Below, in pieces: positions 1 through 42,929 of a stretch of 42,929 bases of DNA (its first letter is position 1; every line of letters begins with the position of its first letter). Under the pieces are notes generated by a model that did no database searches, was not told where the DNA came from, and worked only from the letters and a program-made list of their open reading frames with translations. The DNA lies in the NCBI GenBank assembly GCA_018816525.1, contig JAHIVV010000077.1, positions 1 through 42,929 of the forward strand, in the 5' to 3' direction. A program made the translations under genes and the position numbers. The stretch is from Elusimicrobiota bacterium (lineage in GTDB: Bacteria; Elusimicrobiota; Endomicrobiia; CG1-02-37-114; XYA2-FULL-39-19).

Positions 1-12
1 GGACGGTTCAAA

Positions 13-64
13 AACCTAAAATTGACAAACTCCTCCCTACGGTCGTCAAACATGTCAATTTCTT
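13..64. repeat. Inverted repeat near window edge
   Basis: A 9-base arm AAATTGACA (about 20-28) is matched by TGTCAATTT (about 54-62) around a 25-base loop. It lies downstream of the GT39 gene on the minus strand. There is no clean poly-U tract, so it may be a weak terminator or the edge of a repeated element cut by the window border. Only the symmetry is seen; its role is inferred. Confidence 0.35.
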
Positions 65-117
65 AACGGTTTTTTCACCTAAATATCTCAATGTCGCTCA
101 AAACAGTGTTCTTGCTA

Positions 118-2007
118 CTACATAACTTTGATTTCTGATACCGGGAGGACAAAAATATTATCAAGGATAATTTTGTCCTCTCCATATTGGATATAATAAA
201 TCGCTTTCATCATAGACCTGCCTGAATACTGCCTATAGCTTCCCATAAGCGCGGATGCGGCCTTCTTATCACCCTTTTGATTGTAAACATACGCAAGATT
301 GGAATAATATTCAACCTGGTAGGGGTCGAGCTCCAGTGCCTTTGAAAATTCCGCGATTGATTTATCAATATCACCTTTCAACCAATACACAAAACCCAGA
401 TTGTTGTGCAAAACAGGGTTTTCCGGTTCAGTTTTAAGTTTTTCCAGATAAAAATATATATCGGTTGAGATTTTAATTACATAAGAATCTAGAATTTCCT
501 GTTTCTTTTCAACTCTTGGATTATTTTTCAGAATATTTTCATAATCGCTTTGCGAGATATCATAAATCAGCCAGGAATACCCGATATTTCCCGAAGGTTT
601 AAAATCCCGGAGCCATTTATGCGTATTTTTATTAAGGACAAAAACGTCATCCAGGTTATTTGCGTTTATTATGATCTTTCCTGCGACAGGAGTTTTAGGA
701 TTAAACTGCAGTTTTTTATCTTTCATATATTTGATAACCAGGTTCCTGTCCTGTCCCCAGTCAAGATTTGAATCTGCGAGGTATTTATAACCGTTTTTTG
801 ACCCGCCGGCCAACTCATTGAAATACGCTATATAATACGGATGCGCCAGCAAACTATCTACAGCGTACCACAATAGCAACACAATAAAAACCGGTTTAAT
901 GAGTTTAACTTTTATATTGGCTAGATTGCTCAATAGTACAAACATAAACGGGAACAACGGTAGTAAATACCTGAACCCGGTATTATTTTTATTGAAAAAA
1001 CACGCTACAACAACCAGCATCGCGACTGGAATGATAAGGAAGTAATCAGCAGGCAAAGATTTTCCTATTTGGCGGTATTTGAAGAAAAGAAGGAATATCA
1101 AAATCATTAACAAAATTGGCAGAGGTTCTTTCAACGCAAATGCTGTGGGGAAATAATACCACCAGCCATGATAGGAATACTTGCCCATAAGAAACGCGGG
1201 GTGGCCTATTTCATTTATATGCTGTTGGCGGTCAAATCCGATTACATAGGGATGCGGCAGTAAATTTAGTACAGCGGTTTTATCTAAAGCCAAAAACAAA
1301 TTGCTTCTCAATATCCTTTTATCAAGCTTGCCGAAGGTTCCGTTAAATCCGTACCCTAAATTTAGTACAAATAACCCTATTAAGATAATAAATACAAATG
1401 AAACTGCTTTTAGTTTCTTTTTGTAAAGCAAATTTTCAGCAATCAGGAATACTGGCAGTATCGCAAAAAGAATTACCGCAGTATATTTTGATAGTAATGC
1501 CAATCCCAGAAAAACACCTGAAACAAGCACCCATTTTACTTTTGACTTATCATCCCTGAACTTCCAGAAATAATAAACGGTTATAAACATGAAACAGCTT
1601 ACCAATATATCTGTGGTAATCAACCCGGAATGAGCTATCACATTCGGTGAAAAAGAATACAACCCCAGCGCGATTAGCCCGGCCTTATTCCCATAAAGCT
1701 CCCGGGCAAATTTGAAAATGTAAAAACCCAACAATAAAGAAAACAAGGACATCAAAGCTCTTGCGTAGAAAAGCCTTTGATCCCAATCCTTGAACTGGAA
1801 GTTATTCAGTATTTTGCCGTGAGTGTAAAATGAGAGAGAAGGATGTCTTATGGTGCTTTCAATATCCCAAGTGTTGTATTTTGCAAGGTACCAGCCGGAT
1901 TTAAGGTAATCCATCTCGTCATAAGTGTCGGTGGCAACACTTATGAACATCAGGACTCTTACAAATAACACTAAAAGCAAACCAAAAGCAATTAATTTAG
2001 CTTTCAT
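118..2007 (-). CDS. GT39-type membrane glycosyltransferase with C-terminal TPR
   Basis: This 629-residue polytopic protein resembles the ArnT/PMT (GT-C, family 39) glycosyltransferases, which move a sugar from a lipid-phosphate donor on the outer face of the inner membrane. After the first membrane helix it has an acidic loop pair, D30-E31 in TYDEMDY, the expected catalytic/metal position of GT-C enzymes. About ten hydrophobic helices follow, then a soluble C-terminal part. From about residue 530 to 600 that part carries two TPR units (NNLGFVYWLKGD, SNLAYVYNQKGD). The ATG lies one base after the DtxR/FeoA gene stop, so it is probably the last gene of the feo operon. The acceptor cannot be told from sequence; protein or lipid glycosylation are both possible. 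The family call is confident, the substrate is not. Confidence 0.8.
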   Translation of the reverse strand: MKAKLIAFGLLLVLFVRVLMFISVATDTYDEMDYLKSGWYLAKYNTWDIESTIRHPSLSFYTHGKILNNFQFKDWDQRLFYARALMSLFSLLLGFYIFKFARELYGNKAGLIALGLYSFSPNVIAHSGLITTDILVSCFMFITVYYFWKFRDDKSKVKWVLVSGVFLGLALLSKYTAVILFAILPVFLIAENLLYKKKLKAVSFVFIILIGLFVLNLGYGFNGTFGKLDKRILRSNLFLALDKTAVLNLLPHPYVIGFDRQQHINEIGHPAFLMGKYSYHGWWYYFPTAFALKEPLPILLMILIFLLFFKYRQIGKSLPADYFLIIPVAMLVVVACFFNKNNTGFRYLLPLFPFMFVLLSNLANIKVKLIKPVFIVLLLWYAVDSLLAHPYYIAYFNELAGGSKNGYKYLADSNLDWGQDRNLVIKYMKDKKLQFNPKTPVAGKIIINANNLDDVFVLNKNTHKWLRDFKPSGNIGYSWLIYDISQSDYENILKNNPRVEKKQEILDSYVIKISTDIYFYLEKLKTEPENPVLHNNLGFVYWLKGDIDKSIAEFSKALELDPYQVEYYSNLAYVYNQKGDKKAASALMGSYRQYSGRSMMKAIYYIQYGEDKIILDNIFVLPVSEIKVM

Positions 2008-2008
2008 T

Positions 2009-2689
2009 TTATTTGGGTTTTTTTACAAATATGTTTTTTGCTATTTCCTCTTCAATGGCAATCTGGGTCTCGCCGTGCTGGATAATAAAGGAAGGGTATG
2101 TTTCGTGAACACGCACTGTATTTCCCGGAACCAGGCCGAAAGACATCAGTTTGTGCAGTTGAATGTCTTTTTCTCCCAGGATATAAACAATTTTTACATC
2201 GCTATTGGCTTTTATTTTTGATAACGGAATAATTATGCTGTCAACTCTATCTTTTGCTTTTTCACAGCACTCGCCCACAGGAATAGGAGATCCGTGCGGG
2301 CACTGCCTGGGATGCCCCAAAAGAGTGCAGATACTTTCCTCAACTTCTTTTGAAAGTATGTGTTCAAAATCACAGGCAAAGGAACTTGGTTCGGCAATAT
2401 CAAGCACATCGGATAACAACCTCTCGGCAACCCTTTGCCTGCGGATCAGGTCTTTAGCAATTTTCTCCCCTTCCGGGCTGAACATTACCTTTGCATCCTT
2501 TAATAAAACGAATCCTTTGTTTTCTAAATCCGCGAAGATATCTCTTCCTATACTTTCATGAATTTTTTTTGATACAGTATCTTTTGTGTCATTGTTTTTT
2601 TCTTTTAATTCCCAAATAATGCTTAAAGCTTCCTCTATCTCCTGTTTTGCCGGACACAGGCCATGAATGGATGTTTTTTCTTCGTTCAT
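2009..2689 (-). CDS. DtxR/MntR-family metal-dependent regulator fused to FeoA-type domain
   Basis: This 226-residue protein has a DtxR-like winged helix at the N-terminus, then the family signature with AERLL (88-92) and C106-x2-E109-H110 in the metal-binding helix. GHPRQCPHGSPIP (125-137) follows, then an FeoA/SH3-like C-terminal domain from about 150 to 226. In DtxR the primary metal site uses Cys102, Glu105 and His106, which match C106, E109 and H110. The ancillary-site His79 position appears to be Gln85, so the second site may differ. It sits 11 bases after feoB on the same strand, which fits an iron-sensing repressor of Fe(II) uptake. A manganese regulator remains possible. No separate feoA is present, so the fused FeoA domain might also act on FeoB; that is inference. 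Confidence 0.85.
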   Translation of the reverse strand: MNEEKTSIHGLCPAKQEIEEALSIIWELKEKNNDTKDTVSKKIHESIGRDIFADLENKGFVLLKDAKVMFSPEGEKIAKDLIRRQRVAERLLSDVLDIAEPSSFACDFEHILSKEVEESICTLLGHPRQCPHGSPIPVGECCEKAKDRVDSIIIPLSKIKANSDVKIVYILGEKDIQLHKLMSFGLVPGNTVRVHETYPSFIIQHGETQIAIEEEIAKNIFVKKPK

Positions 2690-2700
2690 TTTATTTACCT

Positions 2701-4653
2701 CTATAAACTAATAATTTTATAGCTAACTAAATAGCCTAACAGTAAATTTACCATACTGCCAAACAAAATCGCGTAAGTCGTAACAAAAAGCATAATCCCT
2801 GCGGCAGCTTTAATTCCTCTTTCCTTTATTGTTACAAGAAACTGCGCTATACACGGCATAAACAATGTAACCACAATCAGGCTTACCACTACCTGCTGAT
2901 TTGTCATCATTCCTTTCTTATAAAGCATGTAAAGGCCCGCAGTTCCGTAATCTCTTCTTAAAAATCCCACAATAAACGCGGATGAAGTTTCTATAGGCAG
3001 GTTCAGCAAATCAACAACAATCGGATTCATTAGTTTATTTAAAAATCCCAACAATCCCGACTTGCTCAAAAAAAACAGGAAAAGAGTGCCTGCAATAAAC
3101 AACGGAACAGCTTCCTTCAGGTACCATTTGATTCTTGCGAATGTTTTTACGAGAATATTGCTGATTTTTGGAATCCTTATCGGCGGCAATTCCTGGATAA
3201 AGCGGCTCTTTTCGCCTTTAACAATTTTTGACGCCACGAAACCCACAAGGACAAATGATGAGAGGATGGAAAGAAACCAAATTATAAAACCTGTAAATGA
3301 TATGCTTCCCAACAATCCCAGGATTACACCCAGCTGCGCGGAACACGGGATACATAACGCAAGCAGCAAGGTTACCAGCAGCCTTTCCTTTTTAGTATCA
3401 AGTATTCTCGAAGTTAAAACTGCCATAGTCCCACAGCCTAAACCCAGCACCATGGGAAGTATCGCCCGGCCATTGAGTCCGATTTTGCTGAACAATCTGT
3501 CTGAAAGAGCGGATAACCTGGGTAAATACCCGGAATCTTCCAATAATCCGAAAAAAATAAAAAAAACGGTTACTATAGGCAAAACAATAGCAAACGCGTA
3601 AGTCAATGCCATGGTTATTATTCCATATTCTCCGATAAATAATTCATTAATAAACGCGATGTGAATATACTTTTCAAATAATTTCATGAATACCGGATTA
3701 ATGTAACCTTTGAAAATTGTATTTTCAAAAAAATCCACCATTGCGCCTGCGGCAAACCTGCCGACAAACTCATACATTACTAACAGCACAAAAAAGAGAA
3801 TTATCAGGCCGCTGAAAGGCCGCAAAGTCATCCGGCCCAAAAAATCCTGTATTACCCGGTTCAACGGCGCCGAGAACTTCAGGGTTTTTTTAAAAAGTTT
3901 TCCCGTAATTTTAAGTTTTTCATCCATCAGCACCGCTTCAACCGGCTTTGAAAGTTCTTTCCGGCAAAAATTTTTTATTGAATGTACTTTTTCAACAGTT
4001 TCCTTTACCAGATATTTTGATATTTTTTCGTCTTCAAGATCCGACGCAAGCAGCCTTAAAGCAAAAGCGCGGTTATCTTTCAAAAATGCCGGCAATTCCT
4101 TTCTAATATTGCTCAATGAGTCTTCAATTATTTCATTATATTCTATTTTAAAATTTGGACTGTCATGTTTTATTTCTTGGGAGAGCAGTCCTTTCAACTC
4201 CGGTATGCCTTCTTTTGTTATAGCAACAGTTTTGACTATGCTTAATCCCAGGGTTGAAGAAAGCGCCTCTGCATCAATATTAATACCGCGCTGTTTGGCT
4301 TCGTCATGCATATTGAGTACTACTATCAATGGCAATCCTGTCTCTATCAATTCAAGGGTAAGAATAAGGCTTCTATCGAGATTCTTACTGTCAAGAACAT
4401 TGATTACTGCTTTAATGTCTCCTTCAAGCAATATATTTGAAGTGACTATTTCATCTTCTGAATGCGGAATAAGAGAATTTACCCCAGGAGTATCTATAAC
4501 CTGATATACTTTATTGTTCAACTTCACCAGTCCGTCCGAAACATCTACGGTGGTTCCCGGATAATTGGACACGGTTACATAATTGCCTGTCAGGCAATTA
4601 AATATAACGCTTTTTCCGACATTCGGATTTCCTACTAATACAATTTTTTCCAT
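2701..4653 (-). CDS. feoB: Ferrous iron transporter FeoB
   Basis: FeoB moves Fe(II) across the inner membrane and has a cytoplasmic GTPase domain. The 650-residue protein starts with the G1 loop GNPNVGKS (8-15), followed by a G2-region threonine stretch (NYPGTTVDVSDG), G3 DTPG and G4 NMHDE. A helical linker leads to two Gate regions with many membrane helices. The conserved LGLGCGTMAVLTSR and CIPCSAQ segments, typical of the FeoB core, are present. Its length is slightly below that of classical FeoB because it has no long C-terminal extension. It follows the ogg2 gene by 5 bases and is followed by the DtxR/FeoA gene, giving a compact iron operon. There is no good Shine-Dalgarno just before the ATG, so translation may be coupled to the upstream gene. 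Confidence 0.96.
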   Translation of the reverse strand: MEKIVLVGNPNVGKSVIFNCLTGNYVTVSNYPGTTVDVSDGLVKLNNKVYQVIDTPGVNSLIPHSEDEIVTSNILLEGDIKAVINVLDSKNLDRSLILTLELIETGLPLIVVLNMHDEAKQRGINIDAEALSSTLGLSIVKTVAITKEGIPELKGLLSQEIKHDSPNFKIEYNEIIEDSLSNIRKELPAFLKDNRAFALRLLASDLEDEKISKYLVKETVEKVHSIKNFCRKELSKPVEAVLMDEKLKITGKLFKKTLKFSAPLNRVIQDFLGRMTLRPFSGLIILFFVLLVMYEFVGRFAAGAMVDFFENTIFKGYINPVFMKLFEKYIHIAFINELFIGEYGIITMALTYAFAIVLPIVTVFFIFFGLLEDSGYLPRLSALSDRLFSKIGLNGRAILPMVLGLGCGTMAVLTSRILDTKKERLLVTLLLALCIPCSAQLGVILGLLGSISFTGFIIWFLSILSSFVLVGFVASKIVKGEKSRFIQELPPIRIPKISNILVKTFARIKWYLKEAVPLFIAGTLFLFFLSKSGLLGFLNKLMNPIVVDLLNLPIETSSAFIVGFLRRDYGTAGLYMLYKKGMMTNQQVVVSLIVVTLFMPCIAQFLVTIKERGIKAAAGIMLFVTTYAILFGSMVNLLLGYLVSYKIISL

Positions 4654-4658
4654 TTAGT

Positions 4659-5306
4659 TTATTTGAATATCTCTCCGGTTTCGTTAGACCAAAAAAGCAA
4701 ATCCAGGTGAGAAATCGGGATTTTGATTTTCTTAGAAAATTGTTTGAGTTTTTCTTCTATTTCAAAATATTTTTTCGGCGTAATTGATGTTGGAATTTCT
4801 TTTATAACCCCCAGAGCTTTCATATTTTTCAGGATATGCCGGTCTAAAATCGCCAGGTTTTCCCCAAGCCCGATATTTCTAAGGAAATGGCTGGCTTCTT
4901 TATATCCGATTCCCTTAATATTTTTCACAATCCAATTTCTGAGCTCAAAAGTATTGGCTTGTTCTTTGGGATCAAGCAATCTTTTATGCAATTCACCCAT
5001 AATTTTACGGGATTCTGTCACATATCTTGCTTTATTGTTTTTGAAACGGACTTTATTGAGATGTTCGCTGATTTGTTGGGCTTCGCCGGAGAAAAGCAAT
5101 TTATTGTTTTTAAGAATGGATACAGCTTCCCAGCAGCTTTTTGCTTTTGATTGGGGAGTGAACAGGCAGAAACACAATTCAGGGAAAATGTCTTTTTGCG
5201 CGCTTTTACGCGCGCCTTTGCGTAAAACACAGCCGAACTCATTCAGCCTAGAAATGATCTCGCCTTTTCTTAACCTATATAAACGCTTTAATTCTATTAT
5301 ATTCAT
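4659..5306 (-). CDS. ogg: 8-oxoguanine DNA glycosylase/AP lyase, Ogg2 type
   Basis: This 215-residue helix-hairpin-helix glycosylase removes 8-oxoguanine and nicks the abasic site. It matches the archaeal/Thermotoga Ogg2 family: the N-terminal ELCFCLFTPQSKAKSCW block (44-59), then the hairpin KGIGYKEASHFLRNIG with the Schiff-base lysine at K136, and the catalytic aspartate D155 in LAILDRHIL. Spacing between these two (19) equals that of other OGG enzymes. The protein ends in lysine (GEIFK); in the M. jannaschii enzyme the C-terminal lysine helps recognise 8-oxoG, as I recall. It is the first gene of the feoB operon, linking repair of iron-driven oxidative damage with iron uptake (inference). 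Confidence 0.9.
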   Translation of the reverse strand: MNIIELKRLYRLRKGEIISRLNEFGCVLRKGARKSAQKDIFPELCFCLFTPQSKAKSCWEAVSILKNNKLLFSGEAQQISEHLNKVRFKNNKARYVTESRKIMGELHKRLLDPKEQANTFELRNWIVKNIKGIGYKEASHFLRNIGLGENLAILDRHILKNMKALGVIKEIPTSITPKKYFEIEEKLKQFSKKIKIPISHLDLLFWSNETGEIFK

Positions 5307-5311
5307 TTTAC

Positions 5312-5392
5312 AACTCCCCTTCTATTCTTAACAACCCCCTTTTCCTCCCCCTTTAGCAAAGGGGGACAGTGGGGGTTCGGTCTAGGGGAGTT
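5312..5392. repeat. Nested GC-rich palindromic repeat
   Basis: Three nested inverted repeats share one centre: AACTCCCCT (5312-5320) with AGGGGAGTT (5384-5392), AACCCCC (5333-5339) with GGGGGTT (5371-5377), and TCCCCCTTT (5346-5354) with AAAGGGGGA (5358-5366) around the loop AGC. It fills the space between rbr, whose stop is at 5402, and the start of ogg2. Its look resembles the C-rich/G-rich palindromes dispersed in many bacterial genomes. It could also end the PerR operon transcript by folding, though a U-tract is missing. Confidence 0.7.
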
Positions 5393-5401
5393 TTAACATT
5401 T

Positions 5402-5977
5402 TTACCAGTTTTCACCTAAAAGCTCAAAATACGCAGTCGGATGTTTGCAGGCGGGGCACTCTTTTGGAGCTTCTGCGCCTTCATGAATATACCCGCAGTT
5501 TCTGCATCTCCACTTTGTAATTTTTTCTCTTTTGAATACTCTGTTGTTTTTAATATTTTCTAAGAGCGCCAGGTATCTTTTTTCATGCTGTCTTTCTGCA
5601 ACAACAATCGCCCTATAGGACGCGGCAACTTCCGGATAACCTTCCGCTTCAGCAATTTTTGCGAATTCTGGATATAATTTGGAGTATTCCAAATTTTCAC
5701 CTGCCGCGGCTTCTTTCAAATTTTCTGTTGTTTTACCGATAACACCTGCCGGGTAAGTTGCCGTAATTTCAACATCGCCGCCTTCTAAATACTTGAAAAA
5801 TACCTTTGCATGTTCTTTCTCATTTTCAGCAGTATCAGTAAAGAGAAAAGAAATTTGTTCATAGCCTTCTTTCTTTGCCGCAGATGCAAAATACGTGTAT
5901 CTGTTCCTTGCCTGCGATTCGCCTGCAAACGTTGCTAAAAGATTTTTTTCAGTTTTACTCCCTTTAATGCTTTTCAT
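5402..5977 (-). CDS. rbr: Rubrerythrin
   Basis: Rubrerythrin is a cytoplasmic diiron protein that reduces hydrogen peroxide in anaerobes. The 191-residue chain has the ferritin-like four-helix part with the usual ligands (E20, E53/H56, E94, E128, H131) and a C-terminal rubredoxin-like domain with CRNCGY (C158, C161) and CPACKH (C174, C177). Length and domain order are those of classical rubrerythrin. The start has a strong AGGGAGG site. It is the last gene of the PerR operon, 12 bases after fprA, which fits peroxide-inducible expression. Electrons would come from a rubredoxin such as the C-terminal domain of the Hrb-like protein at 12640-13347 (inference). Confidence 0.97.
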   Translation of the reverse strand: MKSIKGSKTEKNLLATFAGESQARNRYTYFASAAKKEGYEQISFLFTDTAENEKEHAKVFFKYLEGGDVEITATYPAGVIGKTTENLKEAAAGENLEYSKLYPEFAKIAEAEGYPEVAASYRAIVVAERQHEKRYLALLENIKNNRVFKREKITKWRCRNCGYIHEGAEAPKECPACKHPTAYFELLGENW

Positions 5978-5989
5978 TCCGTCCTCCCT

Positions 5990-7183
5990 TCATATTTTTT
6001 GCGCAAAATTTTTGCCAAACTCGTAACATTGCTTCATTTCATTTTCATCAGGAACAAATTTAACAGATATTGAAGGCTGTGCAAGCTCAATCCCTGTTTC
6101 TTTGAGCACCCCTTCAATCCGCATTACGGCTCCGCCAGCCCAACCGTAGGAACCAAAAGCCGTTGCAATTCTGTTTTTCGGTTTTAGGATTTTCAAAAAC
6201 CCCAAAAACCCTTCTATACTGGGCAGCATATCGTTCCCATGCGTAGAAGAACCTATCAAATATCCTTTTGCATCAAGCATCTCCTTAATAACTTCAGTAC
6301 GATCCGCTGAATTGACATCATACAGTTTAACGTCAATACCACCCGCATCCATAATTCCATCAGCTATTTGTTTAGCCATTTTCGCTGTAGACTCCCACAT
6401 GGTTTCGTAAACTATAACCACTTTTTTCTTTGTTTCGTTCTTGGCCCAATTAATATAAGAATTTACTATTTTCATCGGGTCTTTGCGCCAGATAATTCCA
6501 TGGCTGGGCGCAATCATTTTTATCGGTATATTCGCTTTCTGCACTTCCTCGATTTTCCTCAAAACAATCTGGCTTAAGGGCCAGATTATATTTGCATAAT
6601 ATTTTGCCGCCTCGTCCATAAGAAAACTATTATCCACTTCATCGTCAAACCTTTCTGAAGTGGCATAATGCTGGCCAAAAGCGTCGTTCGGCAGTAAAAT
6701 CTCGTCTTCAATCATGTATGTGAACATGCTGTCCGGCCAGTGAATCATGGGAGCTTCAATAAATGTTAAGGTTTTTTTACCCAATTTAAGCTTATCCCCG
6801 CTTTTTACTATTCTAAATTCCCAATCGCCGTAATAATTCTTATACAATCCTTCTTTGCATTTTTCCGTGCCTAAAACCAGCGCTTTTGGGCAGAGTTTAT
6901 GTATTGCAGGTAATGCCCCTGAATGATCTCTTTCCACATGATTGGCAATTATGTAGTCTATTTTCTCCGGCGGGATTATCTCTTTGATATTTTCAATCAT
7001 TTCATTGGCAAACGGCTCAAGGACCGTATCAACCAACGCAACTTTTCCTTCAGGGTCTACGATTAAATATGCATTATAGGTTGAACCTCTCTGGGTGTTG
7101 TAAGTATGCCCGTGGAAAGCCCTTAAGTTCCAGTCAATGGCTCCGACCCAAAATAAACCATCTGCAATTTTTACCGCTGTCAT
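5990..7183 (-). CDS. fprA: A-type flavodiiron protein FprA (O2/NO reductase)
   Basis: This 397-residue flavodiiron protein reduces O2 to water or NO to N2O in the cytoplasm. The N-terminal metallo-beta-lactamase-like domain carries the diiron motif H82-x-E84-x-D86-H87 (NHVERDH), the APMIHWPDSM segment and NDAFGQH. From about residue 253 (KKVVIVYETMWEST) a flavodoxin domain binds FMN. There is no fused rubredoxin, so electrons must come from a partner; the flavin reductase-rubredoxin encoded in the same operon is the obvious donor, as described for Moorella FprA/Hrb. The ATG overlaps the stop of the TlpA-like gene in an ATGA arrangement. Confidence 0.96.
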   Translation of the reverse strand: MTAVKIADGLFWVGAIDWNLRAFHGHTYNTQRGSTYNAYLIVDPEGKVALVDTVLEPFANEMIENIKEIIPPEKIDYIIANHVERDHSGALPAIHKLCPKALVLGTEKCKEGLYKNYYGDWEFRIVKSGDKLKLGKKTLTFIEAPMIHWPDSMFTYMIEDEILLPNDAFGQHYATSERFDDEVDNSFLMDEAAKYYANIIWPLSQIVLRKIEEVQKANIPIKMIAPSHGIIWRKDPMKIVNSYINWAKNETKKKVVIVYETMWESTAKMAKQIADGIMDAGGIDVKLYDVNSADRTEVIKEMLDAKGYLIGSSTHGNDMLPSIEGFLGFLKILKPKNRIATAFGSYGWAGGAVMRIEGVLKETGIELAQPSISVKFVPDENEMKQCYEFGKNFAQKI

Positions 7184-7683
7184 TTTGACCCCTTAGTTTT
7201 CTGCCCGATTAACTTCTTAACATATTGAATTGAATCATGCGGCACTTGATGCTCATTATAAATGATGTTACCGTTTTTATCTACTATAATATTTGCAGGG
7301 ATACCTGTAACTTTATAAGCGGCAGAGACTGTTCCATCGGTATCGAGCAAAATTTTATATTTAATTCCTCTCTTTTTTGCATAAGCAGAGACATCTTGCT
7401 GTTTTTCCTGAACATTTACAGCCAGAATCTCAAATTTATTTTTATCAACAGCATCGTACAATTTTTTTAGTTCCGGAATTTCCTCAATACAGTAGCCGCA
7501 CCAGCTGGCCCAAAAAACAATCATTACTGTCTTTTTATTCCTGAAGCTCTTCAGGCTTACCTGCTCACCCTTAATGCTCTTGAGCGAAAAATCAATTGCT
7601 TTATCCTCAGGGGAGGTCTGAGCTATACCTGCAAAACTTATACCCAAAACAATAACTGCTGCTAAAAACATTCTCCTTTTCAT
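7180..7683 (-). CDS. TlpA/ResA-like thioredoxin-fold protein, exported
   Basis: This is a 167-residue TlpA-like disulfide/redox protein with an N-terminal hydrophobic export segment (MKRRMFLAAVIVLGISFAG). The AhpC/TSA-redoxin fold carries the active site WASWCGYC (C62, C65) and a cis-Pro region near VTGIPANIIVDKNG. I chose the ATG at 7683 because a GGAGG site stands 10 bases before it; an in-frame ATG nine codons upstream overlaps korB and lacks such a site. It would act outside the cytoplasm, keeping thiols reduced or handling peroxide. Its place between korB and fprA in a PerR-headed operon suggests a role in oxidative stress (inference). Confidence 0.88.
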   Translation of the reverse strand: MKRRMFLAAVIVLGISFAGIAQTSPEDKAIDFSLKSIKGEQVSLKSFRNKKTVMIVFWASWCGYCIEEIPELKKLYDAVDKNKFEILAVNVQEKQQDVSAYAKKRGIKYKILLDTDGTVSAAYKVTGIPANIIVDKNGNIIYNEHQVPHDSIQYVKKLIGQKTKGSK

Positions 7684-7702
7684 GCTTTTATCCTCCGGTT
7701 TT

Positions 7703-8548
7703 TTAAACATACTTTTTTAACAGTTCCTGCATTTTTGCTGACCGAATATTTCCGTCAATTTTTCCTTGATGGAAATTTTCGTCAAAAGTAGTGTCTTCCT
7801 TTTTGTAAAATGCTCCCAGAGCAATAGGAACATTCATATTATAATCCCATTCTCTTAATTTTTTCATAGCATCGTCAAACCTGCCGGTGTTATGATCAAC
7901 CAGTTCATAAGCTTTTTTATTGTAGTAATCGTACATATTGAAAAATGTCACACAGACCTGGAGCACATCCACAAGAGAAAATCCTTTATGCAAAATTGCT
8001 TCCTTAAATAATTTTTTCATGAGTTCCATGTTATTGGAAAAACCCCTGGCAACATATGTTGCACCGCTCGCAAGAGCAATTTCTAACGGATTTATAGGAA
8101 GTTCTTTTGAACCTCCGGGTGTTGAGCGGCCTTTGTAGCCCAGAGGTGAAGTTGGGGTATATTGGCCGGTTGTAAGGCCGTAGACCCGGTTGTTGTGCAC
8201 AATCATGGTGATATCAACATTTCTTTTTGCTCCAAATAACAGATGTTCCAAACCTTCGCCGTAGCAATCTCCGTCGCCGGCAAAACCTATTACTTTCAGA
8301 TCTGGGTTAGCAAGTTTTATAGCTGTTGCAACGGGGACCACTCTTCCATGTAATGAATAAAAACTATTTATATTCAGGTAATCAACTATTTTTGCGTGGC
8401 AGCCGATACCGGAAACTATAACTATTTTCTCTTTTGGAGTGCCTTCTTCAATTAAAGCGTTTATAACAGCTTTTATCGAACCCAAAATTGCAAAATTCCC
8501 GCACCCCGGGCACCATGTATTTTTCGCGCTCGTATTCAGTTCTGTCAT
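7703..8548 (-). CDS. 2-oxoacid:ferredoxin oxidoreductase, beta (TPP) subunit
   Basis: This 281-residue subunit binds thiamine pyrophosphate and a 4Fe-4S cluster. The TPP motif starts at GDGD (91-94) and ends at NN (119-120). Four cysteines placed as in KorB/PorB-type subunits (C13 and C16 in WCPGCG, C50 in GIGC, C199 in LQVCVTF) would bind the cluster. It decarboxylates a 2-oxoacid together with the alpha/gamma chain encoded just upstream and passes electrons to ferredoxin. The substrate (2-oxoglutarate, pyruvate or branched 2-oxoacids) cannot be settled by eye; KorB-like is closest. The enzyme class is oxygen-sensitive, which makes its place in a PerR operon sensible. Confidence 0.92.
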   Translation of the reverse strand: MTELNTSAKNTWCPGCGNFAILGSIKAVINALIEEGTPKEKIVIVSGIGCHAKIVDYLNINSFYSLHGRVVPVATAIKLANPDLKVIGFAGDGDCYGEGLEHLLFGAKRNVDITMIVHNNRVYGLTTGQYTPTSPLGYKGRSTPGGSKELPINPLEIALASGATYVARGFSNNMELMKKLFKEAILHKGFSLVDVLQVCVTFFNMYDYYNKKAYELVDHNTGRFDDAMKKLREWDYNMNVPIALGAFYKKEDTTFDENFHQGKIDGNIRSAKMQELLKKYV

Positions 8549-8560
8549 ATATTCACCAAA

Positions 8561-10246
8561 TCAAATCACTTTTTTTAGTTCTGCTTCCAAGCCTTCCAGT
8601 GAAAACGGCCTGCCGTCATATCTTAAAATCATTTTATCGGCTTTAAAACCGTAAGTTCTTACCAGGCGTTCAAGCTGACCGGTTGAATTATTTTCTATAT
8701 AAATCGTTTTTTCTATTCCTTTCAAAGCCTCCCTGAATTTATTTTCTGGAAACGGCGAAAGAACTACCGGCTGGATTACTTTCAACCCAAGTTTTTCAGC
8801 CAGTTCGATACAAACGCCTTTATTAGATCCCCAACAAACCAGGGCGGTTTTAGAATCCTTGTTGCCATAAATCTTTACTGTTTCAATTTTTTCAAGTTCC
8901 TGCGATAAATATTTTTCCTTAAGCAGGCGTTTATCCTGCATCATTTTCGTTATTTCGGGTTCTTCTGTGGTAATTCCTGCTTCATCATGCTCGTAACTAT
9001 TAACTTTTATAACAACGTCCTTTTCAGGGACAAAAGCGAGCGGAGAGATACCAGTTTCGGTAACCTGATACCTTTTATATGCTTGCGGGTTTTTTCTATC
9101 CCACAACAAAGGCGCCAAATCGGGTTTTGAAATAAAACATTTCGAATCTGTATTCAGATTGAAATTTCCTTCACTCAAGGTTTTATCTGTAAGCACAAAT
9201 GACGGTATTTGGTATTTCCACGCAGCGTCGAGCGCAAAAGCGGACCAAAAATATGCTTCATCTGCGTCCCCCGGCGCAACAATAAACCGGGAAAATTCGC
9301 CCTGTCCGGCATTTAGCGCAAAATGCAATTCAGTCTGGCAGGAATATGTAGGCAAACCAGTGCTGGGCCCCGGCCTCTGGCCAAGAACTATCACAACCGG
9401 CAATTCCGCCATCGCTGCAAAGCTCAACCCTTCTGTCATAAGGCAGAACCCGCCGCCGGACGTCGCCACAGCGGCCCTTTTTCCTGCATACGCAAAACCT
9501 GTTGCCATAAGCATCACGGCAATTTCACTTTCAGGATGCACGACTTTGAGGGAAAATTCTTCCGCCTGCTGAGCCAAAAAATGAAGTACTCCTGACGTTG
9601 GTGTCATTGGGTAAGCCAGAAATGCTTCGAGGCCCGCGCTTACAAGCCCGAGAGAGATTGCATCATTGCCCGTTACAACAGGCATAGGAGCTTTTTCGGA
9701 AGCCCGGGATATTTTGTTGTCTGCCTCTTTTGCCTCATCATATCCGCGCCTGGCAATTTTAAGATTCTGCTCAAGTTCTTTGTGAATATTGTTTTTAAAA
9801 ACCTGTTCCAGAATTTCCCATTTTATACCAGCAACTTTGCAAAAACTTCCCAAAATGCAGGAGTTTTTCATTATCGCTATGGCATTTTCTTCTTTAACTA
9901 TTTTAGCAAGAGGTATGCCGGCTGTTTTTAAACCCGGAGGAAAAATCTCAGGCTTTATAATATCTGAATCATAGATAACGCATGTATCCTTTTTAATCCT
10001 ATCCTTATGCAGGTCAATACAATCCTGATTGAAAGCAAGAATATAATCTACATGGTCATAATGCGCGCTGATTTTTCTCTGGGCGCCCCTGATAATAGAA
10101 AAAGTATGCCCTCCCCTTATCAGGGAAGGATAATCACGGTAAACATAGATTTGATACCCAAGCTGATTAATAAGTTTTGCAATAACCAGGCTTGACTGGT
10201 CTATGCCTTCGCCAGCTTTACCGCCGACTAAAACACTTATTTCCAT
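8561..10246 (-). CDS. 2-oxoacid:ferredoxin oxidoreductase, fused gamma-alpha subunit
   Basis: The 561-residue protein joins a gamma domain (about 1-185; GGKAGEGIDQSS, DYPSLIRGGH) to an alpha domain (about 190-561; GNDAISLGLVSAG, YPMTPTSG, HPESEIAVMLMATGFAYAG). This fusion is typical of the KorA-like 2-oxoacid:ferredoxin oxidoreductases. It lies 12 bases before the beta subunit gene. A delta (2x4Fe-4S ferredoxin) subunit is not encoded next to it. The small zinc-ribbon gene just upstream has many cysteines but no ferredoxin pattern, so electrons probably leave to a free ferredoxin. Substrate is unassigned. Confidence 0.93.
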   Translation of the reverse strand: MEISVLVGGKAGEGIDQSSLVIAKLINQLGYQIYVYRDYPSLIRGGHTFSIIRGAQRKISAHYDHVDYILAFNQDCIDLHKDRIKKDTCVIYDSDIIKPEIFPPGLKTAGIPLAKIVKEENAIAIMKNSCILGSFCKVAGIKWEILEQVFKNNIHKELEQNLKIARRGYDEAKEADNKISRASEKAPMPVVTGNDAISLGLVSAGLEAFLAYPMTPTSGVLHFLAQQAEEFSLKVVHPESEIAVMLMATGFAYAGKRAAVATSGGGFCLMTEGLSFAAMAELPVVIVLGQRPGPSTGLPTYSCQTELHFALNAGQGEFSRFIVAPGDADEAYFWSAFALDAAWKYQIPSFVLTDKTLSEGNFNLNTDSKCFISKPDLAPLLWDRKNPQAYKRYQVTETGISPLAFVPEKDVVIKVNSYEHDEAGITTEEPEITKMMQDKRLLKEKYLSQELEKIETVKIYGNKDSKTALVCWGSNKGVCIELAEKLGLKVIQPVVLSPFPENKFREALKGIEKTIYIENNSTGQLERLVRTYGFKADKMILRYDGRPFSLEGLEAELKKVI

Positions 10247-10255
10247 ATAATCCCT

Positions 10256-10486
10256 TTATTGTTTTGCTTCCCACTTGTTATCTTTTGTTTTAGATAATTT
10301 TAGTTTTGCCTGGCATCGCTTTTCTTTACACTCTGGGCATACATTCAGCTCTGCATTATATGTCTTTCCGCACTTTTTGCAGATATTAATCTTTTTCCGG
10401 CACGGTTCGCAGAAAACCGGTTCATAACAGCTCATTTCAAGCTCATTTTCGCAAAACGGGCATTTGCATTTTTCTTTCTTTTCCAT
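10256..10486 (-). CDS. Small multi-Cys zinc-ribbon protein
   Basis: This 76-residue protein has eleven cysteines, mostly as CxxC pairs (C9/C12, C26/C29, C36/C39, C50/C53) plus C7, C20 and C58. It looks like a double zinc ribbon, though iron binding of rubredoxin type is possible. The longer open frame starts inside iscU, so I chose the ATG at 10486, where the protein begins MEKKEKCKC; the iscU stop is at 10489, two bases away. I do not recognise a named family. Its place between iscU and the oxidoreductase suggests a metal- or electron-handling role in the same operon. Confidence 0.75.
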   Translation of the reverse strand: MEKKEKCKCPFCENELEMSCYEPVFCEPCRKKINICKKCGKTYNAELNVCPECKEKRCQAKLKLSKTKDNKWEAKQ

Positions 10487-10488
10487 AG

Positions 10489-10866
10489 TTATTTCACCAA
10501 TTTCTTTTTGTAATCTTCTATCGCTTTGTGAAGAGCGTCGGCGCCAAGATTTGAACAATGCATTTTATTTGGAGGAAGCCCGCCAAGTTCCTGCGCAACC
10601 GAGGCATTTGTTATTTGCATGGCTTCATCAAGTGTTTTACCTTTCGCCATCTCAGAAACCATTGACGATACCGCTATTGCCGCTCCGCAGCCGAACGTTT
10701 TAAATTTTACGTCTTCAAGCCGGTTATCCTTTACTTTAATATAGAACGTCATCATGTCCCCGCAAACCGGGTTTCCTATTTCGCCTTTGCCGTCAGCGTT
10801 GGGAATTTCGCCTACATTCCTTGGGTTTTGAAAATGGTCCATTACCTTTTCAGAGTAGAAAGCCAT
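10489..10866 (-). CDS. iscU: Fe-S cluster scaffold protein IscU/NifU-N type
   Basis: The 125-residue scaffold carries the three cluster cysteines C35 (NPVCGD), C60 (FGCGAAIA) and C104 (MHCSNL), with the conserved D37. It accepts sulfur and iron to build 2Fe-2S clusters in the cytoplasm. The classical LPPVK chaperone-binding motif is not present; the matching segment reads GLPPNKMHC, as in NifU-like proteins of anaerobes. Its ATG directly follows the stop of the iscS-like gene, so the two are surely cotranscribed and probably form a complex. The partner lacks the PLP lysine, so the source of sulfur is an open question. Confidence 0.95.
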   Translation of the reverse strand: MAFYSEKVMDHFQNPRNVGEIPNADGKGEIGNPVCGDMMTFYIKVKDNRLEDVKFKTFGCGAAIAVSSMVSEMAKGKTLDEAMQITNASVAQELGGLPPNKMHCSNLGADALHKAIEDYKKKLVK

Positions 10867-12102
10867 CTAAACCTCCTCATGTTCGTGTTCATAATCCGTA
10901 CCGGGGCCCGCCTCCTGCCGTTTTCCAGTTTTTTGGAAATACGCATAAAGGGGCGACATATCACGCAGCCTCTTTACTATCGGCGGAAATTCTTTTAGTA
11001 TAAAATCAATATCATCTTCTGTTGTGTATTTTGACAAAGTCATCAAAACGGAACCTTGCGCAACAGCTGTATCCATTTTAGTTGCAGCCAGTACATGCGA
11101 CATCTTTAGGGCTTTGGAAGTGCATGCAGACCCGCTGGTCACATAAATTCCCTTTTGATCCAGGAACAGTAACATTCCTTCGCCTTCAATAAATTCTATG
11201 GAAAAATTTACATTATTCGGCAGTCGTTTTACCGGATGTCCATTAAGATAGGAATATTCTATATGCTTTGGCAGCTGTGAAATCAATTTATCGCGCAAAG
11301 AAATAAGTTTATCAAAATTTTGCGCCATTTCTTTTTTAGCAATTTCAGCCGCTTTACCCAAACCCGCTATCGCGGGAATATTTTCAGTGCCGGCGCGCCG
11401 GCCGTTTTCCTGTATGCCGCCGTCAATTTGAGGTATCACTCTTGTTCCTTTTTTCATATAAAGCGCCGCGGCGCCTTTCGGGCCGTAAAATTGCGTTCCT
11501 GACAAGGTCAGCAAATCAACGCCCAGTTTATTCACATCAACAGGAACCGTTCCAACCGTACAAACAGCGTCAACATGAAAGATTATTTCTTTTTCATGGA
11601 TTATTTTTGAAATTGCTTCAATATCCTGCACAGTTCCGATTTCTGGGTTCGCATGCTGGATTGAAACAAGAATGGTATCCGCTTTGATGGCATTTTTTAC
11701 GTCTTCAGGCGAAATTAAACCATATTTGTCTACAGGAAGATAAGTTACCGTGAATCCTGCCTGTTCAAGCCTTTTGGCGGAATAAAGCACGGAAAAATGT
11801 TCTATGCCGGAAACAATTATGTGCCCCTTAGGGCCTTTTTGTTTATAGGCTTCTGCCGTCCCTTTTATAGCCATGTTATTTGCTTCCGAAGCGCAGGAAA
11901 CAAAATATATTTCATTTTCTTTTGAACCGATTAAATCCGCAATCTGTTTGCGAGCTAAATCAAGCGCGTCTTTTGATTTTGCGCCTATAGAATGCATGCT
12001 CTGCGCATTGCCATAGTTTTCCTTCAGGTACGGAAGCATCTCGTTCAGCACTCGCTCGTCAATTCTTGTGTTTGAATGATTATCCAGATAGATTTCTTTC
12101 AT
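10867..12102 (-). CDS. IscS/NifS-like protein lacking the PLP lysine
   Basis: The 411-residue protein aligns by eye with class IV/NifS-type cysteine desulfurases: YLDNHSNTRID start, SEANN (72-76), H102 in IEHFSV, D178 in HVDAV, and the mobile-loop cysteine C327 in SGSACTS. In the PLP-lysine motif SGHKxxGPKG the sequence reads SGTQFYGPKG, so Thr203-Gln204 replace His-Lys; I confirmed this in the nucleotides near 11490-11510. The usual Gln of DAxQ is C181. The Arg that binds the substrate carboxylate (RFSLG) is replaced by L353 in VLMTLS. It is therefore unlikely to be an ordinary desulfurase. Archaeoglobus IscS also lacks the lysine and was reported inactive while lending a cysteine to the IscU cluster (from memory). 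Adjacent to iscU. Confidence 0.9.
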   Translation of the reverse strand: MKEIYLDNHSNTRIDERVLNEMLPYLKENYGNAQSMHSIGAKSKDALDLARKQIADLIGSKENEIYFVSCASEANNMAIKGTAEAYKQKGPKGHIIVSGIEHFSVLYSAKRLEQAGFTVTYLPVDKYGLISPEDVKNAIKADTILVSIQHANPEIGTVQDIEAISKIIHEKEIIFHVDAVCTVGTVPVDVNKLGVDLLTLSGTQFYGPKGAAALYMKKGTRVIPQIDGGIQENGRRAGTENIPAIAGLGKAAEIAKKEMAQNFDKLISLRDKLISQLPKHIEYSYLNGHPVKRLPNNVNFSIEFIEGEGMLLFLDQKGIYVTSGSACTSKALKMSHVLAATKMDTAVAQGSVLMTLSKYTTEDDIDFILKEFPPIVKRLRDMSPLYAYFQKTGKRQEAGPGTDYEHEHEEV

Positions 12103-12240
12103 AGTTGCATTTCATCCATTTCTTTTACTGCGAAAACACTAAATTGATATTTATTGTTGTCGCAGATATTTCTATATTTTGTTTCAATTTGATCCAAATC
12201 AACATCTCTTCTATTTGGGTCCTGGTGAAAAAATCGGCAA
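12099..12240 (-). other. Possible 47-codon small gene overlapping iscS start
   Basis: One frame is open up to a TGA at 12099-12101 that overlaps the iscS ATG as ATGA. It reads DPNRRDVDLDQIETKYRN and onward to KEMDEMQL, a charged, protein-like composition with a Cys near the middle. A strong AGGAGG stands just after the stop of the upstream Cys-rich gene, with a TTG eight bases later (start base 12240). That TTG is in another frame, which stops after nine codons. A run of six T (12228-12233 on the plus strand as A6) lies between the two frames; loss of one T joins them. It may be a real gene with a sequencing or assembly slip, a frameshift, or just a coupling leader. Confidence 0.4.
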
Positions 12241-12255
12241 TGAAGCGACCTCCTT

Positions 12256-12387
12256 TTATTTTACTTCCTTCATCGGTTTTTTGCAGCAATCTTTCGGTGT
12301 TTCTGACGTTTTGCCGCAACATTCGCATTTATAAACTTTCTTTTTCTCCGGCGTACATTCTTTTCCGCAACCGCAATCGCATCCCAT
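12256..12387 (-). CDS. 43-residue cysteine-rich metal-binding-like protein
   Basis: A short gene of 44 codons starts at ATG 12387, with AAGGAG eight bases upstream. The product begins MGCDCGCGKEC, then has CECCG (C21, C23, C24) and DCC (C34, C35): nine cysteines in 43 residues, with many lysines and no hydrophobic core. This is metallothionein-like in composition, but I cannot assign it to a named family. Coding is supported by the ribosome site, the spacing from nfu (17 bases) and the place inside an Fe-S/oxidative stress operon. It could store iron, zinc or copper, or carry clusters or sulfane sulfur; all of these are inference. Confidence 0.75.
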   Translation of the reverse strand: MGCDCGCGKECTPEKKKVYKCECCGKTSETPKDCCKKPMKEVK

Positions 12388-12404
12388 AGTTTTGTCTCCT
12401 TTTT

Positions 12405-12626
12405 TTATATTGCCACTACTTCTTTTACTTCAGGCACTTCTTCCTTTAATACCTGTTCTATCCCCATCTTTAAGGTCATCTGACTCATCGGACAATGCCC
12501 GCACGCGCCTGTTAATTTAACTTTTACAACACCATCCTTGCTTACATCTACCAGCTCAACATTCCCGCCGTCCATTTGTAATGCCGGCCTTACTTTCGCT
12601 AACGCCGCTTCCACCTTCGCTTTCAT
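12405..12626 (-). CDS. NifU C-terminal-domain (Nfu) Fe-S carrier
   Basis: This 73-residue protein is a stand-alone NifU-C domain with the cluster motif C42-x2-C45 in GACGHCPMS. Such Nfu proteins carry 4Fe-4S clusters as homodimers and hand them to target enzymes. I chose the ATG at 12626 because AGGGGAG lies six bases before it; a longer frame beginning at 12653 overlaps hrb. With IscU and the IscS-like protein it forms an Fe-S assembly group inside the PerR operon. Confidence 0.92.
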   Translation of the reverse strand: MKAKVEAALAKVRPALQMDGGNVELVDVSKDGVVKVKLTGACGHCPMSQMTLKMGIEQVLKEEVPEVKEVVAI

Positions 12627-12639
12627 AGCTTCTCCCCTT

Positions 12640-13347
12640 TCAGATCTTTTCAAATTGGTCTTTCTTTACTCCGCAAACCGGGCAAACCCACGTATCAGGG
12701 ATCTGCTCGAATGCAGTTCCGGGATTCACTCCGGAATCAGGATCACCCTTGTCCGGGTCATAGATATAACCGCAAATGGTACATTTATATTTTGCCATCG
12801 CCTTTCCCCCTTGTTCCTTTTTATCAGCTTCCTTTATATTAGCTGGCGTTATGTAAGTCGGCGCAGTTTTTGGTGACTTGCCGCCTTTAACATCACGATA
12901 AATAGTATACGTCATCGGTTCATTTTCACTAAGTATTTCAGCGCCGATAATCTTACCAACAAAAATTGTATGCGTACCAACATCAAGACTATTAATAACT
13001 TCTGCTTCAAAACAACCAATTGCAAAATCAAGAACTATTGGGGCGCCATTCAGCCCTGATTTATATTTTACATCTTTGAATTTATCTATTGTGCGGCCTG
13101 ATTTAAACCCGAATGTGCCAATAAAAGGCATAGGCGCATCCTTTGAAAGAACTGAAACCGTAAAAACCTTGCTTTCCTTTATATACTCCCAGGTAAGGTT
13201 TTGTTTATTTACACTGATTGCAATAGTCGGGGGTTCAGCAGTCACCTGGAAAACAGTGTTAGCTATTTGGCCATTGAATTTATCGCCTTTTTTTGAGCTG
13301 ACAATATATATACCGTAAGAAATTTTATATAGTGCTTTTAGCTCCAT
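12640..13347 (-). CDS. hrb: Flavin reductase-rubredoxin fusion (high-molecular-weight rubredoxin)
   Basis: The 235-residue protein has an FMN-binding flavin reductase-like domain (about 1-160) and a complete rubredoxin at the end (184-235) with CTICGY (C189, C192) and CPVCG (C222, C225). The same domain order is known from Moorella Hrb, which transfers electrons from NAD(P)H to FprA for NO or O2 reduction. It directly follows perR. An internal Shine-Dalgarno-like stretch before Met184 could also give free rubredoxin (see findings). FprA and rubrerythrin in the same operon are the likely electron acceptors. Confidence 0.93.
12796..12810 (-). promoter_or_regulatory. Possible internal ribosome site for free rubredoxin
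   Basis: On the minus strand the stretch GGGGGAAAGGCGATG puts a purine-rich ribosome site seven bases before the in-frame Met184 codon of hrb. From that ATG the remaining 52 codons encode exactly one whole rubredoxin domain, beginning [11 protein letters not shown] like natural rubredoxins. Only the sequence match is seen; its use is inferred. Confidence 0.45.
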
Positions 13348-13359
13348 CTTTTACCTTCG

Positions 13360-13758
13360 TCATAAGCAATTTTTGCAAATACCTTTATAGTAACCATGCA
13401 GTTCTTTGATTTTATGCCCTTGGATGTTCCCTTTTTTAAAATGTTCGCACTCAACCTTCAAATCAAGTATCTTGCCGCATTTTTCGCAATAAAAATGATG
13501 GTGCGACATGACATTTGAATCAAACCGTGTTTCTTTGCCGGTAATAATAATAGGAAGTGCCACGCCATTTTCAATTAAAGAATTCAGGGTATTGTAAACT
13601 GTTGTTTTTGATATAGTAGGAATATCTTTTTTCATTACTTCATAGATTATATCTACAGTAGGGTGTTCCTTGTTATCTTCAAGATACTTAAGGATTTTTA
13701 AACGCTGGTACGTCGGCCTGATACCTTTTGATTCTAATAGTTTTTTAACTTTTTCCAT
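13360..13758 (-). CDS. perR: Peroxide-responsive Fur-family repressor PerR
   Basis: This 132-residue Fur-family protein has a winged helix followed by a dimer domain. With the ATG at 13758, the residues that bind the regulatory metal in B. subtilis PerR (H37, D85, H91, H93, D104) all line up at a constant offset: H32, D80, H86, H88 and D99. The Asp at the last place is the mark used to tell PerR from Fur. The structural zinc cysteines are C91/C94 and C128/C131. It heads the long operon down to rbr, and a perfect palindrome lies at its own promoter, so autoregulation is likely. A TTG six codons earlier (13776) is open but covers the GAGG site. Confidence 0.93.
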   Translation of the reverse strand: MEKVKKLLESKGIRPTYQRLKILKYLEDNKEHPTVDIIYEVMKKDIPTISKTTVYNTLNSLIENGVALPIIITGKETRFDSNVMSHHHFYCEKCGKILDLKVECEHFKKGNIQGHKIKELHGYYKGICKNCL

Positions 13759-13777
13759 GTTTTTATTTTCCCTCAAT

Positions 13778-13794
13778 ATTGTAATGATTACAAT
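13778..13794. promoter_or_regulatory. PerR-type operator
   Basis: A perfect 8-1-8 palindrome ATTGTAAT-G-ATTACAAT lies just downstream of the perR transcription start. This is very close to the known Fur/PerR-box plan of AT-rich half-sites around one base. A second, imperfect copy (TATGTAATGATTTTATA, about 13795-13811) shifted by 17 bases covers the -10 element. Binding of PerR is inferred. Confidence 0.8.
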
Positions 13795-13803
13795 TATGTA
13801 ATG

Positions 13804-13832
13804 ATTTTATACAATTGCTTTATATTTGTCAA
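13804..13832 (-). promoter_or_regulatory. Sigma70-type promoter of perR operon
   Basis: On the minus strand TTGACA (13827-13832) and TAAAAT (13804-13809) are spaced 17 bases apart. The start would be near 13797, so the PerR-type palindrome lies in the first bases of the message. Confidence 0.8.
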
Positions 13833-14038
13833 GGATCTGCGATAGGACATGTGATAGCTAACAGTGTTAATTAAGAATTAAAAGCGGACACCCCTTTTTT
13901 TTGCCTTTAGCGAGCAACATTAAATACCGTTAATTCCTATAATCTGGAGCTAAAAGACCTTGTTGGGCTAAGGGGGCTCAAGATTATGGCGCAATTACAC
14001 AAAAAGTTTCATGGAAATCTCTTGTACACCTGGAAGGT

Positions 14039-16390
14039 TTATTTTTGAAAAGCGGCTTTAAGGACTTCACCCATGTGTTTTACGGGTATGATTTTAAGTT
14101 CTTTCTGGATTTTTTCAGGAATATCCGCCAGGTCTTTTTTATTTCCTTCGGGAATAATGATAATTTTGATATTTTCCCTGAAGGCGGCAATCATTTTCTC
14201 TTTCAGCCCGCCGATGGGAAGCACTCTTCCGCGCAGCGTTATTTCACCCGTCATCGCCAGGTCTTTTTTTACAGGTTTATTGATCATCACGCTTGCTAAA
14301 GCCGTCGCTATGGTAATACCGGCGGAAGGGCCGTCTTTTGGGATAGCGCCTTCGGGCACGTGTATGTGAAAATCCTTGTCTTTAAAGAAATCATCTTTTA
14401 CTTTGTATTTTTTTGAAATTGAACGCACGTAAGTCAATGCGGCCTGGGCGCTTTCCTGCATAACCTCGCCAAGTTTTCCGGTCAAAGTATATTTGCCTTT
14501 TCCTTTAAGCATGGCTACTTCTATGGTAAGGGTTTCACCGCCCTGTTCCGTCCAGGCAAGGCCGGTTGCAACTCCTACGTCATTGGGAGAAATTTTTTCG
14601 CGTATAAATCCGGCAACTCCAAGATATTTGCCTACATTATCTTTAGTTACGCAAACCGTTTCTTTTTTATTGTCCCACTGTATCTCTTTTGAAACTTTAC
14701 GGCAAAGATTTGCTATCTCGCGATCCAGGTTTCTTACACCCGCTTCCCGGGTATAGTTTTGTATGGCTTCCTTCACCGCGTCCAAAGATATATTAATTTG
14801 CTTGTCTGCAAGCCCGTGTTCTTTTATCTGTTTTGGCAGGAGGTACTGTTCCGCTATTTTCAATTTTTCATCCGTTGTGTAGCCTGAGAACCTTAATACT
14901 TCCAGCCGGTCTACAAGCGTGGGCGGTATCGAATAAAGAGTATTTGCGGTTGTAATGAACATTACCGAAGACAAATCAAAACCTACGTCCAGATAGTGGT
15001 CGACAAAATTTGTGTTTTGTTCCGGGTCCAGGACTTCAAGCAAAGCGGACGAAGGGTCTCCTCGCCAGTCTGTCCCCATTTTATCTATTTCGTCAAGCAG
15101 GAATACCGGATTTTTTGATTTAGCTTTTCTGATGGACTGGATAATCCTGCCGGGCAGCGAACCTATATAGGTCCTTCTGTGCCCCCTGATTTCAGCTTCA
15201 TCGCGCACGCCTCCGAGAGAAACCCTTATAAAATTTCTGCCAAGCGCGCGGGCTACGGATTTGGCTATCGAGGTTTTTCCGACTCCGGGCGGGCCCACAA
15301 AGCAAAGGATCGGCCCTTTAATTTTCTGAACCTGTTTCAAAACCGCCAGGTATTCTACTACCCTGTCTTTTATTTTATCCAGACCGTAATGGTCTTCATC
15401 AAGTATTTTTTTTGCTCTTTTCAAATCGTAATTATCGGGAGTTCCTACGGCCCACGGAAGTTCAATCAGCCAGTCAAGATAGGTCCTGATTACTGTGGCT
15501 TCCGGCGAGAAAGGCATCATTTTTTCAAGGCGCGAAAGTTCTTTTTCAGCTTCCTCCAGCGCCTCCGGTGGCATTTTCGCCTGTTTTATTTTTTGCCTGA
15601 CTTCGTCAACTTCTTTGGAAAAATCATCCTTCTGGCGCAATTCCTTCTGGATGGCTTTCATCTGTTCCGTAAGGTAATATTCTTTCTGTGTTTTTTCTAT
15701 CTGGTTTTTTACCCGGGTCTGTATTCTGCGTTCGATATTAAGGATTTCAATTTCCCTGTTTAAAATTTCTATAAGCATTTCCAAGCGTTTTTTCAGGGAA
15801 ATCGTTTCAAGTATGCTCTGGCGCTCGCCGATTTTTATCATCAGGTGAGAGGTAATCGTATCGCAGAGTTTTGACGGGTCTTCAATACTGCGGACCGCAT
15901 TTGAAATATCAACAACCAGCCTGCGGTTTAATTTAACATACTGGTCGAACAATTCGAGGGCTTCCCTTTTAAGCGCTTCTATTTCCGGGGCTCCCTCTTC
16001 TTCTTCATTTATAATATCAAATGACACTTCCAGGTATCCCCGTTCAGAAATATAGCTGGAATCAGTGATGGTGCCTCTTTTTACGCCTTCTACAAGAATT
16101 TTCAGCGTGCCGTCGGCCATCTTAAGCATCTGTAAAACTTCGCAGATAACTCCGACTTTAAAAAGGTCTTCAACCTGCGGGTCTTCGGTATTTGCTTTTT
16201 TTTGCGCCGCAACAAAAACGAGCCTGTCAGTAGCCATGGCTACTTCAAGCGCTTTTATGGATTTATCCCTGCCTACAGCTAACGGAACTACCATGTAAGG
16301 AAATACTACAACATCCCGTACGGGGAGCAACGGCAGTTTTGCGGGTATCACTAGCTTCTTTTCTATTTTTTCGTTCTTTTCTGCGTTCAT
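14039..16390 (-). CDS. lon: ATP-dependent Lon protease
   Basis: Lon unfolds and degrades misfolded and regulatory proteins in the cytoplasm. The 783-residue protein has the N-terminal LAN domain, a coiled middle, an AAA+ module with Walker [10 protein letters not shown] and Walker [12 protein letters not shown], and the serine-lysine protease domain. The catalytic dyad is S689 (PKDGPSAG) and K732 (GGLKEKM), 43 residues apart as in the E. coli enzyme. Its length is standard. It follows clpX by 17 bases with a GGAG site before the ATG and ends the tig-clpP-clpX-lon cluster. Confidence 0.98.
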
Positions 16391-16407
16391 GCGATTTTTT
16401 CTCCGCT

Positions 16408-17652
16408 TTATTTAGCCGGCTGATTTTTATAGATTAGTATGGGCGGGTAAACTTTCTTCACGACTTTTTCGTCTATCACGCATTTTTCAAGGTTTTTCTG
16501 GTCAGGCAATTCATACATTATGTCAAGCATCAATTCCTCAATTATGGCCCGCAGGCCCCTGGCGCCGCTGCCTCTTTTAATTGTAAGGGCGGCAATATTT
16601 TCCAGCGCTTCATCAGTAAAAGCGAGTTCTACGTTTTCCATGGAAAAAATTTTCTTAAATTGTTTTATTGTCGAATTTTTGGGTTTTGTAAGCACATTGA
16701 CCAGGTCCGGTTTTGATAAACCGTGCATGGTTGCTACAACGGGTATTCTCCCGACAAATTCCGGAATAAGGCCGAATTTAATTAAATCATCCGGCTGTAT
16801 ATAAGGCAGGTATTCATAAGGTTTCTTGTCTTTTTTCGAACTTATTTCAGAACCAAACCCTACCGTGTACTGATTCATCCGCGTTCCGATAACTTTTTCG
16901 ATCCCGTCGAAAGTGCCCCCGCAGATAAACAATATATCAGTGGTGTTCATCTTGATAAATTCCTGCTGGGGATGCTTCCTTCCTCCCTGGGGCGGGACGT
17001 TTGCGATTGTGCCCTCAATGATTTTCAATAATGCCTGCTGTACTCCTTCACCCGATACATCACGGGTAATCGAGGGAGAATCACTCTTACGGGAGATTTT
17101 GTCAATCTCGTCAATGTAGATAATTCCGCGTTCAGCTTTTTTTACGTCAAACTCGGCATTCTGCAGCAAGCGAAGGAGAATATTTTCGACATCTTCGCCA
17201 ACGTAGCCTGCCTCGGTAAGCGCTGTGGCATCTGCAATGGCAAAGGGAACGTGAAGCAGTCTCGCCAGAGTTTCAGCCAGGAGCGTCTTACCCGTGCCAG
17301 TGGGGCCTACAAGAAGTATATTCGATTTTTGAAGTTCAACATCGGACATTTTATCGTAGGAAAAAATTCTTTTGTAGTGGTTATAAACAGCAACAGCCAA
17401 AGTCTTCTTTGCTTTTTCCTGGCCGATAACGTATTCATCAAGCGTCTGTTTAATTTCTTTTGGTTTGGGCAGCTGTTTGACTTTGCGGTTACGGGTTTCC
17501 CTGCCCATATCGCTGAGCATATTGTGGGAACTGTCTATACAGCCCTCGCAAATATAAATGCCGTTAGTCCCGATAAGGCGCACCTGCTCGGGTTTGCCTC
17601 TTCCGCAAAAAATGCATTTATAAAGCCCGGAGCCTTCTTTTAAATTATCCAT
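16408..17652 (-). CDS. clpX: ATP-dependent Clp protease ATPase subunit ClpX
   Basis: ClpX unfolds substrates for ClpP. The 414-residue protein has the N-terminal C4 zinc domain (YKCIFCG and YICEGCI), Walker A GPTGTGKT, Walker [11 protein letters not shown], and the sensor and C-terminal AAA+ segments with [13 protein letters not shown]. The IGF loop that docks on ClpP reads VGF in TVGFGSEI. It starts two bases after clpP ends, so both subunits are made together. Confidence 0.98.
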
Positions 17653-17654
17653 AC

Positions 17655-18269
17655 TTATATTTTTTTCCTGAACGACAATATTTCGTCGATGATCCCGTAA
17701 GCTTTTGCTTCTTCAGGCGACATGTAAAAATTGCGCTCGGTATCCTGCCTGACTTTTTCAATCGTTTGGCCTGTATGTTTGGCAAGAATTTCAATTAATC
17801 TCGCTTTGGTATGAGTCAGTTCTTTGTTTTCAATATCAATGTCTGTTGCCGAGCCTGAAAGCCCGCCGCCATAAATTAACGGCTGGTGGACCATGATCCT
17901 CGCATGAGGAAGCGCAAATCTTTTACCCTTGGCGCCGGCTGCAAGAAGCAGGGCTCCAAAACTCATCGCCATGCCCACGCAAACCGTAGTTATGTTCGCT
18001 TTTATGTACTGCATCGTATCGTATACAGCCAGCCCGGCAGTAACCATGCCTCCGGGTGAATTGATGTAGAGAGAAATATCTTTTTCCGGGTCTTCAGCAT
18101 CCAGATAAAGCAGCTGGGCTATAATCAAATCTGCGGAATCAGTAGTAACCTGGCCGCCGTAACCTCCGACAAAAATTATTCTTTCCTTCAACAACCGGGA
18201 AAAAATATCATAACCGACAGCTCCGCCCTGGGTCCATCTTTCTATAATCGTTGGAACGATACTGGGCAT
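17655..18269 (-). CDS. clpP: ATP-dependent Clp protease proteolytic subunit ClpP
   Basis: This 204-residue serine peptidase carries the triad S103 (GMAMSFGA), H128 (RIMVHQPL) and D176 (RQDTERN). Spacing matches E. coli ClpP, although the usual AASMGA around the serine is AMSFGA. I chose the second ATG at 18269 because the GGAGG site is eight bases before it but only two before the ATG at 18275. The gene lies between tig and clpX, a common bacterial order. Confidence 0.97.
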
Positions 18270-18286
18270 AACCATGACCTCCGTAT

Positions 18287-19579
18287 TTACTTGTCTACCG
18301 CGACTTCTTTTATCTTCGAATTCTCTATAATAAACTTGAATATCTTATCAGTTTTTATCTGTGAAATCAACTTTTCGCGTTCATCGGTGAAATACTTCTC
18401 AAGCTGGCTTTCCTTGCCGGGATTCGATTTAACAAGCTCATCCTTTTTTAGCTTTAAATCTTCATCCTTCACCTCAATTTTTTCCTGCTTCGCGATTGAG
18501 CCCAGAATATACATCAGCTTAATCTGGCGCTGGGCTTCCTCATGAGTTTTCTGGTGAATACTTTCTTTCTGCTTTTCAATAAGGTCAGGCGTAAAACCCT
18601 GGTATTTAAGCTTTTGGGTAGCAACATCCCCCAGGTAATGCGCATGCTCATGCATTACTGATTCCGGAATTTCCATGGGATTGGATTCTATGAGGCTTTT
18701 TACAATCTCTTCTTCAAGTTTTTCTTCGGCAAGCTTTTTTACTTCTTTTTCAAGTTCGTCTTTGATTTTGGTTTTCAATTCCGCCAGGCTGGTATTTCCG
18801 AACTCTTTTGCAAAATCATCGGTTAATTCAGGCAGTTGTTTATCTTTGATGCCTTTTACTGTAACTTTAAACACAACTTCTTTGTTTGCAAGTTCTTTTT
18901 TAGCAAAATTCTCAGGCAATATTGTCGTTATCTCGCGGTAATCATCAGTCTTGGAATTTGTTAAACCCTCTGCGAGGCCCGGCAAAAGATTCTTGTGGGT
19001 TAGATCAATCATCTGGTTTTCAGCTTTCATTTCTTTAAGCTCAGCAGATTCCATCCAGACGGTATAATCAACCATTACGCAGCTGTCTTTTTTTGTGATA
19101 CCCGAGGTATTTTCAACCAGCCTGGTATTATATTTCTGCAGTTCTTCCAGGCTTTTATTTATATCGTTTTCGGTTACTTTTTTAGTTTCTTTTTTAAACT
19201 TTAGGCCTTTATAATTCCTGGCTGTAACTTCCGGGTGCTTTTCTACGGTCACGCTGTAAGTCATCGGTTTTTCAAAATTGAAATCTATTTTTTCTATAAC
19301 CGGATTGGTGGCCGGGTTAATGTTTTTTTCTTTAAGGGCGGGATACAAAGTATCTCTGATAATGTTTTCTGCGATTCTTTCCTTTGCGGCGGCTTCGAAT
19401 TTTTGTTTTACCATCGTCATGGGGGCTTTGCCCTGCCGGAATCCGTCAACTTTTGCTACCTTTTGGATATTTTGAAAAGCCAACTCCGTTTCAGAAATGA
19501 TTTTTTCCTTTGGTATCTCAAAATCAATCTGAATTTTCACTGCGCTTAAGTCTTTTACTGTCGTTTTAAGATTTTCCAC
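18287..19579 (-). CDS. tig: Trigger factor
   Basis: Trigger factor is the ribosome-bound chaperone that receives nascent chains. The 430-residue protein has the N-terminal ribosome-binding domain with the GFRQGKAP signature (about 47-54), a middle FKBP-type isomerase domain (about 150-245) and a charged helical C-terminal arm. The start codon appears to be GTG with AAAGGACGG before it. It lies 37 bases downstream of tRNA-Leu on the same strand, so the tRNA and the tig-clpP-clpX-lon operon might share a transcript. Confidence 0.96.
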
Positions 19580-19616
19580 AAAATCCGTCCTTTTTTTAGT
19601 GTTTTTTTAGAAAAAC

Positions 19617-19698
19617 TGGGCGCGAGAGGAGTTGAACCTCCACAAGTTTCCCCATACGGTCCTAAGCCGTACGCGTCTGCCAGTTCCGCCACGCGCCC
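19617..19698 (-). tRNA. tRNA-Leu (anticodon UAG)
   Basis: An 82-base class II tRNA folds on the minus strand. The acceptor stem is GGGCGCG/CGCGCCC, the anticodon arm TACGG-CTTAGGA-CCGTA gives UAG, and there is a long variable arm and a T-arm GGAGG-TTCAACT-CCTCT with one G-U pair. The discriminator base is A, as expected for leucine. CCA is not encoded. The long variable arm and the anticodon together make the leucine call firm. Confidence 0.95.
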
Positions 19699-19707
19699 AT
19701 TTTTTGG

Positions 19708-19891
19708 TTATATTGATTCGACTAAAACCGAAATACCCAGCCCGCCGCCGATACATAAACCCTTGGCCGTATCCTGGCGCCCGATGCACCGATCGGGTGC
19801 CCCAGGGCAATTGCACCGCCGTTAACATTCAATTTATTCCTGTCAAATTTAAGTTCCTTTCCGCAGATAAAACAACCGAAGCAAAACTCTC
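19708..19891 (-). pseudogene. Decayed thiolase C-terminal fragment
   Basis: On the minus strand pieces of the acetyl-CoA acetyltransferase C-terminus are readable. First [11 protein letters not shown], then after a one-base shift [20 protein letters not shown] and [10 protein letters not shown]. After a deletion of some 20-30 codons and another shift comes [19 protein letters not shown] and a TAA at 19708. The GHPIG histidine and the CIGGG cysteine that belong to the thiolase active site are both there, yet no single frame covers them. The rest of the gene is missing. It is a fossil of a lost thiolase (beta-ketoacyl-CoA) gene next to the tRNA. Confidence 0.85.
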
Positions 19892-19970
19892 TTTGCTGAT
19901 CAGTCTCTGCATTAAAAATGTCGTATATAAATATTTTGGTATTATATAATATAACTGAAATTTATTCAAG

Positions 19971-20000
19971 TTGACAAACAACGCTTAAATAATGTAGAAT
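19971..20000 (+). promoter_or_regulatory. Promoter of ddl-like gene, probably leaderless
   Basis: TTGACA (19971-19976) and TAGAAT (19995-20000) are 18 bases apart. Only seven bases separate the -10 element from the ATG at 20008, so transcription would begin at or next to the start codon. There is no Shine-Dalgarno. Confidence 0.75.
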
Positions 20001-20007
20001 TATCATC

Positions 20008-21006
20008 ATGGCATTGAAAATCGGATTTACTTATGACGCTAAAAATGATTATAAATTAGAATCCGACGACCCTCCTGACAAATATGCTGAATTTGATTCC
20101 GAAGAAACCATCCAGGAAATAACATCCGCATTAAAAACAAGCGGTCACAACATTATCCGCATAGGAAATACAAAAAAATTAGTAGAAAACCTGCACAAAG
20201 GCGAAAAATGGGACCTTGTTTTCAATATTTGCGAAGGAGTGAAAGGAAGGAACCGCGAATCGCAGGCGCCTGCAATTTTTGAGCTTTACGACATACCTTA
20301 TTCGGGCAGTGATGCAGCTACTATGGCTCTTACGCTTGATAAAACCCTGGCAAAAAAAATATTACATTATCATAATTTAAAAACACCGAATTTTATCTGT
20401 GTAAACTCAACCGATGAACTCTCGCCAAAAAAGTTCAAGCTCAGGTTTCCGTTGATAGTTAAACCTTCCATAGAAGGAACCAGCAAAGGAATTTCAAAAG
20501 AATCTTTTTGTACCAACTTTACAAAACTAAAAAAACGCATTGAGTGGCTTCTTACCAATTATAAGCAGCCTGCGTTAATAGAAGAATTTATCGTAGGGTA
20601 CGAATTTACAGTTCCGATTATTGGAAATAACCCCGGTAAAGTTTTACCTATCGTTCAAACTGCAATTTCGGGAAAAACTGACCTGGGTGAAGATTTTTAC
20701 ACGCAAGCAAGGGTTGATTCTACGGATATTAAATATCTTTGCCCCGCTGAAATAGACAAAGAATTGGAAGAAAAAATAAACGCCCTGGTTCTGGATTCTT
20801 ATAAGGTGCTTGGCTGCACGGATTTAAGCAGGATAGATATCAGAGTTGATTATACCGACGAACCGTATTTCTTGGAATGTAACCCGCTTCCCAACATAGG
20901 AAAGATTGATGTTTTCCCGCTGGTGGCGAAAGCGATGGGAATAACTTACGAACAGCTTCTCTGCCAGATTCTCGATTCCGCCCTCAAACGCTACAACCTG
21001 ATTTAA
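20008..21006 (+). CDS. D-alanine-D-alanine ligase-like ATP-grasp protein
   Basis: The 332-residue protein follows the Ddl plan: a Rossmann-like N-domain, then ATP-grasp lobes with LDKTLAKKIL, PLIVKPSIEGTSKGIS, the EEFIVGYEFTVPIIGN segment and the metal-binding end SRIDIRVDY...YFLECNPLPNIG. In true Ddl the first lobe has an HGxxGEDG-type motif; here it reads NICEGVKGRNRESQAPA, so substrate choice may differ. It stands alone, not in a cell-wall cluster, and its promoter suggests a leaderless transcript. It might ligate D-Ala or another amino acid or peptide; the family call is firm, the substrate is not. Confidence 0.8.
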   Translation: MALKIGFTYDAKNDYKLESDDPPDKYAEFDSEETIQEITSALKTSGHNIIRIGNTKKLVENLHKGEKWDLVFNICEGVKGRNRESQAPAIFELYDIPYSGSDAATMALTLDKTLAKKILHYHNLKTPNFICVNSTDELSPKKFKLRFPLIVKPSIEGTSKGISKESFCTNFTKLKKRIEWLLTNYKQPALIEEFIVGYEFTVPIIGNNPGKVLPIVQTAISGKTDLGEDFYTQARVDSTDIKYLCPAEIDKELEEKINALVLDSYKVLGCTDLSRIDIRVDYTDEPYFLECNPLPNIGKIDVFPLVAKAMGITYEQLLCQILDSALKRYNLI

Positions 21007-21008
21007 AA

Positions 21009-21239
21009 TCAATGTGAATGTTGTAAAGCATACTTATCCAAAAGATTACGAATCATCTTTTGATATTTTGTGTGGTGTTGTTTTGCTATCCGTTTGAAAA
21101 AATCTATACTTTCCTCACTTAGGGAAATTGTAACTTTCACGTTTCTTTCAGGAATGGCTAATTCTTCCGGGGCAGGCAAAAAATCTTTGATTCTTGTCAT
21201 TTTACCGATAGGTTTATTTTCATCAATCATTCTTTTCAT
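21009..21239 (-). CDS. brnA: BrnA-type antitoxin
   Basis: This 76-residue protein has a ribbon-helix-helix end (NVKVTISLSEESIDFFKRIAKQHHTKYQKMIRNLL) after a short N-terminal toxin-binding part. It overlaps the brnT gene by 17 bases, and AGGGGG stands before its ATG. Such antitoxins bind BrnT and repress the common promoter. A palindrome in that promoter is described separately. Confidence 0.85.
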   Translation of the reverse strand: MKRMIDENKPIGKMTRIKDFLPAPEELAIPERNVKVTISLSEESIDFFKRIAKQHHTKYQKMIRNLLDKYALQHSH

Positions 21240-21507
21240 AGTATTGTTCCCCCTTTCTCCAATATCCTGCTCTGAATATTCTAATCTTTCCTTCCCTATA
21301 TGTAAATCTTACTGTTAAAACTCTATTATCCACTTTGCCTATGCAAAAGAGTCTTTCTTCCTGTTTGCTATGTTTTGAATCAATATAAATTTTCCTCTCC
21401 GGGTCCTTAAATGCATGAAATGCAGTATGAAAATCGATTTTATGCTTATGTTCATTCTGTATTTCTTTTTCTACATCCCAAATAAAACTACCCACTTTTA
21501 CATCCAT
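21223..21507 (-). CDS. brnT: BrnT-type toxin (RelE-like ribonuclease)
   Basis: The 94-residue protein fits BrnT: F-I-WD-V-EK near the start (SFIWDVEKEIQNEHKHKIDF), FKDPERKIYIDSKHSKQEERLFCIGKVDNRVLTVRFTYREGKIRIFRAGYWRKGE with the family's (E)ER-xxxIG, V-x-(Y/F)-T and RIxxAR-like blocks. BrnT cleaves mRNA and halts growth. A ribosome site GGAG is eight bases before the ATG. The toxin precedes the antitoxin, which is the normal order for this family. Confidence 0.88.
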   Translation of the reverse strand: MDVKVGSFIWDVEKEIQNEHKHKIDFHTAFHAFKDPERKIYIDSKHSKQEERLFCIGKVDNRVLTVRFTYREGKIRIFRAGYWRKGEQYYEKND

Positions 21508-21524
21508 GCCATTTTCTCCATATT

Positions 21525-21553
21525 ATTATACATACATTTGTATGGCAAGTCAA
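21525..21553 (-). promoter_or_regulatory. brnTA promoter with operator in its spacer
   Basis: On the minus strand TTGACT (21548-21553) and TATAAT (21525-21530) are 17 bases apart. The spacer holds the perfect palindrome CATACATTTGTATG (21531-21544), a good place for BrnA to block RNA polymerase. Confidence 0.8.
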
Positions 21554-21639
21554 GAGCTCCAAAATTTATATCCCGCCTGCTACACATATAGACGCATTTA
21601 TTACTAATTAGTTCCCGGAGATAACCGAAAGGTGAAAAA

Positions 21640-22731
21640 TTATTGCTGAGAGGATACTGTTTTTGTTTCTGGAGTAAGAGAAGGGGTTTTGAAGCTTGTG
21701 AGTTTGAATTTTACCGAAGGGCAGGCGGTGCAGTGCAAACATCTGATGCATTCCATTGATTTAGGGTCATCGTAAATTTTAATATCCACAGGGCAGACTT
21801 CCCGGCATAAATTGCAGGTTCCACAGGTTGTTTGAGATACTTCCATATTCATTAAACTAACCCGGTTAAACAAAGACAGCATAGCACCCATGGGGCACAT
21901 GATGCGGCAAAAAGGGCGCTTGGACATAACAAACATGACAAGAAAAAACAATAAAATGGCCATCTTTAACCAGAAAAAAAGGTTAACCGACCCCGCCGGT
22001 ATTGTGGGATCGCCAGTCACCGGGCTGATAGGATTCCATAATACCCACGGAATTCCCGCTATCAATCCTCCGTTGGGACATATCTGTGAAAACCATTTTA
22101 TGCCTGTGATGTAGGGCAAAACAAATACAAAAGCAACCAGGAAAAAATATTTGAAATATTTATAAAATGTCGGTATCCTAATTTTTTTGCTTTTTATTTT
22201 AAACATCAGGTCCTGCAGGAAACCGAACGGGCAAAGCCACCCGCAAGCTAAACGGCCCGTGGTCATACCTACCAAACCTATAAACCCTAAAGTATAATAG
22301 GGAATTGACCTTATCGCAGAGAAATGCTGTAAATTTCCTATCGGGCATGAAGCAACGCTTGCGGGGCAGGCATAACAATGCAGGAAAGGCAGGCAAAAAC
22401 CTTTACCCTGACCGACATAAATTGATTTTTCAGTCACTGTTTTCACGTAACTGTTTGTGAAAATAAAGGAAAGTGTTTGGACAATCTTTTGCCAGTAGCC
22501 GTTTGCCAGGTTTTGCTTTGCTACTACATCTTTCAGTTCTTCTTTTGTTACATAACCTTTTTCAAGAAGGATTTTGCCGAGTTTTTTTTTGGTGTTGCGT
22601 TGTTCCTGCAATACTTCCCGCATGCGCTCTTTTGAAACAATTTTATCGAGTACAAAAACATCGCCTATACGGGATCTCTTTCGGCGGTCTTGCTGGGGCT
22701 GACTGGGGATTGTATTTGGATCGCTGTTCAT
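21640..22731 (-). CDS. NapH/CcoG-like membrane polyferredoxin with MshEN-like N-terminus
   Basis: The 363-residue protein starts with a soluble part whose 20-75 segment (IGDVFVLDKIVSKERMREVLQEQ, LGKILLEKGYVTKEELKDVV) looks like the MshEN/GspE N-terminal fold. It is followed by about five membrane helices bearing two CxxxCPxG motifs (CGWLCPFGFLQ and CRIMCPMGAML). A C-terminal ferredoxin part has CGTCNLCREVCPVD and CIRCLHCTACP for two clusters. NapH-like proteins move electrons across or along the membrane. An extra Cys group (FCLPFLHCYACPASVASCP) lies before the first helix. It ends a three-gene operon with a TlpA-like protein and a CxxC peptide. The exact electron partners are unknown. Confidence 0.85.
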   Translation of the reverse strand: MNSDPNTIPSQPQQDRRKRSRIGDVFVLDKIVSKERMREVLQEQRNTKKKLGKILLEKGYVTKEELKDVVAKQNLANGYWQKIVQTLSFIFTNSYVKTVTEKSIYVGQGKGFCLPFLHCYACPASVASCPIGNLQHFSAIRSIPYYTLGFIGLVGMTTGRLACGWLCPFGFLQDLMFKIKSKKIRIPTFYKYFKYFFLVAFVFVLPYITGIKWFSQICPNGGLIAGIPWVLWNPISPVTGDPTIPAGSVNLFFWLKMAILLFFLVMFVMSKRPFCRIMCPMGAMLSLFNRVSLMNMEVSQTTCGTCNLCREVCPVDIKIYDDPKSMECIRCLHCTACPSVKFKLTSFKTPSLTPETKTVSSQQ

Positions 22732-22733
22732 AA

Positions 22734-22910
22734 TTACTCTAAATTTCCGTAGGAATTACCAACGCCTATTCCTATGCATTCCAGACAAAGGGTACTGCCG
22801 TTTATTTGGGTTTCTTCAATCTGATAAGTTTTAATGCCGTAATACATCATTACAAAGGAGGACAATAATAAAAGCGCTGTAAGAAATATTTTTTTATAGT
22901 TATATCTCAT
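22734..22910 (-). CDS. 58-residue single-helix membrane protein with CxxC
   Basis: This small gene of 59 codons lies between tlpA2 and the polyferredoxin gene. The ATG overlaps the tlpA2 stop as ATGA and the stop is two bases before the next ATG. The product begins MRYNYKKIF, has one hydrophobic helix (about 8-24), then a polar part ending near LCLECIGIGVGNSYG with C42-x2-C45. By the positive-inside rule the CxxC would face outward. I do not know a named family. The packing between redox genes supports coding and a thiol relay role. Confidence 0.78.
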   Translation of the reverse strand: MRYNYKKIFLTALLLLSSFVMMYYGIKTYQIEETQINGSTLCLECIGIGVGNSYGNLE

Positions 22911-23470
22911 TTTACTTTCTGTTTTATAAGCTTTTCTATATACTTTATGGTCTTTTTGTTCAGCGCAGTGCTTTTACTGAAACGGATAACTCCCGATTTG
23001 TCTACAATAACCGCATAGGGCGAAACTTTTGCCCCATACTTTTCAAAAATATTATATGAGTTTGTAAACATGCTAAAGGTAATCCCATGAGCCTTACGGA
23101 ATTTATTCAATACTTTCGGTGTATCCCTGGGGCTGAAAGCCAGCACAACTACATCTTTAGGATAAACTTTATGAAGCTGTTTTTGAGCTGCAGGAAGCTC
23201 TGCCCTGCATGATATACATATATAGGACCAAAATATTATATATACGACCTTTCCTTTTAACTTCTTCAGGGACACCTGCTTACCGTCAATATCCTTCAAT
23301 GAGAAATCGGGCGCCAAATTTCCGACATTACTGCCAACAACCAGCTTTCGCTGATGAATAATTTCTTTCTTTGGAACAATAACGGTTTTATTTCTTTTTG
23401 CTGCCCAAACCTGAAAATTACACAAGAGCATCAACGTTACGATTGTCAGGCAAATATGTTTTTTTAACAT
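22907..23470 (-). CDS. TlpA/ResA-like thioredoxin-fold protein, exported
   Basis: With the ATG at 23470 the protein has 187 residues: an N-terminal signal or anchor (HICLTIVTLMLLCNF), a linker, then a redoxin fold (LAPDFSLKDIDGKQVSLKKLKGK) with the active site WSYICISC (C85, C88) and a cis-Pro region (KVSPYAVIVDKSG). An ATG eight codons earlier is open, but the promoter's -10 element covers it, so I prefer 23470. It is the first gene of the operon with the 58-residue CxxC protein and the polyferredoxin, which may feed it electrons. A second TlpA-like gene is at 7180-7683. Confidence 0.87.
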   Translation of the reverse strand: MLKKHICLTIVTLMLLCNFQVWAAKRNKTVIVPKKEIIHQRKLVVGSNVGNLAPDFSLKDIDGKQVSLKKLKGKVVYIIFWSYICISCRAELPAAQKQLHKVYPKDVVVLAFSPRDTPKVLNKFRKAHGITFSMFTNSYNIFEKYGAKVSPYAVIVDKSGVIRFSKSTALNKKTIKYIEKLIKQKVK

Positions 23471-23476
23471 GAGATT

Positions 23477-23505
23477 ATTATATAAAATAAACACCCCAAA
23501 ACCAA
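23477..23505 (-). promoter_or_regulatory. Promoter of tlpA2 operon, probably leaderless
   Basis: On the minus strand TTGGTT (23500-23505) and TATAAT (23477-23482) are 17 bases apart. Six bases after TATAAT comes the ATG at 23470, so the predicted start is the A of the codon. No Shine-Dalgarno is visible. Confidence 0.65.
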
Positions 23506-23511
23506 TATAAA

Positions 23512-23541
23512 AAAAGAGCCCCTTTATATAGAGGCTCTTTT
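23512..23541. terminator. Rho-independent terminator downstream of ppdK
   Basis: AAAAGAGCC (23512-23520) pairs with GGCTCTTTT (23533-23541) around a 12-base loop, flanked by A- and T-rich ends. On the minus strand it follows ppdK and ends in a T-run, separating it from the tlpA2 operon. Confidence 0.85.
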
Positions 23542-23576
23542 CTATTTATCCAATTATCCAATAATCTGATTATCTG

Positions 23577-26306
23577 CTATTTCTTCTCTTCCACTACTGC
23601 CTGGGCAGCTGCTAATCTTGCGATAGGCACTCGGTAAGGCGAGCAGGAAACATAGTTCATACCGACTTTATGGCAGAATTTTACTGATGCCGCTTCTCCG
23701 CCATGTTCACCGCAGATACCGACCTTAAGGTCTTTCCTGGCTTTTCTGCCCCGGGTGATGCCCATCTGTATAAGTTCCCCGACTCCTTCGATATCGATGG
23801 TCTGGAACGGGTCTGCTTTTAAAATTTTCTTGTCAAGATAATCCGGCAGGAATGAACCTATGTCGTCTCTTGAGAAACCAAAGCTCATCTGGGTTAAATC
23901 ATTGGTTCCGAATGAGAAAAATTCCGCAGTCTGCGCGATTTTGTCTGCTGTCATCGCGGCTCTTGGAATTTCAATCATGGTTCCTACCATGTATGGAAGT
24001 TTTTTCATTCCATATTTCTGAATAACTTCTTTATATACTTTTTCAACAAGCACTTTCTGGTTTGCAAATTCTTCTACAGTACAGACAACCGGAATCATTA
24101 TTTCCGGGAAAGCTTTCTTCCCGGCTTTAATCAATTCAGCCGCTGCTTCAAGAATCGCCCTTACCTGGGTTTCCGTTACTTCTGGATAAGTGATACCAAG
24201 GCGTACGCCTCTATGTCCCATCATCGGGTTATTTTCGTGGAGGCCGTCTGCGCGTTTGGAAAACTCTTCCATATTTATGCCCAAACTTTGGGCAAGTTTT
24301 TCTCTTTCTTCACGGTTGTTTGGAACGAACTCATGAAGCGGCGGATCTATGGTCCTGATTGTAACCGGTAAACCGTCCATCGCTTCAAGCGTTCCTTTTA
24401 TATCTGCTTTCATATACGGAAAAAGTTCTTCAAGCGCTGCGCGCCTTTCCGCTTCATTTTTGGAAACAATCATTTTTCTTAATATAAACAGCGGCTGTTC
24501 CGCGCCTTTACCGTAGAACATATGCTCGATTCTGAAAAGGCCTATGCCTTCCGCTCCGAAAGACCTGGCTTTTGCCGCATCTTCCGGCGTATCTGCATTG
24601 GTTCTTATTTTAAGCCTGCGGAGACTGTCGCACATTTTCATAAAAACGACAAATTCAGGGTTATCTTCCGTCGCTTTTACCATTGGAAGCTGGCCCAAAT
24701 ATACATAACCTCTTGAACCGTTAAGCGTAATCCAGTCGCCTTCCTTTATTGTAGCGCCGTCTTTTGTTTTGAATGTCCTGCTATGATAATCAACAGAAAT
24801 GCCGCCTGCTCCGACTATACAGCATTTTCCCCAGCCCCGGGCCACAAGAGCGGCATGGCTAGTCATGCCGCCGCGGGCAGTAAGAATAGCTTCCGCTACT
24901 CTCATCCCTTCGACATCTTCCGGATTAGTCTCTTCCCTGACAAGAATTACTTTCTTTCCCTGCTTCGCCCATGCTACCGCGTCATTGGCTGAAAAAACCG
25001 CCATGCCTGCGGCTCCGCCGGGGCCTGCCGGCAAACCTTTTCCGATAACTGCAGCTGTTTTTTCCGCCTTCGGGTCAATAATCGGATGAAGAAGCTCGTC
25101 CATCTGCGAAGCGGTAACTCTCATAACCGCTTCTTCCTTCTTTATGAGTTTTTCTTTTACCATATCATTAGCCATGCGGACTGCTGACGGGCCGTTTCTT
25201 TTTCCTATGCGGCACTGCAACATCCAAAGGAGGCCTTCCTGGATTGTAAACTCTATATCCTGCATATCGCGGTAATGTTTTTCAAGTTTTTTCTGTATCG
25301 TATCAAGCTCGCCATAAATCTTTGGCATGGCTTTTTCAAGCGATTCCAGGTGCTCGCTGTGTTCCGATTTCCCTGATTCATTAATCGGGTTCGGAGTACG
25401 GATACCGGCAACAACATCTTCCCCCTGCGCGTTAACTAACCACTCGCCGAAAAATACTTTTTCGCCGGTGGCAGGATTCCTTGTAAAAGCAACTCCTGTT
25501 GCAGATGAATTGCCCATATTACCAAATACCATCGCCTGTACATTTACAGCTGTTCCCCATTCATCCGGAATGTTTTCAATTCTTCTGTAGGAAATTGCTC
25601 TTTTGCCCTGCCAGCTTGAAAATACCGCGCCTACTCCGCCCCAAAGCTGTTCCATCGGGTCTTCCGGAAACGGTTTGCCTAAAACTTCTTTTACTTTTGC
25701 TTTATATATTTCAATTAATTCCTTCAAGTTATCTGCGGTTAAATCAGTATCCTGTTTTGCGCCGTATTTATCCTTCATTGCCTGAAGCGCGTGTTCCAGC
25801 TGCTGGCGGATGCCTTTGCCTTCTGCCGGTTCAATACCTGCCGCTTTTTCCATAACTACATCGGAATACATCTGGATCAACCTTCTCTGGGCGTCATAGA
25901 CGAAACGGGGATTATTGGTTTTCTTTATAAGCCCTTCGCGGGTTATATTATTCAACCCGACATTCAATACGGTTTCCATCATACCCGGCATGGATTTACG
26001 CGCGCCTGAACGCACTGAAACAAGCAGAGGGTTTACGGGGTCGCCGAATTTGCTGCCCATTATCTGTTCAATTCTTGCGAGGGCTGTTTTTAACTGCCCG
26101 GCAAGCTCTTTTGGGTACTTCTTCCCATTTTTATAATAATGAGTACATACTTCCGTTGTAATTGTGAATCCTGCCGGAACCGGGATTTTTATATTTACCA
26201 TCTCCGCAAGATTTGCACCCTTACCGCCTAATAAATCTTTCATCTTTTCGTTGCCGTCGGCTTTGCCGGCGCCAAAGAAATAAACATACTTGCCTTTCTT
26301 AGCCAT
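23577..26306 (-). CDS. ppdK: Pyruvate, phosphate dikinase
   Basis: PPDK interconverts pyruvate, ATP and phosphate with phosphoenolpyruvate, AMP and PPi. The 909-residue length is normal. The N-terminal ATP-grasp part is present (LLGGKGANLAEM, FTITTEVC, SVRSGARKSMPGMMET). The swivelling domain has the phospho-histidine H484 in GGMTSHAALVARGWGKCC. The C-terminal TIM barrel includes GTNDLTQMSFGFSRDD and the catalytic-cysteine region GICGEHGGE. In anaerobes it often serves gluconeogenesis or PPi-linked glycolysis. A good AAGGAG site precedes the ATG. It lies 56 bases after gdhA, so the two may be cotranscribed. Confidence 0.98.
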   Translation of the reverse strand: MAKKGKYVYFFGAGKADGNEKMKDLLGGKGANLAEMVNIKIPVPAGFTITTEVCTHYYKNGKKYPKELAGQLKTALARIEQIMGSKFGDPVNPLLVSVRSGARKSMPGMMETVLNVGLNNITREGLIKKTNNPRFVYDAQRRLIQMYSDVVMEKAAGIEPAEGKGIRQQLEHALQAMKDKYGAKQDTDLTADNLKELIEIYKAKVKEVLGKPFPEDPMEQLWGGVGAVFSSWQGKRAISYRRIENIPDEWGTAVNVQAMVFGNMGNSSATGVAFTRNPATGEKVFFGEWLVNAQGEDVVAGIRTPNPINESGKSEHSEHLESLEKAMPKIYGELDTIQKKLEKHYRDMQDIEFTIQEGLLWMLQCRIGKRNGPSAVRMANDMVKEKLIKKEEAVMRVTASQMDELLHPIIDPKAEKTAAVIGKGLPAGPGGAAGMAVFSANDAVAWAKQGKKVILVREETNPEDVEGMRVAEAILTARGGMTSHAALVARGWGKCCIVGAGGISVDYHSRTFKTKDGATIKEGDWITLNGSRGYVYLGQLPMVKATEDNPEFVVFMKMCDSLRRLKIRTNADTPEDAAKARSFGAEGIGLFRIEHMFYGKGAEQPLFILRKMIVSKNEAERRAALEELFPYMKADIKGTLEAMDGLPVTIRTIDPPLHEFVPNNREEREKLAQSLGINMEEFSKRADGLHENNPMMGHRGVRLGITYPEVTETQVRAILEAAAELIKAGKKAFPEIMIPVVCTVEEFANQKVLVEKVYKEVIQKYGMKKLPYMVGTMIEIPRAAMTADKIAQTAEFFSFGTNDLTQMSFGFSRDDIGSFLPDYLDKKILKADPFQTIDIEGVGELIQMGITRGRKARKDLKVGICGEHGGEAASVKFCHKVGMNYVSCSPYRVPIARLAAAQAVVEEKK

Positions 26307-26362
26307 AGTAATTCTCCTTCACATTAAATTTAATTTATTTTACTTTTATCCCTCGGAGCCAC

Positions 26363-27571
26363 TCAAATCCATCCTCTTTCCTGCATAGCACTTATAACTT
26401 CCTGGGTTGCTAACACAAGAGAAGCGTTTCGGTTGGTCATCTTTTCTTTAGAAGCCAAATCACTCACTCTTTCAAAAGACTGTATGATAAGGTCACTGAT
26501 TATTTTATAAACTTCCACAACCGGCGTAATGCTTCCGGATTTTGAACTTCTCCATTCAATATATGAACCTATAACACCGCCGGAATTCGCTAAAATATCC
26601 GGCACAAGAATTATCCCTTTCTGGTCAATTATTTTATCGCCTTCGGCCGTAGTGGGGCCGTTTGCGCCTTCAACTATAATTTTTGCTTTTATCTTCGGCG
26701 CTGTTTTATCATTTATCACATTTTCAACTGCGGCCGGAATCAATATTTCTATATCGTCAAGCGCAAGTAGCTCTTCATTTGATATTTCATCCGAACCGGG
26801 AAACCCAGTGACCTGGTTTTTTTCTTTAACGTACTCACTCAACCTCGTAATATCAATCCCTTCCTTGTTATATATGCCGCCCGTTACATCCGAAATGGCT
26901 ACTACTTTTGCCCCTCTGTCATGAAGAAAATAGGCCACCCAGCTTCCCACATTCCCATAGCCCTGAACAGCAACTTTTACGCCTTTCATATCTTTTTTGA
27001 AATATTTGCTGTAAGCATGGATAGCGGACATGGCAACACCATAGCCGGTTGCTTCCTTTCTTCCCGGCAGGCCGCCGATTCCAACGGGTTTGCCCGTGAC
27101 ACATTCCGGTATGTGAAGCTCTCCGTAAATTATGGCCATTTCCCTTGGGCCTGTGCCCATATCCGGAGCAGGAATATAAACACCGGACATGAGGTCATTG
27201 CGTATCAGGTGGACATACTCTTTTATAATTTCTTTTTTATCATAAGGCGAAAGATTTTTATTTTCCATGCGGATGCCTGACTTGCCGCCGCCGAAAGGAA
27301 TACCTGTAAGAGCGGTTTTCAGGGTCATTCTTTCCGCCAGGTCGGTGGTTTCTTCCATGGTAACATTAGCGGCAATTCTAATACCGCCTTTTGCAGCACC
27401 CCTGACCATATTGTGGTAAACTATGTAAGCTTCGCAGACAACCAGGGTCTTGCTATCAAGCCATACGCCGATATTTACAGTAATTTGTTTTTCAGGCTTT
27501 TTTAATAATTCCTTTGCATTACGTGGGATCACCATCAGTTTTTCTAGGGCAGGCGAATCGAAAATGGACAC
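26363..27571 (-). CDS. gdhA: Glutamate dehydrogenase
   Basis: The 402-residue enzyme makes glutamate from 2-oxoglutarate and ammonia or the reverse. Catalytic and binding segments are present: AAKGGIR, IPFGGGKSGIR with the active lysine, PAPDMGT with the catalytic aspartate, and the NAD(P) fold VAVQGYGNVGSW. It belongs to the hexameric short type. The start is GTG at 27571; the ribosome site is weak. Cofactor preference was not judged. Its 2-oxoglutarate link to the KorAB-type enzyme elsewhere in the window is only a possibility. Confidence 0.96.
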   Translation of the reverse strand: MSIFDSPALEKLMVIPRNAKELLKKPEKQITVNIGVWLDSKTLVVCEAYIVYHNMVRGAAKGGIRIAANVTMEETTDLAERMTLKTALTGIPFGGGKSGIRMENKNLSPYDKKEIIKEYVHLIRNDLMSGVYIPAPDMGTGPREMAIIYGELHIPECVTGKPVGIGGLPGRKEATGYGVAMSAIHAYSKYFKKDMKGVKVAVQGYGNVGSWVAYFLHDRGAKVVAISDVTGGIYNKEGIDITRLSEYVKEKNQVTGFPGSDEISNEELLALDDIEILIPAAVENVINDKTAPKIKAKIIVEGANGPTTAEGDKIIDQKGIILVPDILANSGGVIGSYIEWRSSKSGSITPVVEVYKIISDLIIQSFERVSDLASKEKMTNRNASLVLATQEVISAMQERGWI

Positions 27572-27656
27572 TTTTCATTACCAGTACCTCATGTCCCGCG
27601 CTTGGAAGCGGTATGGGGTATTTATCCTTATTAATGATTTACTTATGTAGATTTGG

Positions 27657-27685
27657 ATTGTATAAAATTAAACAACCCTAGTCAA
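27657..27685 (-). promoter_or_regulatory. Promoter of gdhA
   Basis: On the minus strand TTGACT (27680-27685) and TACAAT (27657-27662) are 17 bases apart, about 85 bases before the gdhA start codon. The leader shows no obvious fold. Confidence 0.65.
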
Positions 27686-27713
27686 GCCAACGTAGAAATG
27701 TGTGTAGAAATGT

Positions 27714-28664
27714 CTATTGTTTACCAAAGTAGAAATGTTCTGGTTTTGGGGTAAAATCAATAAGAAGTGAAATCCTGGTAGATGTACCTAAATCTGCATG
27801 AGGCGTATAAGCATAATCAATTTTTACATACTTAAAATCAAACCCAAAACCAGCAGAAAAATCCAAACTCTGCTGGTAAGAACCACCGAACCTTAATATA
27901 AATACTTTCTGCAGAGGTATTTCCAACCCAATGCCAAATTTTACCTTAGAATCAATTGCCTGAACAGCATCTATGCTGGTATTAAACTCCTTTGAAGTAA
28001 ATCCCGTGCCAATTCTCAAAGTCATAGGCAAAACCTGGGACCCGGAAACAGAACCAACATTGGCAACAGAAACGCCCCACCTGTTGCCGGTGGACCTTGA
28101 TAAATACAGCAATCCTAAATCAGCTGATAGAGCGCTTACTTGACCGGTATCAAGCTTTTCTATTATTGAGTTTGCTGTAAAACCAAATTTTATTTCGCTT
28201 GAATTGTATTCACTAACCGGAAAATTCCGGGCATACAAAAAAGAAAAATTACTGTCACTCAATTCTAATCCCGTAGTTTGAACAATCGTTTCAACCCCGG
28301 CCACGTCTGTTTTTGCCGTTGTATAATCTTTTACTTTAAGGACTTTAGCGCTGAATCCTATTGCGTTATTGCCAAAACCCACACCTGACATAAAAACATC
28401 AGCAGTTACATCATTGTCAAATAACGCCATATGAGTAAAATTATACTGGGAACCTTTCAGGTTGGCTAAACCCGCGGGATTATATTCAAAAGCTGAAACA
28501 TCGTCCGACAAGGCAACGAAGTTGCCGCCAAGCGCCTGCGGCCTGGCGCTAAAACCTATTTTTAAAAACGGCAGCGCTGTCGTACCGGGTGTCTGCCCTT
28601 GGGCAAAGACAAGGAAATTACCGGTTCCTAAAAAAAGAATCAGTAAAAGAATATTCTTTCTCAT
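27714..28664 (-). CDS. PorV/UPF0164-family outer-membrane beta-barrel protein
   Basis: The 316-residue protein has a signal peptide (MRKNILLLILFLGTGNFLVFAQ) and then the typical PorV/UPF0164 start: ALPFLKIGFSARPQALGGNFVALSDDVSAFEYNPAGLANL. Alternating aromatic/polar strands follow, ending in an aromatic segment. PorV proteins are FadL-like barrels, and in type IX secretion PorV escorts cargo with C-terminal sorting signals. Its ATG overlaps the stop of the subtilase gene (ATGA), and that protease has just such a tail, so a substrate-shuttle pair is an attractive inference. No other T9SS genes are in this window. Confidence 0.85.
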   Translation of the reverse strand: MRKNILLLILFLGTGNFLVFAQGQTPGTTALPFLKIGFSARPQALGGNFVALSDDVSAFEYNPAGLANLKGSQYNFTHMALFDNDVTADVFMSGVGFGNNAIGFSAKVLKVKDYTTAKTDVAGVETIVQTTGLELSDSNFSFLYARNFPVSEYNSSEIKFGFTANSIIEKLDTGQVSALSADLGLLYLSRSTGNRWGVSVANVGSVSGSQVLPMTLRIGTGFTSKEFNTSIDAVQAIDSKVKFGIGLEIPLQKVFILRFGGSYQQSLDFSAGFGFDFKYVKIDYAYTPHADLGTSTRISLLIDFTPKPEHFYFGKQ

Positions 28665-30250
28665 TTTATCAGAGTGATCTTTCCTTTTGTTTTTCCTAGA
28701 TCTGTCTCAATAACATATAAATATATCCCGTTTGCAACAATATCACCGTCATCATTCCTGCCATCCCACTCAGCATGGCTAGCTATGTTTTCTGTTTTAG
28801 TCCTGATTTTCTCGCCTGCAATATTATAAATTGTAATTTTAATACTCGAGCCTTTGAGGCTCTTTGAAAGATATACCTCCGCTCTCTGTCCTTGCGACGG
28901 GTTAAAAGGATTCGGAGTGCTTATAGCTGTTATAGTCGGCTGGACTGCTGGCACTTTATAGCCTACTGCTCCCGAAGCGTTAAGTAAACCGTATCCGGTT
29001 TCGTTGTCTTTTCCGGAAGGAAGAATGTCTGTTGCTGAACTGGTAAGTTTTTCATACACATCATCAAAAGTTAATGCCGGATCCTTTGCCAGGATAAGCG
29101 CAACTACACCGGAAACAAAAGGAGTCGCCATAGATGTTCCGTATGACCAGGCATAACCAGAGGGGTGAAAAATACCTTCAGTATTGTCAGTTCCATCAGG
29201 AAGGGTTGGCAGTTGAGTTGGAACTGTACTCCATATCTCAACTCCTGGAGCTACTAAATCAAGTTCAGGGCCATAATTGGAAAAAGGCGCTCTTTTATTA
29301 TCTTTGCCTGCAGCTCCTACTGCGATAACATGAGTCATGGCCGCCGGATACATGACATAATCATCCGTTGTATCGCTATCACCGGCTTCATTCCCTGAAG
29401 CAGCAATAATAATGCAGCCTCTTTTATATGCAGCTTCAATCTCATCTTTTTCCAATTCTGATAAATCAGGGCCGCCAAGACTCAAACTTATTATTTTTGC
29501 GCCTTTGCTTACAGCATAAGAGATGCCGCTCGAAATGGATACTGTTGAACCTGATCCGGTTGCATCAAGAACCTTCACCGGTAAAATCCTTGCCCCCCAA
29601 CTGACACCTGCTATACCTTTATTGTTATTGGTCATTGCTGAAATTATGCCTGCAACATGCGTTCCATGGCCGTTATCGTCCATCGGATTATGGTCATTGG
29701 CGGTAAAAGTTGAAACAAAATTATACCCATTTGCCCAATCAACATTTCCTGCAAGATCCGAATGCGTATAATCAACGCCGGTATCAACAACAGCTACTAT
29801 AACGCTCGGGGATGCTTTTATCATGTCCCAGGCAGAAGGACAATCTACCCTCTGGACACCCCATTGATAAGAATTATAAAGCGTATCATCAGGAGTTATA
29901 AATGCATGCCTGGCATAATTTGGTTCTGCATACTCAACTTCGGGCAGGCTTTTATAGTATTCAACAGCGGATTCAACAGACATATTTTCAGGCAATTCCA
30001 TTACATCAACACCCAAATGCTCCGCTCCGCCCTTGTTGACAGCGTTGATCCGCCTGGCATGATTTGCTTTTAGTGTTTTACCCGCAGACGATTTATATTT
30101 TACTATAACTTCGCCTTTTACAACATCGATATTTTTTTTGGTTCGCCGGGAATAAAATTTTTCTCTTTGAAACGCTTCTGACGTTGAGGTGAACTGAGGA
30201 AGTATTACTAATAATGAAATTAAAATTAAAGGAAAGGGGTTTAGTTTCAA
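28661..30250 (-). CDS. Secreted subtilisin-like (S8) protease with FlgD-like C-terminal tail
   Basis: The 529-residue preproprotein has a signal peptide, an I9-like propeptide (EVIVKYKSSAG to EYAEPNYARHA, about 47-115) and a complete subtilase domain: D156 (VDTGVD), H195 (DDNGHGTHVAG), oxyanion N287 (ASGNEAG) and S373 (GTSMATP). The last 85 residues, PNPFNPSQGQ to AGEKIRT and WDGRNDDGDIVANGIYLYVIE, are a FlgD-Ig/type-A sorting-like tail. It would act outside the cell. The start codon is TTG with no clear ribosome site, a few bases after the membrane protein gene, so translation may be coupled. It overlaps the PorV-like gene at its end. Confidence 0.93.
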   Translation of the reverse strand: MKLNPFPLILISLLVILPQFTSTSEAFQREKFYSRRTKKNIDVVKGEVIVKYKSSAGKTLKANHARRINAVNKGGAEHLGVDVMELPENMSVESAVEYYKSLPEVEYAEPNYARHAFITPDDTLYNSYQWGVQRVDCPSAWDMIKASPSVIVAVVDTGVDYTHSDLAGNVDWANGYNFVSTFTANDHNPMDDNGHGTHVAGIISAMTNNNKGIAGVSWGARILPVKVLDATGSGSTVSISSGISYAVSKGAKIISLSLGGPDLSELEKDEIEAAYKRGCIIIAASGNEAGDSDTTDDYVMYPAAMTHVIAVGAAGKDNKRAPFSNYGPELDLVAPGVEIWSTVPTQLPTLPDGTDNTEGIFHPSGYAWSYGTSMATPFVSGVVALILAKDPALTFDDVYEKLTSSATDILPSGKDNETGYGLLNASGAVGYKVPAVQPTITAISTPNPFNPSQGQRAEVYLSKSLKGSSIKITIYNIAGEKIRTKTENIASHAEWDGRNDDGDIVANGIYLYVIETDLGKTKGKITLIK

Positions 30251-30259
30251 ATTGTTAAC

Positions 30260-31060
30260 TTATAAGTCTTGTTCCTTCCTTATAGGTAGCGAAATGCTCC
30301 AGGCTTCAAAAAAACCCGCTAAAAAAGCGCCTATATAGTAGCCCCACCATTGGTTTGGTATGCCGCCTAAAATCCAGACAGCGCCCACGGAAAGCATGGA
30401 AAAACTGAAACAATAAGTACCTATGGCTGATAAAACAAGTTTCTTGGGCATATTGCTGTATAATTTTTTTCTATCTTCCGGATAAGCAGCAGCTCTGTGC
30501 AGAGCAATTGTAGCGCCTGCCGCCAATATTATAACCGGACTGACTAATCTGCATATAAACAATATTGTCATCAGTAAAGATCTTTGCTGTGTCATATCTT
30601 TAAACCAGAGGCCGTCATAAGCCGCGTAACTACCTATATAAAAAATAGGTTCGCTTCCTCCGATGGCGCGTATATTTACCAGTCCAAATATTATTGCAAA
30701 AATAATACAGGTGCTATATACAGTCCATACCATGCTCTTTTTAATATTTTCACCGCCGTAAGCCAGGCCGTAAATAGACAGAAAAACCGACGGCCCAAAA
30801 ACACCTATCATAAAAAACTCACGGATGTTGTTTACTATTAAAGGAAAAGGATGGGGGCCAACAAGGATTTGCAGGGGTCTGGTAGCTAAATATAAACCAA
30901 AAGCGATAAACCCGTAATAGGCCTGGTCATAGGTCGCTTTTCCGGCCGAGAAATGCCTGATGGGCGCGATGTAACGCACGTATCTTGCCAGCGCAAAAAA
31001 AATCAACCCTGCGGAGATTGGAATAAACAAATTAACAACAATTATCGGTAGATTTTCCAT
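30260..31060 (-). CDS. Seven-helix membrane protein of unknown function
   Basis: This 266-residue protein shows about seven hydrophobic segments (near 6-26, 47-66, 80-100, 111-131, 161-186, 208-231, 238-256) with short polar loops and a short charged tail. It has no signal peptide and no enzymatic motif I can name. The layout resembles seven-helix sensor input domains without the attached output domain, but that is only a topological likeness. It has its own promoter and precedes the subtilase/PorV pair by nine bases. Confidence 0.75.
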   Translation of the reverse strand: MENLPIIVVNLFIPISAGLIFFALARYVRYIAPIRHFSAGKATYDQAYYGFIAFGLYLATRPLQILVGPHPFPLIVNNIREFFMIGVFGPSVFLSIYGLAYGGENIKKSMVWTVYSTCIIFAIIFGLVNIRAIGGSEPIFYIGSYAAYDGLWFKDMTQQRSLLMTILFICRLVSPVIILAAGATIALHRAAAYPEDRKKLYSNMPKKLVLSAIGTYCFSFSMLSVGAVWILGGIPNQWWGYYIGAFLAGFFEAWSISLPIRKEQDL

Positions 31061-31105
31061 AAATTTTTATTTAATAATCCTTTAATGTTTCTAATAATGT
31101 TCCCA

Positions 31106-31134
31106 ATCTTACCAAAATATTTCAGTACTGTCAA
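31106..31134 (-). promoter_or_regulatory. Promoter of seven-helix protein/subtilase operon
   Basis: On the minus strand TTGACA (31129-31134) and TAAGAT (31106-31111) are 17 bases apart, about 45 bases before the ATG at 31060. It points away from the csp promoter. Confidence 0.75.
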
Positions 31135-31155
31135 ACACCTATTTTTTTTGACCTA

Positions 31156-31184
31156 TTGACAAATAAAATGTTGTATGCTATAAT
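31156..31184 (+). promoter_or_regulatory. Promoter of csp
   Basis: TTGACA (31156-31161) and TATAAT (31179-31184) are 17 bases apart, a near-perfect sigma70 promoter. The start would be near 31191, giving a leader of about 150 bases before the csp ATG, which is typical of cold-shock genes whose leader folds with temperature. Confidence 0.85.
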
Positions 31185-31342
31185 AACTGCGTAGTGAAGT
31201 TTGAAGTTACAAATTTTTTCACATTTACAAAATTAGTTGAGCTGCCTTCCACAAAAGAAATCAGTATCACTTCTTGTAAAAATCAAAAAACCTTGTAAAC
31301 AATTCAAAAATCTTAACTTCACAAAAGTAGGTGAATTTTCTA

Positions 31343-31540
31343 ATGAAAGGTAAAGTTAAATGGTTTAACTCCAGCAAAGGTTACGGCTTCATCACACCGG
31401 AAGAAGGTGCGGATGTATTCGTACACTTTTCATCCATTTCGGGCGACGGTTATAAGAGCCTGAATGAAGGTGATAATGTTGAGTTCGAAGTTCTCAACGA
31501 CGCGAAGGGTGCCAAAGCACAAAACGTATCAAAGATATGA
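31343..31540 (+). CDS. csp: Cold shock protein (CspA family)
   Basis: The 65-residue protein is a single cold-shock domain binding single-stranded RNA/DNA. RNP1 reads KGYGFITP and RNP2 VFVHFSSI; the [10 protein letters not shown] start is typical. I chose ATG 31343, with AGGTGA eight bases before it, over an in-frame GTG at 31331. It is monocistronic with a long leader and a strong terminator. Confidence 0.96.
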
Positions 31541-31642
31541 TATGTGGAGCATAGAAGTTAATCAGTTACCCCCTCGAATTCAAGTATTTTGGTAGAGGAC
31601 CTGGCGGAAAACGCCAAAATCTGTTAGCAACTTGCAAAAAAT

Positions 31643-31678
31643 AAAAACCACCGTGAGTATTTCATGGTGGTTTTTTTT
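31643..31678 (+). terminator. Rho-independent terminator
   Basis: AAAAACCACC (31643-31652) pairs with GGTGGTTTTT (31666-31675), and the stem extends inward through one G-T pair and three more pairs (TGA/TCA) to a five-base loop. A run of eight T follows. It ends csp and, being symmetric, can also serve the helicase operon on the other strand. Confidence 0.93.
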
Positions 31679-31710
31679 GAGTTGGACGAAACCCCAAAAC
31701 TGCTTCCATT

Positions 31711-33015
31711 TTAGTTTTGGGGTGAATTCCTTTCCATAAATTCCCTTATCTTCCAATCCATCAAAATATGCGACTTCTTTATGGGTTTTTTAAGCGAAAC
31801 CCCTTCCAAAGAAACACACCTGCTTAACGCAACATACATCTGCCCATGGGCAAACGTGCCGGTTCCGATGTCTATTATGACCCTATCAAATGTTTTGCCC
31901 TGGCTTTTATGAATAGTAATAGCCCAGGCAAGTTTCATAGGGTGCTGAGTAAAAGTACCGGCAGTTTCTGTATCAATGGTATGCGTATTTTCATTGAGTT
32001 TATAATGGAGCACTTCCCAGACATGCGGTAACACTTCTTCTGTGCGGCCGTTAGCTAATTCTACTAAAATAACATCCATTCCGTCATTACTTGGCCTAAT
32101 ATCTACAATCTTACCAACGGAACCGTTTACCCATCTGCCTGAAGAATCATTATTCAGCATCATAATCTGCGCTCCCCTTCCTACTTTCAATTCATAGTCG
32201 GTTGGGTAAGATTTGTCATTAAAATCCCCGCTAACTTGCGCCTGGTAAGTTGCTACTTCAGCCCCCAATTCGTTTAAACGCTCATTATTTATTTCCAGAG
32301 CCATTTTATTGGTTGTAGTAAGGTGAACTGCAAAGCCTTTTTCCAGCTCTTTCGTAAATTCAAAACCCAGGCGTTCATTAAGCGTAGCGATTTGTTTATA
32401 TGAAATAGAATTGTTCCTGATGGAGTTAAGCAGGCTTATGAAATTTTCATCTTCCTGGCGGTATATTTTTCCAAGTTCAATAAATTCCATTGAAAAGTAC
32501 TCGAAAACTTTTGCATCAAAAAAATAGGGGCTCTCGTAATGCATTCTCATCATTTCTTTTTCTTCATCCTTAACTACCGGCGGCAACTGGTAAAGGTCCC
32601 CGATAAAAATCATCTGCACACCGCCGAAAGCCCGGCTGCTATCCCTGCCTTTTAAGCGCAAAAAAAGGTTCACACAATCCAGTAAATCCGCTCTTACCAT
32701 GGAAATTTCATCAATAATAATAGCATCAATTTCCTGATAAATCCCGCTGTTTTTTCTCTTCAGTTTGTCGACTTTTTTTATGGTAATCCCGGGTTTAAAT
32801 CCAAAGAAGGAATGTATTGTTTCCCCGTTCACGTTCAGGGCTGCAACACCGGTTGGGGCAAGTACTACTACTTTTTTTTGGGTATTTAACCGGAAATACT
32901 GTAATAACGTAGATTTGCCTGTACCGGCTTTGCCTGTAACAAACAAATTTTTGCCGGTATTTTCCATCAAATCCAGCGCTTTTTTAAACTGCGGATTCAA
33001 TTCAATATTTTTCAA
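31711..33015 (-). CDS. Pif1/RecD-like DNA helicase
   Basis: This 434-residue SF1B helicase has Walker A GKAGTGKST (28-36), an APTGVAALNVNGETIHSFFGF block (motif Ia, typical of Pif1), Walker B IIIDEISM, motif III GDLYQLPPV, motif V AWAITIHKSQGKTFD and motif VI MYVALSRC. Pif1 helicases unwind 5' to 3' and resolve G-quadruplexes or replication blocks; the bacterial role is less defined. The start codon is probably TTG with no ribosome site. It follows yajQ by six bases, so translation may be coupled. Confidence 0.93.
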   Translation of the reverse strand: MKNIELNPQFKKALDLMENTGKNLFVTGKAGTGKSTLLQYFRLNTQKKVVVLAPTGVAALNVNGETIHSFFGFKPGITIKKVDKLKRKNSGIYQEIDAIIIDEISMVRADLLDCVNLFLRLKGRDSSRAFGGVQMIFIGDLYQLPPVVKDEEKEMMRMHYESPYFFDAKVFEYFSMEFIELGKIYRQEDENFISLLNSIRNNSISYKQIATLNERLGFEFTKELEKGFAVHLTTTNKMALEINNERLNELGAEVATYQAQVSGDFNDKSYPTDYELKVGRGAQIMMLNNDSSGRWVNGSVGKIVDIRPSNDGMDVILVELANGRTEEVLPHVWEVLHYKLNENTHTIDTETAGTFTQHPMKLAWAITIHKSQGKTFDRVIIDIGTGTFAHGQMYVALSRCVSLEGVSLKKPIKKSHILMDWKIREFMERNSPQN

Positions 33016-33021
33016 TTTTTT

Positions 33022-33519
33022 TTACTTGAGGTTTACTGCCTGGAGCGGTACGGAGTATTTTTTTGAACGGATAAAGGCTATGACTCCCTGAAGGTCATCC
33101 TTTATTCTGCCGGAAACCCTTATCTGTTCATCCTGAATGGCGCATTGAACTTTTAGGTTAAGGTTTTTAATATCTTTTACTATGGTTTTTGCCAGCTCTT
33201 TTTCTATCCCGCAAACAAGATTGTTTACTTCTTTTGCCTCGCCGCTAACATTGGTTTCAATCGGTTTTGGCGCCAGGGACCTGGGATCCACGTTTCTTTT
33301 CGCCAATTTGGCCCATAAAATTTGTTTAATTATTTTAAGATGAAAATCTGAACCGGAGTATAAGGTTACTGTTTTTTCCGTGCGGTTAAAAGCAATACTG
33401 GAATTAGTACCTTTTAAATCAAACCTGACTGGAATTTCGCGCATTGCAATATTGACTGAATCATCCACTCCCTGTAAATCCACATTTGAAACAATATCAA
33501 AACTAAAATCCGTAGCCAT
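33022..33519 (-). CDS. yajQ: YajQ-family nucleotide-binding protein
   Basis: The 165-residue protein matches the UPF0234/YajQ family: MATDFSFDIVSNVDLQGVDDSVN at the start and SGRIKDDLQGVIAFIRSKKYSVPLQAVNLK at the end, close to the family's usual forms. Members bind nucleotides, and some bind cyclic di-GMP and act in virulence regulation. A good GGGAGG site precedes its ATG. It leads a two-gene operon with the helicase; the link between the two is unknown. Confidence 0.93.
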   Translation of the reverse strand: MATDFSFDIVSNVDLQGVDDSVNIAMREIPVRFDLKGTNSSIAFNRTEKTVTLYSGSDFHLKIIKQILWAKLAKRNVDPRSLAPKPIETNVSGEAKEVNNLVCGIEKELAKTIVKDIKNLNLKVQCAIQDEQIRVSGRIKDDLQGVIAFIRSKKYSVPLQAVNLK

Positions 33520-33604
33520 TTTAATACCTCCCGGGCAGGGGTCCCGATTACCAGCTTACAGGACACTTCAGGACCCGAACAATTATTTCATATTATATAA
33601 TTTT

Positions 33605-33745
33605 ATGCAGGCTAGGGCAATCCCAACTCGAATAGCTAAAACAGCCGGTACCCAGCCGGATTCGGATATTTTGTACGGTAAACTAATAACTGAGGAGCAG
33701 TTCAACAAACTCTCCAAATCCACCCCCACCCAGAAAATATTTTAA
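33605..33745 (+). other. Short open frame of uncertain status
   Basis: An ATG at 33605 opens 46 codons (start MQARAIPTRIAKTAG, end SKSTPTQKIF) in a space of 280 bases between yajQ and higB. The sequence TQPDSDILYGKLITEEQFNK is protein-like, but there is no ribosome site and no recognised family. It may be a gene remnant. Confidence 0.3.
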
Positions 33746-33758
33746 TTAAAAAAGCCCC

Positions 33759-33787
33759 TTGACAATACAAGGTATACCTTGTATAAT
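33759..33787 (+). promoter_or_regulatory. Promoter and operator of higBA-like module
   Basis: TTGACA (33759-33764) and TATAAT (33782-33787) are 17 bases apart. A perfect 20-base palindrome (33765-33784, halves ATACAAGGTA and TACCTTGTAT) fills the spacer, the expected place for HigA to bind. The start would lie about seven bases before the toxin ATG, so the leader is almost absent. Confidence 0.85.
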
Positions 33788-33800
33788 AATAGTAGACAAT

Positions 33801-34154
33801 ATGCTGAAAGCAATCTATTATTACAAAGATGACAGAGGCAATAATCCCGTAAAAGAATTTATTGATAAGTTGCCTTTAAAAGAACAAGCAAAAATATTTG
33901 CTTATATCGCAGAATTGCGCAATCAGGGGCATAATCTACATAGGCCAATTACAGGTTATTTAGGAAACGGCATCTATGAGCTAAGGCCTAAAAGCAACAG
34001 AATATTTTATTTCTTTTTTCTGAAAGATAATGCCGTATTAATGCATGCAATTAAAAAGAAAACAGACAAGATACCGCAGGAAGACCTAAGCCTGTGCATA
34101 AAGAGAAAGCAAATGGTAGAAGAGCATAAAAATATTGAGCAAATAGAATTGTGA
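33801..34154 (+). CDS. higB: HigB/RelE-type toxin (phage Gp49-like)
   Basis: The 117-residue protein fits the Gp49/RelE-like toxin family: IYYYKDDRGNNPVKEFIDKLPLKEQAKIFAYIAELRNQG, then ELRPKSNRIFYFFFLKDNAVLMHAIKKKTDKIPQEDL, with the R-x-x-Y/F core and late basic K-K-x-(x)-P. Such toxins cleave mRNA on the ribosome. I chose ATG 33801 because the promoter's -10 ends just 13 bases before it. The antitoxin gene follows by ten bases. Confidence 0.9.
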   Translation: MLKAIYYYKDDRGNNPVKEFIDKLPLKEQAKIFAYIAELRNQGHNLHRPITGYLGNGIYELRPKSNRIFYFFFLKDNAVLMHAIKKKTDKIPQEDLSLCIKRKQMVEEHKNIEQIEL

Positions 34155-34164
34155 GGTGGCTATT

Positions 34165-34491
34165 ATGACAAAATGTAAAATTGAAAAGATTGATTCTCAC
34201 TTAAAAGAAAAACTAAAAAACAAAGAATTCAGGAAACATTATGAGTTGGAATGCGCTAAAGTATCATTGGCCCAAAAAATAGCTGAAATCAGGCAAAATA
34301 AAAATTTGAACCAATCTGAGCTTGCTAAAAGATTGCATGTAAGCCAGCAGTTTATCTCTCAAATTGAAACCGCTGATGGAAATAATTTAACGCTGGGAAC
34401 TCTTCTAAAAATCGCCAACTCTCTTGGCCGAAGTGTCAAAATATCATTCCCAAAGCTGTCTAAACACACTTCCTTATTGACAGTTGGTTAA
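34165..34491 (+). CDS. higA: HigA-type antitoxin, XRE family
   Basis: This 108-residue protein has a helix-turn-helix (IAEIRQNKNLNQSELAKRLHVSQQFISQIETADGNNLTLGTLLKIANSLG) after a charged N-terminus. ATG 34165 is preceded by GAGG at eight bases; a GTG three codons earlier would cover that site. It neutralises the upstream toxin and probably represses the palindromic promoter. Confidence 0.9.
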   Translation: MTKCKIEKIDSHLKEKLKNKEFRKHYELECAKVSLAQKIAEIRQNKNLNQSELAKRLHVSQQFISQIETADGNNLTLGTLLKIANSLGRSVKISFPKLSKHTSLLTVG

Positions 34492-34576
34492 CCTAATAAG
34501 TATAAAAGATGCAAGAGAAAATTACAAATCCGGAAGAATAAAATCACACGAACAACTTTTCGGCAAACACAAATAA
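34484..34576 (+). pseudogene. Remnant of a third antitoxin C-terminus
   Basis: Right after higA, in another frame, 30 codons read ISIKDARENYKSGRIKSHEQ then LFGKHK and TAA. This resembles the end of Phd/RelB-like antitoxins (ARxxYKxGRxxSHEE). It has no upstream part; a TGA precedes it. It is probably the tail of a deleted antitoxin gene, though a short gene from TTG 34484 cannot be excluded. Confidence 0.5.
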
Positions 34577-34591
34577 TAAAATTACTATATT

Positions 34592-35412
34592 TGTAATTCC
34601 TACAGGTTTTTAATCCTTACAACAAAAAATTTACTATGAAAATCAGAAAAGTAAATATCCCACGAGCTTACGCTCGGAGAATTCCAGAGGACTGGCTTAA
34701 AGTAGAAATCCCACAAAATACCAATATTGGGCAATTGGTCAACATTGCAAGTCCCGCCATAACTAAATTAAACATAATCAATAATGCCAACAATAACGCG
34801 AAATTAGATAAAAAAATTATTACGGATTCTGTTGAAAATCTCAAAAATACAGTAATGGAGTTTAATTCTGATGCATTATTATCTTCGCCGGTAACTATTT
34901 TTTTATCATACAAAAATTGTACTGTAAATTCTGACAAAGAAAAAGATTTACGAATTTATCAGCTAAACGAAGTTAATAGCATATGGGAACTAGTCACCAA
35001 TACACAATCAGTTGATAAAACAAATAAAACGATTACTGTAACAGTAAATCATTTTAGTGTTTACAGGATTTTCAATGCGATTTTTTCTGAAAAAAACCTT
35101 GAAAATATTTCTGTGTATCCTAACCCCTATATTGCAAAGGGAACAAGCAAAGATACAACTTTCTCAAATCCCGCAGATGGGACTGGCATTGTCTTTAGCA
35201 AATTAACAATAAGAGCCAAATTTAAGATTTATAACATTTTAGGTGAATTAGTATCTGAATTTGAAGAAACTGATGGAGACGGGAGATATTTATGGAATAC
35301 GAAAAACAAAGATGGAGACAATTTAGCTTCAGGAATATATATTTTTTATATAACTAACCCAGATGACACTTTAATGAAATCCAATGAGGGCAAATTGGCA
35401 ATAATAAGATAG
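34592..35412 (+). pseudogene. Truncated secreted protein with type-A sorting-like tail
   Basis: From ATG 34636 the frame has 258 codons; it is open back to a TAA near 34590. There is no signal peptide. The N-terminal stretch IPRAYARRIPEDWLKVEIPQN is followed by an Ig-like region (residues about 25-150) and by a tail VYPNPYIAKGT, FKIYNILGELVSEFEETDGDGRYLWNTKNKDGDNLASGIYIFYIT and KLAIIR, a clear FlgD/T9SS-like end. A small palindrome CGAGC-TTAC-GCTCG occurs near the start. It is probably the 3' part of a large exported protein that lost its front; a cytosolic product seems unlikely. Confidence 0.6.
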
Positions 35413-35415
35413 TAG

Positions 35416-36222
35416 TTAAAACTTAAACAAGTAATAGCACAGAAGGATCCCGCCAAAAACGATGCGGTAATAAGCGAAGGGTTTGAAGTCGTGTGTGGAG
35501 ACGAATTTGATGAGCCATGTTATTACCCACAGAGCCGATAAAAAAGCAAAAACAAAACCTATTGCAAGCATCTGAAAATCCGAAAAAGATAACAAGGAAT
35601 AACTCTTTGCCAGGTCAAAAAGAGTTGCCGCAAGCATCGTAGGAATTGCAAGGAAAAAAGAAAATTCCGTCGAAGCTTTTCGGGACATTCCCGCCAGCAA
35701 TCCGCCCATAATAGTTGCGCCAGAGCGCGAAACACCCGGAAATAATGCCAAAACCTGCGCCAAACCTACCGCCAATGCTATCTTAAAGGTAATATCTTCC
35801 ATCTGTTCAACTTTATTTGAATGTTTCTGCCTTTCAATAAACAGGATAACAAGTCCTCCAACAATAAGCGCAATAGCAACTGTCACCGGCCCGAATAAAT
35901 ATTGTTTTATAGCTTTATGTACTACCAAACCTACAATTGCTGCAGGCAAAAATGCAATTAAAAGACTTACCCCAAAACGCTGCGCCTGCTTATCTTTAGG
36001 AAACCGTACTACGAGAGATAGGCACTTTGCCCTATAAATCCAAAGAACGGCAAGAATTGCCCCTAGTTGGATAAATACTTCAAAAAGTTTTGCTGTTTCA
36101 CCGGAAAAATGGAGCGCTTCCCCGGCAAGAATCAGGTGCCCGGTAGAAGAAATGGGTAAAAATTCCGTAAGGCCTTCAACGATTCCTAAAACCACCGCTT
36201 TTACTAATAAAATGATATCCAT
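35416..36222 (-). CDS. uppP: Undecaprenyl-diphosphatase UppP/BacA
   Basis: The 268-residue membrane enzyme recycles undecaprenyl diphosphate to the monophosphate carrier for cell-wall building and can give bacitracin resistance. The motif GIVEGLTEFLPISSTGHL (about 13-30) and the later PGVSRSGATIMGGLLAGMSRKASTEFSFFLAIP are diagnostic. Around eight helices are seen. It is monocistronic; its promoter suggests a leaderless message and overlaps the argG promoter on the other strand. Confidence 0.97.
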   Translation of the reverse strand: MDIILLVKAVVLGIVEGLTEFLPISSTGHLILAGEALHFSGETAKLFEVFIQLGAILAVLWIYRAKCLSLVVRFPKDKQAQRFGVSLLIAFLPAAIVGLVVHKAIKQYLFGPVTVAIALIVGGLVILFIERQKHSNKVEQMEDITFKIALAVGLAQVLALFPGVSRSGATIMGGLLAGMSRKASTEFSFFLAIPTMLAATLFDLAKSYSLLSFSDFQMLAIGFVFAFLSALWVITWLIKFVSTHDFKPFAYYRIVFGGILLCYYLFKF

Positions 36223-36228
36223 GCCTTT

Positions 36229-36257
36229 ATTCTACGAAAAGGGTTTACAAAAGTCAA
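36229..36257 (-). promoter_or_regulatory. uppP promoter, probably leaderless
   Basis: On the minus strand TTGACT (36252-36257) and TAGAAT (36229-36234) are 17 bases apart. Six bases (AAAGGC) lie between TAGAAT and the ATG at 36222, so the message should start at the A of the codon. Confidence 0.75.
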
Positions 36258-36272
36258 CCGTTTTTGTATAAT
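36244..36272 (+). promoter_or_regulatory. argG promoter
   Basis: TTTACA (36244-36249) and TATAAT (36267-36272) are 17 bases apart. It overlaps the divergent uppP promoter by 14 bases, so only one side may be used at a time. The start is near 36279, giving a leader of about 99 bases. Confidence 0.8.
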
Positions 36273-36281
36273 TCTTAATTG

Positions 36282-36361
36282 TAATAATTGAGAGGAATGC
36301 ACCCAATATAATAATTGAGAGGAATGCACCCAATAGCCTTCTAAGCGGCTAACATTGGGTG
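36282..36361 (+). promoter_or_regulatory. Tandem-repeat and hairpin leader upstream of argG
   Basis: A 27-base unit is repeated exactly head to tail (36282-36308 and 36309-36335). Each copy ends in CACCCAAT. Just downstream ATTGGGTG (36354-36361) can pair with either copy; with the second, AGCC/GGCT extends the stem. The hairpin ends a few bases before the ribosome site AAGGT (36367-36371). It is in the 5' leader of the arginine genes, so attenuation or translational control is plausible, but no known riboswitch or T-box sequence is seen. Confidence 0.7.
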
Positions 36362-36377
36362 TTAATAAGGTAATAAA

Positions 36378-37574
36378 ATGAAAAACAAGATCGTTTTAGC
36401 TTATTCAGGCGGTTTGGACACTTCTGTAATGATAAAATGGCTTAAAGATACCTATAATGCGGATATCATCGCAGCCATAATCGATGTAGGGCAGAATGAA
36501 GACCTGCCGGCAATTAAAAAACGCGCCCTAAACACCGGCGCATTGAAAGCTTATGTTATCGACGCAAAAAAAGAGTTCGTCACTGATATTATTTACCCGG
36601 CTGTTAAAGCAAACGCTATTTATGAACACAAATATTTGCTGGGAACCTCCCTGGCCCGGCCGATTATTGCAAAAAAAATAATCGAGATTGCAAAAAAAGA
36701 AAATGCCTGGGCCGTAAGCCACGGCGCTACCGGTAAAGGCAACGACCAGGTGCGGTTTGAGATTACTTTCCGGGCTTTTGCTCCCGGAATCAAAATTATC
36801 GCACCCTGGCGCGAATGGACATTAAAATCGCGCACAGATGAAATTGAATACGCGCAAAAACATAAAATACCGATAACGGTTACAAAAAAGAAACCCTATT
36901 CTTCCGATGCAAATCTGTGGCATATCAGTTACGAAGGCGGAATCCTGGAGGACCCGAACAATCCTCCGCCGGAAGATATTTTCCAACTGACAAAACAAAT
37001 TTCTAAAACACCGGATAAACCCGGCTTTGTTGAAATTTGTTTTGAAAAAGGCGTGCCTAAAAAAATCAACGGTAAAACTTATGAACCGGTAGCCCTGATA
37101 GCTGCTTTAAACAAAATCGGCGGAGAACATTGCATAGGCCGCACTGACCTTGTTGAAAACCGGCTGGTTGGGATGAAATCCCGCGGGGTTTATGAAACTC
37201 CTGGCGGCACATTGTTGATTTTCGCCCACAGGGAATTGGAATACCTTACTATTGAACGGGAAACCTTTCATTACAAGGAAGTAATTGAACCGAAATACGC
37301 GGAATTAATTTACAACGGTTTGTGGTACAGCCCTTTGCGGGAAGCCCTTGACGGCTTTATCAACGAAACTCAAAAATATGTTACAGGCTCGATAAAACTC
37401 AAGCTTTTCAAAGGCAACATTAACGTAGAAGGCCGCAAAGCTGCCAGCTCGCTTTACTGGGAAAAATTGGCCACATTCGAAAAAGAGGACATATACGATC
37501 AGCGCCATGCGGAAGGTTTTATTAAACTCTTCGGCCTGCCCGTAGAAGTCAATTCTATACTGAGGAAAAAATGA
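36378..37574 (+). CDS. argG: Argininosuccinate synthase
   Basis: The 398-residue enzyme joins citrulline and aspartate with ATP in arginine synthesis. The P-loop AYSGGLDTSV (8-17), the GATGKGNDQVRFE block and the DANLWHISYEGG segment are characteristic. The length is normal. The ATG has a modest AAGG site after the hairpin leader. It begins a dense plus-strand run with argH, a tolC-like gene, a patatin, a TPR protein and lysA. Confidence 0.98.
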   Translation: MKNKIVLAYSGGLDTSVMIKWLKDTYNADIIAAIIDVGQNEDLPAIKKRALNTGALKAYVIDAKKEFVTDIIYPAVKANAIYEHKYLLGTSLARPIIAKKIIEIAKKENAWAVSHGATGKGNDQVRFEITFRAFAPGIKIIAPWREWTLKSRTDEIEYAQKHKIPITVTKKKPYSSDANLWHISYEGGILEDPNNPPPEDIFQLTKQISKTPDKPGFVEICFEKGVPKKINGKTYEPVALIAALNKIGGEHCIGRTDLVENRLVGMKSRGVYETPGGTLLIFAHRELEYLTIERETFHYKEVIEPKYAELIYNGLWYSPLREALDGFINETQKYVTGSIKLKLFKGNINVEGRKAASSLYWEKLATFEKEDIYDQRHAEGFIKLFGLPVEVNSILRKK

Positions 37575-38893
37575 TTCTGAAAAACTTTTTAGCATCCTTT
37601 TCTTTTGACGAACGGCTGGCAATATACGATATTACCGGCTCTATTGCTCATGTAAAAATGCTTGCAAAATGTAAAATTGTTTCAGCTGCTGATGCCGGGA
37701 AAATAGTTAAGGGCCTGCAAAAAATACAAAAATACCTGGAAAACGGCAAAAACCTGCCGCCTCAGGAAGACATTCATTACGCAATAGAGAAAAAACTTAT
37801 TGAACTTATCGGCGAAAAAACTACCGGGCGGTTAAGAACCGCCCGCAGCCGCAACGACCAGATTGCGCTTGACCTGCGGCTTTATCTGAAGGACCGGATA
37901 ATGCTCCTGAAAAAACTTATTTCTGATTTCCAGGAAAATATTATTGAACAGGCAAAACTAAATGAAGGCAAACTGATTCCCGGCTATACACATCTGCAGC
38001 CGGCGGAACCCGTGCTTTTTTCCCACTACATTTTATCTTATGCCTGGATGCTTCAACGGGACAAGGAGCGTTTGCAGGATTGTTATAAACGCGCAGACGT
38101 TCTGCCGCTTGGCAGCGCTGCTTTAGCGGGGACATCTTTCCCCATTGACCGGCAATTTACCGCAAAACTGCTCGGTTTTTCAAAGGTAAGCCAAAATTCC
38201 ATGGACTCAGTGAGCGACCGGGATTTCATTATAGAATTTTTGTCTGCCGCAAGCATTACCATGATGCACCTATCGCGGCTGGCGGAAGAAATAATTATCT
38301 GGATAAACCCCAGTTTCAACTTTATCGAGATTGATGACGAGTATCTGTCAGGGTCTTCAATTATGCCCCAGAAAAAAAATCCGGATTTCGCTGAACTGGT
38401 GCGCGGGAAAACCGGCAGGGTCTACGGATCACTTATTGCACTGCTAACATTGATGAAAGGCTTGCCGCTCACTTACAACCGCGATTTGCAGGAAGACAAG
38501 CCGCCGCTTTTTGATGCGATTGACACCTTGTCAGCGTCGCTTGAAGTTATGGCCGGCATGGTTGTTTCCATGAAAGTACGTAAAATTTCAAACACAGAAA
38601 TGAAAATAGGTTTTATGATAGCCACAGAACTGGCAAATTACCTTGTAAAAAAAGGAATGCCCTTCAAAGAAGCGCACAGCGTCGTCAAAAACATTGTAAA
38701 TTACTGCCGGGATAATGAAACCCCGCTTGAAAACATGGAAGTGGCAGGCTTGAAAAAGTTTTCAAGCCTTTTTGACAACGATGTTAAAAAAGTTTTATCT
38801 GCCGACAATGTAGTTAATTTAAAAATTTCGGAAGGCGGCAGCTCAATCAAATCGGTCCGTAAACAGATCACGGAACTTATTAAGATCCTATAA
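37571..38893 (+). CDS. argH: Argininosuccinate lyase
   Basis: The 440-residue enzyme splits argininosuccinate into arginine and fumarate. TARSRNDQIALDLRL, TPGYTHLQPAEPVLFSHY-like (residues PGYTHLQPAEP) and the catalytic signature SGSSIMPQKKNPDFAELVRGKTGR are present. The ATG overlaps the argG stop by four bases (ATGA), so the two are translationally coupled. Confidence 0.98.
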   Translation: MILKNFLASFSFDERLAIYDITGSIAHVKMLAKCKIVSAADAGKIVKGLQKIQKYLENGKNLPPQEDIHYAIEKKLIELIGEKTTGRLRTARSRNDQIALDLRLYLKDRIMLLKKLISDFQENIIEQAKLNEGKLIPGYTHLQPAEPVLFSHYILSYAWMLQRDKERLQDCYKRADVLPLGSAALAGTSFPIDRQFTAKLLGFSKVSQNSMDSVSDRDFIIEFLSAASITMMHLSRLAEEIIIWINPSFNFIEIDDEYLSGSSIMPQKKNPDFAELVRGKTGRVYGSLIALLTLMKGLPLTYNRDLQEDKPPLFDAIDTLSASLEVMAGMVVSMKVRKISNTEMKIGFMIATELANYLVKKGMPFKEAHSVVKNIVNYCRDNETPLENMEVAGLKKFSSLFDNDVKKVLSADNVVNLKISEGGSSIKSVRKQITELIKIL

Positions 38894-38894
38894 T

Positions 38895-40202
38895 ATGAAA
38901 AGAATAATCGTTTTGGCCTCGACAATTCTGGCAACTTTCTTGATCCCTATGGGAGCTGCATGCCAGGAATCAAATACTGCGGTTCCCGAAAGAGTCCTTA
39001 GTATCAGCCTGAGTATTTCGTTAGCCCTTAACAATAGAAAAGAAGCCTTGCTTGCCGACAAAGAAATAAAAATAGCGGTCGAGCGTATCAATGAAGCGGA
39101 ATCCTTTAATTACCCTAAAATTGACATGACGTTCAATTATTCAAGGGTAGACACGGACCACTGGATGATGCTGCCGCCCACTTTCGGTTCACTGCTTATT
39201 CCCAGGACAACCCCGGGGGATTATTGCCTGACCAGGTTATCTCTCTGGCAGCATGTTTATTCCGGAGGAGTATATAAATCGAACTCTAAACTGGCTCAAT
39301 CAAATCTGGAACGCGCAGACAGTCAAAAAAAAGTAGTACAAAACGATATTACTTTTGAAGTAAAAAAAGAGTTTTACTCGCTTTTAGCCACTGAAAAAAA
39401 ACTAGAAACCTATAAAACGGTTATATCGTCCATAGAACAAAAGATGGAGAGCGTTCCGGCCCCGTCTTCGTGGACTTCCGTGGAAAAATTACAAGTTCAG
39501 GACGGCCTGCAAGGGCTTAAAAATGAATACACTCTGCTTAAAAATGAATACGAAAAACAAAAACTGGAATTTTTACAGACGATTGGGCTTGAACTAAATA
39601 CAAGTTTTGAAATAAACGAAACCTTTGAACCCATAATGGAAATTTATGACCTGAATAAACTGCTGGCCTGGGCTTTCCAATACAGGCCTGAACCAAAACA
39701 GGTTCAGGTTCAGGAAGAGATGGACGCTCTTTCAGTAAAACTCTCAATGGCAGCCAGGTCTCCCACGGTTTCGCTGGGCGCGCACTACGAATTTCCCGGT
39801 GAAACTTTCAATTTTGATAAAAAAGCGTGGAATGCCACAGTTAACCTGAGTTTGCCTATTTACGACGGGTTTGCTTCAATTTACAGAACCAGGCAAAAAA
39901 ACCTGCAGAAGGACCAGAACAAACTAAAACGTAAAGACATGGAAGATTCAATACAATTTGAAGTAAGAAAATCTTACATGGACTATAATTTCTGGATGAA
40001 TGAAATGTCTGAAAGAAAAAATCAACTGAATAATTCCGAGCAGCTTTTACCCGCGGGGATTATTGGCAATTCACCGACAATGGTTGCTGTATACAATTCC
40101 TACGTGAAATATAAACTAAGTTATATTGAAGCAACTAAAGAACACCTGATAAGCCGCGTTACCGTAGAACATGCAATAGGCAAGACCCTTGCAAAAGAAT
40201 AA
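38895..40202 (+). CDS. TolC-family outer-membrane efflux protein
   Basis: The 435-residue protein has a signal peptide (MKRIIVLASTILATFLIPMGAACQ) and two long helical repeats with short beta segments, as in TolC-family proteins. Typical pieces are LSISLALNNRKEALLADKEIKIAVERINEAESFNYPKIDM, the WNATVNLSLPIYDGFASIYRTRQKNLQKDQ strand-turn-helix and the final SYIEATKEHLISRVTVEHAIG. Outer-membrane export duct. No fusion or inner-membrane partner genes are next to it. It starts one base after argH and has no clear ribosome site. Confidence 0.9.
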   Translation: MKRIIVLASTILATFLIPMGAACQESNTAVPERVLSISLSISLALNNRKEALLADKEIKIAVERINEAESFNYPKIDMTFNYSRVDTDHWMMLPPTFGSLLIPRTTPGDYCLTRLSLWQHVYSGGVYKSNSKLAQSNLERADSQKKVVQNDITFEVKKEFYSLLATEKKLETYKTVISSIEQKMESVPAPSSWTSVEKLQVQDGLQGLKNEYTLLKNEYEKQKLEFLQTIGLELNTSFEINETFEPIMEIYDLNKLLAWAFQYRPEPKQVQVQEEMDALSVKLSMAARSPTVSLGAHYEFPGETFNFDKKAWNATVNLSLPIYDGFASIYRTRQKNLQKDQNKLKRKDMEDSIQFEVRKSYMDYNFWMNEMSERKNQLNNSEQLLPAGIIGNSPTMVAVYNSYVKYKLSYIEATKEHLISRVTVEHAIGKTLAKE

Positions 40203-41169
40203 AATATCTGCTTTATCCGTTATCTTTTTTTTGTTGAGTTCCATTACGGCAGCCTTCCCTCAACAGGACGGCCCGGTTTTTGACCGGGTTAACCCCGATA
40301 GCTTTCTTACGCAATATTTCTGGCGCGAAGTTGTTACTTTGGCCCCGCCAAAGCGCCCGAAGGTTGTATTGGTGTTAGGCGGAGGCGGAGCCAGAGGAAT
40401 GGCGCATATCGGCGTACTTAAAGTTTTGAAAGAAGAAGGAATCCCCGTTGATGCAATTGTTGGAGTAAGCGTAGGCGCTCTCGTAGGCGCCCTTTATTGC
40501 GCCGGCGTAGACCCAGGAAAAATTGAAACCATGTCTGAAGAAATAGGCTGGGACAAACTTACAAACCTTTCGGCGCCTTCGCTGGTAGGGATGATTATTT
40601 CTGAAAAACTATTATCAACAGAAAACATGGAAAAATATATTTCCGAAAATATCGGCAATAAGCAGTTTTATGAACTTACAACGCCCTTCGCCTGCGTGGC
40701 GACAGATTTGAAAACCGGCGAAAAAATTATTTTCCGTGAAGGCGACGTGGCCAGCGCGGCGCGCGCCAGCGCAACAATTCCAGGAGTTTTCAGCCCTGTT
40801 GAATACAGGCACCGTTACCTGGTTGACGGCGGATTGGTAGACAATGTCCCTGTTGACCTGGCAAAGATGTTTAATGCCGACATCATAATAGCTGTCGATA
40901 TAAAAGATGATTTCTCAAGAAACAATACTACGAATATGATGCTTATATTGAGCCAGTCAATATACATACAAGCGGGGATGCTTTCCCAGGAATCGCTCAA
41001 ACTGGCTGATATTGTAGTCACCCCTTCAGTAAGCGGTGTAAGCACTTACGAGCTCTGGCGAGGCAGGGAGTGCATTGATGCCGGTATTATTGCAACAAGA
41101 AAATCGATTCCACAAATAAAACAAATGATGATGGACAGGACTTTCAAATGGTTATTGGAACACCCATAA
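40189..41169 (+). CDS. Patatin-like phospholipase, exported
   Basis: The 326-residue hydrolase has a signal peptide (KNKISALSVIFFLLSSITAAFPQQ), then GGGGARG (64-70) as oxyanion loop, G-V-S94-V-G as nucleophile motif and D213-G-G for the dyad. This is the RssA/patatin family of exported esterases/phospholipases, active in the periplasm or at the outer membrane. The start is TTG, overlapping the tolC-like gene by 14 bases, with an AGG about nine bases upstream. Substrate lipid is unknown. Confidence 0.92.
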   Translation: MQKNKISALSVIFFLLSSITAAFPQQDGPVFDRVNPDSFLTQYFWREVVTLAPPKRPKVVLVLGGGGARGMAHIGVLKVLKEEGIPVDAIVGVSVGALVGALYCAGVDPGKIETMSEEIGWDKLTNLSAPSLVGMIISEKLLSTENMEKYISENIGNKQFYELTTPFACVATDLKTGEKIIFREGDVASAARASATIPGVFSPVEYRHRYLVDGGLVDNVPVDLAKMFNADIIIAVDIKDDFSRNNTTNMMLILSQSIYIQAGMLSQESLKLADIVVTPSVSGVSTYELWRGRECIDAGIIATRKSIPQIKQMMMDRTFKWLLEHP

Positions 41170-42128
41170 AAATAAAACATGCAGTTTTAATATTGCCGCT
41201 CATCACTTTTTCCTGCGGGTTGGGCTTTGCACAAAATACCCTCCCAGAAAAAAGATTACGGGAAATTAAAGATACTGCGGATCTTTACTATAGCTCCGGA
41301 AATTACCAAATGGTAGTTGACCAGTGCCTGTCATTACAGGATTACGATTTGCCAAACGATATAAAACTGGACTTGCTTGAAAAAAAAGGATTGTCTTACC
41401 GGGCATTGAATGATTATGCCAGCGCTATAGAAGCCTTCCAGGAATGCATCCGGCTTAACTCGAATGAATGGAAATATCATTTTAGTTTAGCCTCTACTTA
41501 CGAAAAAACTTCTATGAACTCATTTGCTATTGACGAATACAAAAAAGTTATAAACCTGCAAGGCGATAAATTCCACTCTTATTTTGAGCTTGGCAAAATT
41601 TACCAGGAACAGGGGCTCAATACCCAGGCCATTGAAAATTACAAACAGGCGCTATTGATAAAATCAACAAGCGCTCTATACAGAAACCTTTCTAAATGTT
41701 ACGAAATTATGCACGACTGGGAAATGTCAGCATCTATGCTGAAACAAGCCCTTTCGCTTGAACCGAGCCCGGAAGACAACCTGCGTTTAGCAATGCTTTA
41801 CTATGTTCAAGCCAAGTATACCGAAAGCATCTACCTCCTTTTAAAGGAAAGTGCCCTGCATCCGGAAAGGGAAGATATAAAGCTTCATCTTTTGGCAGCC
41901 TATTTTAAAAAGGGCGACTATGAAGCTTTCCAGGATTTAATCACCAAGCTTAAAATCGAATATCCAAATGATGCAATGGTATATTTTCTTTCGGGCTTTT
42001 TTTCATTTTTAAAAAATGATACAAAAACAGCCTATACAGAACTAAAAAAATCGGATGAACTTGCCAATACTCCAATGCTGAAAGAATATAGCAGTTATTT
42101 TGTAAGTTACCTTGAAAAAAAACAATAA
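41148..42128 (+). CDS. Exported TPR-repeat protein
   Basis: The 326-residue protein starts with a hydrophobic export segment (about 8-28, ending SCGLGFAQ) and then consists of about six to seven TPR units (for example YRALNDYASAIEAFQECIRLN, FAIDEYKKVINLQGD, QAIENYKQALLI, YTESIYLLLKESALHP). TPR proteins serve as scaffolds. It overlaps the patatin gene by 22 bases. The cysteine in TFSC is not a good lipobox. No partner can be named. Confidence 0.88.
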   Translation: MVIGTPIKIKHAVLILPLITFSCGLGFAQNTLPEKRLREIKDTADLYYSSGNYQMVVDQCLSLQDYDLPNDIKLDLLEKKGLSYRALNDYASAIEAFQECIRLNSNEWKYHFSLASTYEKTSMNSFAIDEYKKVINLQGDKFHSYFELGKIYQEQGLNTQAIENYKQALLIKSTSALYRNLSKCYEIMHDWEMSASMLKQALSLEPSPEDNLRLAMLYYVQAKYTESIYLLLKESALHPEREDIKLHLLAAYFKKGDYEAFQDLITKLKIEYPNDAMVYFLSGFFSFLKNDTKTAYTELKKSDELANTPMLKEYSSYFVSYLEKKQ

Positions 42129-42146
42129 AACCAAAAAGGAGTTAAA

Positions 42147-42929
42147 ATGTTTTTCTATAAAAACAAGCAACTTTATTGCGAAAATGTGCCGATAGAAAAA
42201 ATAATCAGTAAAACCGGCACGCCAACATATATTTATTCAAAAAATAAAATCATTGAAAATCTGAATGCTTATGAAAAAGCTTTCAGTCCGGTTTCCCATA
42301 CTCTGTGCTATGCTGTTAAAGCAAACACAAACCTCTCAGTATGCAAAACCATATTTGCGCAAGGCGCCGGGGCTGATGTTGTCAGCGGAGGCGAATTATA
42401 CATTGCTTTGAAAGCGGGCGCCCAACCCGGAAAAATAGTTTTTGCGGGCGTAGGGAAAACCCGGGAAGAAATCAGGTATGCCATAAGGTCTAAAATCCTT
42501 ATGTTTAATGCTGAATCTGTGCAGGAAATAGCACTAATAAATAAAATCGCTAAGCAGGAAAAAACAAAAGTCCGCCTTGCAATAAGGATTAACCCGCATG
42601 TCGATGCGCATACGCACAAATACATTACTACTGGCAAATCAGAAAGTAAATTCGGCATTTCATATAAAAGAGCTTTTGAAACATACTTACTGGCTGGCAA
42701 GTACGGGAATCTTAAACTTTCAGGAATCCACTGCCATATAGGCTCGCAAATAACTTCCACATTCCGGCTGATGGCGAAAAGAATGGCAGAACTTTTTATC
42801 AAACTTCAACACGCAGGGATAAACATTGAATATTTAGATATCGGCGGCGGCTTAGGTATTAAATATCATAACGAAATCCCGCCTGCGCCTGGCGCTCTTG
42901 CAAAAGAAGTACTTGCTCTGCTGAAACCC
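42147..42929 (+). CDS. lysA: Diaminopimelate decarboxylase, cut by window end
   Basis: The frame from ATG 42147, with AAGGAG before it, runs out of the window after 261 codons. It has the PLP lysine K58 in YAVKANTN, GADVVSGGELYIALKAGA, the RINPHVDAHTHKYITTG segment, GIHCHIGSQI and the phosphate-binding DIGGGLGI. This is the alanine-racemase-like fold of LysA, which makes lysine from meso-DAP. A carboxynorspermidine or other group IV decarboxylase is less likely because of the close match. It follows the TPR gene by 18 bases. Confidence 0.95.
   Translation, partial: MFFYKNKQLYCENVPIEKIISKTGTPTYIYSKNKIIENLNAYEKAFSPVSHTLCYAVKANTNLSVCKTIFAQGAGADVVSGGELYIALKAGAQPGKIVFAGVGKTREEIRYAIRSKILMFNAESVQEIALINKIAKQEKTKVRLAIRINPHVDAHTHKYITTGKSESKFGISYKRAFETYLLAGKYGNLKLSGIHCHIGSQITSTFRLMAKRMAELFIKLQHAGINIEYLDIGGGLGIKYHNEIPPAPGALAKEVLALLKP

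Follow-up and report, generated by a model that had tools for sequence, protein, structure and literature searches.

The window, by which we mean the whole stretch of 42,929 nucleotides analysed here, carries a gene for an IscS homologue that lacks the lysine binding pyridoxal phosphate (PLP). An iscU gene lies directly beside it. The features of this part of the window, all on the minus strand, are as follows.

7703-10246, minus strand: 2-oxoacid:ferredoxin oxidoreductase genes, downstream of the iscS-iscU cassette
10256-10486, minus strand: double-zinc-ribbon-like protein ('ZnR') of 76 aa, beginning just past the iscU stop
10489-10866, minus strand: IscU scaffold (NifU_N, TIGR03419) with all ligands present
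10867-12102, minus strand: lysine-less IscS homologue of 411 aa, with Q204 at the PLP lysine, C181, T203, P153 and L353, and with H102, D178, T239 and C327 kept
12259-12387, minus strand: cysteine-rich ORF of 43 aa (MGCDCGCGKECTPEKKKVYKCECCGKTSETPKDCCKKPMKEVK) upstream of iscS, its ten cysteines arranged in short clusters
12405-12653, minus strand: NifU C-terminal (Nfu-type) domain protein (PF01106)
12640-13347, minus strand: flavin reductase-rubredoxin fusion (PF01613, PF00301)
13360-13776, minus strand: Fur-family regulator, PerR or Fur (PF01475)
13804-13832, minus strand: promoter-like site TTGACA-17-TAAAAT, 5' of the Fur-family gene, matching the consensus at 11/12 positions

The genes for the Fur-family regulator, the flavin reductase-rubredoxin fusion, the NifU C-terminal domain protein, IscS, IscU and the zinc-ribbon protein are co-directional, and no minus-strand terminator-like site was found within 10.2-14.05 kb. 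A preliminary description of this DNA had spoken of a PerR operon. The Fur-family regulator may be either PerR or Fur. The promoter-like site is a candidate only, as such sites were no more frequent in the region than expected by chance. From its domain, the NifU C-terminal domain protein is likely a cluster carrier. The cysteine-rich ORF has a similarity match, in the same gene order, at locus L006. The 2-oxoacid:ferredoxin oxidoreductase genes occupy the position held by DsrE2 and TusA in sister genomes.

The iscU gene begins directly after the iscS stop, so the two genes adjoin as first described, and its product is intact. It retains Cys35, Asp37, Cys60, Lys101, His103 and Cys104, comprising the three cysteines, the aspartate and the LPPxKxHC motif of the family, and scores 208.8 bits against TIGR03419 (cut-off 187.9). 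Lys101, which contacts IscS, is conserved. The closest solved relative of this IscU is that of the Archaeoglobus fulgidus IscS-IscU complex.

Active-site residues of the IscS homologue

The IscS homologue is encoded by an uninterrupted ORF (10867-12102, minus strand) with an ATG start. We mapped each position onto E. coli IscS, whose sequence we had confirmed with PDB 1p3w. Q204 stands in for the PLP lysine K206, C181 for the glutamine of the DAxQ motif (Q183) and L353 for the substrate-binding arginine R354. Unchanged are H104 (H102 in the window protein), D180 (D178), S203 (S201), T243 (T239) and the loop cysteine C328 (C327). Every residue listed in the preliminary description was thus correct, and two further losses had escaped it: N155 is P153, and H205, the histidine of SGHK, is T203.

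The protein has the class V aminotransferase/IscS fold (PF00266: 243 bits, cut-off 21.5) and yet lacks both the Schiff-base lysine and the substrate-binding arginine of a catalytic IscS or NifS. Among the NCBIfam models it is nearest to NifS and stays under every curated cut-off shown: TIGR03402, the NifS/IscS equivalog, gave 491.5 bits against a cut-off of 530.75, and the IscS models fell even further short of theirs. An AlphaFold2 model had a mean pLDDT of 88.5, with values below 50 in the cysteine loop (326-332). Its best PDB match was A. fulgidus IscS (4hvk; TM 0.97 by target length, 0.87 by query). The protein ends in GTDYEHEHEEV, a His/Glu-rich tail that looks metal-binding; its pattern TGxRxxAGPGTDYxHxH (10870-10929, minus strand) is conserved in the Elusimicrobiota-type subclade only.

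Several trivial accounts of the missing lysine were considered and discarded. A frameshift or assembly error, which according to the preliminary description would undo its proposal, is ruled out by the intact ORF and by the many homologues sharing the loss, and a decaying pseudogene by strong conservation and the linkage to iscU. As for a substitute lysine, K80, K209 and K333 are conserved in the family (as is K91 where that column is filled), and none of them lies at the PLP position; K209, in the GPKG motif, is Gln, Arg, Pro or Leu in some lysine-less members.

A bacterial clade of lysine-less IscS proteins

Scanning 84,980 species genomes, we obtained 80 loci, 49 without the lysine and 31 canonical. 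The lysine was likewise absent from 29 homologues from relatives, and because all these proteins share the loss, chance or error is excluded as its cause. In place of the lysine we found Gln, Val, Leu, Pro, Met, Ser and others. The clade extends over at least 12 phyla according to MAG labels, which are reliable only as far as the binning: Elusimicrobiota, WOR-3, Desantisbacteria, Latescibacterota, Chloroflexota, Actinomycetota, Nitrospirota, Thermodesulfobacteriota, Planctomycetota, Nitrospinota, Firestonebacteria, Coatesbacteria, Bacillota and others.

Conservation within the family is selective. The loop cysteine is kept in all 104 lysine-less proteins covering its column, H102 in 105/105 and D178 in 103/105, and T239 is nearly invariant as well. 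The column of E. coli R354 holds Leu or Val in most lysine-less rows, against Arg in 81 of 82 canonical rows. The C-terminal segment RLRDMSPLY is conserved. The zinc-ribbon gene occurs at 45 lysine-less loci and at no canonical locus, the former spanning Elusimicrobiota, Actinomycetota, Chloroflexota and one Clostridia MAG. Among 199 Elusimicrobiota genomes at least 90% complete, ~53 gave a match stronger than 1e-140. This count is by score; residues were inspected for the fetched loci only. A second copy is present in all of these ~53 but one, and the remaining genomes have only weaker, canonical-like matches. At two Nitrospirota loci (L065 and L071) the lysine-less iscS is followed by tusA, and no iscU was detected in the fetched flanks.

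The preliminary description had proposed a family alignment and tree as a check. In a tree built with five active-site columns masked, the bacterial lysine-less proteins grouped in a single clade, with bootstrap/SH-aLRT support of 100/99. Those of archaea, which are of the A. fulgidus type and share the losses, carry Asp at the lysine position throughout and make up a second clade (100/99); canonical proteins lie between the two. A single clade of both was not recovered in the best tree. Forcing them together cost 17 log units and was not rejected by the AU test (p=0.282), nor in another AU test of the same union (p=0.204); the best trees keep them separate. The likeness of the bacterial and archaeal proteins may thus be convergent.

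The best-known counterpart is A. fulgidus IscS (PDB 4eb5, 4eb7, 4hvk, 4r5f), to which the preliminary description had already compared the protein. That enzyme has no desulfurase activity owing to a Lys-to-Asp replacement and lends one of its cysteines as a ligand to the cluster on IscU (PMC7585200); the ligand is Cys321 (PMC9769115). The comparison holds: the solved protein reads DATA, SSND and GTLLLTLG (Q to A, K to D, R to L) and so has lost the same three residues, with the loop cysteine kept and iscU adjacent, all as in the window. As in many bacterial relatives, a DsrE gene adjoins it. Differences are that it has Asp at the lysine position, where bacterial members have Gln (or Val, Pro, Met, Leu), and that it retains Asn155, which is Pro in the window protein. 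In the best tree it also falls in the separate archaeal clade, and the zinc-ribbon partner and the His-rich tail are seen only with bacterial members. IscS1 of Methanosarcina acetivorans likewise lacks the catalytic lysine, is encoded with IscU and has been proposed to act like A. fulgidus IscS; it is archaeal, and we liken it to the window protein by its published description (PMC7585200).

Canonical IscS and NifS proteins, such as E. coli IscS (1p3w) and a second copy in the host genome, share the fold, the loop cysteine and the IscU-binding C-terminal segment, whereas their active site is intact and that of the window protein is dismantled. A minimal ISC system (MIS) was reportedly defined by Garcia et al. 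in 2022. It resembles the window locus in pairing a desulfurase homologue with a scaffold, without a larger ISC set, in anaerobes (PMC12192291). The MIS, however, is described as having a working cysteine desulfurase, while the subunit beside IscU here has lost its catalytic residues and the canonical gene is at another site of the genome. A 'known but little studied subfamily', as the preliminary description put it, is apt for the archaeal proteins. The bacterial clade is apparently undescribed: in open-licence papers we found no earlier report of a bacterial lysine-less IscS or of TusA/DsrE-iscS linkage.

Sulfur supply and the proposed role of the lysine-less protein

Genes for the sulfur carriers TusA and/or DsrE, their identity checked by Pfam, were present at 39 of the 49 bacterial lysine-less loci and at none of the 31 canonical loci of the same scan, the latter coming mostly from Eggerthellaceae and Clostridia. 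A same-genome control, which answers that sampling bias only, found them beside 0/20 canonical-type copies whose genomes carry a lysine-less one too. In archaea the counts were 21/22 lysine-less against 0/8 canonical loci, with flank lengths that differ among loci (1.5 kb for relatives and archaea). Fisher values overstate the independent support for these associations, because the tree has just two changes in the lysine state. The sulfur-binding CPx[P/H] motif is intact in each of the 63 TusA hits. Gene orders include iscS-iscU-ZnR-DsrE2-TusA, Rrf2-TusA-iscS-iscU, TusA-DsrE-iscS-iscU and iscS-TusA, and this variety indicates that the linkage was kept or remade. A DsrE-family gene (L155:1138-1488) lies directly 5' of the crystallised A. 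fulgidus IscS, and TusA lies beside the lysine-less gene in a congener (G001) and in a sister genome (G002, L006-like). In the largest related family, to which the Endomicrobiaceae-type genomes belong, most members keep the lysine-less IscS without TusA.

The host genome (1.6 Mb, 98.6% complete), which its nearest named relatives place within Elusimicrobiota, contains neither TusA nor DsrE2 as far as the family searches found. The preliminary description had suggested looking for another complete IscS or SufS, and one further close IscS-type gene is indeed present, on contig C3, with a complete and canonical active site (SAHKINGPKG, DAVQ, SLRFSLG). SufB/D gave no match in the genome, and the same family search was positive in 14/14 control genomes. 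As the IscU beside the lysine-less IscS is also the only IscU found, it constitutes the recognised scaffold system of the cell. Other genomes with a lysine-less copy show a similar complement: 27 of 28 have a second IscS-type gene, nearly all copies fetched have the lysine, and canonical-type copies have IscU nearby in only 2 of 20 cases.

Starting from the observed residue losses, their conservation across the clade, the intact adjoining IscU and the canonical IscS elsewhere in the genome, we consider it likely that the non-catalytic paralogue now serves IscU specifically, as a subunit that docks on it and provides a cluster ligand. This role is assigned by analogy with A. fulgidus, whose clade does not group as sister to the bacterial one in the best tree. 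Having lost the Schiff-base lysine, the substrate-binding arginine and the Asn, Gln and His neighbours of PLP, the protein should be unable to strip sulfur from cysteine, as in the A. fulgidus complex. It would still dimerise, and the retained His102, Asp178 and Thr239 suggest that PLP may persist, held non-covalently. IscU would be bound through the conserved C-terminal helix, a region required for IscU binding in E. coli IscS (PMC2854127). Cys327 would then swing into the IscU site. There it would either be the fourth ligand of a nascent [2Fe-2S] cluster, a role with published support in A. fulgidus alone, or hand on persulfide generated elsewhere.

In most relatives the sulfur probably arrives through a TusA/DsrE persulfide relay. 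Since the lysine-less protein should not make persulfide itself, a neighbouring TusA is more likely its donor than its acceptor. Extended to the whole family, this reading has Cys327 take persulfide sulfur from DsrE or TusA and pass it to IscU, with sulfane sulfur and not cysteine as the source and with the relay lost and replaced in the window lineage. We find this extension slightly easier to doubt than to accept. The linkage in bacteria and archaea, its differing arrangements, the conserved TusA motif and the carrier genes at the A. fulgidus, G001 and G002 loci all argue for it, as does the docking of E. coli TusA on IscS with Cys19 about 4 Å from Cys328 (PMC2854127). The few changes of the lysine state on the tree weaken it, as does the lack of both TusA and DsrE2 in the window genome, the direction of sulfur flow is assumed, and the Endomicrobiaceae-type relatives imply that TusA is unnecessary for retention of the lysine-less protein. 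More tentative still is a scheme of cysteine-independent assembly common to bacteria and archaea, which we lean against: the dead IscS would accept persulfide and ligate the cluster, DsrE/TusA would supply it with sulfane sulfur, the zinc-ribbon protein would be an accessory in many bacteria, and window-type lineages would have lost the relay and use sulfide.

For the window genome, which lacks TusA and DsrE2 matches, this leaves the orphan canonical IscS or free sulfide as donor. External sulfide was the source favoured in the preliminary description, and it stands as one candidate among several. That the lysine-less IscS and IscU build clusters from sulfide in a reducing cell, with Cys327 only stabilising an intermediate, seems rather doubtful to us. 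H2S does rescue Fe-S assembly in E. coli without iscS, in a manner requiring IscU (PMC13015791), and sulfide is the Fe-S sulfur donor in Methanococcus maripaludis (PMC7585200), but the same genome has a complete IscS and the lysine-less family is linked to persulfide carriers. An equal measure of doubt attaches to a division of labour in which the orphan canonical IscS would use cysteine to supply persulfide to IscU or to Cys327 of its partner, perhaps within a heterodimer, which is conjecture. It would fit the canonical-type second copies found in nearly all lysine-less genomes, usually without an IscU of their own. Canonical IscS also supplies sulfur for other purposes, tRNA thiolation among them, and these alone could explain why it is retained. 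Finally, the near invariance of H102, D178 and T239 could reflect a PLP enzyme repurposed for another reaction unrelated to clusters, which we regard as very improbable given the lack of any conserved Schiff-base lysine, the lost substrate arginine and the near-constant linkage to iscU. The retained PLP-ring residues could nevertheless serve some other PLP reaction, which counts against the docking-subunit reading, and 4EB5 was reported with PLP (PMC9769115).

A desulfurase is usually regarded as the entry point of ISC-type systems, and in this clade the body of IscS and its cysteine persist without the catalysis. The source of sulfur in A. fulgidus-type assembly becomes directly testable, with the TusA/DsrE linkage naming a candidate donor. 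In many anaerobe genomes, the label 'cysteine desulfurase' given by automatic annotation is probably mistaken. One Coatesbacteria protein (L036:5953-7158) reads SGHR, DAVQ and SLQ, with Lys replaced by Arg, Arg by Gln and DAVQ kept; by these residues it is a possible intermediate, or early stage, of active-site loss.
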